This document shows positions 1-64,000 of a DNA stretch of 64,000 nucleotides, one piece after another. Position numbers and translations under genes: made by a program. Position 1 is the first letter of the stretch. Each line of letters starts with the position of its first letter. A model generated the notes under the pieces. The model searched no databases. It was not told the origin of the DNA and saw only the letters and a list, made by a program, of their open reading frames with translations. The stretch spans positions 1 through 64,000 of the forward strand of contig CAUJDF010000090.1 in the NCBI GenBank assembly GCA_963169045.1. Reading direction: 5' to 3'. This stretch comes from Myxococcota bacterium. GTDB lineage: Bacteria > Myxococcota_A > Bradymonadia > UBA7976 > UBA1532.

Positions 1-20
1 CGGCCGCGGCGGCGTCGCTC

Positions 21-72
21 GGCGAATTTCGGTCTCGACGTGCGTCAAGCACGCCTTCGACCGAAATTCGCC
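21..72. repeat. nested palindrome (cruciform-type inverted repeat)
   Basis: Positions 21-34 and 59-72 are perfect 14-bp inverted repeats (GGCGAATTTCGGTC against its complement). Inside the loop lies a second perfect stem, 39-43 with 49-53. The arms are unusually A/T-rich for this DNA. No gene covers it. It could be an extrachromosomal-type repeat, a terminator for a gene left of the window, or a mobile palindromic element. Confidence 0.7.
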
Positions 73-130
73 TCGCTCCTTGCCGCGTCTCGGTCGTTGC
101 TCGGCCTCGTCGACGCCGAAATGGCGAAAC
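62..130. repeat. dispersed palindromic repeat, copy 1
   Basis: The 42-nt core at 89-130 matches 48987-49028 with a single difference, about 49 kb away. The core ends with CGCCGAAATGGCGAAAC. In copy 2 the whole element is a clean nested inverted repeat; here the left arm has drifted (CGAAATTCGCC in place of CGAGTTTCGCC), so this copy looks decayed. Both copies lie outside recognised genes. Confidence 0.65.
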
Positions 131-145
131 CCGAGTCTGAGCGAC

Positions 146-226
146 GTGGCGGCGCTGCGCCTCGATGCCATCTCGTTTGTCGTCGTGTTGATCGCGCTCG
201 TCGTCGTCGCCGTGCGCGCGCTCTAG
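146..226 (+). CDS. possible 26-residue single-span membrane peptide
   Basis: A GTG-started frame encodes a short peptide whose last 18 residues are almost entirely V, I, L, A and F (SFVVVLIALVVVAVRAL), ending at TAG 224-226. That is a credible single transmembrane helix. The frame is open further upstream through the palindromic repeats, so the start is uncertain. No family is recognised and no good ribosome binding site is visible. It could be chance in GC-rich DNA. Confidence 0.27.
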   Translation: MAALRLDAISFVVVLIALVVVAVRAL

Positions 227-370
227 AACCTGCGCCGGCGCGACGTCCCGCGCCTCTCGGCGCTCACGTGGAGGGGCGCGGCCACTCGTCCTGCTCCTAG
301 GCCTCGCGCTGCAGCACGTTCGGCATTCCGGCTGACGCGACGCCCGGCGGCAGCGTGAGGACGAACGCCC
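227..370. other. no gene seen between the small ORF and hemF
   Basis: Nothing convincing is seen here. A weak 6-bp stem (GTGAGG 355-360 with CCTCAC 369-374) overlaps the hemF stop and could help end hemF transcription, but it has no T tract. Confidence 0.4.
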
Positions 371-1252
371 TCACACCCACTCGCGCGGCCTCAGGTAGTC
401 GGACAGGCGGGCCTCGGGCGTGCCGGGATCCGCGTGCCAGTCGTACTTCCAGCGCGCGATCGGCGGCAGCGACATGAGGATGGACTCGACGCGGCCGTTC
501 GTCTGCAGGCCGAAGTGGGTGCCGCGGTCGTAGATCAGGTTGAACTCGACGTAGCGGCCGCGCCGCCACTGCTGGAACTCGCGCTCGCGCTCGGTGTAGG
601 GCGTGGCGCGGCGCCGCTCGGCGATCGGCAGGAAGGCCGGCAGGAAGGCCTCGCCCGCCGAGGTCACGAACGCGAACAGCCCGTCGAGGTCGTGGGTGGC
701 ATCGGGCTTCAGGTGGTCGAAGAAGATGCCACCGACGCCGCGTGTCTCGCCGCGGTGCGGCAGGAAGAAGTACTCGTCGCACCACTTCTTGAACCGCGGG
801 TAGTACGCGGCGTCGTGGCGGTCGCAGGCCGCCTTCAAGGTGGCATGGAAGTGGCTCGCGTCCTCGTCGAAGGGATACGACGGCGTGAGATCGGCGCCGC
901 CGCCGAACCAGCGCTCCGCGCCGCCGCGGATCATGCGGAAGTTGGCGTGCACGGTCGGCACGTACGGGTTGCGCGGGTGCAGCACGAGGCTGACGCCGCT
1001 GGCCCAGAACGTGGCGCCCTCGCCGCCGAGCTGCTTCGCCATCGCCGCGGGGACGGGGCCCCACACCTCGCTGAAGTTCACGCCGCCCTTCTCGAGCAGC
1101 TCGCCGCCCTCGAGGACGCGCGACTCGCCGCCGCCCCCCTCGGGGCGAGTCCACGCGTCGCGCCGGAAGCGCGCCGTCGGCTCGAGCGCCTCGAGCGCGG
1201 TGGTGATCTCGTCCTGCAGGCGGCGGAAAAGGGCAGCGGCGCGTTGCTCCAC
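371..1252 (-). CDS. hemF: oxygen-dependent coproporphyrinogen III oxidase
   Basis: Cytoplasmic haem-pathway enzyme that oxidatively decarboxylates coproporphyrinogen III to protoporphyrinogen IX using O2. The 293 residues match the usual family length, and family signature stretches are present ([12 protein letters not shown] near residue 115; [18 protein letters not shown] near 165-185; a C-terminal [19 protein letters not shown] region). The GTG start at 1250-1252 is fixed by a strong GGAGG seven bases upstream. It is the last gene of a minus-strand run: the methyltransferase upstream stops 21 nt before this start. The O2-dependent form implies an aerobic or facultative organism. Confidence 0.96.
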
Positions 1253-1273
1253 GGTCGACCTCCGCCGGCGACT

Positions 1274-1951
1274 CTACGCCAGCTCGCGGGGCGCCGGCTC
1301 GCCGAAGAGCAGGCGGTTCTTGGGCGTGACCTCGGCGGGGATCGTCTGCGTGTGCACGTGGTAGCCGGCGGCGCGCAGGCGGGCGGCGCGGGTGAGGTCG
1401 ACGGCGAGCGCGCCGTCCACCCAGCCCGACAGGCCGCCATCGTCGCACTTGCCGAGCGCCTGGCAGCAAGGCAGGACGGCGACCCGCGCCCGCGCCGCGA
1501 GCGCCACGTCGAGGACGCGGTCCGTCAGCGGTCCGCAGGCGTGCACCGAGACGACGAGCGCCTCGGACGGGACCTCGAGCGCCTCGAACTTCTCGCGCGC
1601 GAACCGGACGCGGCCCGCGAGCCGCGGCCAGCGCGCGCTCAGCACCTCGGCCAGGCGCGCGGCGCTCTTCGGCTCGCGCTTGTCGACGCACACCGCCCAC
1701 GGCGTCGTGTCGTCGAGCAGCAAGAGCGCCCAGGCGACGAGGCCATGCCCGGCGGCGAGGTCGAAGACCGGCCCGCCGCGGAAGCGCCGCCGCACGCGCC
1801 GCGCCACCTCCCACGCCTCGTAGAGCTCCTTGCGCGGCAGACACTCCGCCTCGCAGACGGCGCGGGCGAGCCCGCCGAACAGCGTGTCCGCCGGGAAGCG
1901 GTCGAAGTCGCGCGGCGTCAGGCGCCGGCGCAGGCCGGGATCGAACTGCAT
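1274..1951 (-). CDS. METTL25-like SAM-dependent methyltransferase (short form)
   Basis: A 225-residue Rossmann-type methyltransferase. Visible motifs are the SAM-binding loop FDLAAGHG (63-70), HACG (137-140), a Cys-Cys pair (162-163, PCC) and the C-terminal TPKNRLLFGEP. HACG, Cys-Cys and a P(K/R)N tail are also found in the gene at 3001-4224, so the two look like paralogues; the pattern resembles the Methyltransf_32/METTL25 group. The substrate is unknown. Its ATG overlaps the patatin stop by one base (TGATG), so translation is probably coupled to patatin and it is likely co-transcribed with hemF. Confidence 0.85.
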   Translation of the reverse strand: MQFDPGLRRRLTPRDFDRFPADTLFGGLARAVCEAECLPRKELYEAWEVARRVRRRFRGGPVFDLAAGHGLVAWALLLLDDTTPWAVCVDKREPKSAARLAEVLSARWPRLAGRVRFAREKFEALEVPSEALVVSVHACGPLTDRVLDVALAARARVAVLPCCQALGKCDDGGLSGWVDGALAVDLTRAARLRAAGYHVHTQTIPAEVTPKNRLLFGEPAPRELA

Positions 1952-2679
1952 CAGGTCCCCAGGAGCCGGCGGCCCGCGTGCCAGCCCTCCTCGAGCGCCG
2001 CCTCCATGCGGTCGGTCGCGAAGTCCCAGCTCTTGATCGCGAGCGGGCGGCGCGGGTGCACCACGTGGACGCGCGCGCCGGCGAACGCCGGTCGCCAGCG
2101 CCGCGCCCGCAGGCTCTTGAACGCGTGCCCGTCGGCTGCCGGCGTCACCGCGATGACCTCGGTGGCGCCGCGCTCGACGGCGAGGCCCACCGGGAGGTTG
2201 TCGACGAGGCCCCCGTCGACGATCACCTCGCCCCGGTGGCGGACGGGGCGACCATAGATGACCGGAAGGAAACAGGAGCCGAGCACGGGCTCGATCATCG
2301 AGGCCTCGGTGCGGCTCGAGTAGACGCGCGGGCGCAGGCCGCGCAGCGCGGTCGCCACGACGACGGCCTCCACGTCGCGCGCACGCAGGTCGAGGCCGCC
2401 GATCGCGTCGGTGACGGCGCGGCGCAGGATGGTGCTCATGTCGAAGGGCGAGCGGTTGACGTGCGCGCGGTGGAGCGCGAGCACCGGCCGGCCCGCGAGC
2501 GCGCGCCAGAGCTGCGGGAGCGACGGGCCGAGGCCGGCGGCGATCGCGACCGCGCAGACGGCGCCCGAGGACGTGCCGGCCGCGACGCGCAGCGGCAGCC
2601 CGGCCTCGGTGAGCGCCGCGGCGACGCCCGCGTGGAACGCCGCCCGGCACGCACATCCCTCGAAGGCGATGCCCAGCAT
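1951..2679 (-). CDS. patatin-like phospholipase
   Basis: A 242-residue hydrolase of the patatin fold, predicted to cleave acyl esters of lipids with a Ser-Asp dyad. The nucleophile elbow GTSSG gives Ser37 and the DGG motif gives Asp155 (VDGGLVDNLPVG). The N-terminal oxyanion region reads FEGCACRAAFHAG, where the usual Gly-rich GGGxRG is degenerate; this may reduce activity. ATG 2677-2679 is chosen because the fold starts there, although the frame stays open upstream through the tandem repeat. No signal peptide is seen. A TATGCT hexamer lies 9 nt before the ATG, suggesting a very short leader. Confidence 0.88.
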   Translation of the reverse strand: MLGIAFEGCACRAAFHAGVAAALTEAGLPLRVAAGTSSGAVCAVAIAAGLGPSLPQLWRALAGRPVLALHRAHVNRSPFDMSTILRRAVTDAIGGLDLRARDVEAVVVATALRGLRPRVYSSRTEASMIEPVLGSCFLPVIYGRPVRHRGEVIVDGGLVDNLPVGLAVERGATEVIAVTPAADGHAFKSLRARRWRPAFAGARVHVVHPRRPLAIKSWDFATDRMEAALEEGWHAGRRLLGT

Positions 2680-2694
2680 GCGGCGCGCAGCATA

Positions 2695-3000
2695 GCGCGA
2701 CTTCGCCGCGCGAGCGGCGCCGGAGCGCGAGGCCCGACTTGCGGCGCGCGGCGGCCCGGCCTGCGCTCGGCGGCGCACAGCACGGCGCGACTTCGCCGCG
2801 CGAGCGGCGCCGGAGCGCGAAGGCCCGGCTTGCGCTCGGCGGCGCACAGCACAGCGCGACTTCGCCGCGCGAGCGGCGCCGGAGCGCGAGGCCCGGCCTG
2901 CGCTCGGCGGCGCGCCGCACAGCGCGACCTCGCCGCGCGAGCGGCGCCGGAGCGCGAGGCCCGGCTTGCGCTCGGCGGCGCGCCGCGCGACCTTGCGCGC
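2695..3000. repeat. tandem repeat array, four units plus a partial one
   Basis: Units start at 2695, 2785, 2854, 2922 and 2985, each opening with GCGCGAC(T/C)T. The inner units are 69, 68 and 63 bp; the first is 90 bp because of an extra block. Each unit carries a hairpin, GCCGC-GCGA-GCGGC. The array fills the space between the divergent patatin and methyltransferase genes. Copies are directly abutting, so this is not a CRISPR array. It may hold a promoter or binding region or be a simple expansion. Confidence 0.85.
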
Positions 3001-4224
3001 GTGATCGATCACGAGGCGCTCGAGGAGGCCTGGTCCGAGGTGACGACGCTGCTGCGCGACTTCCGCGACGTGGTCGTCGAGCGGCAGGCGTTGGCGGGTC
3101 CGCCCGGCTGGGCGGCGCGGCGCGGGTGGACGCCGTTCGTGCAGGCGCTGCCCGAGGCGCTGGTGGACGAGGCCGGGCGCGCCGGCCTCGAGCGGTGCCT
3201 GCCGGACGACGCGCCGCCGGATCTGCGCGCGCGGGCCGCGGCGTCGCGGCGTGTTGTGGACCGCCTCGAGGCGACGCCCGCGCCGGCGCCGGTGACGACG
3301 CGGGGCACGTCGCCGCGAAAGGGCAGTCAGATCGCGGCCTTCGCCGAGGCGGTCGCCGAGCTCGCGGCGCGCTCGGCGCGCGTCGTCGACGTCGGATCGG
3401 GGCACGGCCACCTCACGCGGCACCTGGCGCGGGTCGGCGGGCGGCCGGTGCTGGGGCTCGAGATCGACCCGGCGCGCGTCGCGGTGGCGGCGCGCCGGGC
3501 CGAGGCCGAGGGGCTCGGCCCCCCGGCGCTCGGACCCGTCGACTTCGCGACCTGCGACGTCCTCGCGGAGGGGCTGGCGCTGCGGTCCGGCGACCTCGCG
3601 GTGGGCCTGCACGCGTGCGGCGCGCTCGGCGACGCGCTGGTGACGGCCGCCGCGACCGCCGGCGCCGGGGTGGCGCTCGTCTCGTGCTGCTTCCAGAAGG
3701 TCCGCGGCGCCGAGCGCGCGCCGCTCTCGACCGACGACGCGGCGCTGCGGTTCCCGCGGGCGGTGATGAGCCTCGCCCACCGGACCCCGGGGGAGGAGGG
3801 CGTGGCCGGCACGCTGGACGAGCGCCGGGCCGCGCGCCGGCGGCGGCTCGCGCTGTACGTGCTGCTGCGCGCGCGCGGCGTCGCGCTGGCGCAGGGCGAC
3901 GAGATGCGCGGCATCAACCGCCGGCAGGCCTACGGCGACCTCGCCACGCTCGCCGCCCGCGCGTGGCCGATCCACCTGCCCGGCGCGCCCCCGCCCGCCG
4001 CCGCCGAGCTCACCGCCGCCGCCGAGGCCGCCGCCGCCGCCGATCACGACCTGTCGCGGTACGGCGCGGTGCGTTCGATGCTGTCGCGACCGCTCGAGAC
4101 GTTCGTCGTGCTCGATCGCGCGCGCGTCCTCGCCGCGGCCGGCCACCGCGTGTCCGTGCGCGCGCTCTTCCCGCCGGCGGTGAGCCCCCGCAACCTGTTG
4201 CTCCTCGCGGACCCGCGCAATTGA
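3001..4224 (+). CDS. METTL25-like SAM-dependent methyltransferase (long form)
   Basis: A 407-residue protein with an N-terminal helical part (about 1-100), the lead-in TSPRKGSQI (103-111), a SAM loop VVDVGSGHGHLTRHLA (128-143), an acidic partner EID (154-156), LHACG (203-207), a Cys-Cys pair (229-230) and a C-terminal SPRNLLLLADP. This pattern matches the METTL25/Methyltransf_32 group; the substrate is not known. The GTG at 3001 directly follows the tandem repeat and is the only reasonable start before VIDHEALEEAW. It diverges from patatin and the shorter paralogue. The extended C-terminal half is Ala-rich. Confidence 0.83.
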   Translation: MIDHEALEEAWSEVTTLLRDFRDVVVERQALAGPPGWAARRGWTPFVQALPEALVDEAGRAGLERCLPDDAPPDLRARAAASRRVVDRLEATPAPAPVTTRGTSPRKGSQIAAFAEAVAELAARSARVVDVGSGHGHLTRHLARVGGRPVLGLEIDPARVAVAARRAEAEGLGPPALGPVDFATCDVLAEGLALRSGDLAVGLHACGALGDALVTAAATAGAGVALVSCCFQKVRGAERAPLSTDDAALRFPRAVMSLAHRTPGEEGVAGTLDERRAARRRRLALYVLLRARGVALAQGDEMRGINRRQAYGDLATLAARAWPIHLPGAPPPAAAELTAAAEAAAAADHDLSRYGAVRSMLSRPLETFVVLDRARVLAAAGHRVSVRALFPPAVSPRNLLLLADPRN

Positions 4225-4256
4225 CTCGACCCGCCGGATCGACGAAGGATCACGCG

Positions 4257-5270
4257 ATGTCCCGTCTTGGCCCGACGTGCGCGGCGGCCCTGGTGGCGCT
4301 GTCCGCCTGCAGCCTCGTCCTCGAGGACCCGACGCCGTTCCAGGTGTCGCGCCCCGACGCGGACGTCGACGCCGAGGTCGACGCGGCGCCCGACGCGTTC
4401 GTCCCCGACGCCTGGGTGCCGCCGCGGCGCCCCGTGCCCGACGCCGCGCGCCCCGATCCCGACGCCGCGCGCCCTGACGACGACGCCGCGCGCCCCGATC
4501 CTGACGCCGCCAGGCCGGACGCGCAGGCACCCGACGCCTGCGTCCCCGCCGACACGGAGACCTGCAACGGCGACGACGACGACTGCGACGGCCGCGTCGA
4601 CGAGGGCGTCACCGCCGACGAGATCTGCAACGGCGCCGACGACGACTGCGACGGCGAGATCGACGAGACCGATCCGCGCCTCTGCACGCCCTGCGGGCCC
4701 CCGAACGCCCGCGGCGTGTGCGGCACCGGCGCGTTCGTCTGCCTGCGCGGCGCGCTCGTGTGCGCGGCGCGGCTCCCCGAGGCCGGGCCCGCGCTCGCCT
4801 GCAACCTGCGCGACGACGACTGCGACGGCGTCCTCGACGAGGCCGGCGAGGCCGTGCGCGCGCGCTCGCCCGACGAGCAGGCCGTCGTCGACCGCTGCGG
4901 CGCGGCGCCCGCGCTCCCGGTCGAGTGCGACGACGACCCGCGTGTCGTCGGCTGCCTCGAGGCCCACGCCTGCGTCGACCCGGGTTGTCGCCTCAACTGC
5001 TTCGACGAGCACGCCGGTGTCGAGCAGGCCTGCGACGATGGCTGCGAGACCACCCGCCCGAACGACCCCGCCAGCAAGGCCGCGTGTCGCGGAAACTGCC
5101 GCGCGGCCCTGCGCCAGAGTCTCGACGACTGCCTCGCCGCGTGTGCGCGCAACGTCCCGGCCGACGCGTCGCGCTGGCGCTGCGACGGCGGCGAGGGCGG
5201 CCCCCTCTGCACCGCCCTCGACTGCCCGGCCGGCACGCACGCCGACGGCCCGCGCTGCGTGACGGACTAG
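4257..5270 (+). CDS. Asp- and Cys-rich lipoprotein with MopE-type motifs
   Basis: A 337-residue predicted lipoprotein; the signal ends LVALSAC, giving lipidated Cys18. An Ala-Arg-Pro-Asp repeat (roughly 65-95, repeated DAARPDPDAARPD) is followed by three MopE-like motifs of the form CNxxDDDCDGxxDE (two near 105-135, one near 180), which usually bind metal. The remainder is Cys-rich, suggesting disulfides outside the cytoplasm. Such proteins are common in Myxococcota surfaces, and their functions are mostly unknown. ATG 4257 lies 32 nt after the methyltransferase stop. Confidence 0.85.
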   Translation: MSRLGPTCAAALVALSACSLVLEDPTPFQVSRPDADVDAEVDAAPDAFVPDAWVPPRRPVPDAARPDPDAARPDDDAARPDPDAARPDAQAPDACVPADTETCNGDDDDCDGRVDEGVTADEICNGADDDCDGEIDETDPRLCTPCGPPNARGVCGTGAFVCLRGALVCAARLPEAGPALACNLRDDDCDGVLDEAGEAVRARSPDEQAVVDRCGAAPALPVECDDDPRVVGCLEAHACVDPGCRLNCFDEHAGVEQACDDGCETTRPNDPASKAACRGNCRAALRQSLDDCLAACARNVPADASRWRCDGGEGGPLCTALDCPAGTHADGPRCVTD

Positions 5271-5277
5271 GCAAGCA

Positions 5278-6387
5278 GTGCTCTTCTGCCCCATCTGCGA
5301 CTCGATCTTCCCGCCGGGCTTCGCCGAGCGCTGCCCCGACGACGGATCGCTGCTGCACAAGCTCGGAGACGACACCGGAGCGCCCGTGTACGCGCCGGGC
5401 ACGGTGCTCGCGGGCAAATACGAGCTGCTCGACGAGCTCGAGCGCCGCGGCGGCGCCGGGCGCACCTTCCGCGCCCGCCAGACCAACCTCGACCGCGTCG
5501 TCGAGCTGCGCGTCCTGCCGAATGACACGTTGACGCGCCCGGTCGATCACGCGCGTTTCCAGCGCGAGGTCGCCACGTGGGCGCGTCTCCGCTCCGACCA
5601 CGTCGTGCGCCTGTACGACTCGGGCTTCACGGAGTCGAACGCGCCCTACCTCGCGCTCGAGGCCGTGCCGGGCGGGTCGCTCGGCCAACGCCTGCGCGAC
5701 CAGGGGCCGCTGCCGTTCGACATGGTCGAGGCCGCCGCGGAGCAGGTGCTGCAGGCGTTGCAGGCCGCCCACGAGGCGGCGGTGCTGCACCGCGACGTGA
5801 CGCCGGACGCCATCGTGCTCGGCCGCCGCGCCGACGGCACCATCCAGTGCCGCCTCACCGGCTTCGGCCTCGCCAAGCACCTCGGCGAGGGCGACGACGA
5901 CCCCACCGCCATCACGATGACCGGGCACGCCGTCGGCAACCCGGCGTACATGGCGCCCGAGACCATCCTTCAGGGCGTGCTCGACCCGCGCACCGACCTG
6001 TACGCGCTCGGCGTGACGCTGTACGAGCTCGCGGCGGGCCGCCGCCCGTTCCCCGGCACGACGCTGTCCGAGATGCTGCACGCCCACGTCCAGGGCCGCC
6101 CCGATCCGCTCGAGCGTCACCGCCCGGACGCGCCGCTCGGCCTGCGCCGCTTCATCGAGCGCCTGCTGGCGCGCGACGCCGACGAGCGCTACCAGAGCGC
6201 GGAGCAGGCGCTCAACGCGCTGCGCAGCTCGCTCGCCGCCTGGCCCGATCCGCCGGCGATGGCGATCCCCGTCGGGCGCCCCGCCGACCTTCAGCCGCGG
6301 CGAGCGTCGAAGAAGTACGTGGTGTTCGTGGTGGCGGGGCTCGGGGCGGTGGGGCTCGGCGCGCTGCTGGGGCTGCTCTTGCGCTGA
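5278..6387 (+). CDS. kinase-fold protein lacking catalytic residues (predicted pseudokinase)
   Basis: A 369-residue protein with an N-terminal zinc-ribbon-like segment (CPIC, then CPDD, residues 4-22), a Hanks-type Ser/Thr kinase fold (about 47-322) and a C-terminal membrane helix (347-368). Key positions are changed: the Gly loop reads ERRGGAGRT, the beta-3 Lys is Arg78 (VELRVLP), the catalytic-loop Lys and Asn are Thr175 and Ala178 (HRDVTPDA), and DFG is GFG (Gly195). APE and the D-x-YALG region remain. Phosphotransfer is therefore unlikely; it may act as a scaffold or sensor. The start is GTG, seven nt after the lipoprotein stop. Its layout matches the active kinase at 9235-10389, so it is probably a diverged paralogue. 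Confidence 0.9.
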   Translation: MLFCPICDSIFPPGFAERCPDDGSLLHKLGDDTGAPVYAPGTVLAGKYELLDELERRGGAGRTFRARQTNLDRVVELRVLPNDTLTRPVDHARFQREVATWARLRSDHVVRLYDSGFTESNAPYLALEAVPGGSLGQRLRDQGPLPFDMVEAAAEQVLQALQAAHEAAVLHRDVTPDAIVLGRRADGTIQCRLTGFGLAKHLGEGDDDPTAITMTGHAVGNPAYMAPETILQGVLDPRTDLYALGVTLYELAAGRRPFPGTTLSEMLHAHVQGRPDPLERHRPDAPLGLRRFIERLLARDADERYQSAEQALNALRSSLAAWPDPPAMAIPVGRPADLQPRRASKKYVVFVVAGLGAVGLGALLGLLLR

Positions 6388-6391
6388 CGGA

Positions 6392-6697
6392 TCAGGGCGA
6401 GGGGCCGAGCACCTCGGCGGGCTCGTCTTCGTCGGGCAGCTCGAAGCCGCCGGGCGGCATGCCCGGACCGGGATCCCAGCCGCCGGGCGGATCGATCCGG
6501 GTGCACGTGGTGCCGACGCGCAGCACGAGCTCGGCGTTGTCGGCGATGTTCGCGTCGGCGTCGACCACGGCCGTCTCGAGGATGCGTCGTTCCGTGGCGG
6601 TCAGCGAGTCGTCGCAGGCGCCGGTGAGCTCCAGCGCCGCCTGGGCCGGCGCGGCGGCGAACAGCAGGGACAGGGCGAGCCGGGTGAGGAGCCGCAT
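6392..6697 (-). CDS. small secreted protein of unknown function
   Basis: A 101-residue protein with a clear signal peptide (MRLLTRLALSLLFAAAPAQA, cleavage after residue 20), a short mature domain with two Cys (28 and 65) and a Pro/Gly/Asp-rich tail. No family is recognised. It is 89 nt downstream of the TPR/PEGA gene on the same strand and may be the last member of that kinase operon. It converges with the pseudokinase gene, with only 4 nt between the two stop codons. Confidence 0.7.
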   Translation of the reverse strand: MRLLTRLALSLLFAAAPAQAALELTGACDDSLTATERRILETAVVDADANIADNAELVLRVGTTCTRIDPPGGWDPGPGMPPGGFELPDEDEPAEVLGPSP

Positions 6698-6786
6698 CGG
6701 GTGTCTCCCTCCGTATGGCGCGAGGTGCGCTCGAGGGGGGGTCGCTGCGGGGGGCGCCGTCTGACGCGGCGTCTCGAGAACGTGTG

Positions 6787-7833
6787 TCAGTCGGGCCAGA
6801 GGAGCCAGGTGGCGCCGCCGACCACGAGGACGCCGCCCGAGCCCCACAGGACGTCGGAGAGGGTGCGGCGCGTGTCCATCTCGTGGACGAGGTCGTCATA
6901 GCGGTCGCGGTCGGCGGGATCGCCGCTCGTGCGCGCGATCTTGTCGGCGGCGTCCCGCGAGTCGACGGCCTTGGCGCCGAACCAGCCGCCGACACCCGCG
7001 GCGACGACGCCGGCGCCGATCATCGTCCAGCCGGGCCACATCGGCCGCTCGGAGGCGGCGCCGGGCGCGGGGCCCACGAGCACCAGCGGCAGGCGCCGCT
7101 CGAGGTGCTGGCCGTCCTCGACGGTGACGGTGCTGACCTGCGGCGCGTAGCCCGGCTTGCGGACCTCGAGCACGTAGGTGCGCGCGTCGACCTGGAAGCT
7201 CTCGAGCGGGGTCGTGCCGACGGCCTCGCCGTTGAGGACCACCTCGGCCCCCGCGGGATCGGTGTGGATCGAGAGCAGGCCGCCGACGGTGGCCGGGGTC
7301 AACACGACCTCGAGCAGGTGCTCCTGCCCGCGGACAGCGTTCACCGTGCGCGTGACCGGCGCGAGGTCCTGCAACTCGAGGTCGACCTGCCGGCGACCCG
7401 GCTCGACCTCGCCGCGCCACGGCGTGCGCCCGACCTCCTGGCCGTCGATGACCACCCGCGCCCCCGGCGGACGCGAGCGCACCTCGAGCTCGGGCCGCTT
7501 GAGCTTCGCCTCCACGCGATCGACGCAGGAGCGCGCCGCGAGGCGGGTCGGCGCCGGCGTCGTCGGCGCGTTCAGCGCGATCTTGCAGTGCAGCAGCGCC
7601 TCGTCGTAGCGGCCGAGCGCCTCGTGGCACCGGCCGATGTTCACGTCGAGGTTGGGGTGGGGGACGATGCGGTTGGCCTTCTCGAACTTCTCGAGCGCTT
7701 CCGCGTGCTTGCCGTCGCGGAAGAGGTCGGCGGCCTCGGCGGACAGCTGCCGCGCGCGGGCCACCTCGGCGTCGCTCGCAGCGTAGGCGAGCGGCGCGGT
7801 CAGCAGGAGGAGCAGGAAGACGAGACGCCTCAC
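6787..7833 (-). CDS. TPR and double-PEGA periplasmic protein
   Basis: A 348-residue protein with a signal sequence (RRLVFLLLLLTAPLAYA), TPR-like helices (about 25-90), two PEGA beta-domains (about 115-180 and 185-255, with PPGARVVIDG and PAGAEVVLNG) and a glycine-rich hydrophobic segment (268-290) plus another at the C-terminus (334-346). PEGA domains are thought to be extracytoplasmic and to mediate surface or protein contacts. The GTG start at 7831-7833 is chosen because it opens the signal peptide. It follows the kinase gene by 8 nt, and that kinase also ends in a PEGA domain, so the pair probably works together across the membrane. Confidence 0.87.
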   Translation of the reverse strand: MRRLVFLLLLLTAPLAYAASDAEVARARQLSAEAADLFRDGKHAEALEKFEKANRIVPHPNLDVNIGRCHEALGRYDEALLHCKIALNAPTTPAPTRLAARSCVDRVEAKLKRPELEVRSRPPGARVVIDGQEVGRTPWRGEVEPGRRQVDLELQDLAPVTRTVNAVRGQEHLLEVVLTPATVGGLLSIHTDPAGAEVVLNGEAVGTTPLESFQVDARTYVLEVRKPGYAPQVSTVTVEDGQHLERRLPLVLVGPAPGAASERPMWPGWTMIGAGVVAAGVGGWFGAKAVDSRDAADKIARTSGDPADRDRYDDLVHEMDTRRTLSDVLWGSGGVLVVGGATWLLWPD

Positions 7834-7841
7834 CGCGCGAT

Positions 7842-9203
<1,362 letters not shown>

Positions 9204-9215
9204 CGGATGGCCGCG

Positions 9216-9223
9216 ATTATAAT
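9216..9223. promoter_or_regulatory. shared palindromic -10 element of divergent kinase genes
   Basis: GATTATAATC at 9215-9224 is a perfect palindrome carrying TATAAT on both strands (plus 9218-9223, minus 9216-9221). Only 31 nt separate the two start codons. The plus hexamer ends 11 nt before ATG 9235 and the minus one ends 12 nt before ATG 9203, so transcripts would have leaders of only a few bases. No good -35 box is seen for either direction. Confidence 0.65.
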
Positions 9224-9234
9224 CCCAAGTTCCG

Positions 9235-10389
9235 ATGAGCGCCGACCTCGAAAGCTGCCCGCGGTGCCGCGCCCCGGTCGGCGCCGACCTCACCCACTGC
9301 GGTCACTGCGGCCTGTCGCTGCCGACCGGCGGCGAGGTCCCCGAGGCGTGGATCGGCCGCACCGTGGCCGGCAAGTACGCGCTCGAAGAGGTGCTCGGCG
9401 TCGGCGGCATGGGCATGGTCTTCCGTGCCCGGCGCGTGCTCGTCGGCGACTGCGTGGCGCTGAAGGTGCTCTATCCGCGCTTCCTCGAGAGCCCGCTGCA
9501 GCGCAAGCTCTTCCACGACGAGGCGGTGGCGGCGGCGCGCCTCGCGCATCCCAACGTGGTCACCGTCTTCGACGCCGACCTCACCGGCGACGGGGGCGTG
9601 GCCTACATCGCGATGGAGCTGCTCGACGGCGCGCCGCTCAAGCGGCTGCTGCGCGACCGGGCGCCCTTGCCGCCGGCCGAGGCGCTGCCGATCTTCATCC
9701 AGGTCTGCGAGGGCCTCGCGGCGGCCCACGACGCGCGGGTGATCCACCGCGACCTCAAGCCGGACAACATCTTCCTGCAGACTCTGCCCGACGGGCGCGT
9801 CCGCGTGAAGCTCGTCGACTTCGGCATCGCGGCCATGCTCGACGTCGACGGCCACGAGGAGCAGCGGCGGCTGATGGGCACGCTGCGCTACATGGCGCCG
9901 GAGCAGTGCCGCGGCGAGCCGCTCGGCCCCCAGGCCGACCTGTACGCGCTCGGCGTGGTGCTCTACGAGGCGCTGACGCGGCGCCGGGCCACCGGGCGCA
10001 CGGTGTCGGCCATCCTCAACGACGTCGTGGTGCCGCCGAACCACCTGCTCGAGGCCGACCGGACGCTGCCGCGCGACCTCGAGGCGCTCGTGTTGCGGCT
10101 GCTGGCCAAGTCGCCGGCGAAGCGGCCGGCGTCGGCCGTCGAGACGCGGGAGGCCTTCCAGGCGTGCCTGGCCTCGCTCGGGGGGGCCGCGCCGGTCGCA
10201 CGGCGCGAGTCTGCGGCCCCGGTGAGCGCGCCGGCACCGCCCGCGCCCGCGCCACCGGCGCTCGCGCCCGTGATGTCACCGCCCGCCCGGTCCGCCGCGC
10301 CATCCCGCTCGGTGCTGTGGATCGGCCTTCTGCTCGCCGGCTTCGCAGGTGTCGCCGGCGGCGTGGTCTGGACGCTGCTGACCCCTTGA
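9235..10389 (+). CDS. Ser/Thr protein kinase with N-terminal zinc ribbon
   Basis: A 384-residue kinase. Two CxxC pairs (CPRC 8-11, CGHC 22-25) form a zinc-ribbon-like head. The Hanks domain (about 47-315) keeps all key residues: GVGGMGMVF, Lys77 (VALKVL), HRDLKPDN (171-178) and DFG (195-197). A Pro/Ala linker leads to a C-terminal membrane helix (about 359-382) with almost nothing outside, so it probably senses through the zinc ribbon or the membrane. Transcription likely starts at the shared -10 element, with a leader of a few bases. Its stop overlaps the TTG start of the next gene. Confidence 0.94.
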   Translation: MSADLESCPRCRAPVGADLTHCGHCGLSLPTGGEVPEAWIGRTVAGKYALEEVLGVGGMGMVFRARRVLVGDCVALKVLYPRFLESPLQRKLFHDEAVAAARLAHPNVVTVFDADLTGDGGVAYIAMELLDGAPLKRLLRDRAPLPPAEALPIFIQVCEGLAAAHDARVIHRDLKPDNIFLQTLPDGRVRVKLVDFGIAAMLDVDGHEEQRRLMGTLRYMAPEQCRGEPLGPQADLYALGVVLYEALTRRRATGRTVSAILNDVVVPPNHLLEADRTLPRDLEALVLRLLAKSPAKRPASAVETREAFQACLASLGGAAPVARRESAAPVSAPAPPAPAPPALAPVMSPPARSAAPSRSVLWIGLLLAGFAGVAGGVVWTLLTP

Positions 10390-11132
10390 ACGACCACCCG
10401 ATCCCGAACCCCGACGTGCACGTCGTCCTCTGCTCGCCCGAGGATCCGCGCAACATCGGCGCCGCCATCCGCGCCGTCGCCAACCATGGCCTCGGCAGCC
10501 TGCGCATGGTGCGCGCCGAGCCGCCCGATCCCGAGGATCTCTTCCACTTCTCGGCGGGTGGCGCCCTGGCGGTGCCGGTCGCGCGCTTCGCGACGCTCGA
10601 CGAGGCCATCGCCGACTGCCGCCTCGTGCTCGGGACGAGCCGGCGCCCGCGGACGCCAAACGCGCCCCAGGTGTGGCCCGCGGCCGGCCTGCGCGCGCGC
10701 CTGCCCGCCGACACGCGCGTGGCGCTGCTGTTCGGCACCGAGCGCACCGGCCTCACGCGCGAGGAGCTCGACCGCTGCGACGCCGTCGTCGCCGTGCCCA
10801 CCGAGGACCGCATGCCCTCGCTGAACCTCAGCCACGCCGTCGCCTGCCTCGGCTACGAGTTGGGGCGGCCGGAGCGCGCCGAGTCCGGGCCGGTGGCGGC
10901 GGTGGAACGGCCGCGCGCGACCGCCGCGGCGCGCGAGGCCTTCTTCGCGCGGGTCGGGGAGATCGTGGCCGAGCTCGGCTATCCGCCGGGCCGCACGCCC
11001 GAGGTGTTCGTGCGCAAGCTGCGCCGCGTGCTCGAGCGCGCCAACCTCTCGCAGCCCGAGCTCGGCGTGCTGGCCGGCGTCTTCGTCGAGATGCAGCGCC
11101 TCGGCCGCCTGACCCGGCGCCGCGACGACTGA
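10386..11132 (+). CDS. trmJ: TrmJ-type tRNA 2'-O-methyltransferase (SpoU superfamily)
   Basis: A 248-residue SPOUT enzyme predicted to 2'-O-methylate tRNA position 32 (Cm/Um32) using SAM. The three SpoU motifs are visible: EDPRNIGAAIRA near the N-terminus, LLFGTERTGLT in the middle and PSLNLSHAVA at the knot, followed by a helical extension as in TrmJ; the length equals that of TrmJ. The TTG start (10386-10388) overlaps the kinase stop (TTGA), matching the coupling used elsewhere in this window, and no better start exists. An alternative is the general TrmH family. Confidence 0.85.
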   Translation: MNDHPIPNPDVHVVLCSPEDPRNIGAAIRAVANHGLGSLRMVRAEPPDPEDLFHFSAGGALAVPVARFATLDEAIADCRLVLGTSRRPRTPNAPQVWPAAGLRARLPADTRVALLFGTERTGLTREELDRCDAVVAVPTEDRMPSLNLSHAVACLGYELGRPERAESGPVAAVERPRATAAAREAFFARVGEIVAELGYPPGRTPEVFVRKLRRVLERANLSQPELGVLAGVFVEMQRLGRLTRRRDD

Positions 11133-11168
11133 CACGGTCGACGGAGATGAGCGTTCGTCATGGGCCGT

Positions 11169-12557
11169 TCACGCGCGGTGCACGCGCCAGTGGAACATCA
11201 CGCAGGTGGCCGACGCGGCGACGTTGAGGCTGTCGATCACGCCGTACATGGGGATCTCGACGAGGAGATCGGCGGCTGAGCGCAGAGCGGCGGGCAGGCC
11301 GGTGTCCTCGGCGCCGACGACGAAGAGCGGGCTCGGAGGGTAGGGGGCCCGGTGGTAGGGCACGCTGCGGGGCGTCTGCTGCAACCCCACGATCTGGTAG
11401 CCGCGCTCGCGCGCCGTGCGCACGAGGGCCGCGGCGTCGGCGACCGCGTGCACCGGGATGACGCGATCGGTGCCGCGCGCCGGCGTGGAGAAGAGGTCGC
11501 CGCGCCCGACGAGGAACACCGCTTCGAGGCCGGCGGCCTCCGCGCTGCGGACGGCGACGCCCAGGTTCACGTCGATGCGCGTGTGGCAGAGGGCGAGCGC
11601 GGCGTGCAGCCGCGGGACCGGCGCGACGGCGTCGTCGGGGCTCAGGCCGTACGGCGGGCGCGCCGAGGGCGCGTTGGCCCGCGCGTGGGGCGCGAGGCGC
11701 TCCTCGGGGCGCGCGAAGTCGCCGGCGAGGGCGCGGGCCGCCGTCCAGCGGACGGCGGGGTCGGCATCGGCGGCGAGCGCGGCGAGCGCCGGGTCGTCGG
11801 GCAGGAGGCCGCGGGCGGCGGCGGCGCGCACGCGCGGATCGGGATCGGCGGCGAGGGCGGCCGTGGCCTCGCCGAGGCGCGCGAGGTGCCACGCGGCGAC
11901 GACGCGGTGCTCGGTGGCGAGGAGGGCGCGCAGCGTCGCGGGATCGGCGAGGTGGTCCAGCGCCGCGTCCACGCCGGCCTGCGCCGCGGCGACGACGGCG
12001 GGCGAGGCGGGGGCGGCCGCGGCGAGGGCGCGCAGCAGGCCCTCGGGCGCGGGGTCGTGGTGCGCCACCGCCTCGGCGAGGACATCCGCGGGCGGTGAGG
12101 CGCCGCGCTCCGCCAGCGCCTGGGCGGCGTGGGTCGCGACGCCGGGATCGGGGTCGAGCAGCGCCGTGACGAGGGCCGCCTCGGGCGCGCGCGCGCTCGC
12201 CGCGTGGCGCCGCACCGACGCCTCGGGATCGGCGAGGCCGTCGGCCAGCGCCGGCTCGTCCCCGGCGGCGAGGATGCCGAGCAGGCGCGCGGCGGCGGCG
12301 CGCACCCGCGCCGACAGCGCGCGATCGCGCAGCGTCGCGGCGAGGTGAGGCCGCACGCGGTCCGGGCGCGCCTCGGAGAGGATGCGCGCCGCCCGGCGCC
12401 GCGTCTGCCGGTGCGCCGCGTCGAGCGCGGCGACGAGGAGGCGCAGCGTCGCGTCGTCGGCCTGCCGCGCCACGCGGCCGCGCGCCCGGTCCCGCTCGAC
12501 CGGATCGGCCTCGTAGAGCGCGGTGTCGACATCCTCGGCGAGGCTGGGCGGCGTCAC
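11169..12557 (-). CDS. HEAT-repeat protein fused to a SpoU RNA methyltransferase
   Basis: A 462-residue protein. Residues about 1-290 are Ala-rich HEAT-like helical repeats (units such as DPDPRVRAAAARGLL). The C-terminal 160 residues are a SPOUT methyltransferase with IDVNLGVAVRSAEAAGL, LFVVGAEDTGLP and SLNVAASAT motifs, so SAM binding at a trefoil knot and 2'-O-ribose methylation of an RNA are predicted. HEAT repeats could recruit a protein or the RNA. The GTG start overlaps the stop of the upstream DUF1338 gene by 4 nt (GTGA). The target RNA cannot be told from sequence. Confidence 0.85.
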   Translation of the reverse strand: MTPPSLAEDVDTALYEADPVERDRARGRVARQADDATLRLLVAALDAAHRQTRRRAARILSEARPDRVRPHLAATLRDRALSARVRAAAARLLGILAAGDEPALADGLADPEASVRRHAASARAPEAALVTALLDPDPGVATHAAQALAERGASPPADVLAEAVAHHDPAPEGLLRALAAAAPASPAVVAAAQAGVDAALDHLADPATLRALLATEHRVVAAWHLARLGEATAALAADPDPRVRAAAARGLLPDDPALAALAADADPAVRWTAARALAGDFARPEERLAPHARANAPSARPPYGLSPDDAVAPVPRLHAALALCHTRIDVNLGVAVRSAEAAGLEAVFLVGRGDLFSTPARGTDRVIPVHAVADAAALVRTARERGYQIVGLQQTPRSVPYHRAPYPPSPLFVVGAEDTGLPAALRSAADLLVEIPMYGVIDSLNVAASATCVMFHWRVHRA

Positions 12558-13369
12558 CGGCGGTCCGTGCTCTGGAACAGGCGGTCCGCGGAGCCCTCGA
12601 CGAAGCCGGTGAAGAGCGTCCCGTCGGGGCGCGGGTAGCGGCGCGCGAGCTCGTAGTAGCAGCCGGGGAGGCGGCGCCGCCCGTCGTCGAAGGCCACCTC
12701 GACCTCGCCGCCCGGCGTCGAGGACTGCTCGAGCAGCGCCGCGGGCGAGCCCTTGATCTCGCCGCCCGCCGTGCTCAGCGGGACGCCGTGCGCGCGCAGG
12801 AACGCGTTGAGCGTGGCCAGGTCGTCGAACGTCCGCAGCGCGTTGACGCGGACGGTGAAGTGGTTCGGCACGTAGCCGAACGCCGCGAGCCAGCCGGCGT
12901 ACTCGCTCTCCGCCGCCAGCGTTTCGTAGTCGGCGACCGAGAGGTGCCAGGGCCGACCCAGCAAGGGCAGCGCGTCGGTCGCGGGCACCTGCGCGACGAG
13001 GCGGTCGACGACGGCGCGGAACGCGGGCGAGAACGCCTCGAGCCGCAGCTCGCTGACGAAGACGAGCGGCAGGTCGGGGCTCGGCGGCTCGTAATGTCGC
13101 GCGAACAAACGCTTTTCTGGAAAGCGGTACGTGTCGGCCGCGCGGTAGCCGCGCGCGACGAAGGGCTGCGCGAGCGCGTCCAGGTCCACGCCGGGGGCGG
13201 CGAAGGTGCGGAACGCCACGTGGTCGTTCTGGACGCGCTCGCCGCGTGCCTCGAGCAGGCGGTGGATGACCGGCGCCCACGGGCTGACCGGCAGGTAGGC
13301 CGCCCAGAGGCAGGCGAACCACGCGGCGAGATCGCGCGGCGCCGCCGGGGATGGGGTAGGCTCGTGCAT
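12554..13369 (-). CDS. DUF1338 protein, 2-oxoadipate dioxygenase/decarboxylase-like
   Basis: A 271-residue protein with the DUF1338 hallmark NDHVAFRTF (His50, Arg54). Characterised members (HglS/YdcJ) are Fe(II) enzymes that turn 2-oxoadipate into 2-hydroxyglutarate in lysine breakdown. By comparison with that family, His50, His170 (PNHFTVRVN) and Glu240 (CYYELARRY) are plausible metal ligands; that is inference. It is shorter than HglS itself, so the substrate may differ. The gene diverges from 13399 with 29 nt between the start codons and is translationally coupled to the HEAT-SpoU gene. Confidence 0.82.
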   Translation of the reverse strand: MHEPTPSPAAPRDLAAWFACLWAAYLPVSPWAPVIHRLLEARGERVQNDHVAFRTFAAPGVDLDALAQPFVARGYRAADTYRFPEKRLFARHYEPPSPDLPLVFVSELRLEAFSPAFRAVVDRLVAQVPATDALPLLGRPWHLSVADYETLAAESEYAGWLAAFGYVPNHFTVRVNALRTFDDLATLNAFLRAHGVPLSTAGGEIKGSPAALLEQSSTPGGEVEVAFDDGRRRLPGCYYELARRYPRPDGTLFTGFVEGSADRLFQSTDRR

Positions 13370-13398
13370 CGCCGCACTCTAACACCGCCGGGGCTCGG

Positions 13399-15012
13399 AT
13401 GAGGTCGCTACCGCTGGTCGCTCTGCTGTGGGCGACGGCCGCCGTCGCGCAGCCGCTGCCGGACATCCCGGCGGCGCTGGAGCGCGAGCACACGCTGGCC
13501 GTGGCCGGGGTCGAGGACCTGGCGGCCGCAGCCCAGCGCGCCGAGGGCGTGCCGGCGATCGTCGAGGCGGCGCTGCGTGACGACGGCGCCGCCGACGCGG
13601 GCCTGCGCGCGGTCGTGAAGGCGCTCTGGCCCGACGCGGCGGCGCTCCCGCTCGAGCCGGCGCGCGCCGCGCTCGGCCGGCTCGCCGACGCGCTGGCGCC
13701 GCCGGAGAGCGCGGACGGCGCGGGCATCGACGTCCGCCGGCGCGAGGAGTGGGCGCGCATCGGCGTCGATCCCGTCGCGGGCCTGGCGGTGGTGGTCGAC
13801 GCGCGCCTCACGGTGGCGACCGAGGGCGGCGCCTCGCGGCCGCTGCCGGTGCTGCTGGTGGGGCAGGGCAACGCCGAGCGCCTCCTCGGCCACGTCGCCG
13901 CGCGCATGGGCGGCACGGCGCAGCGGGTGGCGATCCGCGGGCGCGTGGAGCACTGGCGCCTCGCCGACCGCCTCGACCTGTTCGCCGGCAGCCGCGAGAC
14001 GCACCTCGCGCTGCTCGATCCCGGGCCGACGGGCGGGCGCCCCGGCGTGATGGAGGCGTTCGACGCGTTCCTCGCGGGGACGGGCGCCGGCCTGGGACGC
14101 GACGCCGACTTCCGGCAGGCGCTCGACGGGATGGGACCGCCGCCGCGCCTGTATGCCTTCGCGACGCAGCGGTTCGGCCTGCTGTTCGCACCGGCCGGGA
14201 TGTGGAGCGCCGCGCGCGCCGCGGCGTTGTTCGCAGCGCCCGGCCGCGTCGGCGGGCGGCTCCTCGTGTCGGCGTCCGCCGGCGAGACGCGGCCCCCGCC
14301 CGCGTTCGCTCGGTTCCTGCCCGCCAACGGTTGGGTGGGGCACGCGGCGAGCGTGGATCCGCGCTGGCTGGCGCCGGTGCTGGCCGCGGGCGACGTCTCC
14401 GCCGGCGATGTGGCGGCGGTGCTGACGGGCCACGTCGCGATCGCGGGCGATCCGGCGACGATGCGCCTGCTCTCCGCGCGGAGCGAAGGGCGCTGGCTGC
14501 TGCAGTTCGGCTACACCTCGGGCGAGGCGGCGGACCGTCTCCTCGACCGGCTGCAGTCCGCCATCGGAGGGCGCGCCCCGCTGCGCAGCGCAGGCGGCCG
14601 CCCGACGCGCGCCGTCCGCCTCGCCGGCCGCGACGCCGTCGCCGCGCGTTCGGGGCCGGTGTTGCTCTTCGCCGCGGATGTCGAGACGCTGAACGCCGCC
14701 GTGGCGCGCGCCGCCCTGGACCGCGCCGTCGGCGAGAACCTCGTGGAGACGTCGTCCGGCCGTGCGCTGCGCGAGCACGCCGCCTACACGCTCTTCGGCG
14801 ACCTCCTGCCCGCGCTGCAGCAGGCGCGCATCGCCGGGGGCAGCGATCCGGCCGCCGCGCGCCTCGCCGCCGCGCTCGAGACGCTGCGTGGCCCCGATCA
14901 CCTGCTGGCGCGGGTGCTGATCGAGCCGGGCGCGCTGCGCCTCGACGCCGATCCGCTCGCCGGCGCCGCGCTGCTCGGCGTCGCCGCGCGCCTCGCGGGC
15001 GCCCTGAAGTAG
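13399..15012 (+). CDS. secreted or periplasmic protein of unknown function
   Basis: A 537-residue protein with an N-terminal signal peptide (MRSLPLVALLWATAAVAQ). The mature part is Ala-rich with alternating strands and helices and no transmembrane helix at the C-terminus. No catalytic motif is recognised. In size and layout it recalls large periplasmic proteins such as the lipoprotein at 33495-35267, but no clear sequence match is visible. An A/T-rich TCTAAC hexamer (13378-13383) lies 15 nt before the ATG. It converges with the phosphorylase gene, with 5 nt between the stops. Confidence 0.75.
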   Translation: MRSLPLVALLWATAAVAQPLPDIPAALEREHTLAVAGVEDLAAAAQRAEGVPAIVEAALRDDGAADAGLRAVVKALWPDAAALPLEPARAALGRLADALAPPESADGAGIDVRRREEWARIGVDPVAGLAVVVDARLTVATEGGASRPLPVLLVGQGNAERLLGHVAARMGGTAQRVAIRGRVEHWRLADRLDLFAGSRETHLALLDPGPTGGRPGVMEAFDAFLAGTGAGLGRDADFRQALDGMGPPPRLYAFATQRFGLLFAPAGMWSAARAAALFAAPGRVGGRLLVSASAGETRPPPAFARFLPANGWVGHAASVDPRWLAPVLAAGDVSAGDVAAVLTGHVAIAGDPATMRLLSARSEGRWLLQFGYTSGEAADRLLDRLQSAIGGRAPLRSAGGRPTRAVRLAGRDAVAARSGPVLLFAADVETLNAAVARAALDRAVGENLVETSSGRALREHAAYTLFGDLLPALQQARIAGGSDPAAARLAAALETLRGPDHLLARVLIEPGALRLDADPLAGAALLGVAARLAGALK

Positions 15013-15017
15013 CGGGC

Positions 15018-16301
15018 CTACTCGACGCGCTCGAGGACGAGGGGCAGGGGAGCGGGCGCCTCGTCGCCGATCAGGAAGGCGTCGGAGAGCCGCGCGTGGC
15101 ACGCGTCGAGGCCGACGCCGTCGTGGTGGACGAAGAGGAGGGGCTCGCCGCGCGCGACGCGGTCGCCGACGCGCTTCTCGAGGACGAGGCCGACGCCGGG
15201 CGCGATCGCGTCCTCCTTGCGCGCCCGGCCGGCACCGAGGCACATCGCGCCGACGCCGACGGCGCGCGCATCGATGGCGGTGACGTAGCCGTCGCGCGGC
15301 GCCGCGAACGGCGTGACGTGGGCGGCGCGCGGCAGCCGGTCCGGGTCGTCGACCGTCCGCGGATCGCCGCCCTGCGCCTCGACCACCTGGCGGAAGCGCG
15401 CCAGGCCCCGCCCGTCGTCGAGCGCGCGCCGCGCCTCCGCCGGATCGGCGCCGCCGAGTCGCAGCATCTCCTCGGCGAGGGCCAGCGTCAGCGCCCGGAT
15501 GTCGGCGGGCCCGCCGCCGCGCAGCACCTCGATCGACTCGCGCACCTCCAGCGCGTTGCCCACCGTGCGACCGAGCGGCTGGCTCATGTCGGTGAGCAGC
15601 GCGACGACCTTCTTCCCCATGCCGTTGCCGATGGCGACCATCGTCTCGGCGAGGCGCCGCGCCTCGGGGACCGTGCGCATGAACGCGCCGCTGCCCACCT
15701 TCACGTCGAGCACCAGCGCGTCGATGCCCTCCGCGAGCTTCTTCGACATGATCGAGCTGGCGATCAGCGGGATCGAAGGCACGGTGCCGGTCACGTCGCG
15801 CAGCGCGTACAGGCGGCGGTCGGCCGGCGCGATCTCTTCGGTCTGGCCGATGAGCGAGATGCCGAGCGTCGCCACCATCTCGCGGAATCGCTCGACCGGC
15901 AGGCGCGTGCTGAAGCCGGGGATGCTCTCGAGCTTGTCGAGCGTGCCGCCGGTGTGTCCGAGGCCGCGGCCGCTCACCATCGGCACGCGCACGCCGCAGG
16001 CGGCGACGAGCGGCGCCAACGGCAGGCTGATCTTGTCGCCGACGCCGCCGGTGCTGTGCTTGTCGACCTTGGCGCCGGGGATGTCGGAGAAGTCGAGGAC
16101 CTCCCCCGAGCGCAGCATCGCGTCCGTCCAGGCGGCGAGCTCGTCTGCGTCCATGCCGCGCAGGAAGATGGCCATCAGCAGCGCGGCCATCTGGTAGTCG
16201 GGCACGGCGTCGCGGGTGTAGGCGTCGATCAGCGTCCGGATCTCGTCGCCGGTGAGCTGGCCTCCGTCCCGCTTGCGCTCGATGAGGTCGACGACCCTCA
16301 T
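15018..16301 (-). CDS. deoA: thymidine or pyrimidine-nucleoside phosphorylase
   Basis: A 427-residue cytoplasmic enzyme that phosphorolyses pyrimidine (deoxy)nucleosides to base and (deoxy)ribose 1-phosphate in salvage. The phosphate-binding signature KHSTGGVGDK (81-90), SGRGLGHTGGTLDKLE and SSIMSKKLAEG (about 181-191) are intact, and a C-terminal biotinyl-like domain follows. Length is typical. Sequence alone does not decide between thymidine phosphorylase (deoA) and the broader pdp type. Its ATG overlaps the stop of the FrzS-like gene (ATGA, 4 nt). Confidence 0.93.
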   Translation of the reverse strand: MRVVDLIERKRDGGQLTGDEIRTLIDAYTRDAVPDYQMAALLMAIFLRGMDADELAAWTDAMLRSGEVLDFSDIPGAKVDKHSTGGVGDKISLPLAPLVAACGVRVPMVSGRGLGHTGGTLDKLESIPGFSTRLPVERFREMVATLGISLIGQTEEIAPADRRLYALRDVTGTVPSIPLIASSIMSKKLAEGIDALVLDVKVGSGAFMRTVPEARRLAETMVAIGNGMGKKVVALLTDMSQPLGRTVGNALEVRESIEVLRGGGPADIRALTLALAEEMLRLGGADPAEARRALDDGRGLARFRQVVEAQGGDPRTVDDPDRLPRAAHVTPFAAPRDGYVTAIDARAVGVGAMCLGAGRARKEDAIAPGVGLVLEKRVGDRVARGEPLLFVHHDGVGLDACHARLSDAFLIGDEAPAPLPLVLERVE

Positions 16302-18889
16302 GCGCCGTCGTCCGCCGAGTCCTCGCCCTCGCCGGCGGCGCGCTCGAGGAAGGCCAGCGCCACGCCGAGCGCGGTGCGCGCCTTGTCGACGGCCTGCTGC
16401 GCTCCGTCGTGGCGCGACCGCAGGGCGGCGAGCTCGGCGTCGAGGGCGTCGCGCGCCTGGCCGAGCGCCTCGAGCGACTCGGTGCGCTCGCGGAGCGCGG
16501 TGTCGCGCTCCGCCAGATCCTGCGCCAGCCCCTCGATCGTCCGCTCCATGTCGGCGATGCGCCCGTCGCGCGCGGCCACCTCGCCCTGCAGATCGGCGAT
16601 GGACGCGTCGCGCTCGGCCACCGCGGTGCGCAGGTCGGCGATCGCGGCGTCGCGCTCGGCCACCTGACCCTGCAGATCGGTGATGGACGCGTCGCGCTCG
16701 GCCACCGCGGTGCGCAGTCCGGCGATCGCGGCGTCGCGCTCGGCCACCTGGCCCTGGAGGTCGGCGATCGTCGCGTTGCGGCCCGCGATCTCGGCCTGCA
16801 GGTGGGCGACGTGCTCGTCGCGATCGGCCAGCTCCGACTGCAGCGTCGCGATGCTCGCGTCCCGGGCCGCGACCTGACCCTGCAGGTCGGCGATGTTCTC
16901 GTCACGGGCGGCCACATCGTCGGCGCGGCCCTGGCGCTCGGCCGCCAGCTCGGACCGCAGCGCCGCCTCGGCGTCGGCGGCGCGCTTCGCCTCCTCGTCG
17001 AGCAGCTCCTGCGCGCTCGCCAGCTCGCCGCCCAGGCGCCGCACCTCGGCCTCGGCCGCGTCGGCGCGCCCCGTCTCGCTGCCGAGGCGCTCGTTCAGCG
17101 CCTGCTCGCGGGCCTGGGCCTCGCCGGAGAGCCTGGCGACCTGCTGTTCGTGGGCCTGCTGCTGCGCGGCGGACGCCTCGGCGTGCGCCCGGACGCGCTC
17201 CGCCAGCTCCGCCTCGACCGCGGCCTTGGCGGCCCCGAGCTCGGCGAAGGCGGCGGCGTGGTCGGCGCGCAGGGTCGCCAGCGTGTCGGCGTGGGCCTCG
17301 GCGCGCGCGTCGTCCTCGGCCTCGTGCTTGGCGGCGAGGTCGGCGAGCGCCCGTGCGTGGGCGGCCTCGAGGTCGGCGATCGCCCGGTCGCGCGCCGCCT
17401 CGGCGTCGGCGAGCGCCTGCGCATGCGCGCTCGCGGCGGCCTCGGCGGCGGCGGCGTGGTCGCTGCGGGCCTTCGCGAGCGACTGCTCCCGCTCGGCGAC
17501 CCGCGCCTCGGCCCCGGCCAGCGCGAAGAGGTGCTTCTCCTCGAGCTCGTGGACCGACTGCGCGTGCGCGTCGCGCTCCACCTGGGCGCGGCGGGCGAGC
17601 TCGCGGTTCTCGGTGTGGCTCTTCTCGATCTCCTCGTTGGCCTTGTCGAGCCGCGCCCGCGTCTCGCCGAGCCGCTCCCGCAGGCCGTCGATCTCCTGCT
17701 CCGTCTCCTCGCGCGACTGCTCGAGGGCCTTGATGCGGCCCTCGGCGGCGCGGAGCGCGGCCTCGCCCTGCTCGACCTTTTCGGTCAGGCCGTCGATCTG
17801 CTCGCCGAGGTCGAAGAGCTGGCGATCCTTCGAGGTGAGACGGTCGCGGAGCTCGAGCACCTCGCGGTCGCGGCGGTTGAGCTCGTCGCGGACCTCGATC
17901 AGCTCGCGGCGCGCCGCGCTGTCGGTGCGCTTCTGGTTGGCGCGCTCGGCGTCGCGGCGGGCGAGCTCCTCCTTGGCGAGCTTCAGCTCCTGCTGCAGGC
18001 CGATCACGCGGGCGCGCAGGTCGCGCTGGTCGCGGTCGGACACGTGGAGCGGCGCCTCGGGGGCCGGAGCCGGCGTGGGGACCGGGGCGACGGCGGCCTG
18101 CGCGCGGCGGCCGACGTCGGTCGGGCCGTCCTCCTGCGGCGCCTGCGTGCGCACCTCGACCGAGGCCTCCGCCTCGACGGCGTCCTCGCCATCGAACGCG
18201 AAGGCCACGTCGAACGCCTCGTCCGCCGACGCGGCGGGCGCTTTCGGCTCGGGCGCCCGCTGCTGCAGGAGCGCGAGATCGATGTCGGCGACCATCGTGC
18301 CCTCTTCGTCGTCGCCGATGGCCGTCGTGCCGGGCCGGGACGGCGCCCCGGCGGCCCCCTGGTCCTCGCCGAGGAGCTCCTCGAAGGCGTGGTCGGCCTC
18401 GGCCTCGATCTCGGCGAGCTCGTGGGCGTTGAAGAGGCTGCCGCCGAGGTACGAGTCGTCGTTGCCCTCGGTGTCGCCGATCACTCTGCGCCGCGCGTCG
18501 TCCCCGGCGACGATCGGGTGCCGCACGAGGCCGTTGACGATGTCGATCAGCCGGCCGAGCTCGAACGGCCGCGTCAGGTAGGCGTCGGCGCGCGTGCGCA
18601 GCGCCTGGTGCTTCTCGAGGCGCTCGGCGCCCTGCTCGGCGGCGTCGATGACCATGACCACCGGCACCTCGGGCGCGCGCCGCCGCAGCTTGCTGCAGAG
18701 GCCGTAGCCGGCGCCCTTGGCGTCCATCAGCCCGAGGACCACGACCGTCGGTACGTCGAGACGCGCGAGCTGCACGCCCTCGTTGCCGTCGGCGAAGGTC
18801 TCCACCTCGACGCCGAGCGCGGCGAGGGCTCCCTGGAGCTGCTCGCTGAAGTCGATGTCGTTCTCGATGACGATGATTTTGCTGGGCAT
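16298..18889 (-). CDS. FrzS-like pseudo-receiver with long coiled coil
   Basis: An 863-residue protein: response-regulator receiver fold (1-125), acidic and Pro/Ala-rich linker (about 130-310), then roughly 500 residues of heptad-rich coiled coil. The receiver lacks the phospho-acceptor (Gly53 in VVVLGLMD) and has Arg107 for the conserved Lys (TRPF), so it should not be phosphorylated. Receiver plus coiled coil matches Myxococcus FrzS, a polar gliding-motility protein, so a role in cell polarity or motility is inferred. Near the C-terminus, nine 14-residue repeats (VAERDASIADLQGQ-type) form two heptads each. Its neighbour deoA appears functionally unrelated. Confidence 0.85.
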   Translation of the reverse strand: MPSKIIVIENDIDFSEQLQGALAALGVEVETFADGNEGVQLARLDVPTVVVLGLMDAKGAGYGLCSKLRRRAPEVPVVMVIDAAEQGAERLEKHQALRTRADAYLTRPFELGRLIDIVNGLVRHPIVAGDDARRRVIGDTEGNDDSYLGGSLFNAHELAEIEAEADHAFEELLGEDQGAAGAPSRPGTTAIGDDEEGTMVADIDLALLQQRAPEPKAPAASADEAFDVAFAFDGEDAVEAEASVEVRTQAPQEDGPTDVGRRAQAAVAPVPTPAPAPEAPLHVSDRDQRDLRARVIGLQQELKLAKEELARRDAERANQKRTDSAARRELIEVRDELNRRDREVLELRDRLTSKDRQLFDLGEQIDGLTEKVEQGEAALRAAEGRIKALEQSREETEQEIDGLRERLGETRARLDKANEEIEKSHTENRELARRAQVERDAHAQSVHELEEKHLFALAGAEARVAEREQSLAKARSDHAAAAEAAASAHAQALADAEAARDRAIADLEAAHARALADLAAKHEAEDDARAEAHADTLATLRADHAAAFAELGAAKAAVEAELAERVRAHAEASAAQQQAHEQQVARLSGEAQAREQALNERLGSETGRADAAEAEVRRLGGELASAQELLDEEAKRAADAEAALRSELAAERQGRADDVAARDENIADLQGQVAARDASIATLQSELADRDEHVAHLQAEIAGRNATIADLQGQVAERDAAIAGLRTAVAERDASITDLQGQVAERDAAIADLRTAVAERDASIADLQGEVAARDGRIADMERTIEGLAQDLAERDTALRERTESLEALGQARDALDAELAALRSRHDGAQQAVDKARTALGVALAFLERAAGEGEDSADDGA
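16531..16908. repeat. 42-bp tandem repeats in the coiled-coil gene
   Basis: About nine consecutive 42-bp units encode the 14-residue coil VAxRDxxIxxLQxx. Units alternate in an 84-bp super-repeat (VAERDAAI.. then VAERDASI..), which points to recent duplication of pairs. Every unit keeps the reading frame and the heptad phase, so copy changes would only lengthen or shorten the rod. Confidence 0.8.
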
Positions 18890-18925
18890 GTGTCGACCGC
18901 CGGACCCTCGAAAGACGCTGCCGCG

Positions 18926-18954
18926 ACGCTATGCCACCCCCGGGGCAGTGTCAA
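18926..18954 (-). promoter_or_regulatory. sigma-70-type promoter of the FrzS-like gene
   Basis: Read on the minus strand: TTGACA (18949-18954), a 17-nt spacer, then TAGCGT (18926-18931), giving a start about 30 nt upstream of ATG 18889. The box continues as TTGACACTGC, the same extension seen at 57570 and 61846. Confidence 0.65.
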
Positions 18955-19031
18955 TTACGGGCCTCGGGACCAGAAGCCTGGCGAGTCTCGCCGTTTCGTA
19001 GGACCATGGACGCCCCCCGGAGCCTCCAAGA

Positions 19032-19631
19032 TTGAACCAGCGACTGCTCGCCCGAAACGTGCCGCCGCCGGGCAGCACGGCCCGCACGGAGCTCCTCGAG
19101 ACCCTCGCCGAGGTCTTTCCGGAGACGATCGACGAGCTCGAGGCGCGCCTCGCCGAGCCGGCGCCGTGGCTCGTCGACGTCGCCACGCCCGAGGAGGCCG
19201 AGCGGGTGAAGGCCTGGGTCGAGGCCGCGTCGCCGGCCCGCCTCACGGTGGTGCTCGCGGTGGGTCCGCGCCCCCCGTCGCGCACGGCGGCGCTGATCGT
19301 GCTCGAGCAGCGCCTCGCCGAGCGGCGGGCGCGCGAAGCGCAGGCGCAGGCCGAGGAGGCGCAGCGGCGCCAGGCCGAGGCGCGCGAGCGGGCCAGGGCG
19401 CTGGCCTCGGAGCGCCGGCCATCGGGCCCCCTCGCCGGCCCGCCGCCCCGCCGGCGCTCGGCGCCGCTCCCGGTCGCGACGCCGGCGCCGGCGGCGATCC
19501 CCGAGGCGTCCGCGACCTCGCCGACGCGGTGGCTGCTCGTCGTGGCGGGGCTCGCCATCGCCGGCGGCGCTCTCGCCCTCGCGCGGTGCGGCGGCGACGC
19601 TCCACCGGCGACGGCGACGGAGGCGCGGTGA
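19032..19631 (+). CDS. tail-anchored membrane protein of unknown function
   Basis: A 199-residue protein: a small N-terminal alpha/beta domain (about 15-80, LLETLAEVFPETIDEL), a charged Ala/Arg/Gln/Glu helix (about 90-130), a Pro-rich linker and one C-terminal membrane helix (about 165-186). This is the layout of a tail-anchored cytoplasmic protein. No family is recognised. The TTG start at 19032 is chosen from GGAG nine nt upstream; no ATG or GTG exists before the domain. It overlaps the next gene by 4 nt (GTGA) and opens a three-gene coupled operon. Confidence 0.65.
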   Translation: MNQRLLARNVPPPGSTARTELLETLAEVFPETIDELEARLAEPAPWLVDVATPEEAERVKAWVEAASPARLTVVLAVGPRPPSRTAALIVLEQRLAERRAREAQAQAEEAQRRQAEARERARALASERRPSGPLAGPPPRRRSAPLPVATPAPAAIPEASATSPTRWLLVVAGLAIAGGALALARCGGDAPPATATEAR

Positions 19632-21052
19632 CGCGCGAGGCCGACCTCGCGCGGGTGATCGCGCTGCTGCGGAATCACGGCAACCACGCGACTTCCTTCC
19701 AGATTCTGGAGCGCGGACTCCAGTGGTGGTTCGACGGCGGCGACGCCGTGGTCGCCTACGTCGAGGCGGCGGGCGCGCGGGTCGTGGCCGGACCGCCGGT
19801 CGCCCCGGCCGCGTCGATGGCCGACGTCGTCCGTCGCTTCGTCGCCGCCTCCGGCGGGAAGCGCGTCGTGTTCTTCGCCGTGGAGGACGACTTCCTCGAG
19901 GCGCTGCGGCGCGGGGGCGTCGCGCACGACGCGGTGACGGTGGGCGTTCAGCCGGAGTGGGCCCCCGGCGCCTGGTCGATCGACGGCAAGGAGCGCCGCT
20001 CGCTGCGTGCCCAGGTGCACCGCGCCCAGAACAAGGGCGTCCGCGTGCGCCGCCTCTCGCCGGCCGAGATCGCGGCCGCGCCGCTGCGCGCCGAGATCGA
20101 CTGGGTGCTCCACCGCTGGCTGGCCTCGCGGCGCATGAGCGTCATGCGGTTCCTCGTCGACCTGCAGCCGTTCACGCTGCCCGCCGAGCGGCGCTACTAC
20201 GTCGCCGAGCGCGGCGATCGCGCCGTCGGCTTCCTCGCGGCGGTGCCGGTCTACGGGCGCCGGGGGTGGTTCTTCGAGGACGTGATCCGAGTCCCCGACG
20301 CGCCCAACGGCACGGCGGAGGCGCTCGTGCACGCGGCGCTCGCCGACGCGCGCGCAGCGGGCGACGCCTACGTGACGCTCGGCATGGCGCCGCTCGCCGG
20401 AATCGCCGGCGGCCCCGGACCGCACCGCCTGCTGCGCACCGTGCTGCGCGCCTGCCACCGTTGGCTCGGCTCGCTCTACGGCTTCGAGGGCGTGCGCGCG
20501 TTCAAGGCGCGCTTCCGGCCGGACCGCTGGACGCCCCAGTACGTGGTCGCGGTGCCGCCGCCCGCGGGCCTGCGGGCGTTCCAGGCGGTGCTCACCGCGT
20601 TCGCCGGTGGCGGGCTGCTGGCGTTCGGCGCGGACACCGTGCGGCGGCTGCTCGAACGCGTGCCCGCCGGCGTCTGGGCCGGCGGCCTTCGCGTGCTGGC
20701 GTGGCTGCTCGTGCCGTGGACGCTCCTGCTCGCGCGCATCGACGGCGCCCGCTGGTTCGGCGACGTCGCGATCCAGCGCGCGTGGGTGGCGTTCGACGCG
20801 ACGCTCGCCGTGGCGTTGTTGCTGCTGGCGCGTCTCGTGGCGCAGCGGCGGCCGGCGGCGAAGGCGCTGGGGATGCTGCTCGCCGGCGCGACCCTCGGCG
20901 ACTTCCTCCTCTCGACCGTCCAGGCGCTCCACCTGCACCGCGCGGTCGCGGGGTGGGCCGCGCTCGGTGTCGCCGTCGGGCTGTGCGGGCCGCTGCTGGC
21001 GTCGCTCTTCCTCGGCGCGATCTCGATCACCCGCGCGGAGGCGCCGCCGTGA
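19628..21052 (+). CDS. MprF-type (DUF2156) aminoacyl-transfer domain with C-terminal membrane region
   Basis: A 474-residue protein. Residues about 1-320 resemble the C-terminal catalytic domain of phosphatidylglycerol lysyltransferase (GNAT-like double fold; note SLRAQVHRAQNKGVRV, SRRMSVMRFLVDLQPF, and ERRYYVAERGDRAVGFLAA). The tail (about 325-470) holds three or four hydrophobic segments. In MprF the membrane part comes before the catalytic domain; here the order is reversed and the flippase-size domain is missing. It may transfer an aminoacyl group from tRNA to a lipid or membrane protein; that is inference. The GTG start overlaps the previous stop and the stop overlaps the next start, both as GTGA. 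Confidence 0.82.
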   Translation: MTREADLARVIALLRNHGNHATSFQILERGLQWWFDGGDAVVAYVEAAGARVVAGPPVAPAASMADVVRRFVAASGGKRVVFFAVEDDFLEALRRGGVAHDAVTVGVQPEWAPGAWSIDGKERRSLRAQVHRAQNKGVRVRRLSPAEIAAAPLRAEIDWVLHRWLASRRMSVMRFLVDLQPFTLPAERRYYVAERGDRAVGFLAAVPVYGRRGWFFEDVIRVPDAPNGTAEALVHAALADARAAGDAYVTLGMAPLAGIAGGPGPHRLLRTVLRACHRWLGSLYGFEGVRAFKARFRPDRWTPQYVVAVPPPAGLRAFQAVLTAFAGGGLLAFGADTVRRLLERVPAGVWAGGLRVLAWLLVPWTLLLARIDGARWFGDVAIQRAWVAFDATLAVALLLLARLVAQRRPAAKALGMLLAGATLGDFLLSTVQALHLHRAVAGWAALGVAVGLCGPLLASLFLGAISITRAEAPP

Positions 21053-22047
21053 GGCTCGCCGACCGCCTCGAGGTCGTGGCCGACGCGCTGGCCGCGGGCG
21101 CCGGTCCTGCCGAGGCGCTGGCGCTCGTGCAGTCGGCGGGACCCGAAGCGGCGCGGTGGGCGGCGAAGATGTCGGGCGTCGTCGGGGCAGGGGTGAGCCT
21201 CGCGTCGGCGCTCGCGCAGGCCGAGAAGCTGCGCCCGACCGAGGTCGCCCTGCTGCGGGCCGCCGAGCGCCACGGGGCGGTCGGCCCGGCGCTTCGCTGG
21301 ATGGCCGGCCGCCGGCGCGCGCGCCGCGCCCGCGTCGCCGGCGTCGCCCAGGGCACGTTCGTGCTGGTGGCGATGCTGGTCCTGACGATCCTCGCCTCGG
21401 CGTTGCCGGCCCTGGTCCTCGGGGGCGCCGTCGGACCGGCGGTGGCGCCGGGCCTCGCCGGGACGGGCGTCGGCCTGGCGGCGGTCTTCGTCGGCGTGCC
21501 GCTGGCGCTGCGCCGGCCGCGGGTGGCGGGCGCGCTGGCGGCGGTGCCCGCCGTCGGTCACCTGGTGCGACTGCAGGCGGAGGCGGAGCTGGCCGCGGCG
21601 ACGGCGGCGATCGTCGAAGCCGGGGGCACGCTGCGGGAGGGGCTGGCCGCGGCCGCGGAGGTCGTCGTCGTGCCGGCGCTCGCCGCCGGCGCCCGCGAGG
21701 GCCTCGGGCTGGTCGCGACGGACGGCGGGTCCCGCGCGCGCCGCCCGCGGCCGGTGAAGGCGGGCGTCGCCTCCGAGGCGCTGCTGCTGGCGCTGGTGGT
21801 CGGCGAGCGCGCCGGCGAGCTCCCCGCGCGCCTGCGGGCCTACGTCGCCGGCGCCGAAGCGCGCGTCACCGCGCGGCTCGTCGTCGCGCTCCGCGCTGTG
21901 CTGCTGGTGCTCATCGTGTGGCTCAGCCTCGAGGGCCTGCTCGGCGCGTCCGGCGGCTCCGCCGGCCTGTTCGATCTCGGCGGCGGCCTGCCCCTCGACC
22001 CCGGCACGCAGCGCGAGCTCGAGCAGCTGATGAAGGAAATCCAGTAG
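21049..22047 (+). CDS. GspF-like (T2SSF-type) membrane protein, orphan
   Basis: A 332-residue integral membrane protein with two weakly similar helical halves, each followed by membrane segments (about 103-142 and 283-303), the pattern of the GspF/PilC platform protein of type II secretion and type IV pili. Motifs such as GAGVSLASALAQAE and EAGGTLREGLAAAAE correspond to the repeated GxxLxxAL element of that family. No other secretion gene is nearby, so it may have been taken over for another role with the two genes it is coupled to. The assignment to the family is moderate. Confidence 0.7.
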   Translation: MRLADRLEVVADALAAGAGPAEALALVQSAGPEAARWAAKMSGVVGAGVSLASALAQAEKLRPTEVALLRAAERHGAVGPALRWMAGRRRARRARVAGVAQGTFVLVAMLVLTILASALPALVLGGAVGPAVAPGLAGTGVGLAAVFVGVPLALRRPRVAGALAAVPAVGHLVRLQAEAELAAATAAIVEAGGTLREGLAAAAEVVVVPALAAGAREGLGLVATDGGSRARRPRPVKAGVASEALLLALVVGERAGELPARLRAYVAGAEARVTARLVVALRAVLLVLIVWLSLEGLLGASGGSAGLFDLGGGLPLDPGTQRELEQLMKEIQ

Positions 22048-23007
22048 TTACGCAGATCGGCGGTCGGCGGCCTCCACCTCGAGGGCGGCGGCGTCGTCGG
22101 CGTTCCACCATGCCGTCACGCGGTGGCTCCACCAGGGCAGGGCGAAGCCGAGCCCGAGGCCCACCAGCACGTCGACGGCGAAGTGAAAGCGCAGCGCCAG
22201 CGTCGCGTAGATGGTGGAGAGGCCCGTCGGCAGGATGAACCAGAACGTCCGGCGGTGCATGCGCCAGGCGCACACCAGCACCAGGAGCGTGACCGTCGTG
22301 TGGCCCGACGGGAAGGCGTCATTGCGGTTGCTCGTGGCCACCAGGAGGAAGTGCTGGATGTCGTCGGTGAGCCACAGGCCGACGAGCGGCCCGTCGAAGC
22401 GCACTGGCGCCGCGTCGCCGAGCGCCTCGAAGATGATGGCGGGTGTGGTGGCCGGCAACACGATGTAGCCGGCGAAGCACACCAGCAGCGAGAGCGCGAC
22501 CGTGGAGGCATAGTGGCCGGCATCCTCGACCCGCCGCTTCGCCAGGAGCACGAAGAAGAGCGGCAGCGGAAAGACCAGGAAGAGCAGGTAGTTGACCTGC
22601 AGCCACTCCACGAGGGCCGGCGTGTTGTAGGCCTGCAACCGCTCGGTGACCACCGCCCCGAAGAGCTGGACGTCGAGATCCGCGAGCCGCTGCTCGATGG
22701 TCTGCACGCCGAGGCTGCGCGCGATCTGGCCGGTGAGCGAGTGCCCGAAGGCGAAGCACAGGATGATGCTCAACGCCCGGGTGCAGAACATCACGACGTG
22801 CCCGCGTCCGCGCGTCAGCAGGGCGACCGCGGTGGTGGCGACCGCGAGGAGCCCCACGTTGCGCACGGTGGGCCAGTAGACCTCGTCTCGGGCGCCGAAC
22901 AGCAGCACGACCAGCCACCAGAAGATCCAGAAGCCGGCCATGAGCAGCTCGGGCCAGTCGAGCTTCCAGCGTCGGAGTTGCCGCACCCGATCTGCCTCCC
23001 GGTCCAT
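22048..23007 (-). CDS. PAP2-superfamily membrane phosphatase
   Basis: A 319-residue membrane protein with about six to seven hydrophobic helices and PAP2 catalytic motifs: PSGHTT (loop C2) and LRFHFAVDVLVG, in which the His and Asp of motif C3 are kept. Members dephosphorylate lipid phosphates or act as phospho-alcohol transferases such as inositol-phosphoceramide synthase; the long N-terminal helices fit the PAP2_3 type. The active site faces outside the cytoplasm. Its stop directly abuts the stop of the GspF-like gene on the other strand. Confidence 0.88.
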   Translation of the reverse strand: MDREADRVRQLRRWKLDWPELLMAGFWIFWWLVVLLFGARDEVYWPTVRNVGLLAVATTAVALLTRGRGHVVMFCTRALSIILCFAFGHSLTGQIARSLGVQTIEQRLADLDVQLFGAVVTERLQAYNTPALVEWLQVNYLLFLVFPLPLFFVLLAKRRVEDAGHYASTVALSLLVCFAGYIVLPATTPAIIFEALGDAAPVRFDGPLVGLWLTDDIQHFLLVATSNRNDAFPSGHTTVTLLVLVCAWRMHRRTFWFILPTGLSTIYATLALRFHFAVDVLVGLGLGFALPWWSHRVTAWWNADDAAALEVEAADRRSA

Positions 23008-23077
23008 GCCCGCTCGCCCGCCTCGGGGTCCGCGAGTCTACCGGATTCGCGGCGAAGCGGCCTCTTGCAAGGGGCCG

Positions 23078-23105
23078 GCCCGACGAAGGCGTTGGCTCGT
23101 CGGGC
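23078..23105. promoter_or_regulatory. operator-like inverted repeat before the esterase gene
   Basis: A perfect 9-bp inverted repeat, GCCCGACGA (23078-23086) with TCGTCGGGC (23097-23105), sits just upstream of a -10-like GTTATC (23113-23118) that is 8 nt before ATG 23127. The position would let a dimeric regulator block the promoter. Function is inferred from placement only. Confidence 0.45.
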
Positions 23106-23126
23106 GCGCGGGGTTATCGTCGCGGC

Positions 23127-23762
23127 ATGAAGTGCATCTTCGCCCACGGGTTCGAAGGAGTGCCCTCCGGCCGCAAGCCGCGCTACCTGCGCGAGGCCCT
23201 CGGCCTCGACGTGGTGGCGCCGTCGATGGCCCGACGCGGGTGGACGTTCGAGGACCAGGTCGGCGTGCTCCTCGAGGAGATCGACCGCGTCGAGCCCGGT
23301 GAGGGGCCGCTGCTGATCGTCGGCAGCAGCGTCGGCGCCCTGGCCGCCGCGGTGGCCTCCACGCGCCGCCCCGAGCGCGACCTGCGCCTCGTCCTCCTCG
23401 CGCCCGCCGTCGGCGTCCACGAGATGTGGGAGCGTCAGCTCGGGAGCGAGGGCCTCGCGCTCTGGCGCGAGCTCGGCACGCTCCAGTACCGGCACCTCGG
23501 CGTCGAGCACGACGTGGAGCTGCGCTGGGGCCTCTACGAGCAGTGCCGCGACGCCGCCGGCGTCACGGTCACCCACAAGACGGCGGTGGTGCACGGCAAG
23601 CACGACGACGTCATCCCCGTCGGCCGTGCGCTCGACCTGACGGTCCGCTCGCCCGGTGTCGTCCGGCTTTACGTCGTCGACGACGGACACCGCCTGCTCG
23701 ACTCGCTCGACGTCGTCGCCGACGCCATCGAGCTCGTCAGCGGCCCGCCTTCAGGGCGGTGA
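23127..23762 (+). CDS. YqiA-like alpha/beta-hydrolase esterase
   Basis: A 211-residue cytoplasmic hydrolase of the UPF0227/YqiA type. The nucleophile elbow GSSVG gives Ser68, HGKHDDVIP supplies the acid and DDGHRL the His. It begins like YqiA (FAHGFEG, PSGRK, then an early [12 protein letters not shown]). The natural substrate is unknown. The last 26 nt overlap the end of pntB on the opposite strand. Confidence 0.85.
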
Positions 23763-25137
23763 CGACGCGGTCCATGCTCTCGCGGGCGTCGCCGAAGAGC
23801 AGGCGCGCGTTCTCGTCGTAGAAGAGGGGGTTGTCGACGCCAGCGTAGCCGGCGCCGCGGCCGCGCTTGAGCACGACCGACAGGCCGGCCTTCCAGACTT
23901 CGAGCACCGGCATGCCATAGATGGGGCTGCTCGGATCGGTCTGCGCGCCGGGGTTGACGATGTCGTTGGCGCCGATGACGAGCACGACGTCGGTGTGCGG
24001 GAAGTCCTCGTTGATCTCGTCCATCTCGAGCACGACGTCGTAGGGCACGTCGGCCTCGGCCAGCAGCACGTTCATGTGGCCGGGCAGGCGGCCGGCCACC
24101 GGGTGGATGGCGAACCGCACGTCGCACCCGCGTGCCCGCAGCAGCTGCGTCATCTCGTGGACGGCGTGCTGCGCGCGCGCCACCGCCATGCCGTAGCCGG
24201 GCACGACGATCACGTTCTTCGCGTGCAGCAGACGCTCGACCAGCTCGTCGACGCTGACCTCGCGCACCTCGCCGCCCTCGCCGGGCAGGTAGGTCTTCAC
24301 CGTGGTCTCGGCGCCGAACCCGCCGAAGATCACGTTCCAGATCGAGCGGTTCATCGCCTTGCACATGATGTAGCTGAGGATGGCGCCGCTCGAGCCCACG
24401 AGCGCGCCGGTCACGATCAGCAGGTCGTTGGACAACATGAAGCCGGCGGCGGAGGCCGTCCAGCCGGAGTAGCTGTTGAGCATGGAGACGACGACCGGCA
24501 TGTCGGCGCCGCCGATCGCCATCACGAGATGCACGCCGAGCAGCGACGCCGCCACCGTCATCGCCGCGATCGCCCACAGCCCGTCCGTGCCGTCGGCCTG
24601 GACGAAGAACACGCCGAGCACGAGGCTGCCGACGAACAGCGTCAGGTTCAGCAGGTGGCGCCCCGGCAACAGCAGCGGCCGGCCGCTCAGGTTGCCGCGC
24701 AGCTTCAGGAACGCGACGACCGAGCCGGTGAACGTGATCGCCCCGATGAGCACGTCGGCGAAGATCTCGCCGAGCAGGATGCCGCGGCCGCCCGTCGCCG
24801 CCTGCGCCTCGGGGCCCAGGTACGAGGCGTAGCCGACGAGCACCGCCGCCGCGCCGACGAAGCTGTGCAACAGCGCGACCATCTCAGGCATGGCGGTCAT
24901 CGCCACGCGCGCCGCCATCGTCGCGCCGATGGCGCCGCCGACGACGAGCGCCCCGATCAGCGGGACGTAGGCGTCGACGTGGTTGCTCATGGCGGTCGCC
25001 ACGACGGCCACGAACATGCCGAACATGCCGTAGAGGTTGCCGCGCCGGGCCGTCTCCTGGCTCGACAGCCCGCGCAGGCTGAGGATGAACAGGACGCCGG
25101 AGGCGAGGTACGCGAGGGTGAGGAGGACGCTTTCCAC
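23737..25137 (-). CDS. pntB: NAD(P) transhydrogenase subunit beta
   Basis: A 466-residue subunit of the proton-pumping transhydrogenase that moves hydride from NADH to NADP+ using the proton gradient. The N-terminal 270 residues hold about eight or nine membrane helices; the C-terminal domain binds NADP(H) ([15 protein letters not shown] near 313-327, [17 protein letters not shown] and VLEVWKA). Length is typical. It starts 2 nt after the pntA stop. The 3' end overlaps the convergent esterase gene by 26 nt. Confidence 0.97.
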
Positions 25138-25139
25138 GG

Positions 25140-26732
25140 CTACTTCCGGAACATCCGCAGCATGCGCTGCGTCACGAGGAATCCACCCGCCACGTTGATC
25201 GTGGCCAGCAGGACGGCGGCGATGCCGAGGATCGCCGCCGCCGACGTCCAGTCGCCGTGCGCGTGCAGCATGCCGCCGATGACGATGATGCCGCTGATCG
25301 CGTTGGTCACCGCCATCAGCGGCGTGTGGAGGGCCGGGGTGACGTTCCAGACGACCTGCCAGCCGACGAAGCAGGCGAGGACGAAGACGGTCAGGTGCTG
25401 GAGCAGCGACACCGTCGCGGGGCTCGGCTCACCCGTCAGCGTCAGCTTCGCGACGAGCCACCCGACGAGCAGGACCAGCGCGATCGCCTCGACGATCCAC
25501 GAGCGCTTCCTCGGCGCGGCCGCCGGCGCGGCCACCGCGGGCGCCGGCTCGACGGGCTTCTGCGGCGCCGGCTTCGGCGCGGCTTGGGTCGGGGCCGGAC
25601 CCGCCGGACCGGCGCTCGCGCGCGCCGGCGGCGGCCACATCAGCCGCCCCTCGTGCAGGACGAGGGCGCCGCGGATGACCTCGTCCTTGAGGTTCACGTT
25701 CCACTGCGCGCCCTTCAGCTCGTCGAGCAGGTTCACCACGTTGGTGGCGTAGAGCTGGCTGGCGACCGTCGGCAGGCGGCAGGTGAGGTCGGGATACCCG
25801 AGGATCTTCACGCCGCGGTGTTCGACGCGCTCCCCCTTGACCGTCAGCTCGCAGTTGCCGCCCTGCTCGGCGGCGAGGTCGACGACGACCGAGCCCGGCC
25901 GCATCGCCTCGACCATGTCCTTCGTCCAGAGGAGCGGCGCCTTCTTGCCGGGGATGAGCGCGGTGGTGACGACGATGTCGACCTCGCGCGCCTGCTGCAG
26001 GAAGAGCTTGTGCTCGGCGGCGATGAACTCGGGGCTCATCTCCTTGGCGTAGCCGCCACCGCCCTCGCCCGACTCGTGGAAGTCGAGCTCGAGGAACTCG
26101 GCGCCGAGGCTGCGCACCTGGTCCTTCACCGCGGGGCGCGTGTCGAACGCGCGCACGACCGCGCCGAGGCCCTTGGCGGCGGCGATGGCGGCGAGGCCGG
26201 CAACGCCGGCGCCGATGATGAGGACCTTGGCCGGCGGGACCTTGCCGGCGGCGGTGATCTGCCCGGTGAAGAAGCTGCCGAACTCGGCCGCCGCCTCGAC
26301 GATGGCGCGGTACCCGGCGATGTTGGCCATCGACGAGAGCGCGTCCATCTTCTGCGCGCGGGTGATGCGCGGAACCGCGTCCATGGCGAGCACGGTGGCG
26401 CGGCGCGCGGCGAGCCGCTCGACGAGGGCGTTGTTCTGGGCGGGCCAGAGGAACGAGACGAGCGACGCGCCCTCGCGCAGCCCGTCGGCCTCGTGGTCGG
26501 CGGGGGGGCGCACCTTCAGGACGAGGTCGCACTCGCCCCACACGGCGGCCGGCCCCTCGGCGACCTCGGCGCCCGCCTCGCGGTAGGCGTCGTCGGGGAA
26601 GCTCGCGGCCTGGCCGGCGCCGGCCTGGACGCGGACGGTGAAGCCCTGCGCGGTGAGACGTCTCACCGAGTCGGGCGTGGCCGCCACGCGCCGTTCACCG
26701 GGATGGATCTCGGTGGGGATGCCGACTCTCAC
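25140..26732 (-). CDS. pntA: NAD(P) transhydrogenase subunit alpha
   Basis: A 530-residue alpha subunit: the NAD(H)-binding part (about 1-380, with [20 protein letters not shown]), a Pro/Ala linker and three or four C-terminal membrane helices (about 412-525). It is the single-chain form, in contrast to the split alpha1/alpha2 of some bacteria. The start is the GTG at 26730-26732, set by a perfect AGGAGG nine nt upstream; the N-terminus [19 protein letters not shown] is typical. Partner of pntB; together they set the NADPH supply. Confidence 0.96.
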
Positions 26733-26781
26733 CGTCGGAGACCTCCTGCGCGGCGGGGGAGGGCCGCTGATTACCACAGGT

Positions 26782-26793
26782 CCGTTTGAACGG
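26782..26793. promoter_or_regulatory. short dyad in the pntA/GNAT divergent region
   Basis: CCGTT-TG-AACGG is a perfect 5-bp inverted repeat with a 2-nt centre, 50 nt upstream of pntA. An A-rich run (CCAAAAATGAG) follows. It could be an operator for pntAB or the divergent gene. The site is short, so chance is possible. Confidence 0.3.
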
Positions 26794-26905
26794 CGCCAAA
26801 AATGAGTCCCCGCGCGTTCTGGCGCGTCGGTCTGATGACGGACACCGCGCTGCTTGTCGCGGGACCGTCTCCCACGCGAACATCGGCGCGACACGCGAGG
26901 TACGG

Positions 26906-27922
26906 GTGAGCGGCGGCGAAGAGGTACGGCGGATCGACTTCGAGGAGCTCGCGGCGCGCGCCGACGAGTTCGATCGCCTCGTGGGCGCCTCCCCCGAGAT
27001 CGACACCTTCTGCTCGTCGAGCGCCTGGGTGCTGCCGGCGCACGCGGCGTTCGCGCCCACCGCCGATCCGTTCGTGCTGCGCGCGCCCGAAGGCTACGTC
27101 GCGCTGATGTCCGTCGACATCGTCGCCGGGGGGCGCGCGCTCGTGCCGCTCGAGGCGGGGTGGGGCCTGGCGTGTCCGTTCGTCGGTCCCGAGCCGCGCC
27201 CGCTGCTCGAGCACCTCGCGACGGCGGTGCTGCTCGACCGCGCCTGGGACGCGATGTTGCTCTCGGGCGTGCCGGTGCAAAGTCGCCTCCTGACCCTCGT
27301 GCGCCAGGTGCTCGGGCGCCGGTTCGTGCTCGGCCTCGGGCCGCGGGCCGGTCGCTGCATCGCCAGCCTCGAGGGCGGCCTCGACGGCTTCCTCGAGCGG
27401 CGCTCCGTCCGCTTCCGCGCCGACCTTCGCCGGACGGACCGCGCCGCGGCGCGCAGCGGCTTCGACTACGAGTGGGTCGACGGGCTGTCCGACGCGTTCG
27501 CCGTCGACGCTTTCCTCGACCGCATCGTCTCCGTGGAGCGCCGCAGCTGGAAGGGCCGCACCGGGCAGGGCATCGACCGCCCGCCGTCGCTGACGTTCTA
27601 CGAGCTGATGGTCCGGCGCATGGCCCAGCGCGGCGTCCTGCGCGCCGTCTTCGTGCGCGCCGGCGACGAAGACGTGGCCTTCGTGTTCGGCGGCGTGATG
27701 GGGCGCCGCTACCGCGGCCTGCAGGTCAGCTTCGACGACGCGTGGCGCGAGGCCGGCGCGGGCAAGCTCGCCCACCTCGAGATCATCCGCCGCCTCGCCG
27801 CCGAGGGCGTCGACGTGTACGACATGGGCCAGGACATGCCCTATAAGCGCCGCTGGGCCGAGACGGTCGCCGAGTCGGTCACGATCGTCGCGCTCCGCGG
27901 CGACCGCAGCCGGCGGTCCTGA
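26906..27922 (+). CDS. GNAT/FemAB-like acyl- or aminoacyltransferase
   Basis: A 338-residue protein of the BioF2/Acetyltransf_6 (FemAB-like) type, with a long N-terminal half and a C-terminal GNAT core ([53 protein letters not shown] in shorter segments; [18 protein letters not shown]). Such enzymes transfer acyl or aminoacyl groups, often in exopolysaccharide or envelope assembly. The GTG at 26906 is chosen from a nearby GCGAGG; the frame is open further upstream, so the start is uncertain. It is followed after 5 nt by the cardiolipin synthase gene, which suggests an envelope role. Confidence 0.78.
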
Positions 27923-27927
27923 GGTCC

Positions 27928-29463
27928 ATGGAAGGCGGCCTGGTGCAGTACGTCGGCGGGTGGCTCTCGCTGTCGTGGGACGTCGTCTACTGGACGTCCA
28001 CGGCGCTGGCCGTCCTCAGCATCCCCTCCGTGCTGCTGCAGCGGCGCGGCCGCCCCACGTCGTCGCTGGCGTGGCTGCTCGTCCTGCTGGCCTACGCGCC
28101 GGTCGGCCTCGTGGCGTGGTGGGGCTTCGGCCGCTACCACATGGAGCGCAAGCGGCGGCGGCACCGCCGGGCCCGGGCGCGCATCGCCGGCCGCTTGCAG
28201 GCGCTCCACGCCTCGATGCCCGACGACGCCGCGCGCTTCGTGCCGCAGGCCGACGGCGGTCCGCTGGTCCACGCGCGCCGCCTCATGCTCGACCAGGAGG
28301 TGGGCGTCTTCCCGACGCGCCACGGCAATCGCGTGCAGGTGCTCTGGGAGGGCGAGCGGTTCTATGCGTCTCTCGAGGAGGCCATTCGCGGCGCGAAGCA
28401 CCACGTCCACTTCCAGTTCTACATCTGGCAGGCCGACGGGACGGGCCAGCGCTTCCGCGACCTGCTGGCCGACAAGGCGCGCGAGGGCGTCCGCGTGCGG
28501 GCGCTCTACGACGCCGTCGGCGGCAAGCCCGTCGACCGCGGCTTCATGCGCCGGCTGCGCCAGGCGGGCGGCAAGGCGGCGGCCTTCCTGCCGCTGCGCT
28601 TCCTGACGCGCAAGGTGACGGTCAACTTCCGCAACCACCGCAAGATCGTGGTGATCGACGGCCGCATCGGCTTCATCGGCGGGCTCAACATCGGCGACGA
28701 GTACACGCGCGACTGGCACGACGTCGCGCTGCGCCTCGAGGGCCCCGTCGTCGACCAGCTGCAGGAGGTCTTCGCCGAGGACTGGTACTTCGCCGCCGGC
28801 GAGGACCTGGCCGATCCCGCTTACTTCGGCCGCCGCGCCCATGGCGCGCCGTCCGGGAGGCGCGAGAGCTCGGCCGTCGGACCGCTGCCCGCGGGCGGGC
28901 GGGCCGTCCACCACTCGGCGGTGTGCCGCGTGATCGCCAGCGGCCCCGACATGAAGACGAACGCCACCCACCAGGCGTGCTTCATGTCGATCACGAGCGC
29001 GACGGAGCGCATCTACATCGTCACGCCGTACTTCGTGCCGGACCAGGCGATCATGATGGCGCTGCGGGCGGCGGCCTACCGCGGCGTCGACGTGCGCCTC
29101 CTGCTGCCGAGCCGCAGCGATCTGCCCTTCGTGCAGTGGGCGGGGCGCTCCTACTACGACCCGCTGCTCGAGGCCGGCGTGCGCATCTTCGAGTACACCG
29201 GCGCGGTGCTGCACGCGAAGATGATGCTCTTCGACCGCGACTGGGCGGCCATCGGCAGCGCGAACATGGACATCCGCAGCTTCCGTCTGAACTTCGAGGC
29301 CGGCTGCTTCATCTACAGCGAGTCGGTGAACGCGGAGCTGACGTCGGCGTTCGAGCACGACGTGGCGCGCAGCGTCGAGATCACGCTGGAACAGCGCCGC
29401 GCGAGCTCCAAGTTGAACCAGCTCGCCGAGGCGGCGGCGCACCTGTTCAGCCCGCTGCTGTGA
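27928..29463 (+). CDS. cls: cardiolipin synthase
   Basis: A 511-residue membrane enzyme of the phospholipase-D superfamily that condenses two phosphatidylglycerols to cardiolipin. Two N-terminal membrane helices (about 14-35 and 46-66) precede two HKD motifs: His237-Lys239-Asp244 (NHRKIVVID) and His429-Lys431-Asp436 (LHAKMMLFD). Length is normal. The next gene, ftsH, begins 12 nt later, so envelope lipid synthesis and membrane proteolysis may be co-expressed. Confidence 0.95.
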   Translation: MEGGLVQYVGGWLSLSWDVVYWTSTALAVLSIPSVLLQRRGRPTSSLAWLLVLLAYAPVGLVAWWGFGRYHMERKRRRHRRARARIAGRLQALHASMPDDAARFVPQADGGPLVHARRLMLDQEVGVFPTRHGNRVQVLWEGERFYASLEEAIRGAKHHVHFQFYIWQADGTGQRFRDLLADKAREGVRVRALYDAVGGKPVDRGFMRRLRQAGGKAAAFLPLRFLTRKVTVNFRNHRKIVVIDGRIGFIGGLNIGDEYTRDWHDVALRLEGPVVDQLQEVFAEDWYFAAGEDLADPAYFGRRAHGAPSGRRESSAVGPLPAGGRAVHHSAVCRVIASGPDMKTNATHQACFMSITSATERIYIVTPYFVPDQAIMMALRAAAYRGVDVRLLLPSRSDLPFVQWAGRSYYDPLLEAGVRIFEYTGAVLHAKMMLFDRDWAAIGSANMDIRSFRLNFEAGCFIYSESVNAELTSAFEHDVARSVEITLEQRRASSKLNQLAEAAAHLFSPLL

Positions 29464-29475
29464 GAAGGACGCGCC

Positions 29476-31352
<1,877 letters not shown>

Positions 31353-31374
<22 letters not shown>

Positions 31375-32543
31375 AGGTCGAAGCGCAGGAGGCGGCACTC
31401 GATCGGCCCGTTCCACAACGGGATCTTGCGGTCGGCGTGCAGGCCGATCGCCTTGACCAGCTCGGGCGCGCCCACCAGCACCCACGCGACGTGGTCGGAA
31501 AAGCGGCGCTTCAGCGTGTCGCCGAGCTCGCGATACAGGTCGACCAGCTGCTCCACCTCGCCGAGGCGCTCGCCGTACGGCGGGTTGGTGATCACGACGC
31601 CGCGGGCGCCCGGTGGCGTCGCCTCGGCGATCGGGCGGCGGTCCAGGCGGACGTCGGTCGTCACGCCGGCCCGTTCGGCGTTGCGGCGCGCGAGCTCGAG
31701 GACGTCGGCGTCGAGATCGGAGCCGGCGATCGGCACGTCGACCGTGGGGCGGACCGCGGCGCGGACGATGTGGACCTGGCGCCGGAACGCCTCGCGGTCG
31801 TGGCCGCGCCAGCGCTGGAAGGCGAAGCCCTCGCCGCCGGGCAGCACGCGGAAGAGGCCGGGCGCGAAGCGGCGCGCCTTGAGCGCCGCCTCCACGACGA
31901 TCGTGCCCGAGCCGCAGAACGGGTCGACGAGCGGCAGGTCGCCCTCCCAGCCGGCGATCGCGAGCATGCCGGCGGCCAGCGTCTCGCGGAGCGGCGCCGC
32001 CCCGCCCTCGATGCGGTAGCCGCGGCGGTGCAGGCGCGCGCCGGAGGTGTCGAGCGAGACGCGGCAGTGGTCCTCGGCGAGGTGGACGTTGACCGGCACG
32101 TCGGGCGTGCGCCGCTCGACGTTCGGGCGGCGGCCGGTGGCCTCGCGCATGCGGTCGACGATGGCGTCCTTCACCACCTGCGCGATGAAGCCGGTGTGCT
32201 CGATCTGGCTGAGGAAGCTGCGCGCGTCGACGGCGATCGTCTCTCGCGGCGTCATCACCGCGCCCCAGTCGATGCGACGCACGCCCCGGTAGAGCGCGTC
32301 GCGGTCTCGCGCGGGGAACTCCGCGATCGGCAGGAGAACTCGGCTCGCGATGCGCGACTGCAGGTTCACGCGCCACAGCAGGTTGCGGTCGCCGCGGAAG
32401 GCGACGCCGCGGCTGCCGGGCTGGACGTCGGCTGCGCCGAGCGCCTCGAGCTCGGCCGCCAGCAGCGCCTCGAGCCCGGTGTCGCACGTGGCGTGCAACG
32501 GCCGCCACGTCGCCCGGTTGTTCGAGGCCTTGAGGATCATCAT
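31353..32543 (-). CDS. RlmL-type rRNA guanine-N2 methyltransferase (THUMP-UPF0020)
   Basis: A 396-residue protein: N-terminal ferredoxin-like/THUMP part (about 1-160, LHATCDTGLEALLAAELEAL), then a Rossmann methyltransferase with VDPFCGSGTIVVEAAL (206-221) and the N2-methylation motif NPPYGERLG (320-328). This matches the RlmL (YcbY N-terminal half) group that makes m2G2445 in 23S rRNA; the RlmK half is absent. The ATG overlaps the thioredoxin stop (ATGA). The final 22 nt overlap ftsH on the other strand. Confidence 0.88.
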
Positions 32544-32932
32544 CGGTGCCGCCTCCGGCGCACGAGGCGGGCGAGCAGGCCGCGGCCCTCGGCCATGTCG
32601 CGCAACCACTGAATTCGATTCTCGATCTGCGACTCGGTGCGCAGGCCGATCAGCACATCGCGCACGCGGCCGCGCCACACGAGCGCGATCGTCGGCAGGC
32701 TGCGGACGTGCATCGCCGCCGCCACCTCCTGCACGCGCTCGGTGTCGACCCGCACGAAGCGCACCGCGTCGCCGTGGCGCTCGGCGAGCCGCTCGAACAC
32801 CGGCTCGATGGCGGCGCACGGCCCGCACCAGTCGGCGTAGAAGTCGACGACGACCGGCACGTCCGCCGCCATGACCGCCGCCTCGAACTCGGCGACGCCT
32901 GCGACCTCGACGATGCTGGTGGGCCCGTTCAT
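32540..32932 (-). CDS. thioredoxin
   Basis: A 130-residue thioredoxin fold with the active site WCGPC (Cys36, Cys39) and cis-proline SLPT (about 84-87). The motif is that of a general disulfide reductase. A basic C-terminal tail (ARLVRRRRHR) extends beyond the normal end and may bind RNA or a partner. Both ends overlap neighbours by 4 nt, with the HEAVH protein upstream and the rRNA methyltransferase downstream. No signal peptide, so cytoplasmic. Confidence 0.92.
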   Translation of the reverse strand: MNGPTSIVEVAGVAEFEAAVMAADVPVVVDFYADWCGPCAAIEPVFERLAERHGDAVRFVRVDTERVQEVAAAMHVRSLPTIALVWRGRVRDVLIGLRTESQIENRIQWLRDMAEGRGLLARLVRRRRHR

Positions 32933-33468
32933 GGCGCGGGAGGATGGTCGCGACCGTCCGCGCCGTCAACCGCGACGAGCCGCGCCCGCTCGCGCTCGAG
33001 CGTGCGCCGCACGAAGCGGGGGAACGGGCACATGTAGCCGTAGTCCCGGCCCGTGAACCGCGCCTGCACGAAGTCGAGCAGCGCGTCGGGGATCTCGCCG
33101 GTCAGCTCCAGCTCCACGCGCAGCGTCTCCCGATAGCCTCGCCACTCCCACCACGCCCGCGCGGTGAACACCGTGGGCAGGCACAGCAGGTAGCTCAACT
33201 GGAAGACCAGCGGCCAGCGTCGCGCGTCGCGCAGGTGGACCGCCTCGTGGCGCAAGATGCCGTAGACGTGCCGCGGCCCGAGGCGGGCCCGCCAGGCGCG
33301 GCTCGGGAAATACACCTTCCCGAACATCACCGTCGTGTAGTGGGTGCAGTAGGTCGGGCAGATCGGCCGGAGGAGCGCGCCGATCAGGCGCTGCAGGCGG
33401 GACTCGTCCTTGTAGCGGACGCCGAAGCCGGGCAGCGTCCGGGCCAGCTCGGCCTCGAACGCCGCCAC
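32929..33468 (-). CDS. HEAVH-motif protein, possible metallopeptidase
   Basis: A 179-residue protein of unknown family. It contains ILRHEAVHLRDARRW with a zinc-type HExxH (His74, Glu75, His78), followed by a hydrophobic stretch (LSYLLCLPTVFTARAWW, about 91-107). Three Cys lie in PICPTYCTHY and MCPFP. The layout recalls small membrane-associated HExxH proteins, but activity is not established. The start used is GTG 33466-33468; a CTG at 33496-33498 overlapping the lipoprotein stop (CTGA) is an alternative. The 3' end overlaps the thioredoxin start by 4 nt. Confidence 0.68.
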   Translation of the reverse strand: MAAFEAELARTLPGFGVRYKDESRLQRLIGALLRPICPTYCTHYTTVMFGKVYFPSRAWRARLGPRHVYGILRHEAVHLRDARRWPLVFQLSYLLCLPTVFTARAWWEWRGYRETLRVELELTGEIPDALLDFVQARFTGRDYGYMCPFPRFVRRTLERERARLVAVDGADGRDHPPAP

Positions 33469-33494
33469 GTCGGCTTCGGTGGGGGGCGGGCGCC

Positions 33495-35267
33495 TCAGGG
33501 CAGCTTGATATTCTGCTTGAGGACGATGCCCTTGTCGTTGAGGTGCACCGCGTAGCTCGTCAGGCCGAGCATGCCGGCGACGGCGTTGCTCATCGCCTGG
33601 CTGGCCTTCATGTCGGCCTGCATCTCGGGCGGCAGCTGCGCCATCGACTTCGCCATCTGATCGTTGACCGACTTCATGATGCGGCCGACGTCGTAGCTGA
33701 AGGCGAACAGGGGCGGATCCTCGCCGGCCTTCGCCGTGAGGAGCGCGGGCAGCTCGCCCTGCATGCCGTCGCCGATGGCGACGCCGACGGTCTTGTCGTT
33801 CATCGCGGCGTGCGCCGAGGGCACCGGCACGAGGCCGGCGGGCAGCGCGACGGCGGCGCCGTCGGGCTTGAGGTCGAGCGCGGCGAGCGGGGGCACCATG
33901 CCCTTGAGCATCGTCACGAGCTCGGCGGGCTTGTCGGCGCTCAGCACGCCGTAGGCCTTGACCGAGCCGAGGGCCTGCGGGCCCATGCCGGCCGACAGGT
34001 CGGCGTCCTTCACGACGACGTACGCGCCCTTGAGGCCGGTGACGAAGGGCGGGATCGGCGCGCTCTCGAGCTGCGTCGACAGCTCGGTCGCCGAGCGGTT
34101 GAGGTCGCCGAGCAGCTCGCACTTGTAGGGGGCCGCAGCGATCGCCTTGGCCTTGCCCTTGACGAACTCGAGCGTCTTGGCGATGTCGAGGCCGGCGCCG
34201 AACGCCATGAGGGGCTTGCCCTCGGGGATGCCGATCAGGCCGGGCACCGGCGCGCGCAGGTCGCCGAGCTCCTTGGCGAGGGCACCGTCGAGCTCGACGA
34301 TGTACGACGCGGAGATCTCGTCGGCCGCGAACTTGTCGTAGCCGAAGACCATGCGCGGGGCCTTGGCGACCATGCCCTGGATCTCGCCTTTGCAGTCGGC
34401 GGAGAGCGGCGGCATGTTCGCCTGGACCGCCGCGAAGATCTCGGCGTTGAGGCCCGAGGACGCGCCCAGCAGCGTGTCGGCGAGGATCTTGGAGTCGACG
34501 ACGCCGACGCCGTAGGGCTGGAAGTTGTACTTCTTGAGGACGTCCTGCAGGGTGCCCGTGTCGGCGAGGCTCTTCTCCGGCTTCGTCTTGCCGAAGGCCA
34601 TCGACATGACCTTCTCGGCGGCGGCGTCGGGGGCGACCGTGGCCACGAGCTCGTTGCCGAGGATGGCGACCGCGGCGGTCATGCCGTCTTCCTGGATGCC
34701 CCAGTACTCGACGTCGCCCAGCTTCTTGGTGGGCGCCTTCTGGCCGCCCTTCTCCTCGACGCGGGCGACGAGCGCCTTGAGGGCGGCGCCGTCCTTCACC
34801 TGGAGGCGGAAGACCGGCATCACGCCGACGCCGTAGATGGCGAAGCGGACGTCGGTGCCGAGGCCGAGCTTCTCGAGGCCGGCGACGCTGAGGTTGCCCT
34901 TGAGCTCCTCGAGGACGGCCCGGACCATCTTGGCCTCGGGGTTGTCGCCCTGCGCGCCCTCGAGCTCCTTCGCGATGGCCTTCTCGGCCTCCGCGATCAT
35001 GGGCTCCATGGCCTTGAACATCTTGTCGAGGACGGGCTTGGGCACGGACTCGAAGTTGGCGAAGACGTACGGGGTGTCGGCGGGGATGAGGCCGAGGAAC
35101 TCGGGCGCCTTGACGGCGGCCTTCGCGTCCCCACCCTTGGCGGCCTGCTGCGCCTTGCCGTCGCCACCCTTCGCGGCGTCGCCGCCCTTCTGGTCGTCAC
35201 AGCCGGCCACGCCCAGCGAGAGCGAAAGCGCGCAGACGGCGGCATTCAAACGGTAACGAATCTTCAC
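33495..35267 (-). CDS. large lipoprotein of unknown function
   Basis: A 590-residue lipoprotein; the signal ends GVAGC, giving lipidated Cys23, followed by an Asp/Lys/Gly/Ala linker (GGDAAKGGDGKAQQAAKGG). The mature domain (about 55-590) alternates strands and helices, with Lys- and Glu-rich segments. Its general layout resembles large DUF3352-type periplasmic proteins, but that is a weak impression. The GTG start has a GGGAGAGAG purine run upstream. It heads the overlapping operon with the HEAVH protein, thioredoxin and the rRNA methyltransferase, and diverges from the TPR protein at 35412. Confidence 0.8.
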   Translation of the reverse strand: MKIRYRLNAAVCALSLSLGVAGCDDQKGGDAAKGGDGKAQQAAKGGDAKAAVKAPEFLGLIPADTPYVFANFESVPKPVLDKMFKAMEPMIAEAEKAIAKELEGAQGDNPEAKMVRAVLEELKGNLSVAGLEKLGLGTDVRFAIYGVGVMPVFRLQVKDGAALKALVARVEEKGGQKAPTKKLGDVEYWGIQEDGMTAAVAILGNELVATVAPDAAAEKVMSMAFGKTKPEKSLADTGTLQDVLKKYNFQPYGVGVVDSKILADTLLGASSGLNAEIFAAVQANMPPLSADCKGEIQGMVAKAPRMVFGYDKFAADEISASYIVELDGALAKELGDLRAPVPGLIGIPEGKPLMAFGAGLDIAKTLEFVKGKAKAIAAAPYKCELLGDLNRSATELSTQLESAPIPPFVTGLKGAYVVVKDADLSAGMGPQALGSVKAYGVLSADKPAELVTMLKGMVPPLAALDLKPDGAAVALPAGLVPVPSAHAAMNDKTVGVAIGDGMQGELPALLTAKAGEDPPLFAFSYDVGRIMKSVNDQMAKSMAQLPPEMQADMKASQAMSNAVAGMLGLTSYAVHLNDKGIVLKQNIKLP

Positions 35268-35411
35268 GATCTCTCTCCCTGGCCCCCATATGCGGCCGGC
35301 TCGAAATCGGCGCAGGCAGTAGCAGTCCGGCGGATGCCGCGCAACCAAAACCGACCGGAGGGTCGCATCGCAAGGGTGCGGACGCGCAGCGCCTCTGATA
35401 ACGTCCACGCC

Positions 35412-36242
35412 GTGCTGCGACTGCGAAATGCCTGTCTGATCGCGCTCCTGGCGGCGTCGAGCGCCCCGGCCCGCGCCCAGGACGCGGCGCCCGCCGAGGC
35501 GCCGTCGCCGCCGGCCGAACCGCCGCGCACCACCGCCGCCCAGGACGCCGCGCCCGCCGAGCCGCCGCCGCCGACCGCCGCCCAGGAGAAGGCGCGCGCC
35601 CACTACGACGACGGCGTCGCCGCCTTCCGCGCCGGCAACTTCGCCGCCGCGCGCGATCTCTTCGAGCGCGCCTACATGCTCGATCCGGCGCCGGTGCTGC
35701 TCTTCAACCTCGGCCGCGCCAACGCCGAGCTCGGCGACGCCGAGAAGGCGATCGAGTACTTCACGCTGTACCTCGACCGCGAGCCGCAGGCGACCGACCG
35801 CGACGAGGTCGAGCGCCTCATCCGCACCATGCGCGCCATCGCCGAGCGCCGCGAGCGCGAGGCGGAGCCCGCGCCCGTCCCCGCGTCGGCGCCGGCCTCC
35901 GAAGGCCGCGTGGTCGCGAACTTCGCGCCGCCCCCTTCGCTGCGCCCGTGGGCGTGGACGGCCTTCGGCGTCGGCGCCGCGGGCCTCGGCGCGGGCATCT
36001 GGTTCGGCCTCGCGGCGATCGACGCCGAGCAGGCGCACAACGCCTCGACCTCGCCGGCGCGCCTCGCGAGCACCAAGGAAGACGCCGAGCGCTCGGCGCT
36101 GCTTTCGAACGTCGGCTACGGCGTCGCGGCGGTCGGGGCGGCGGCAGGGCTGACGCTGTGGCTGCTCGAGCCCACGGGGACGGCGGCGGCGGTGGCGCCC
36201 GCGCCGGGCGGCGGCGTCGTCACGTGGGGCGGGCGCTTCTGA
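35412..36242 (+). CDS. TPR-containing periplasmic or outer-envelope protein
   Basis: A 276-residue protein with a signal sequence (LRLRNACLIALLAASSAPARAQ), a Pro/Ala/Glu-rich linker, two or three TPR-like helical pairs (about 58-145, HYDDGVAAFRAGNFAAARDLF), another Pro-rich stretch and two C-terminal hydrophobic segments (about 178-195 and 235-258). Such proteins accompany kinases or PEGA proteins in Myxococcota. The GTG at 35412 is nine nt after a GATAAC hexamer (35397-35402), suggesting a nearly leaderless mRNA. It diverges from the lipoprotein gene. Confidence 0.78.
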   Translation: MLRLRNACLIALLAASSAPARAQDAAPAEAPSPPAEPPRTTAAQDAAPAEPPPPTAAQEKARAHYDDGVAAFRAGNFAAARDLFERAYMLDPAPVLLFNLGRANAELGDAEKAIEYFTLYLDREPQATDRDEVERLIRTMRAIAERREREAEPAPVPASAPASEGRVVANFAPPPSLRPWAWTAFGVGAAGLGAGIWFGLAAIDAEQAHNASTSPARLASTKEDAERSALLSNVGYGVAAVGAAAGLTLWLLEPTGTAAAVAPAPGGGVVTWGGRF

Positions 36243-36275
36243 CGGACGGGCGACCGGCGGGAGGCGCTCCGCGGC

Positions 36276-38465
36276 TCAGCGGCGCATGCCCTTCACAAGG
36301 AACAGCCTGTTGGCGGATCCGGGCAGCGGAACCGTGCGGGTCTCGCGGGCTTCGACCAGGTTCGCGTATCGGGCGACCGCCGCTTCGACCGAGTCGAACC
36401 AGCGGAGGTGCGACCGCGACGAGTAGGACGGAACGGAGTAGACGACCGTCGTGCCGGGGCGCACGCGCTCGAGGATCTCGAGATCCCGCTCGATGTGCTC
36501 GAGCACCTCGAGCACGACGACGTGCGAGTAGTCCGATGCAAGAAGGTCGGTCGCGTAGGCGTCCGCGCGGTGGAAGTCGCCGGCACGCGCTGGGTTCCGG
36601 GCACGCGCCATCTCGATCGCCTTCTCCGAAAAGTCGAACCCCGTGTACCGCCCGAGACCCCGCTCGAAGAGCATCTGCGCCAGCTGACCCGGGCCGCACC
36701 CGATCTCGAGGAGGTGGGCCGGCGCCTCGCGTGCGATCCAGTCGGCGACCACCTGCCAGGAGGGGTAGTAGACGCTGTCGGAGTAGTGGCGCCGATACTC
36801 GAGGTTCCAGCCGCCCTGCTCGTAGACGCCGTCGTAGTAGGAGGCGTCGTGCTCAGGTACGTCCTGCGTGTGGAGGGTGGCAGGCGCCGGCGGCGAGGCG
36901 GTGGCCGGCGCCGCACTCCGCCCTGGCCGCACCGCGCCCAGCGTCCGAACGAAGGCATGCAACTGCTGATTCTCGGGATCGAGGTGCAGCGCGGTGCTCA
37001 GCAGGTCGACCGCCCGGACGTGTCGGCCGTCGACCATGTGCTGCTCCGCCTCAGCCATCAGATTTGCCACAACGGTACTGGGCGGCGGCGCGGGCCGATG
37101 CCCCAGACGCATGAGGGCATATCCGTCCAGGCGATTGAGCTCGTCGCAGTCCCGCAGCGCGAGCCACATCTCGAGGCGAGCGACGACGTCGTCGTAGGTC
37201 CGACGTTGCACAGCGAAGCTGTACTGGCGCCGGGCGTCCTCCCAACGCGCACCGCGCGCGCGGCCCGCCCGGACGTGATCGACGGCGGCGCGCAGGGTCG
37301 CCAGCATCTCTTCGTCGGTCTCCATCGGACCACGATAGCCGACGCCGTACGCATCGATGATGCGGCCGATGTACTCGAGGCCCGCGTTGGCGATGACCGG
37401 CGTGCCGACCTCGAGCCCGTCGAAGAACCGATTCGGTGTGCAGAATCGCTGGTTGATCTCCACTGCCATGTAGGGAATCAGACACGCGTCCGCGCCGGCG
37501 ACCCAGCGAGCCATCTCGGTCTGATCGACGGCACCATGCAGATGCACGTTGGGTCCGGCGGACCGGATCTCGGCCTCCATGTCGCCATAGCCCAGGAACA
37601 CGAGGTGGATCTCCTGGGCAGCCAGCGCCGGCGCCACGCGCAGGAGCCGCTCGATGTTACGCTTGCGGCGTTGGAAGCCGCCGTGGAACAGCAACGTCGT
37701 CGCGTTCGGCGGTAGGCTCAGCGTACGTGCCACCCATCCGCGTTCGGCGGGGGCGGCGGCCCGGAAATCTGGTGCGTTGTAGATCGGCAGCGGGCGATAA
37801 CGTAGCCCGTACTGGTGCCGGAACAGATCCCCGAAGAAGTCGGAGATGGTGATGAAGGCAAACGCCGACCGGATGGCAAGCGCCTCCACGTGATGGATCA
37901 GTCGCTTGACCGTGGCGCTGCGGCGCTCCTGGCCCAGCGCGAACTCATGGAAGTCCAGGATGTAGGGGATGCCGGTGGCGCGGTGAACGATCGATGCGGC
38001 GACGCTGCCTTGGTAGTCGGCGACCAGCATCGCGTCGAAGGTGGTGCGCGCGGCGACTTCGAGACAACCGTGAGTGATGGCATACGGCGCGACGAAGTCG
38101 TCGGTCTGCGCCAACTCCTCGCGGCTCACATCGCGGTCGCGGTGTCGGAACAGACCGGCGACGAAGGGCTCGGGAAGTGTGTCGATGCGCGTGCGCAGTC
38201 GATCGAGCTCTGCGACATCGACCTTCGGCCCCGGTTGCATCTCCAGCAGCTCGTAGAGGAAGCCGATGTCGACGGCGCCCGTCGCGAACGGCTCGAGCGT
38301 GCAGCCTTCCCATAGCGAGACGCCGGCGTCCTGGTCCGGGCGACCGGGAAGGGCGAGCGTCACCTCCCACCCGCGGTCGGTGAAAATCTGCGCTTGGTTC
38401 AGGATCCGGCGATCGATGCGGATGTAACCGGCTGGGGTTGCCGTCAAGATCAGAAGACGAGGCAC
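36276..38465 (-). CDS. GT4 glycosyltransferase fused to a SAM methyltransferase
   Basis: A 729-residue protein. The N-terminal half is a GT-B glycosyltransferase (start PRLLILTATPAGYIRIDRR; nucleotide-sugar region with LLFHGGFQRRKRNIERLL and a late EVGTPVIAN). A short TPR-like link (about 455-500) leads to a class I methyltransferase (about 550-729) with LLEIGCGPG (585-593) and LEVLEHIERD. It probably transfers a sugar and methylates it or the chain end during cell-surface polysaccharide synthesis. The GTG start has GGAGG four nt upstream. Codon use looks slightly richer in A/T than neighbours, a hint of transfer. It lies next to another glycosyltransferase gene. Confidence 0.85.
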   Translation of the reverse strand: MPRLLILTATPAGYIRIDRRILNQAQIFTDRGWEVTLALPGRPDQDAGVSLWEGCTLEPFATGAVDIGFLYELLEMQPGPKVDVAELDRLRTRIDTLPEPFVAGLFRHRDRDVSREELAQTDDFVAPYAITHGCLEVAARTTFDAMLVADYQGSVAASIVHRATGIPYILDFHEFALGQERRSATVKRLIHHVEALAIRSAFAFITISDFFGDLFRHQYGLRYRPLPIYNAPDFRAAAPAERGWVARTLSLPPNATTLLFHGGFQRRKRNIERLLRVAPALAAQEIHLVFLGYGDMEAEIRSAGPNVHLHGAVDQTEMARWVAGADACLIPYMAVEINQRFCTPNRFFDGLEVGTPVIANAGLEYIGRIIDAYGVGYRGPMETDEEMLATLRAAVDHVRAGRARGARWEDARRQYSFAVQRRTYDDVVARLEMWLALRDCDELNRLDGYALMRLGHRPAPPPSTVVANLMAEAEQHMVDGRHVRAVDLLSTALHLDPENQQLHAFVRTLGAVRPGRSAAPATASPPAPATLHTQDVPEHDASYYDGVYEQGGWNLEYRRHYSDSVYYPSWQVVADWIAREAPAHLLEIGCGPGQLAQMLFERGLGRYTGFDFSEKAIEMARARNPARAGDFHRADAYATDLLASDYSHVVVLEVLEHIERDLEILERVRPGTTVVYSVPSYSSRSHLRWFDSVEAAVARYANLVEARETRTVPLPGSANRLFLVKGMRR

Positions 38466-38565
38466 GAAACCTCCACGGTGTGCAGCTGCGCTGGCGCCTG
38501 GCGGCACCGACGTGCCGCCTGTTTTACGTCTGTGCCGGACGGACGGCAACTCCGCGGGCGGACGG

Positions 38566-41500
38566 TCAGCGGTCGGGCGCCGCCCGCCCGAGCGCGGCCT
38601 CGGCGCTCCGGTCGCGCGCCGGCGCCGTCGCGAGCCACGCGCGCAGCGCATCGGCGCCCACGAGCGCGGGCAGGCCGCAGTCGCTCGCGCGGCGGGCGAC
38701 GCGGTCGGCGTCGGGCCAGGTCTCTTCGAGATAGACGGCGTCGGCGGCGAGGTACAGGCCGGCCTCGCGGTCCGGCGCGAGGTGCGCGTCGACGACGAGC
38801 ACCGTCGCCTCGGGGACGCCGAGGCGACCGAGCCGCGCGACGCACGTCGGGGCCTCGCCGGGCGCGGCGCGCAGCCAGTACGCGCAGCCGGGCGCGAGCG
38901 AGGTCAGCAGCGCGCGGAGCGCCGCGTCGTCGTCCCACGGCGGCACGACGAGGACGTTGCGGTCCGCGGCCTCGACCACGCGGACGGGCGGCGTGTCGGG
39001 GCGGAAGCCGGCTTCGCTGCCGAACGGGACGAAGTGGGCCTCGCGGTCGAACGGGCCGCCGGGCCGGCGGGCGAGGCGCGCCCGCTCCTCCGGCGAGGGC
39101 GCGGGCGCGGCCGGGCCGGGGGCGACGACGTCGGCGAGGAGCACGCGGTAGCCGGCGAGCGCGGCGCGGCGGCGGAAGTCCTCGTCCGCGGCGCCGCCGA
39201 GGAACGGATCGAGGCCGCCGATACGCTCGAGCAGGCCGCGCTTGAGCAGGACGCAGCCGAGGTCCGCGTCGGTGGCCACGCCCGCGTCGGCGGCTGCGCC
39301 CGCGTGGGCGGCCGCGCCCGCGTCGGCGGCCGCGCCCCTGTTGATGGCGGCGCCCGCGTCGGCGCCCGCAACGGCGGCCGCGCCCGCGGCGGCGACGGCG
39401 CCGACGTCGGGCGCCTCGTCCGCCCACCACTGGAGCCGGCCGAGCCACAGGTCGGGCACCTCGCGGTCGCCGCGCAGGAGCGCGACGCGCTCGCCGTCGG
39501 CCAGCGCGAGGCCCTGGTCGGCGGCCTTGGCGTCGTTGACGGGCCGCGGGTTGAGCTGGACGCGCACGCGCTCGTCGCGGGCCTTCTCGGCGCGCACCCA
39601 CGCCGCCACCGACGCGTCCCGGCCGGGATCCACGAGCACGAGGTCGTAGGGCACGTGCGTGTGGGCGCGCACCGAGGCGACGCAGCGCTGAAGAGCCGCC
39701 GCGTCGCCGGTGGCGATCACGACGACCGAGGTGCTGCCCTTGCGGGCGGGGACGACGCCGAGGGCGCGCAGGGCGTCGTACCAGGCGCCGCGCTCCGCGA
39801 GCGGGTGGCGCCGCACGAGGGCGAGCAGGTCGCGGCGACGCGTGTCGTCGTCGACGCTCGGGCGGAGCGCCTCGACCGTCGCCGCGCGGACGTGGGCGAC
39901 GGGTCCGCGGCGCAGGAGGCGCGCCAGGAGATCGCGCGCGACCTCCGTACCCAGCGCGGGATCGGGGCCGTCGCCGAGCGCGTCGCGGGCCGCGACGAGC
40001 GCGGCGAGCGGGACGACGTCTCGGGTCAGGAGGCGGTCGGCGTCGACCGGGTCGCCGAGGTCGAAGGTCGCCGGGGAGGCCTGCTCGACGACGCGGCCGT
40101 CGCGGAGGGCGACGGTCCAGGCGTCGGCGAAGGCGGCGACGGCGTCCCCGGCGGCGAGCCGGTCCATCACGCGCGGGAGGTGGTCGGGCGTCCAGCTGTC
40201 GCCGGCGCCGAGGAACGCCACGAACGCGCCGCGGGCGTCGGCGAGGGTGCCGGCGCGCACGCGCGGGTCGGCCGGCGCACGGTCGGCGGCCACGCCGCAA
40301 TCGCTCGAGCGCGGGTCGGCGCCCTGCGCGTCGCCCGCGCCCTCGACGAGCACCTCGAGGTCGTCCCACGCCTGCGCCAGCGCGAAGGGCACGGCGTCGG
40401 GGTGGGCGACGACCGACACGAGCGGTCCGCCGCCGCGGGGGGCCGAGGGCCGCGGCTCCGCCGGCGCGAGGGGATACACGTCGTCGAGCAGGCGGCGGCG
40501 GATGGCGTCGACATCGGCGCGGACGCCGGCGCGGGCGACCAGGGCCCTCGCCCGGGCGGCGGCGTCGTCGTCGGCGGGCTTCAGGCGCAGCGCCAGGAGC
40601 GCATGGTGCGCCGCCGCCGCGTCGTCGCCGCGGCCCTCGCAGATGCGGGCGCGCAGCGTGGCGACGTCGAAGCCGGGCCCCTGGCGCCCGGCGAGGGCGT
40701 CCACGCGGGCGGCGGCCTCGCCGGCGCGCCCGGCGGCGAGGAGCCGGGCGACCGCCCCCACCTCCTCGCGCACGTCGGCGAGGCGGGCGCGGAGCGCATC
40801 GGGCAGCGCGCGCGGGCGCGGCAGCCACGCGGCGTAGTCGTCGACGAGGGCGGCGGCGCGGTCGAGGGCGCCGCCGCACACCAGGGCATCGAAGAGGCGC
40901 TCGACCACCTCGTCCCAGGCGAAGCGGCCGGGGATCGCCTCGAGGAAGTGCGCCGCGTTGGTGGGGTCCTGGTAGTCGCGCAGGCAGCGGGCGACGACCA
41001 GCCAGGCGCGCGCGGCCGCCGTCTCCGAGCCGCCGCGCTCGGGCGCGGACCAGTCGAAGTCGGGGAAGAGCTCGGGCAGCGGGCGGCGCGCCAGGTGGCG
41101 GCGGATGATCTTCGAGTCGTAGGACAGGTCGACGCCGTGCCCGAAGGACACGTTCCCGTCGTGCTTTCGATAGAGGTAGACGACCTCCTCGATCTTGCGC
41201 ACGCGGGCGTGGCCGGCGAGGCGCGTCCAGAACTCGTAGTCCTGCGCGCGGACGAACTCGTCGTCGTAGACGCCGAAGCGCTCGTAGAGCGCGCGGCGGA
41301 TGAGCGTGCCGCCGTCCGGGATGACCGATCCGTGCAGAAAGGCGTAGGGCAGGCGCGCTTCGCGCCCCGTCCAGTCGCTGGGGACGTAGGGCGCGAGGTC
41401 CTCGCCGGTGCCGTCGTCGAAGAGCTGCAGGTTGCCGTAGACGATGTCGAGGCCCGGATCGTCCGCGATCGCCCGGGCGTAGCGCGTCAGCGTCTCGGGG

Positions 41501-42489
41501 ACGAGCACGTCGTCGTCGGCGAGCCACAGCACGAACTCGCCGCGGGACTCGAAGACGGCGCGGTTGCGGGTGCGCGAGCGGCCGGCGTTCTCGGGCTGGC
41601 GGAAGACGCGGACGCGCGGGTCGGTCACCCGCGCGAGCACCGCCGGAGTGTCGTCGGTGGAGCCGTCGTCGACGACCACCACCTCCAGATCGGCGAACGG
41701 CTGGCTCAGCGCGCTGCCGATGGCGTCCAGCAGGAAGCGCGCGCGGTTGTACGTCGGGATGCAGACCGAGACGAACGGGCGACGCACGCCGGCGGCGACG
41801 GGCGGCGCGAAGACGTGGGGCGCACCGGCCCCGACGGGCGGCGCGACGGCGGCCCGGGGCACGCCGGCCCCGACGGCGAGCCCGGTCGGGTCCGCGCCGG
41901 CGGCCTCTGTGTCGGGCGCGTCCGCCGGTTCGCAGCCGCCGGTGGCGCCGTCCTCGTGCGGCGGCCGGGCGCCCGCGTCGTCACCCGCATGGTCCTCGTG
42001 CGGCGGCCGGGCGCCCGCGTCGTCACCCGCAAGGTCGTCGTGCGGCCGCCGGGGACTCACTTCCAGTCCCGGGAGGTCGTCGTGCGGCCGCCGGGGACTC
42101 AATTCCAGTCCCGGGAGGTCGTCGTGCGGCCGCCGGGGACTCAATTCCAGTCCCGGAAGGTCGTCGTGCGGCCGCCGGGAACTCGAATCGAGTCCCGGGA
42201 GGTCGTCGTGCGGCCGCCGGGGACTCAATTCCAGTCTTTCGAAGCCTTCGAGTGGGCCGCTGGGGCTCGATTCCAGTCTTTGGAGGGCGTCGCCGCGGTC
42301 GTCGGGGGCCGCGAGCAGCGCCCGCAGCCGCTCCGCCTCGGCGCGCCACGCCCCCATCGCCCGCGCGTAGAGCGCGGCGGCGCGGTCCAGATCGCCGGCC
42401 GCGTGCGCCGCGCGCGCCGCGCGTTCCCACGCCTCCGGCGGCATGCCGCCGTCGGCCGACAGGCCTCCGTCTCGGTTTTCGCGAGTCAC
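38566..42489 (-). CDS. giant multi-domain glycosyltransferase (several GT2-type domains)
   Basis: A 1307-residue protein. After a TPR-like start (about 15-65) come two sets of 14-residue repeats (about 90-180), then an intact GT2 domain (about 238-450: VSVCIPTYNRARFLLDAI, VVVDDGSTDDTP, DDDV). A helical part follows (about 470-620), then two further GT2-like regions: one degenerate (about 640-850, LVSVVAHPDA, FLGAGDSWTPDH) and one with VVVIATGD, LVDPGRDAS and ALLRGDREVPDLW (about 880-1080). An Ala-rich repeat and a final GT-like region end it. Domains one and three may act in turn on one polymer. The GTG start (42487-42489) follows a TATGTT hexamer by 6 nt. Confidence 0.85.
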   Translation of the reverse strand: MTRENRDGGLSADGGMPPEAWERAARAAHAAGDLDRAAALYARAMGAWRAEAERLRALLAAPDDRGDALQRLESSPSGPLEGFERLELSPRRPHDDLPGLDSSSRRPHDDLPGLELSPRRPHDDLPGLELSPRRPHDDLPGLEVSPRRPHDDLAGDDAGARPPHEDHAGDDAGARPPHEDGATGGCEPADAPDTEAAGADPTGLAVGAGVPRAAVAPPVGAGAPHVFAPPVAAGVRRPFVSVCIPTYNRARFLLDAIGSALSQPFADLEVVVVDDGSTDDTPAVLARVTDPRVRVFRQPENAGRSRTRNRAVFESRGEFVLWLADDDVLVPETLTRYARAIADDPGLDIVYGNLQLFDDGTGEDLAPYVPSDWTGREARLPYAFLHGSVIPDGGTLIRRALYERFGVYDDEFVRAQDYEFWTRLAGHARVRKIEEVVYLYRKHDGNVSFGHGVDLSYDSKIIRRHLARRPLPELFPDFDWSAPERGGSETAAARAWLVVARCLRDYQDPTNAAHFLEAIPGRFAWDEVVERLFDALVCGGALDRAAALVDDYAAWLPRPRALPDALRARLADVREEVGAVARLLAAGRAGEAAARVDALAGRQGPGFDVATLRARICEGRGDDAAAAHHALLALRLKPADDDAAARARALVARAGVRADVDAIRRRLLDDVYPLAPAEPRPSAPRGGGPLVSVVAHPDAVPFALAQAWDDLEVLVEGAGDAQGADPRSSDCGVAADRAPADPRVRAGTLADARGAFVAFLGAGDSWTPDHLPRVMDRLAAGDAVAAFADAWTVALRDGRVVEQASPATFDLGDPVDADRLLTRDVVPLAALVAARDALGDGPDPALGTEVARDLLARLLRRGPVAHVRAATVEALRPSVDDDTRRRDLLALVRRHPLAERGAWYDALRALGVVPARKGSTSVVVIATGDAAALQRCVASVRAHTHVPYDLVLVDPGRDASVAAWVRAEKARDERVRVQLNPRPVNDAKAADQGLALADGERVALLRGDREVPDLWLGRLQWWADEAPDVGAVAAAGAAAVAGADAGAAINRGAAADAGAAAHAGAAADAGVATDADLGCVLLKRGLLERIGGLDPFLGGAADEDFRRRAALAGYRVLLADVVAPGPAAPAPSPEERARLARRPGGPFDREAHFVPFGSEAGFRPDTPPVRVVEAADRNVLVVPPWDDDAALRALLTSLAPGCAYWLRAAPGEAPTCVARLGRLGVPEATVLVVDAHLAPDREAGLYLAADAVYLEETWPDADRVARRASDCGLPALVGADALRAWLATAPARDRSAEAALGRAAPDR
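39262..39390. repeat. Ala-rich repeat inside the giant glycosyltransferase gene
   Basis: Roughly five units of an 18-bp motif (GCCCGCGTCGGCGGCCGC type) encode Gly-Ala-Ala-Ala-Asp-Ala blocks within the third GT2-like domain. It interrupts that domain near its acceptor region, as a low-complexity insertion. The units are multiples of three, so the frame is kept. Confidence 0.6.
41943..42219. repeat. 42-bp tandem repeats in the giant glycosyltransferase gene
   Basis: Five near-identical 42-bp units encode RRPHDDLPGLELSP (14 residues); they are followed by two units of a second 42-bp repeat encoding AGARPPHEDHAGDD. The two unit types look like one family that diverged (RPHDDL against PPHEDH). 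The array is Pro- and Asp-rich and likely unstructured, separating the TPR head from the GT2 domain. Confidence 0.8.
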
Positions 42490-42526
42490 GCCGCGAACAT
42501 AGCACCGCTCGCCGGCGCGGTCGTCT

Positions 42527-43960
42527 TCAGCCCTTGACCACCGCCATCGGGACGAGACGCGCCACCTTGCGCGCGATGCCGGCGCCATGGACGACCTCGA
42601 CGACGTCGGCCACGTCCTTGTAGGCCTCGGACATCTCCTCGGCGAGCGTCCCGAGGCTGTCGGTGCGGACCCAGATGCCGCGGTCCTGCAGCTCGCGCCA
42701 GATCGGCCGCCCCTTCGCCCGCTTCTTGGCCTCGTGGCGCGACATCGTGCGCCCGGCGCCGTGGCAGCTCGACCCGAACGTCTCGCGCATCGACCCCTCG
42801 GTCCCCGCGAGCACGAAGCTGTAGCGCCCCATGTCGCCGGGGATCATCACCGGCTGCCCCACCGCCCGGTAGCGCGCGGGGACCGCCGGGTGCCCCGGCC
42901 CGAACGCGCGCGTGGCGCCCTTGCGGTGCACGCAGAGCTTGCGCTCCCGACCGTCGACGGTGTGGTTCTCCCACTTCGCGATGTTGTGGCAGACGTCGTA
43001 GACGAGGTCGAGGCCGAGTCCCTGCGGGCCCTCGCCGAAGAAGCTCGTGAGCGCCTCGCGCACGTGGTGCGTCATCACCTGGCGGTTGGCGAAGGCGAAG
43101 TTGATGGCGCACGCCATCGCCCCGAAGTAGGCGCGCGCCTCGGGGCTACCGAGCGGCGCGGCGCAGAGCTGACGGTCCGGCAGCTCGATCGCGTACTTCT
43201 GCGACGCTTGCAGCATGGTCCGCAGCGAGTCGTCGCACACCTGGTAGCCGAAGCCGCGGCTGCCGGAGTGGATCATCACCGTCACCCCGTCCGCGAACAG
43301 GCCGAACGCCTCGGCGGCGCGCTCGTCGAAGATCTCGGCGACGTAGGCGAGCTCGCAGAAGTGGTTGCCGGAGCCGAGCGAGCCGAGCTGCGGGCGGCCG
43401 CGCTCCCGGGCGCGCGCCGAGACGAGCGCGGGATCGGCGCCGGCCATGGTGCCGCCCTCTTCGATGACGTCGAGGTCCGCGCGGCGGCCCATGCCCTGGG
43501 CGACCACCCACGCGGCGCCCCGGCGGAGCACGTCGTCGAGCTCGCGATCGCCCAGCTTGCGCCGGCTCTCCGATCCGACGCCGGACGGGATGGCTTGGTG
43601 CAGCGCGATCGAGAGCTCGTCGAGGTGCGGCACCACCTGGTCGCGGCGCAGGTCGGAGCGCAACAGGCGGACGCCGCAGTTGATGTCGTAGCCGACGCCG
43701 CCCGGAGAGAGCACGCCCTCGTCGGGGTCGAAGGCCGCCACCCCGCCGATGGGGAAGCCGTATCCCCAGTGCATGTCGGGCATGGCCATCGAGTAGCCGA
43801 CGATGCCCGGCAGCCAGGCCACGTTGGCCACCTGCTCGAGGCTCTTGTCGCGGCGGATGTCGGCCATCATCCGCTCCGAGGCGAAGATGCGGCCGGGGAC
43901 GCGCATCTTGCCGTGGCGCGGGATCTCCCAGCGGAACGCGTCGATCTGGCGGAGCTCCAT
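42527..43960 (-). CDS. rtcB: RNA-splicing ligase RtcB
   Basis: A 477-residue GTP-dependent RNA ligase that joins 2',3'-cyclic phosphate or 3'-phosphate ends to 5'-OH ends through a GMP-His intermediate. Metal site Cys95 lies in GYDINCGVRLL; the guanylylated His is in SCHGAGRTMSRHEAKK. The length fits the longer archaeal-type RtcB rather than the roughly 400-residue E. coli form. It sits 6 nt after the archease gene, and archease is the known turnover partner of this type. The usual RtcR regulator is not present in the window. Confidence 0.96.
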   Translation of the reverse strand: MELRQIDAFRWEIPRHGKMRVPGRIFASERMMADIRRDKSLEQVANVAWLPGIVGYSMAMPDMHWGYGFPIGGVAAFDPDEGVLSPGGVGYDINCGVRLLRSDLRRDQVVPHLDELSIALHQAIPSGVGSESRRKLGDRELDDVLRRGAAWVVAQGMGRRADLDVIEEGGTMAGADPALVSARARERGRPQLGSLGSGNHFCELAYVAEIFDERAAEAFGLFADGVTVMIHSGSRGFGYQVCDDSLRTMLQASQKYAIELPDRQLCAAPLGSPEARAYFGAMACAINFAFANRQVMTHHVREALTSFFGEGPQGLGLDLVYDVCHNIAKWENHTVDGRERKLCVHRKGATRAFGPGHPAVPARYRAVGQPVMIPGDMGRYSFVLAGTEGSMRETFGSSCHGAGRTMSRHEAKKRAKGRPIWRELQDRGIWVRTDSLGTLAEEMSEAYKDVADVVEVVHGAGIARKVARLVPMAVVKG

Positions 43961-43966
43961 CTTCCC

Positions 43967-44377
43967 TCACACGTCGACGACGAACCGGGCGCGCCAGCGG
44001 CCGCCGTCCCCGGTCAGGTGCAGGTCGTGGTAGGTCGCGCTCTTCAGCTCGGTCGCCACCGCGCCGCGCTCGCCGGCGAGGCGGGCGGCGAGGCCGTTCC
44101 CATCGAGGCGCACGTCGGCGGCGCGCGTCAGGAAGCCTTCGGCCACCGCCAGGTAGATCACCTCGTTGAGCCAGCGGACGAGGCGGTCCTCGGGATCGAG
44201 CGCGTCGAGCGCCAACTCGCGTGTGTCCCAGGACCGTCGCGGACCGGGCCGCGCGTCGTCGGTCATGACGCACACGAGCGCCCGCGCCGCCTGCGCCAGG
44301 AGCGCCGCCTCGCTCTCCGCCCACACCGAGAGGGCGAGGTCCGCGGTGTGATCGAGCGCTCGCCAGCCACGGGTCAT
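43967..44377 (-). CDS. archease (RtcB activator)
   Basis: A 136-residue archease. In characterised systems it speeds guanylylation and multiple turnover of RtcB. Hallmarks are LDHTADLAL (His10, Asp13), a mid-domain RLVRWLNEVIYLA and a C-terminal acidic end (RFVVDV). ATG 44375-44377 is used; the frame stays open upstream with no domain. It is separated from rtcB by 6 nt, supporting joint expression. Confidence 0.92.
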   Translation of the reverse strand: MTRGWRALDHTADLALSVWAESEAALLAQAARALVCVMTDDARPGPRRSWDTRELALDALDPEDRLVRWLNEVIYLAVAEGFLTRAADVRLDGNGLAARLAGERGAVATELKSATYHDLHLTGDGGRWRARFVVDV

Positions 44378-44509
44378 GTGGTCGAGACGTCCCTTCCGCC
44401 GGCGACGTCGCGTCGGACGGCGCCGTTCTGTTCGGCTGACACTGCAATCTTCCGTACACGAACGGTTGCCCCGAACCGGCAGGTGTTCGTAAAGTCGCGC
44501 GTTCATTGG

Positions 44510-44532
44510 CCCGGGAGGCGAGGCCTCCCGGG
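44510..44532. promoter_or_regulatory. perfect hairpin in the leader of the Gly-repeat lipoprotein gene
   Basis: A 10-bp perfect stem, CCCGGGAGGC (44510-44519) with GCCTCCCGGG (44523-44532) around a 3-nt loop. It ends 25 nt before ATG 44557, just upstream of the purine-rich ribosome binding site. It could be a regulatory stem or an mRNA stabiliser. No T tract follows, so a terminator for an upstream plus-strand transcript is unlikely. Confidence 0.5.
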
Positions 44533-44556
44533 AGGCGCAGAAGGGGAGAGAGGCAG

Positions 44557-46779
44557 ATGTCCGATTGGAAGCGGATGCTCCTCGCCCTCGCGGTCAGCGC
44601 GCTCACGCTCGCGGGCTGCGACGACGGCGGTGGGGACGACGACGGCGGGGGCGGCGCTGGCGGTCAGGGCGGTCAGGGCGGTCAGGGCGGCGAAGGCGGC
44701 GCTGGCGGTCAGGGCGGCGAAGGCGGCGCCGGTGGTCAGGGTGGCCAGGGCGGCGAAGGCGGCGCCGGTGGTCAGGGTGGCCAGGGCGGCGAAGGCGGCG
44801 CCGGTGGCGAAGGCGGCGCCGGTGGCGAAGGCGGCGCCGGTGGCGAAGGCGGCGCCGGCGGTGCCGGTGGCGAAGGCGGCGCCGGCGGTGCCGGTGGCGA
44901 AGGCGGCGCCGGTGGTGCCGGTGGCGAAGGCGGCGCCGGTGGTGCCGGTGGCGAAGGCGGCGCCGGTGGTGCCGGTGGCGAAGGCGGCGCCGGTGGTGCT
45001 GGCGGTGCTGGTGGCGCCGGTGGTGCGGGTGGCGCCGGCGGCCAGGGCGGCGCGGGCGGCGGCATGGGCACGGCGAGCTGCGCCGCGCCGGTCGACTTCA
45101 ACGCCGCGGCCCAGGCCGACGCGAGCGGCAACCTCGTCGTCGAGGGCAGCACGCCCGAGGTCGGCGAGCATACCGCGAGCTGCGGCGGCTCCGCCGGCGG
45201 CCCCGAGGTCGTCTACCGCTTCACGGCGCCGAGCGCGGGCCAGTGGGTCTTCTCGACGGTCGCCCCGGGCCTCGAAGGCGTCTTCGACACGGTGCTCCAC
45301 GCCCGTTCCGCCTGCGACGACGCCGGCAGCGAGCTCGCGTGCAGCGACGACTCGCAGGGCACGACGCAGAGCACGATCAGCCTCGAGCTCGCCCAGGACG
45401 AGGCGATCTTCCTGTTCGCCGATGCGTACGGCATGAACCCGGGCGGCAACCTCCGCCTCACGGCGTTCCAGGCGGTGGCGCCGGCGATCGTCTCCGTCGA
45501 GAGCTTCTACAACCCGGAGTCCCGCGGCCTCGCCGTCCGCGTCGCCGGCACGGACGCGAACGGCGACGTCGTGCAGATCGGCGTCGACGTGCTCGACGCC
45601 GAGGGCAACTCGCTCCTCGAGGACGGCGCGCTCGACTTCGACTTCTTCGAGCTCGAGCACGCCGACGGTGATTTCACGGGCAGCTTCATCGGCGTGCTCC
45701 CCGAGGAGCTCGGGGAGCCGGCGGCGGTGCGCGTGACCGTGCTCGACGCGGCGGGCCTGCGCAGCGAGCCGGCCGACGACGACGTCGCCGCGACGCCCCC
45801 GCTCGCCGTGGGCGACGCCTGCGACCCGGTCGAGGGCTTCGGCGACTGCCCCGACGGCAGCGCCTGCGTCGCCGCCGACGAAGGCATGGGGGCCGGCGCC
45901 TGCACCGAGGTCTCCCCGCCCGCCATCGAGTCGGCGGAGGCCTTCTACAACGAGGCCACCTTCGCGCTCGCCGTTCGCGTCGCCGGCACCGACGGCGACA
46001 ACGACGCGATCGGTTTCGGCCTCGAACCGCTCGACGAGGAGGGCAACTCGCTCCTCGAAGGCGGCGCGCTCGACTTCGACTTCGACGAAGTCACGCAGGC
46101 CGACGGCAACTTCGAGGCGTCGCTGATCGTGCTCGGCGACGAGGAGCTGCCCACGCCCGCCGCGGTGCGCGTGACGGTTTACGACTCGGTCGGCCTGCGC
46201 AGCGATCCGGTCCTGCTCGAGCTCGGCCCCCCGCCGGCGCTCGACCTCGGCGACGGCTGTGACGAGGTCGAGGGCTTCGGCATCTGCCCCGCGGGCGCGC
46301 TCTGCCTCGACGACGATCCCGAGGACGAGGCCGGCCCGGTCTGCGCCGAGGCCGTCGCCGAGTGCCCGGCCGACTGGACGGTCACGAACCTGAACGACCA
46401 CGCGGTTGACGCCGGCTGGTCGGTGGCCGGCGACCTCTCCCTCGCCGAGGAGCACGGCGCCTTCGGCACCTGCGGGTTCTTCGGCCTCGGCACCGGCGCG
46501 AACGACGTGTACGCCTTCACCGCGCCCGCGGCGGGTCTGTACGGCTTCGAGAACGCCAGCGAGGATGCACGCGACCTGACGATGTGGGCGCGCTCGCTCT
46601 GCGGCGTCGACGTCCCCGCGGCCGAGGTGGCCTGCAACGACGACAACCCGAACGAGGACACGTTCTTCAGCTACTTCGAGATCGCGCTCGAGGCGAACGA
46701 GACGGTCTACGTGTTCGTCGACACGTACGGCGAGGAAGACCGCGGTCCCTACACGCTGAACGTCCAGCTGCTCGAGTGA
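44557..46779 (+). CDS. Gly-repeat lipoprotein with pre-peptidase C-terminal-like domains
   Basis: A 740-residue lipoprotein; the signal ends LTLAGC, giving lipidated Cys21. A long Gly/Ala/Gln/Glu repeat (about 29-168, units such as GGEGGAGGAGG) forms a flexible stalk. It is followed by a PPC-like beta-domain (about 185-305), two related repeat domains with the same motif (ESFYNPESRGLAVRVAGTD and EAFYNEATFALAVRVAGTD), Cys-containing EGFGDCPDG segments, and a last PPC-like domain (about 610-740). It is likely exposed on the outer membrane and could bind ligands or protect other proteins. The ATG has GGGGAGAGAGG upstream. Function unknown. Confidence 0.85.
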   Translation: MSDWKRMLLALAVSALTLAGCDDGGGDDDGGGGAGGQGGQGGQGGEGGAGGQGGEGGAGGQGGQGGEGGAGGQGGQGGEGGAGGEGGAGGEGGAGGEGGAGGAGGEGGAGGAGGEGGAGGAGGEGGAGGAGGEGGAGGAGGEGGAGGAGGAGGAGGAGGAGGQGGAGGGMGTASCAAPVDFNAAAQADASGNLVVEGSTPEVGEHTASCGGSAGGPEVVYRFTAPSAGQWVFSTVAPGLEGVFDTVLHARSACDDAGSELACSDDSQGTTQSTISLELAQDEAIFLFADAYGMNPGGNLRLTAFQAVAPAIVSVESFYNPESRGLAVRVAGTDANGDVVQIGVDVLDAEGNSLLEDGALDFDFFELEHADGDFTGSFIGVLPEELGEPAAVRVTVLDAAGLRSEPADDDVAATPPLAVGDACDPVEGFGDCPDGSACVAADEGMGAGACTEVSPPAIESAEAFYNEATFALAVRVAGTDGDNDAIGFGLEPLDEEGNSLLEGGALDFDFDEVTQADGNFEASLIVLGDEELPTPAAVRVTVYDSVGLRSDPVLLELGPPPALDLGDGCDEVEGFGICPAGALCLDDDPEDEAGPVCAEAVAECPADWTVTNLNDHAVDAGWSVAGDLSLAEEHGAFGTCGFFGLGTGANDVYAFTAPAAGLYGFENASEDARDLTMWARSLCGVDVPAAEVACNDDNPNEDTFFSYFEIALEANETVYVFVDTYGEEDRGPYTLNVQLLE
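44651..45065. repeat. Gly/Ala-encoding repeats
   Basis: The stalk of the lipoprotein is built from 9- and 24-bp units such as GGTGGCGAAGGCGGCGCC, repeated with small changes over about 415 bp. Unit lengths are multiples of three. Slippage would change stalk length but not frame. Confidence 0.8.
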
Positions 46780-46785
46780 GCCTCC

Positions 46786-46807
46786 GGGGGCGGCGCCCGC
46801 CGCCCCC
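46786..46807. terminator. hairpin between convergent lipoprotein and DUF255 genes
   Basis: GGGGGCGGC (46786-46794) pairs perfectly with GCCGCCCCC (46799-46807) around a 4-nt loop, between the two facing stop codons. There is no clear T run on either strand, so it may act with Rho or simply as a barrier to both transcripts. Confidence 0.6.
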
Positions 46808-46810
46808 GCC

Positions 46811-48937
46811 TCATCCCCCCAGCAAGCGCGCCAGGGCCGCCGGATCCTCGGTGGGCAGATCGCAGCGCGTCCCCACACACACGAAGGCCGTCGCCGCGCC
46901 GCCGCGCGCCCCGCGGTCCGCGAAGGCCGGCGCGAGCCGCGCCAGGCGTCCGTCCGCCGGGCCGGCGAGCAGCACCGCGAACGGCAGGTAGCGCCCGCGC
47001 ACGACGTCGAGGAGCGGCCGGGCCGCCGCGGCGTCGTCGCCCGGCGTCACGAGCACCACCTGCCGCACCTCGGCGTGCAGCCACTGCAACGCACACAGCA
47101 GCTTGGGCACCGCGTGGGGCGCCCGCCGCAGCAGCGGGTCGAGCGCGCGCAGCGTGTCCTCGGCGCGCCGGCGGTGGCCGATGCCGTCGGTGATCTCGGC
47201 GAGCCGGAGCAGCGTGAGCGCGGCGAGCGCGTTGCCGCTCGGCTCGGCGCCGTCGTAGTCGGGCTTCTCGCGGAAGGCCAGCGCCTCGGCGTCGTCGGCG
47301 GTGCGGAAGTAGCCGCCGGCCTCCGCGTCGGCGAAGCGCGCGTCGACGGTGTGCTGCAGGTCGATGGCCGCGTCGAGCCAGCGCGCGTCGCCCGTGGCCT
47401 CGAGCAGGTCGAGCAGGGCCGCGGCGAGGCCGGTGTAGTCCTCGAGCACGCCCGGGTGGCGCGGCAGCCCGCGGCGCCAGGCCCGGTAGAGGCGCCCGTC
47501 CCGGGACATCTCGCGCAGCACGAAGTCCGCGGCCTTCGCCGCCCGCGCCGCGTATCCCGGTCGGTCGAGGACGAGCGCGGCCCGCGCGAACGCCGAGATC
47601 GCCAGCGCGTTCCACGACACGAGCACCTTGTCGTCGAGCCCGGGGTGCTCGCGCCGCTCGCGCGCCACGTGCAGCACCGGCCGGAGCCCGGCCCAGCGCC
47701 CCCGCTCGGCGTCGCTCATCGGCCGCTCGAGGAACAGCACGTTGCGCCCCTCGAAGTTGCCGCGCTCGGTGACGCCGAAGACGTCCTTCACCCAGGCGGC
47801 GTCGTCGGCGCCGAGGGCGGCGTCGATCTCCGCCGGCGTCCAGACGAAGAAGCGGCCCTCCTCGCCCTCGCTGTCGGCGTCGGTGGCCGAGTAGAAGCCG
47901 CCGTCCGGGTGGCTCATCTCGCGGTCCATCCAGCCGAGGACGTCCTCGGCGACGCGCGCGTAGAAGGCCTCGCCCGTCGCCTGGAACGCCTCGAGGTAGG
48001 TCACCGCCAGCTGCCCGTTGTCGTAGAGCATCTTCTCGAAGTGGGGGACGAGCCAGTGCCGGTCCGTGCTGTAGCGCGCGAACCCGCCGCCCACGTGGTC
48101 GTACAGGCCGCCGCAGGCCATGCGTGTGAGCGTCGTCTCGACGATGCCGAGCAGCTCGTCGTCGCCGGTGCGCTTCCACTCGCGCAACAGAAAGTCGAGG
48201 ACCGCCGGCCGCGGAAACTTGGGGGCGTTGCCGAACCCGCCCCACTCCGCGTCGAACTGCTGCCGGAAGACGCCGGCGGCCTGGCGCAGCGTCTCGACCC
48301 CGGCGACCTCCGTCCCGGGCACCAGCCGCGCCTGCTCCCGCACCGCCTGCATCGCGCGCGCGCCCTGGCTCGCGAAGCGCGGATCCCGCCAGCGATCGGC
48401 GACCACGCGCAGCAGCGTCAGGAATCCGGGGTGCCCGCCGCGGTCGCCGTCACGCGCCGGGAAGTACGTGCCGCCGTAGAGCGGAGTGCCGTCCGGCCGC
48501 AGGAAGACGCTCATCGGCCACCCGCCGTGGCCGGTCGTCACCTGCACGAACTCCATGAAGACGGCGTCGACGTCGGGACGCTCCTCGCGGTCGACCTTGA
48601 TCGGCACGAAGTGCGCGTTGAGGAAGCTTGCGATCTCCTCGTCCTCGAAGGACTCGCGCTCCATCACGTGGCACCAGTGGCAGGTGCTGTAGCCCACGCT
48701 GAGGAACACGGGCACGTCGCGCGTCCGCGCCTCGGCGAAGGCCTCGGCGCCCCACGGCCGCCAGTCCACCGGGTTGTGGGCGTGTTGCAACAGGTACGGG
48801 CTCGCCTCGAGCACGAGGCGGTTGACGTACTTCGGTTGGCCGTCCGCGTCGAAATGATGCGTGCGGGGCCGGTAGTCGGCGGGCATGCGCGCCAACGCCT
48901 CTCGCAAGTGTGCGTCGTTCATCGGAATTCGATGCAC
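46811..48937 (-). CDS. DUF255 thioredoxin-fold protein (YyaL/SPATA20-like)
   Basis: A 708-residue protein of the YyaL/SPATA20 family: an N-terminal thioredoxin-like domain with STCHWCHVM (CxxC) and the family signatures [14 protein letters not shown] and [11 protein letters not shown], followed by an alpha/alpha-barrel of the six-hairpin glycosidase type (about 220-650). The biochemical role is not known. The start used is the ATG at 48935-48937 (AGGGG ten nt upstream); an ATG five codons later is possible. No signal peptide, so probably cytoplasmic. Confidence 0.9.
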
Positions 48938-48961
48938 CGGGAGCCCCTGTGGACTCAGCCT

Positions 48962-49031
48962 CGAGTTTCGCCACCTTCGGCGGCGACTCGGTCGTTGTTC
49001 GGCCTCGTCGACGCCGAAATGGCGAAACTCG
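48962..49031. repeat. dispersed palindromic repeat, copy 2
   Basis: A 70-bp nested inverted repeat. The outer arms CGAGTTTCGCCA (48962-48973) and TGGCGAAACTCG (49020-49031) are perfect 12-mers; the inner arms TTCGGCG (48976-48982) and CGCCGAA (49012-49018) pair again. The 42-nt right-hand core matches 89-130 with one mismatch. It lies between the DUF255 gene start and the next lipoprotein's stop, without interrupting either. Confidence 0.75.
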
Positions 49032-49033
49032 CG

Positions 49034-49861
49034 TCAGAGTTGCGCGCAGCGGCAGACGAGGTCGTCCTGCGTGTCGTCGCAGGGTTTTTCGCCGTCGTGG
49101 CGGCAGTCGTTGTTGCGGTCGCCCCAGGCGGCCAGGCAGCGGGTGCCCTGGGCGGCGCAGTACTGGTCGCAGGAGATCCGGCCGCCGCCGGCGACGATGT
49201 AGACCTCGCAGAAGGGCGTGCCGTCGACGTGCAGGCCCTGGCCGCACTGCAGTCCGGGGAAGAGGCCGCAGTCGCGGGCGCCCTCGCCGACGCTGCAGGT
49301 GCCGTCCTCGCGGCAGGCGCCGGGGCCGTTGCAGGCGGTGCCGGGGATGGCGTTGACGACGACCGGGGCGCCCGCGAGGCAGCCCTCGAGCCGCTGGCAC
49401 GGACCGACGGCGCGCGCGAGCTCGACGCGCTCGCCCGGTCCGCAGCGCGCGGCGGGGTCGTCCACGCACAGGCCCATGTCCGCGCAGTTGCCGCCCTGGG
49501 CCGCGCCCGCGACGCGCCAGCAGACGGTGTCGGTCTCCTCGGGGGCCTCCTCGAAGCGGTCGGCGCAGACGACGGCGGGGCACTCCACGTCGTCGTCGGC
49601 GGCGACGGGCTGCCGGTCGGCGCCGCAGAGGGTGCAGACGGCCAGCCGCTCGCCGGGATTGCAGCCGGCGAGCGGCGGCAGCGCGTCGCCCTGGACGGGC
49701 GGAGCGCCGTCTGCGTCCGCGCCCTTGGGACCCTCGACGCGGCCGACGAGCGCGCCGCCGTCCGCCGCCGCGTCGGCCGCGCCCGCGTCGTCGCTCCCGG
49801 GGAGCTCGACCCGGGCGCAGGCCGCGCAGAGGGTGACGTAGAGGGGCCAGGCCGCGCGCAT
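49034..49861 (-). CDS. Cys-rich secreted lipoprotein of unknown function
   Basis: A 275-residue protein with a short signal and lipobox-like LCAAC (Cys15), an Asp/Ala linker and more than twenty Cys spread through the mature part (for example CTLCG, CDQYC, CRC near the end), typical of disulfide-rich envelope proteins in Myxococcota. No family is recognised. The stop at 49034 lies directly beside the dispersed palindrome. It diverges from the outer-membrane barrel gene at 49965. Confidence 0.78.
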   Translation of the reverse strand: MRAAWPLYVTLCAACARVELPGSDDAGAADAAADGGALVGRVEGPKGADADGAPPVQGDALPPLAGCNPGERLAVCTLCGADRQPVAADDDVECPAVVCADRFEEAPEETDTVCWRVAGAAQGGNCADMGLCVDDPAARCGPGERVELARAVGPCQRLEGCLAGAPVVVNAIPGTACNGPGACREDGTCSVGEGARDCGLFPGLQCGQGLHVDGTPFCEVYIVAGGGRISCDQYCAAQGTRCLAAWGDRNNDCRHDGEKPCDDTQDDLVCRCAQL

Positions 49862-49964
49862 CGCCGGCCAGTGTCTCGCGGGGGCTCGCCGCGCCGCAAG
49901 GTCCCGCTCCCGTCCGGCGCCGGGATGTGTTATCCACGGCAGATTCCTGAGAGGGGAGGTCCCG

Positions 49965-50744
49965 ATGCGTGCACCCCCAGTAGCGCTGGCCGCGGCGCTG
50001 TTCACCGCCGGCCCGGCCGCCGCGCAGTTCGCCGAGCCGGCGCCGACGCCCGCCGCGCCCGCGAAGCCGGAGCCGCTGTTCCAGGCGCCCGAGCCCGAGA
50101 CGCAGTGGGAGCTCGGCGTCGGCTTCCTCGGCCAGGTGGGTGGCAGCTTCTCGAGCGATCTGAACACCAAGGACGAGATCACCGAGATCAACGGCCGGCC
50201 GGTGCAGATCCTCTATCCGGGCTTCGCCGGCGTCGGCGGCGGCGGCGGCCTCAGCCTGGCCGCCTCGTGGCGTGGCATCCTCGCCCTCGAGCTCGACGTC
50301 ATCTACGCGCGCGACAACGGCAAGGGCGACATCGACGGCCAGGAGATCTCGCTGGCCCAGTGGGCGCTCCACCTGCCGGTGCTCTTCCGCCTGCAGCTGC
50401 CCGCCGGGATGGTGCGCCCGTTCCTGATGGTGGGCCCCGACTTCGTCATCCCCGGCGACGTCGAGGCGGAGAGCGACTTCGTCGCCCCCGTGATCACCGG
50501 CACCGCCGATCCCTACGTCGCGCTCGCGTTCGGCCTCGGCTTCGAGTTCCTGTTGCCGGTGGAGAACGCCGACCTGCGCATCCCGTTCACGCTGCGCGGC
50601 ACCTACAATCCGGGCCTCGGCGACACCATCGACGACCGCGCCGACATCGATTGCGTCGGCAATGCCTGCGCCGTCGCGATCAAGAGCGAGTGGCAGTGGC
50701 AGGCGGCGGTCACGCTCGGCCTCGCCTACTACTTCCACCTTTGA
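49965..50744 (+). CDS. outer-membrane beta-barrel protein
   Basis: A 259-residue protein with a signal peptide (about 1-20, AGPAAAQ) and a Pro/Ala spacer, then about 210 residues of alternating strands rich in aromatic and small residues (ELGVGFLGQVGGSF, VALAFGLGFEF). It ends AYYFHL, with an aromatic near the C-terminus as in barrels recognised by BamA. One Cys pair (CVGNAC) probably sits in a loop. The role may be a small porin-like or adhesin-like barrel. A strong GAGGGGAGG (49951-49959) precedes the ATG. Confidence 0.82.
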   Translation: MRAPPVALAAALFTAGPAAAQFAEPAPTPAAPAKPEPLFQAPEPETQWELGVGFLGQVGGSFSSDLNTKDEITEINGRPVQILYPGFAGVGGGGGLSLAASWRGILALELDVIYARDNGKGDIDGQEISLAQWALHLPVLFRLQLPAGMVRPFLMVGPDFVIPGDVEAESDFVAPVITGTADPYVALAFGLGFEFLLPVENADLRIPFTLRGTYNPGLGDTIDDRADIDCVGNACAVAIKSEWQWQAAVTLGLAYYFHL

Positions 50745-50760
50745 TCTGACCGCGACGGCG

Positions 50761-50792
50761 CGACGCGCCCGGGGCTGTCGCCCGGCGCGTCG
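50761..50792. terminator. hairpin between convergent barrel and fadJ genes
   Basis: CGACGCGCC (50761-50769) pairs with GGCGCGTCG (50784-50792). It lies between the stop of the barrel gene and the facing stop of the beta-oxidation gene. No T tract is seen, but placement and a perfect stem support a bidirectional terminator. Confidence 0.55.
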
Positions 50793-50795
50793 GGT

Positions 50796-52922
50796 TCACA
50801 CCTGCTCGAAGAACGTCTCGCCGCGCGCGGCCATGTCTCGCAGCAGCTTCGGCGCCGCGAACCGGGCGCCTTCGGTCGTCGCGAAGGCGTCGGCCCACGC
50901 CACGACCTGCGCCGCGCCGCGCCGGTCGATCCACGCCAGCGGACCGCCGGTGTTCGGCGCGAAGCCGACGCCCATGATCGCGCCGATCTCGGCATCGCGC
51001 TTCTCGCGCAGGATGCCCTCGTCGAGGCAGCGGGCGGCCTCCAGGGCCTGCGCCAGCATGAGGCGCCGCTCGATGTAGGCGACGCCCGTCTCCGCCGGCG
51101 TGCCCTCGGCGAGCTCGCGCAGCCCCGTCCACAGCTTGCGCGGCTTCGTCTGGTAGTCGTAGAAGCCGGCGCCCGCCGCCTTCCCGGTGCGCCCCGCCTC
51201 GACCATCTTGCGCACGAGCCGCACGCCGGGCGCGTCCAGCTTCTCGCCCTTGTAGTGCTCCATCATCTCGAAGCCGTGGGCCGCGAGGGACAGCGTCACC
51301 TCGTCGAACACCTTCAGCGGCGAGATGACCATGCCCGCCTTGCGCGCCGCCCACTCGACCAGCACCGGGTCGTGCCCCTGCGCCACGAGCTGCGCGGCCT
51401 CCATGATGTAGGCCGAGAACAGCCGCGTCGTGTAGAAGCCGTAGCCGTCGTTGACCACGATGGCGGTCTTCTTGATCGACCGCACGTAGGCCAGCGCCCG
51501 CGCCAGCGTCTTCTCGGACGTGGCCCTGCCGACGATCACCTCGACGAGCGGCATGGCCTCCACCGGCGAGAAGAAGTGCAGGCCGATGAAGTTCTCCTTG
51601 TGGGCGGAGGCTTCGGCGAGGTCGGTGATCGGCAGCGCCGAGGTGTTCGACGCCCACACGCCGTCGGCGGCCAGCAGGGGCTCGGTCTCCCGCGTCACCC
51701 GGTGCTTGAGCTCCTTGTTCTCGAACACGGCCTCGATGACCAGGTCGCAGCCCTGCAGGTCCTGCACGTCGAGCGTCGTCCGGATGCGCCCGAGCAGCGC
51801 CTCCTTCTCGGCGGGCGACAGGTGCTTCGCCTTCTCCGCCACCTGCTTCTTGCAGTGCTCCGCGGCGGCGTCGAGCGACGCCTGCTTCACGTCCTTGAGC
51901 ACCACCTCGTAGCCGCGCTGGGCCGAGACGAACGCGATGCCCGCGCCCATCATGCCGGCGCCGAGGATGCCGATCTTGCGGATGCCCGCGTCGTCGGTCT
52001 GCGGCAGGCCCTTCTGCTTCTCGACGGCCGTCCGGTGGTACCAGAACGTCCGGATCATGTCCTTGGCGTCGTCGCTGACGACGCGCTCGGCGAACAGCGC
52101 GCTCTCCACCTTGAGCGCCGTCTCGAAATCGACGAGCGAGCCGTCGTGGACCGCGCGGACCGCGACCTCGGGGGCCTTGTAGGCGCCGGCCGTCTTCTGA
52201 GCGAGCATCGCCGCGCCGGCCATGAAGAGCTGGCGCGCCATGTCCGTGTTCGGCTGGACGCCGCCCGGCCACTGGAACCCGCCGACGTCCCACGGCTGTT
52301 TCGCCTTGGGATTCGCGGCGATCCAGGCGAGCGCCGCCTCGCGCAGCGCCTCGGGTGTCGCCGCGAGCGCGTCGACCAGCCCCGCCTTCTTCGCCTGCGC
52401 CGCCCGCAGGATCTTGCCCTGCGCGATCAGCTCGAGCGACGCCTGGATCCCGATCAGCCGCGGCAGGCGCTGCGTGCCGCCTGCGCCCGGGATCACGCCG
52501 AGCGAAACCTCGGGCAGGCCGAGCTGGACGCGCGGCTCGTCGAGCGCGATGCGGTGGTGGCACGCCAGCGCCAGCTCGTAGCCGCCGCCGAGCGCCGAGC
52601 CCGTCAGCGCCGCCACCACCGGCACGCCGTACGTCTCGAGCTTGCGGTAGAGCAGGTTCATCTGCCCGACCATCTCCTCGAGCGCCTTCGCGTCCCGCTG
52701 CTTGTAGACGAAGTCCAGATCCGCCCCCACGCAGAAATCGGCGTGGGCGCTGGCGATGACGATGCCCTTGAGGCCCTGGAAGCCGAGGGCCGTCGCCAGC
52801 GCGTCCTGCAGGCCCGCGCCGAAGTCGGCGTTGACCTTGTTGGCGCGGCCCGGCATGGCCATGGTGATCGTGGCGACGCCCGTGGCGGCGTCGAGCTGTG
52901 CACTGAAGCCTTGCGCGTTCAT
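50796..52922 (-). CDS. fadJ: fused enoyl-CoA hydratase/3-hydroxyacyl-CoA dehydrogenase
   Basis: A 708-residue bifunctional beta-oxidation alpha subunit. The N-terminal hydratase (about 1-190) has an oxyanion region (SAHADFCVGADLDF) and GGGYELALACHH. The dehydrogenase half has the NAD loop KIGILGAGMMGAGIA (about 330-344), NTSALPITDL and the catalytic FFSPVEAMPLVE. Paralogues FadB and FadJ are not separated by sequence here; length fits both. The ATG is 2 nt after the thiolase stop, so it is co-expressed with the thiolase. It oxidises long- or medium-chain acyl-CoA. Confidence 0.93.
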   Translation of the reverse strand: MNAQGFSAQLDAATGVATITMAMPGRANKVNADFGAGLQDALATALGFQGLKGIVIASAHADFCVGADLDFVYKQRDAKALEEMVGQMNLLYRKLETYGVPVVAALTGSALGGGYELALACHHRIALDEPRVQLGLPEVSLGVIPGAGGTQRLPRLIGIQASLELIAQGKILRAAQAKKAGLVDALAATPEALREAALAWIAANPKAKQPWDVGGFQWPGGVQPNTDMARQLFMAGAAMLAQKTAGAYKAPEVAVRAVHDGSLVDFETALKVESALFAERVVSDDAKDMIRTFWYHRTAVEKQKGLPQTDDAGIRKIGILGAGMMGAGIAFVSAQRGYEVVLKDVKQASLDAAAEHCKKQVAEKAKHLSPAEKEALLGRIRTTLDVQDLQGCDLVIEAVFENKELKHRVTRETEPLLAADGVWASNTSALPITDLAEASAHKENFIGLHFFSPVEAMPLVEVIVGRATSEKTLARALAYVRSIKKTAIVVNDGYGFYTTRLFSAYIMEAAQLVAQGHDPVLVEWAARKAGMVISPLKVFDEVTLSLAAHGFEMMEHYKGEKLDAPGVRLVRKMVEAGRTGKAAGAGFYDYQTKPRKLWTGLRELAEGTPAETGVAYIERRLMLAQALEAARCLDEGILREKRDAEIGAIMGVGFAPNTGGPLAWIDRRGAAQVVAWADAFATTEGARFAAPKLLRDMAARGETFFEQV

Positions 52923-52924
52923 GG

Positions 52925-54130
52925 TCACACCCGCTCGATGATGGTGGCGATCCCCATGCCGCCACCGATGCACAACGTCACCAGACCCGTGGCCAGATTG
53001 CGCGCCTCGAGCTCGTCGAGGACCGTGCCCAGCAGCATGGCGCCCGTGGCGCCGAGCGGGTGGCCCAGCGCGATGGCGCCGCCGTTCACGTTGATGCGGT
53101 CGGGATCCACGTTCATCTGCTGCGCGAAGAACAACGGGACGACCGCGAAGGCCTCGTTGACCTCGAACAGGTCGATGTCGCTCGCCTTCATGCCCGCCTT
53201 GGCCAGCGCCTTCTGCGACGCGGGCACGGGCCCGGTGAGCATGATGACCGGCTCGGCGGAGATGCTCACCGCGGCGCGAATGCGCGCGCGCGGCTTCAGG
53301 CCCGCCTTCGCGCCGGCCTCGCGGGAGCCGACGAGGACCGCGGCGGCGCCGTCGACGATACCGCTCGAGTTCCCGGCGGTGTGGACGTGGCGGATGTTCT
53401 CGACCTGCGGGTAGCGCTGCTTCGTGAGCGCGTCGAGGCCGAACTGCGTGCCCATCGCCTCGAACGAGGCCTTGAGCGACCCGAGGCCCTCCTTCGTCGT
53501 GTCGGGGCGCGGCAGCTCGTCGCGCGCCAGCACCGTCACGCCCGCCACGTCCTTCACCGGCAGGATGCCGCGCTCGAACGCGCGCCGCTCGATGGCGTCG
53601 GCGGCCCGCTTCTGGCTGCGCAGCGCGAACGCGTCGACGTCGTCGCGCGTGAAGCCGTAGATCGTCGCGATGAGGTCGGCGGAGATGCCCTGCGGCACGA
53701 TGCCGTAGTCGAACGCCATCTGCGGGTCGAACAGCGCGCCGCCGTCGGAGCCCATCGCCACGCGCGACATGCTCTCGACGCCGCCGCCGATCGTCAGGTC
53801 GGCGTAGCCGGCCGCCACCTTGGCCGCCGCGCCGTTGACCGCCTCGAGGCCGGAGCCGCAGAAGCGGTTGAGCGTGACGCCGGGCACATCCTCGTCGTAA
53901 CCCGCGAGGATCACTGCGGTTCGGGCGATGCACGCGCCCTGCTCGCTCGTCTGGGTCACGCAGCCGATGGACACGTCCTCGACCGCCGACGTGTCCAGCT
54001 GGTTGCGCTGCGCCAGCCCGCGCAGCAGGCCAGCCAGCAGATCGACCGGCTTGATCGCGTGCAGGCTGCCATTGGCCTTGCCGCGCCCGCGGGGGGTGCG
54101 GACCGCGTCGTAGATGAACGCCTCTGACAC
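52925..54130 (-). CDS. fadA: acetyl-CoA acyltransferase (3-ketoacyl-CoA thiolase)
   Basis: A 401-residue thiolase that cleaves 3-ketoacyl-CoA to acetyl-CoA and a shortened acyl-CoA (or condenses two acetyl-CoA). Nucleophile Cys91 lies in NRFCGSG; the His is in [15 protein letters not shown] and the second Cys in LCIGGGMG. The start is GTG 54128-54130 with AGGAG upstream. It pairs with the fadJ-type gene as the classical beta-oxidation complex; a biosynthetic acetyl-CoA acetyltransferase role is also possible. Confidence 0.93.
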
Positions 54131-54349
54131 GGCGAGCTCCTTTCGTCCGGAGACGCCGCATCATGCGCCGCGGCGCGTCGCGCCGTAAAGGGCGGTCCGC
54201 CGCGGAGATCCCCGCGGCGGACGACGTCGGCGTCCCACGTGACGACGAAGTCGCCGGAGAGGGCGGGGCAGACGCCGCGGATGGCGTTCGGAGACCGCCG
54301 CTTCAGCGGCACCATCGCGCGCCACATCGTCATGCCCCCTCCAGCGCGG
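54131..54349. other. 219-nt spacer between ileS and the thiolase gene
   Basis: It holds the hairpin at 54195-54222 and the ribosome binding site of the thiolase gene. Open frames cross it on both strands, but one runs into the thiolase gene and none has a good ribosome binding site or a recognisable domain, so no gene is called. Confidence 0.6.
54195..54222 (-). terminator. terminator-like hairpin downstream of ileS
   Basis: A perfect 11-bp stem, GTCCGCCGCGG (54195-54205) with CCGCGGCGGAC (54212-54222), and a 6-nt loop. On the minus strand it is followed within a few bases by a short CTTTA run. It would end the ileS transcript before the thiolase gene starts. Confidence 0.65.
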
Positions 54350-57490
<3,141 letters not shown>

Positions 57491-57569
57491 CGCCCTGTCT
57501 CCTCAGCGAAGCGTTCGCTGCGAACTACTCCAAAGGCGGCCGAAGTGCAATCGCGGCCCGGGCGCGGTG

Positions 57570-57599
57570 TTGACACTGCCCCGCGGACCTGCGTACACC
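57570..57599 (+). promoter_or_regulatory. sigma-70-type promoter of mlaE
   Basis: TTGACA at 57570-57575, 18-nt spacer, TACACC at 57594-57599. The box reads TTGACACTGCCCCG, matching the promoter at 18949 over 14 bases. Predicted start near 57606 leaves a leader of about 33 nt before TTG 57639. Confidence 0.65.
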
Positions 57600-57638
57600 G
57601 GGCGCGTCCCCCGTTCGGCGAACGTCGCGAGAGGCTCA

Positions 57639-58412
57639 TTGCGCCGCGTCATCGAGGCCATCGGCCAGCGCACCATCACCGGCATCGAGGGCGTCGGCGC
57701 CGCGTCGCTGATGGTGCTCGAGACGTTGCTCTGGACGATCCGCCCGCCGTTTCGCCTGCGCCTCCTCTTTCAGGCGATGGAGTTCGTCGGCGTCGGCTCG
57801 ATCTTCATCGTGCTGCTCACCGGCCTCTTCACGGGCGGCGTCTTCGGATTGCAGCTGACGTCCGGCTTCCGGCTCTTCGGCGCCGAGGGCATGGTCGGCT
57901 CGACCGTCGGCCTCGCGCTCGCCCGCGAGCTGTCGCCGGTGCTCACCGGCCTCATGGTGACCGGCCGCGCCGGCTCCGGCATCGCCACCGAGCTCGGGAC
58001 GATGCGCGTGACCGAGCAGATCGACGCCCTCTACACGATGGCCGTCAACCCCGTGCAGTACCTCGTCGTGCCGCGCTTCCTCGCCGGGGTGCTGATGGTG
58101 CCGGTGCTGAGCGTGATGTTCACGCTCGTCGGCATGACCGGGGCCTACATCGTCGGCGTCGGGCTGCTGAACATCGATCGCGGCGTCTTCCTCGGCAATG
58201 CGGAGTGGTACGTCGACCCCAAGGACCTGTGGAACGGCGTGATCAAGGCCTGCGTATTCGGGGGGATCCTGACGCTCGTCGGCTGCTATAAGGGCTTCCA
58301 CGCGAGCGGCGGCGCGCGCGGCGTCGGCATCGCCACCACCCAGTCGGTCGTGGTCTCGAGCGTGCTCATCCTGGTCGCCGACTACTTCCTCACGTCCATG
58401 ATGTTCACGTGA
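57639..58412 (+). CDS. mlaE: MlaE-type lipid ABC transporter permease
   Basis: A 257-residue inner-membrane permease of the MlaE family: five or so membrane helices, with GRAGSGIATELGTMRVTEQIDA (shown in part as AGSGIATELGTMRV) as the family motif. It should move phospholipids together with a MlaD ring and an ATPase. The TTG at 57639-57641 is used (GAGAGG five nt before): an earlier TTG start would lie inside the promoter. The mlaD gene starts 7 nt after its stop. No mlaF ATPase gene is found in the window, so it must be elsewhere. Confidence 0.9.
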   Translation: MRRVIEAIGQRTITGIEGVGAASLMVLETLLWTIRPPFRLRLLFQAMEFVGVGSIFIVLLTGLFTGGVFGLQLTSGFRLFGAEGMVGSTVGLALARELSPVLTGLMVTGRAGSGIATELGTMRVTEQIDALYTMAVNPVQYLVVPRFLAGVLMVPVLSVMFTLVGMTGAYIVGVGLLNIDRGVFLGNAEWYVDPKDLWNGVIKACVFGGILTLVGCYKGFHASGGARGVGIATTQSVVVSSVLILVADYFLTSMMFT

Positions 58413-58419
58413 GCCCCCG

Positions 58420-59907
58420 ATGAAGGCGTTCTTCACCCCCTTCAAGGTCGGGATCGTCGTCCTGATCGGCATCGCCGCGTTCGTCTACATGTTCGGCGCG
58501 GTGCGCGAGGGCATCGACGCGGGCGCGGCCGGCTACCGTGTGTACGCCGACTTCCGCGACGTGACCGGGCTCGTGAAGAAGTCGCGCGTGTCGATCGCCG
58601 GCATCAGCGTCGGCGAGATCCACAAGATCGAGCTCGTCGGCGACGAGGCGCGCGTCTGGGTGCTCGTCAACACGCCGCTGCGCAGCGACGCGACGGTCGC
58701 CAAGCGGCAGGCGAGCCTGCTCGGCGACGCCTACCTCGAGCTCACGCCGGGACAGATGGGCCGTCCGCTGAAGGAAGGCGACGAGATCACGCACGTGATC
58801 TACGACGCGGCGCCAGCCGACCTGATCAACGAGATGAAGACCATCGCGGACAACGTCCGCGAGATCACGCAGAGTCTGCGCGAGGTGGTGTCGACCGACG
58901 AGGGCCAGGCGAAGCTCGCCGCCATCCTCGACAACGTCGCGCAGATGACCGAGCGCGTGAACCGCCTCGTCGCCGAGAACTCCCCCAAGATCGACCAGGT
59001 CGTCGACCACGTCGTGAACGTCAGCGCGGAGGCCGACACCTTCGCGCGCGACTTCCGCCGGGACGCCAAGGTCATCCTCGAGGACGCTCGCGCCGTCACC
59101 GGCGAGGTGCGCAACATCATCGGGCGCAGCAAGGGTGATGTCGAAGAGGGCTTCGAGGGCGTGAAGGGCGCCGTCCGGCGCCTGCAGACCGCGCTCGACA
59201 AGATGGATGCGACCCTCGACCACACCACGTCGATCGCCCGCAAGATCGACGAGGGCCAGGGCACCATCGGCAAGCTGGTCAATGAGGACCGCCTCATCGA
59301 CAACGTCAACGAGATCGTCGACGAGACGGGTCGATTCGTAAAGCAGATCACGAGGTTGCAGACGATCGTCGGACTGCGCAGCGAGTACTACCTCGGCGCC
59401 ACGGCGGTGAAGAACTACTTCTCCGTCGCGCTGCAGCCCCGCCCCGACAAGTACTACCTGATCCAGCTGATCGACGACCCGCGGGGCCGGGTGACCTTCC
59501 GCGAGCGCGTGATCAACACGACGGAGTCCGACGAGGATCCGGTGATCCGCGAGCAGGAGACGATCACCGAGGACCGCTTCCGCTTCTCGCTGCAGTTCGC
59601 CAAGCGCTTCTACTTCGTGACCGGCCGCATCGGCATCATCGAGAACACCGGCGGTCTCGGCGTCGATGTGCACCTGTTCGACGACTCGCTGCAGCTCTCC
59701 TCCGACATCTTCGCCTTCGACGAGAACGTGAACCCGCGCCTCAAGGCGTGGGCGAGCTACACGTTCTTCACGCACCTGTTCATCGCCGCCGGCATCGACG
59801 ACGTCTGGAACGACGAGCTGACCGACTTCTTCATCGGCGCCGAGATCCGCTTCAACGACGAAGATCTCAAGGCACTCTTCACCGCCGCCCCGTCCGTTTC
59901 GTTCTGA
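58420..59907 (+). CDS. mlaD: MlaD-type MCE protein with a barrel-like C-terminal domain
   Basis: A 495-residue protein: one N-terminal membrane helix (9-28), an MCE domain (about 36-115, VYADFRDVTGLVKKSRVSIA), a long helical stretch (about 125-320) with MlaD/PqiB-like heptads, and a C-terminal region (about 330-495) of alternating strands ending in SVSF, a C-terminal Phe as in outer-membrane barrels. It could form a tunnel from the inner membrane to the outer membrane in one chain. Standard MlaD is about 180 residues and lacks such a region. The C-terminal fold is inferred only from strand pattern. Confidence 0.85.
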   Translation: MKAFFTPFKVGIVVLIGIAAFVYMFGAVREGIDAGAAGYRVYADFRDVTGLVKKSRVSIAGISVGEIHKIELVGDEARVWVLVNTPLRSDATVAKRQASLLGDAYLELTPGQMGRPLKEGDEITHVIYDAAPADLINEMKTIADNVREITQSLREVVSTDEGQAKLAAILDNVAQMTERVNRLVAENSPKIDQVVDHVVNVSAEADTFARDFRRDAKVILEDARAVTGEVRNIIGRSKGDVEEGFEGVKGAVRRLQTALDKMDATLDHTTSIARKIDEGQGTIGKLVNEDRLIDNVNEIVDETGRFVKQITRLQTIVGLRSEYYLGATAVKNYFSVALQPRPDKYYLIQLIDDPRGRVTFRERVINTTESDEDPVIREQETITEDRFRFSLQFAKRFYFVTGRIGIIENTGGLGVDVHLFDDSLQLSSDIFAFDENVNPRLKAWASYTFFTHLFIAAGIDDVWNDELTDFFIGAEIRFNDEDLKALFTAAPSVSF

Positions 59908-59916
59908 CCTGCCCGG

Positions 59917-59945
59917 TTGACACCGGGACCCTTCCTGAGTATGGT
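59917..59945 (+). promoter_or_regulatory. sigma-70-type promoter of yceD
   Basis: TTGACA (59917-59922), 17-nt spacer, TATGGT (59940-59945). The -10 ends only 10 nt before ATG 59956, so the transcript would be nearly leaderless. It lies right after the mlaD stop, so the yceD-rpmF run has its own promoter. Confidence 0.65.
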
Positions 59946-59955
59946 CCCGCGCTCC

Positions 59956-60510
59956 ATGAAGCCCCTCGGCCTCAAATTCACCTTCGACGAGCTCGGTGAC
60001 GAGACCCGCGAGATCCGCGGCGAAGTCGCGCCCGCGGTCCTCGAAGAGGTGGTCAAGGGCATGGTGGGGGAGCTCGGTTACCGCGCCGAAACGCCGGCCC
60101 GCGTCGAAGGCACGGCCTACGCCGCCGGCCACGACGTGATGATCCAGGCGCACGTCACGGCCGCGATCGGGTTCGACTGCGTGCGGTGCCTCACGGCGCG
60201 CACGCTGAACCTCGACTTCGACGTCCGTCACCTGCTGGTGAAGCGGGGCGCCACCGACGCGTTCCCCGACGACGACGTGGTGCTCGAGGCGGGCGACGAC
60301 GCCGCCGACGACGAGACGGTCCCCTTCGACGGCGAGACCGTCGACCTGGCGCCCGTCGTCCGCGAGGACGTGCTGCTCGAGCTCCCCATGAACCCGACAT
60401 GCGAGAACGCCACCGGCAAGGCCTGCGGCGATCTCCCGGGAGTCGACCCGCAGCCGGACGTCGATCCGCGCTGGGCGCCGCTCCTCGACCTCAAGAAGAA
60501 GCTCTCGTAG
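59956..60510 (+). CDS. yceD: YceD/DUF177 protein (rRNA accumulation factor)
   Basis: A 184-residue DUF177 protein with the two Cys of the family (FDCVRCLT) and an acidic middle (DDDVVLEAGDDAADDET). In other bacteria YceD is needed for 23S rRNA accumulation and usually sits before rpmF, as here. ATG 59956 is chosen; the frame upstream runs through the promoter. rpmF starts 22 nt after its stop. Confidence 0.9.
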   Translation: MKPLGLKFTFDELGDETREIRGEVAPAVLEEVVKGMVGELGYRAETPARVEGTAYAAGHDVMIQAHVTAAIGFDCVRCLTARTLNLDFDVRHLLVKRGATDAFPDDDVVLEAGDDAADDETVPFDGETVDLAPVVREDVLLELPMNPTCENATGKACGDLPGVDPQPDVDPRWAPLLDLKKKLS

Positions 60511-60532
60511 CGACAGACGACGGAGTAGCCAC

Positions 60533-60721
60533 GTGGCGGTTCCAAAGAAACGGAAGTCCCGCTCGAAGCGGGACAGTCGGCGCGCCACCCACAAGATCAG
60601 CGCGGCGGTCCACAACGAGTGCCCCAAGTGCGGGGCGCCCAAGCAGCCGCACCGCATCTGCGGCGCCTGCGGCTGGTACAGGGACCGCTACGCCCTCGAG
60701 GTCGTCGAGGTCGAGGTCTGA
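60533..60721 (+). CDS. rpmF: ribosomal protein bL32
   Basis: A 62-residue ribosomal protein of the 50S subunit: the basic N-terminus AVPKKRKSRSKRDSRR and a zinc-ribbon with four Cys (CPKCGAPK, CGACGWYR). The Cys4 (zinc-bound) type is the zinc-replete form. GTG start. Its TGA stop overlaps a possible CTG start of plsX. The yceD-rpmF-plsX order is typical of bacteria. Confidence 0.97.
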   Translation: MAVPKKRKSRSKRDSRRATHKISAAVHNECPKCGAPKQPHRICGACGWYRDRYALEVVEVEV

Positions 60722-60753
60722 GTCCCTCGCCCCCGGCGATTGATGCCGACCGC

Positions 60754-61803
60754 TTGCCGGTCGCCGTCGACGCCATGGGGGGCGATCGCGCCCCGGGCGT
60801 CGTCGTCGAAGGTGCCATCGCCGCTTGCGCGGCCGGTGACGGTCCCATCGTCCTCGTAGGCGATGAGGCGGTGATCCGTGCCGGGCTCGACGAACACGGC
60901 GCCGGGGACCTGCCCATCGAGATCGTCCACGCGCCTGAGGTGATCGCCATGGGCGAGCACCCCGGGCGAGCTGCGCGCACCAAGCGCGACAGCTCCATGC
61001 ACGTGGGCTTCCGCCTCGTACGCGAACGCCGCGCGTGCGGCTTCGTCTCCGCCGGCAACAGCGGCGCGATGATGGCCGTCGGCGTGCTCACGTTGCGACG
61101 GGTCCCCCGCTGCGACCGCCCCGCCATCGCCGGCGTGCTCCCCACGCGCGGCGCGCCCACCGTGCTCGTCGACATGGGCGCCAACGTCGAGTGCCGCGCC
61201 GTCCACCTCGTGCAGTTCGCGCTGATGGGCGCGGCCTACTCGCAGGTGCGCTTCGGGCACGAGCGGCCGAGCGTCGCGCTGCTCTCCAACGGCGCCGAGC
61301 CGACCAAGGGCACCGAGACGCTGCGCGAAGCCCACCGCCTCCTCACCACCACCGACCTCCGCTATCTCGGCTATGTCGAGGGACGCGACCTGCCCCTTGG
61401 CAAGGCCGACGTCGTCGTCACCGACGGGTTCGTCGGCAACGTCGTGCTCAAGCTGAGCGAGGGCATCGCCACCGCGCTCGCCGAGAAGCTGCGCGAGCGC
61501 GTCCAGCACGACTGGCGCGGCGCCGTCGGCGCGTGGCTGCTCAAGCGGGCGCTGCGGTCGCTGCGCGACGAGCTCGATCCCGGCCGCGTCGGCGCGGCGC
61601 CGCTGCTCGGCCTCGAGGGCGTCGGCATGGTCGCCCACGGCGGCTCCGACGCGCGCGCCGTCGCCAGCGCCATCCGCAGCACCCGCGAGTGCGCCCGGCT
61701 GCGCCTCGTCGAGCGCCTCCGCAGCGTGCTCGAGGCCAGCGAGGCGCCCGCCGAGGGGTTCGCGACCGCCGAGCTGCCCATCACGCGCAGCGACGGCGAC
61801 TGA
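60754..61803 (+). CDS. plsX: phosphate acyltransferase PlsX
   Basis: A 349-residue enzyme that makes acyl-phosphate from acyl-ACP for phospholipid synthesis. The N-terminal hallmark VAVDAMGGDRAPG is intact, with SAGNSGAMMA and VLVDMGANVECRA later; length is normal. The TTG at 60754 gives the usual short N-terminus. An upstream CTG at 60718, which overlaps the rpmF stop (CTGA) and has GAGG before it, would add 12 residues and is an alternative. It sits next to acpP and fabF, the fatty-acid cluster. Confidence 0.93.
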   Translation: MPVAVDAMGGDRAPGVVVEGAIAACAAGDGPIVLVGDEAVIRAGLDEHGAGDLPIEIVHAPEVIAMGEHPGRAARTKRDSSMHVGFRLVRERRACGFVSAGNSGAMMAVGVLTLRRVPRCDRPAIAGVLPTRGAPTVLVDMGANVECRAVHLVQFALMGAAYSQVRFGHERPSVALLSNGAEPTKGTETLREAHRLLTTTDLRYLGYVEGRDLPLGKADVVVTDGFVGNVVLKLSEGIATALAEKLRERVQHDWRGAVGAWLLKRALRSLRDELDPGRVGAAPLLGLEGVGMVAHGGSDARAVASAIRSTRECARLRLVERLRSVLEASEAPAEGFATAELPITRSDGD

Positions 61804-61845
61804 TCGGGCGCTACGGCCGCCGGGTCGAGCCCGGTGCGGCTGGTA

Positions 61846-61875
61846 TTGACACTGCGTCGCGCTGGTTGCTAACAC
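61846..61875 (+). promoter_or_regulatory. sigma-70-type promoter of acpP
   Basis: TTGACA at 61846-61851, 18-nt spacer, TAACAC at 61870-61875; the box reads TTGACACTGCG, like 57570 and 18949. A second -10-like TATCAT lies about 10 nt farther on. The 124-nt plsX-acpP gap is otherwise plain. Confidence 0.6.
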
Positions 61876-61927
61876 CGCGCGCGGCTATCATCCCCATCAC
61901 GCCGGGGCGACGACGCCGAGGAGCGAC

Positions 61928-62164
61928 ATGGCGACCATCGAAGAGCGAATCCGCCAGATCATCGTCGAGCAGCTCGACGTGAGCGAGGAAGAGGTCACCC
62001 CCGAGGCGGCGTTCATCGACGATCTCGGCGCCGACTCCCTCGACATCGTCGAGCTGGTGATGGCGATGGAAGAGACCTTCGACGTCGAGATCCCCGACGA
62101 GGATGCGGAGAACATCCGCACCGTCCAGGACGCCTACAACTACATCCAGGAGCGGGTCGCCTAG
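61928..62164 (+). CDS. acpP: acyl carrier protein
   Basis: A 78-residue acidic carrier protein. The phosphopantetheine Ser37 is in [10 protein letters not shown]. It carries growing fatty acyl chains as thioesters for the fatty-acid synthase. A GAGGAGCG ribosome binding site lies a few bases upstream of the ATG. It is followed after 14 nt by fabF. Confidence 0.98.
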
Positions 62165-62178
62165 CGCCCCGAGCGCCG

Positions 62179-63435
62179 ATGCGTTGCTCTTCGCGGCGGG
62201 TGGTGATCACGGGGGTCGGGCTCGTCACCCCGCTGGGGGTGGGCACCGATGCCAACTGGTCCGCCCTGCTCTCCGGGCGCAGCGGCATCGGACCCATCAC
62301 GCGATTCGACGCGCGCGACCACCCCGTCCGCATCGCGGGCGAGGTGCCGGGCTTCGACGCCGACGCCTGGTTCGGCCGCAAAGAAGCGCGCAAGATGGAT
62401 CCCTTCATCCACTTCGCGCTGGCCGCCGCCCGCCTGGCCGCCGAAGACGCCGGCCTGCCGCGCCCCTTCGACGAGGCCGAGCGCGAGCGCGCCGGCGTCC
62501 TGCTCGGCGTGGGCCTCGGCGGGCTCTCCACCCTCGAGGAGTCGATCGAGGTTCTGCGCACGAAGGGGCCCTCCCGGGTCAGCCCCTTCTGCATCCCTCG
62601 GCTCATCCCCAACATGGCCGCGGGCCAGATCTCGATGGAATTCCAGGCCTTCGGCCCCAATCTCGGCAGCTCGAGCGCGTGCGCCACGGGGGCGCACTCG
62701 ATCGGCGACGCGGCGCGCCTCATCGCCATGGGCGACGCCGACGTGATGCTGGCCGGCGGCGCCGAGGCGACGATCACGCCGCTGGCGGTGGCCGGCTTCG
62801 CCGCCCTCCGGGCGCTCTCGCGGCGCAACGGCGACCCGACCCACGCGAGCCGGCCGTTCGACGCCGAGCGCGACGGCTTCGTGGCCGCCGAGGGCGCCGG
62901 CGTGGTTGTCCTCGAGCGCCTCGAGCGCGCGCTGGCCCGCGGCGCACGCATCTACGCCGAGCTTGCCGGTTACGGGCAGTCCTCCGACGCGTACCACATC
63001 ACCGCACCCGATCCCGAGGGCCGGGGCGCGCAGCGCGCGATGCGCAATGCGCTCGCCGACGCGGGCCTCGCACCCGAGGCCATCGGCTACCTGAACGCCC
63101 ACGGCACCTCGACCGAGTTCAACGACGCCGTCGAGACGAAGGCGATCAAGGCCGTCTTCGGCGACGACGCGCGCCGGCTCTGGGTGAGCAGCACCAAGTC
63201 GATGACCGGGCACATGCTCGGCGCGGCGGGCGCCGTCGAGGCCATCTACTCGGCGCTGGCGATCGCGCGCGGCGAAGTGCCGCCCACGATGAACTACGAG
63301 CACCCCGACCCGGAATGCGACCTCGACTATGTGCCCAACGAGCCGCGGCACGCTCGCCTCGAGGCGGTGCTGTCGAACAGCTTCGGCTTCGGTGGCGCCA
63401 ATGCCTGCCTGGTCCTGCGCCGCTTCGCGGGGTGA
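62179..63435 (+). CDS. fabF: 3-oxoacyl-ACP synthase II (FabF)
   Basis: A 418-residue elongating ketosynthase of the fatty-acid synthase. The nucleophile Cys168 is in SSSACATG; His residues lie in [11 protein letters not shown] (about 307-317) and [12 protein letters not shown] (about 344-355), completing the Cys-His-His triad of FabF/FabB. Lys is in SSTKSMTGH. Length is typical. The start ATG, 14 nt after acpP, opens [14 protein letters not shown]. rpiB follows 21 nt after the stop. Confidence 0.96.
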
Positions 63436-63456
63436 CCCCGCCCGAGAGGTCCGAGA

Positions 63457-63918
63457 ATGTCCAGCGAAAAGGAACGCCCGGTGGTCGCCGTCGCCGCGGA
63501 CCACGCCGGTTTCGAGCTGAAACGCCGCATCGTCGAGCACCTCGCCCGCCGTGACGACGTCGACGTCCGCGACTTCGGACCGCCCAACGGCGATCGCGTC
63601 GACTACCCCGACTTCGCCGGCAAGGTCGCCGGCGCCGTCCAGGCGGGAGAGATTCGCTTCGGCCTCCTGGTCTGCGGCACCGGCATCGGGATGGCGATCG
63701 CCTGCAACAAGTACCGCGGCGTGCGAGCGGCGGTGCTGTCCGACCAGTTCAGCGCCCGCATGGCACGGGCCCACAACGACGCGCAGGTGCTGTGCATCGG
63801 CGCGCGTGTGGTGGGCGAGGGGACGGCGCTCGACCTCGTCGACGCGTTTCTCTCCACCCCGTTCGAGGGCGGGCGCCACGCGCAGCGCATCGCGCGCCTC
63901 CACGAGGTGGAGGGCTGA
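63457..63918 (+). CDS. rpiB: ribose-5-phosphate isomerase B
   Basis: A 153-residue sugar-phosphate isomerase (ribose 5-phosphate to ribulose 5-phosphate), LacAB/RpiB fold: the N-terminal ADHAGFELK, the catalytic Cys in LLVCGTGIGMA and GGRHAQRI near the end. Allose-6-phosphate isomerisation is also known in the family. It is placed between fabF and nrdR, an order seen in many Deltaproteobacteria-like genomes. Confidence 0.95.
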   Translation: MSSEKERPVVAVAADHAGFELKRRIVEHLARRDDVDVRDFGPPNGDRVDYPDFAGKVAGAVQAGEIRFGLLVCGTGIGMAIACNKYRGVRAAVLSDQFSARMARAHNDAQVLCIGARVVGEGTALDLVDAFLSTPFEGGRHAQRIARLHEVEG

Positions 63919-63919
63919 C

Positions 63920-64000
63920 GTGCTCTGCCCCTTCTGCACGAACGAAGAGACCCGCGTCGTCGACTCGCGGCTCGCCCGTGAACAGCAGGCCGTGCGCCGC
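63920..64000 (+). CDS. nrdR: transcriptional repressor NrdR (5' part)
   Basis: The first 27 codons of NrdR, the zinc-ribbon/ATP-cone repressor of ribonucleotide reductase genes. The N-terminus MLCPFCTNEETRVVDSRLAR holds the first CxxC of the zinc ribbon and the family DSR motif. GTG start at 63920, 1 nt after the rpiB stop. The gene is cut by the window end. Confidence 0.9.
   Translation, partial: MLCPFCTNEETRVVDSRLAREQQAVRR

Follow-up and report, generated by a model that had tools for sequence, protein, structure and literature searches.

Three overlapping membrane-protein genes of a Myxococcota genome raise the question whether they encode one machine or only share one transcription unit. 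The original prediction had proposed a single three-part membrane assembly at this site. From our analysis of the window, that is the whole stretch of 64,000 nucleotides, and of related genomes, we are rather inclined to suggest two independent membrane functions, a lipid-aminoacylating enzyme and a pair of adaptor and platform proteins, which share one transcription unit in the source genome. The features concerned are as follows:

16298..18889, minus strand: divergent response-regulator/coiled-coil gene, the anchor common to the compared loci of genera g3, g4, g6 and g8
19032..19631, plus strand: gene 1, TTG start, 199 aa
19628..19631, plus strand: GTGA stop/start overlap of gene 1 and gene 2
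19628..21052, plus strand: gene 2, GTG start, 474 aa
21049..21052, plus strand: GTGA stop/start overlap of gene 2 and gene 3
21049..22047, plus strand: gene 3, GTG start, 332 aa
22048..23007, minus strand: convergent PAP2-superfamily phosphatase (PF14378, E 8.9e-18)
23127..23762, plus strand: UPF0227 alpha/beta hydrolase, directly 3' of the gene 2 homologue in g4 and g6

The predicted arrangement of three plus-strand genes joined by two GTGA overlaps was found again among the open reading frames, as was the PAP2 gene abutting gene 3 end-to-end on the other strand (boundary 22047/22048). The TTG start of gene 1 is backed by paralogues with the same beginning (MN/MK-x-R). Since the three genes are intact, overlap and keep their frames, their co-expression in the source organism is likely, and with a presumed co-transcription of the three genes a local functional link is conceivable. 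The GTGA overlaps have little weight alone, because exactly-4-base overlaps are common in the window, occurring in 7 of its 29 same-strand neighbour pairs according to our own simple gene caller.

The product of gene 3 had been described as GspF-like and as standing without any other secretion gene, and both parts of this description hold. It belongs to the T2SSF family (E 1.8e-8, 34.8 bits vs a cut-off of 25.2), and neither another secretion gene nor an assembly ATPase or pilins were seen beside it in the window gene list. A profile built from its relatives retrieves PilC and GspF among solved proteins in the PDB, with PilC as the top match. One T2SSF stretch of gene 3 passes the cut-off, two do so in several diverged relatives, and the hydropathy of gene 3 shows segments on both sides of the second half. 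Close relatives were met in g1, g3, g6 and g9 by a family-wide search. After its last helix gene 3 carries a C-terminal tail ending in LMKEIQ, with related endings (LMKELQ, LMRELDLP) in relatives; such a tail is present in six orphan members of the subfamily, those with a visible C terminus, and is absent from the canonical PilC-type copies compared. By its sequence, gene 3 is thus assigned to the T2SSF platform fold as a member of a family-level orphan subfamily. Two genera belonging to another family also have orphan two-domain T2SSF proteins, encoded beside protein kinase-like genes (L045:4396-6376, L046:8392-10664).

The membrane segment that had been predicted near the end of gene 1 is there as a lone hydrophobic stretch at residues 168-186 of 199. 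It is preceded by an N-terminal domain (about 3-77), a long helix (84-127) and a linker, and is followed by a short tail. For the N-terminal domain, a profile comparison and a structure match agree: in hhalign against the C-terminal domain (CTD) of bL12 it gave a collinear alignment with a score of 22.8 (vs a maximum of 15.3 in 60 column shuffles), weak as its probability of 26% is, and the best VIA match of the model, a single-sequence one of low confidence (mean pLDDT 60), was to residues 135-198 of 7o9k chain FF (Z 4.7 over 63 residues). As the match ends at residue 198, the length of bL12m chains, we infer this chain to be bL12m. These weak signals suggest that the domain is probably bL12-CTD-like, with a beta-alpha-alpha-beta-alpha-beta order. 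Gene 1 was missed by the Pfam bL12 model in the search of the source genome, Foldseek with its model returned nothing at E <= 0.001, and its profile had no match among solved sequences. Erythromycin esterase and PEP-CTERM, two other candidate assignments, were rejected, as their Pfam/NCBIfam scores lay far below the cut-offs. Among 379 sampled genomes of the phylum, matches of the gene 1 profile are confined to the source family; the homologues in g3 are longer and have an extra domain beyond the transmembrane helix, and the N-terminal domain recurs in otherwise dissimilar proteins of G005, G008, G009 and G012. Longer proteins of this kind, headed by the same domain, lie at L059:6049-7689, L060:7424-9058, L061:about 1203-2597 and L062:5848-6873. 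Separate from the ribosomal bL12 gene, the source genome (G000) also has two open frames of about 380-390 aa, each consisting for the most part of four tandem bL12-CTD-like repeats (C101:38044-39057, C28:182284-183198; L084-L091).

It could be supposed that genes 1 and 3 are accessories of a type IV filament machine encoded elsewhere in the genome, of PilC/GspF or TadB/TadC type. The platform domain is indeed retained by gene 3, and the source genome has other T2SSF proteins of the canonical kind, namely those with two domains on C39 and C69 and, on C37, a pair of shorter TadB/TadC-like neighbours. However, gene 3 is strongly diverged from the canonical copies and has a tail of its own, and neither an assembly ATPase nor a pilin gene came to notice near the close orphan homologues when their open reading frames were inspected and compared by blastp with the window proteins. 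We regard such an accessory role as a possibility on the unlikely side.

Gene 2 is the sole DUF2156 match found in the source genome, which is one of 10 of the 13 family genomes with one such match each. As predicted, its DUF2156/MprF-like domain stands ahead of a membrane region: residues 13-307 correspond to LPG_synthase_C/DUF2156 (PF09924, E 2.9e-41, 141.9 bits vs a cut-off of 27.5), and four predicted membrane helices follow at 347-370, 380-405, 410-436 and 443-467. The solved proteins nearest to it are LpiA/MprF, A-PGS and L-PGS; chains named cytoplasmic aspartate-tRNA ligase are also among the matches, which we take to be fungal AspRS-DUF2156 fusions. Its AF2 model, built from 16 aligned sequences (pLDDT 91), has the tandem-GNAT fold in prediction, matching 6lv0 with Z 31.2 (VIA; rmsd 2.5 over 308 residues), full MprF 7duw with Z 30.9 (VIA) and MprF soluble domains with Z 28-31. 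Residues R127, R132, K136, E217, D218, R221, Y284, K293 and W301 are invariant in 16 proteins, gene 2 and its homologues. Family and predicted fold therefore make gene 2 most likely an MprF-type tandem-GNAT aminoacyl-lipid synthase, with an enzymatic activity to be presumed from this likeness.

The prediction called this MprF reversed, and the order of synthase before membrane part is real; it is not peculiar to the locus: 15 homologues have it too, and the MAGs that they come from are nearly all of Myxococcota, with one labelled Acidobacteria. None of the 15 aligned homologues lacks the four-helix tail, and its mean identity is only a little below that of the catalytic part (48% vs 54%), so that the synthase-first order is to be seen as a trait of a subfamily. 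Other relatives (G053, G048, Polyangium) stop before or within the four-helix region. A Pfam search found no LPG_synthase_TM flippase domain within the gene 2 protein, and seven matches to this MprF-type domain were found on other contigs of the source genome, so that synthase and flippase would act in trans. Our literature search of open papers found none that deals with DUF2156 proteins in which the synthase comes first and helices form the C-terminal part.

The acceptor of gene 2 might be, instead of a phospholipid, a glycolipid, a peptide or a small molecule. Fem-type and streptothricin peptide synthases have the same fold, an MprF with a glycolipid as its substrate is known (PMC11630815), and residue 304, aligned with the 'PRY' motif Arg of three solved synthases, is Gln in gene 2 and never Arg in the 16 members of the subfamily, a change that is a possible mark of acceptor specificity. 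Against this, the model matches MprF synthases far better (Z 24-31) than it does the Fem or streptothricin enzymes (Z 17-19), and we hold another kind of acceptor to be doubtful.

Whether the three genes stay together was examined in the relatives by a comparison anchored on the divergent response-regulator gene. Genus g1 was represented by a single genome and the family by 13, mostly fragmented MAGs; gene calls were made by our own script, and neighbours were identified mostly by comparison with the window proteins and by eye. The order in g1, as represented by the window, is gene 1, gene 2, gene 3, PAP2, UPF0227, and none of the relatives was seen to have the PAP2 gene at the corresponding site. 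In g3 (G002, G009) homologues of gene 1 and gene 3 overlap each other by 4 bases at the regulator site, without gene 2; in G009 the contig end falls inside the gene 3 homologue. The regulator is followed by a gene 2 homologue and then UPF0227 in g4 (G003, G010) and g6 (G005, G011), while in g8 (G007) one gene of another kind lies between the regulator and PntB. The interval between regulator and pnt genes is accordingly variable, as its gene content differs among g1, g3, g4, g6 and g8. Alike uncharacterised proteins (GLENY..LGKYLG..LYGAVS) adjoin the same regulator in g3 (L042:3197-4216) and g8 (L157:5642-6520). Genus g9 has gene 2 away from the regulator site, downstream of a NADAR-like gene, and UPF0227 at yet another site; the NADAR-like gene (L032:10275-10823, L035:10224-10784) has a 4-base overlap with the gene 2 homologue. 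In G012 a gene 3 homologue occurs without gene 1 or gene 2, and in G011 one overlaps an upstream reading frame that is truncated at the contig end; the 42 residues that can be read of this frame are unlike gene 1.

A lineage-specific three-part complex, in which gene 3 scaffolds gene 2 and the bL12-like domain of gene 1 recruits aminoacyl-tRNA, a translation factor or another partner, could be argued from the two 4-base overlaps on one strand, from all three products being predicted membrane proteins, and from the finding of pair homologues and gene 2 homologues at the same regulator-flanking site in different genera, as an ancestral triplet predicts. In relatives, however, the three genes were not found adjacent, be it in a 58-genome sample, judged by its relatives of gene 2 and of gene 3, or at 20 named gene 2 loci, and among the genomes examined the intact triplet is kept by the source genome only. 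Gene 2 homologues have varying neighbours, with neither gene 1 nor gene 3 adjoining in any locus read, the gene 3 homologue of G012 does without both partners, and the window itself is rich in 4-base overlaps. The proposal of one three-part assembly is thus not supported by the relatives, the trio is probably not a dedicated aminoacylating machine, and a complex limited to this lineage looks improbable to us. That the locus preserves an ancestral triplet lost in sister genera, a complex of bL12-like adaptor and GspF-fold scaffold feeding aminoacyl-tRNA to the lipid synthase, is very hard to credit. These genomes are explained equally well if gene 2 was inserted into the pair and if losses befell an ancestral triplet.

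We return to the reading of two independent functions. The conserved unit is the pair of gene 1 and gene 3, as the pair stands in g3 without gene 2 and gene 2 loci stand without either partner; gene 2 would be a separate unit, with UPF0227 next to it in g4 and g6 and still nearby in the window. Gene 2, anchored at the membrane through its own C-terminal four-helix domain, most likely takes aminoacyl-tRNA and transfers the amino acid at the cytoplasmic face to an inner-leaflet lipid, most likely phosphatidylglycerol; if the product is flipped to the outer leaflet at all, the unlinked MprF-type flippase-domain proteins would do this in trans. Gene 1, in turn, would be a single-pass protein presenting a cytosolic bL12-CTD-like domain atop a helical stalk, and it probably binds gene 3 in the inner membrane to form an adaptor-plus-platform module. 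This pair appears to be undescribed so far. It points to GspF-fold proteins that are used apart from filament genes and have a small adaptor-like partner; should the two work as a platform with neither ATPase nor pilins, the known role of this fold would become wider.

Compared with known systems, gene 1 shares with the C-terminal domain of bL12, a ClpS-like fold, a probable order of strands and helices and a weak collinear profile match, but its version is joined to a stalk and a transmembrane helix, and the Pfam bL12 model did not pick it out in the source genome. With GspF, PilC and TadB/TadC proteins gene 3 shares the Pfam T2SSF family, the hydropathy pattern and PilC as best solved relative; it differs in that no ATPase or pilin genes were seen adjacent, in a second T2SSF half that does not pass the cut-off in the window protein, as it does in several diverged relatives, and in the extra conserved C-terminal tail. 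Gene 2 is similar to the aminoacyl-phosphatidylglycerol synthase-flippase MprF/LpiA in its tandem-GNAT domain, motifs and predicted fold (Z about 31), but lacks the N-terminal flippase, has four helices after and not before the catalytic domain, and leaves the flippase domains to other contigs. Synthase-type domains without a full flippase are also met in MprF1 of Clostridium perfringens, where the flippase domain is absent (PMC11980842), and in mycobacterial LysX2, which combines four membrane segments with an MprF-like domain (PMC8974105). In both of these the helices precede the catalytic domain, unlike gene 2, and the LysX2 domain is extracytoplasmic. MprF1 without its flippase is nevertheless a precedent for a synthase and a flippase acting in trans (PMC11980842), and gene 2 adds to it a synthase-first variant of MprF met among Myxococcota, with one MAG labelled Acidobacteria, whose flippase domains are unlinked in the source genome.
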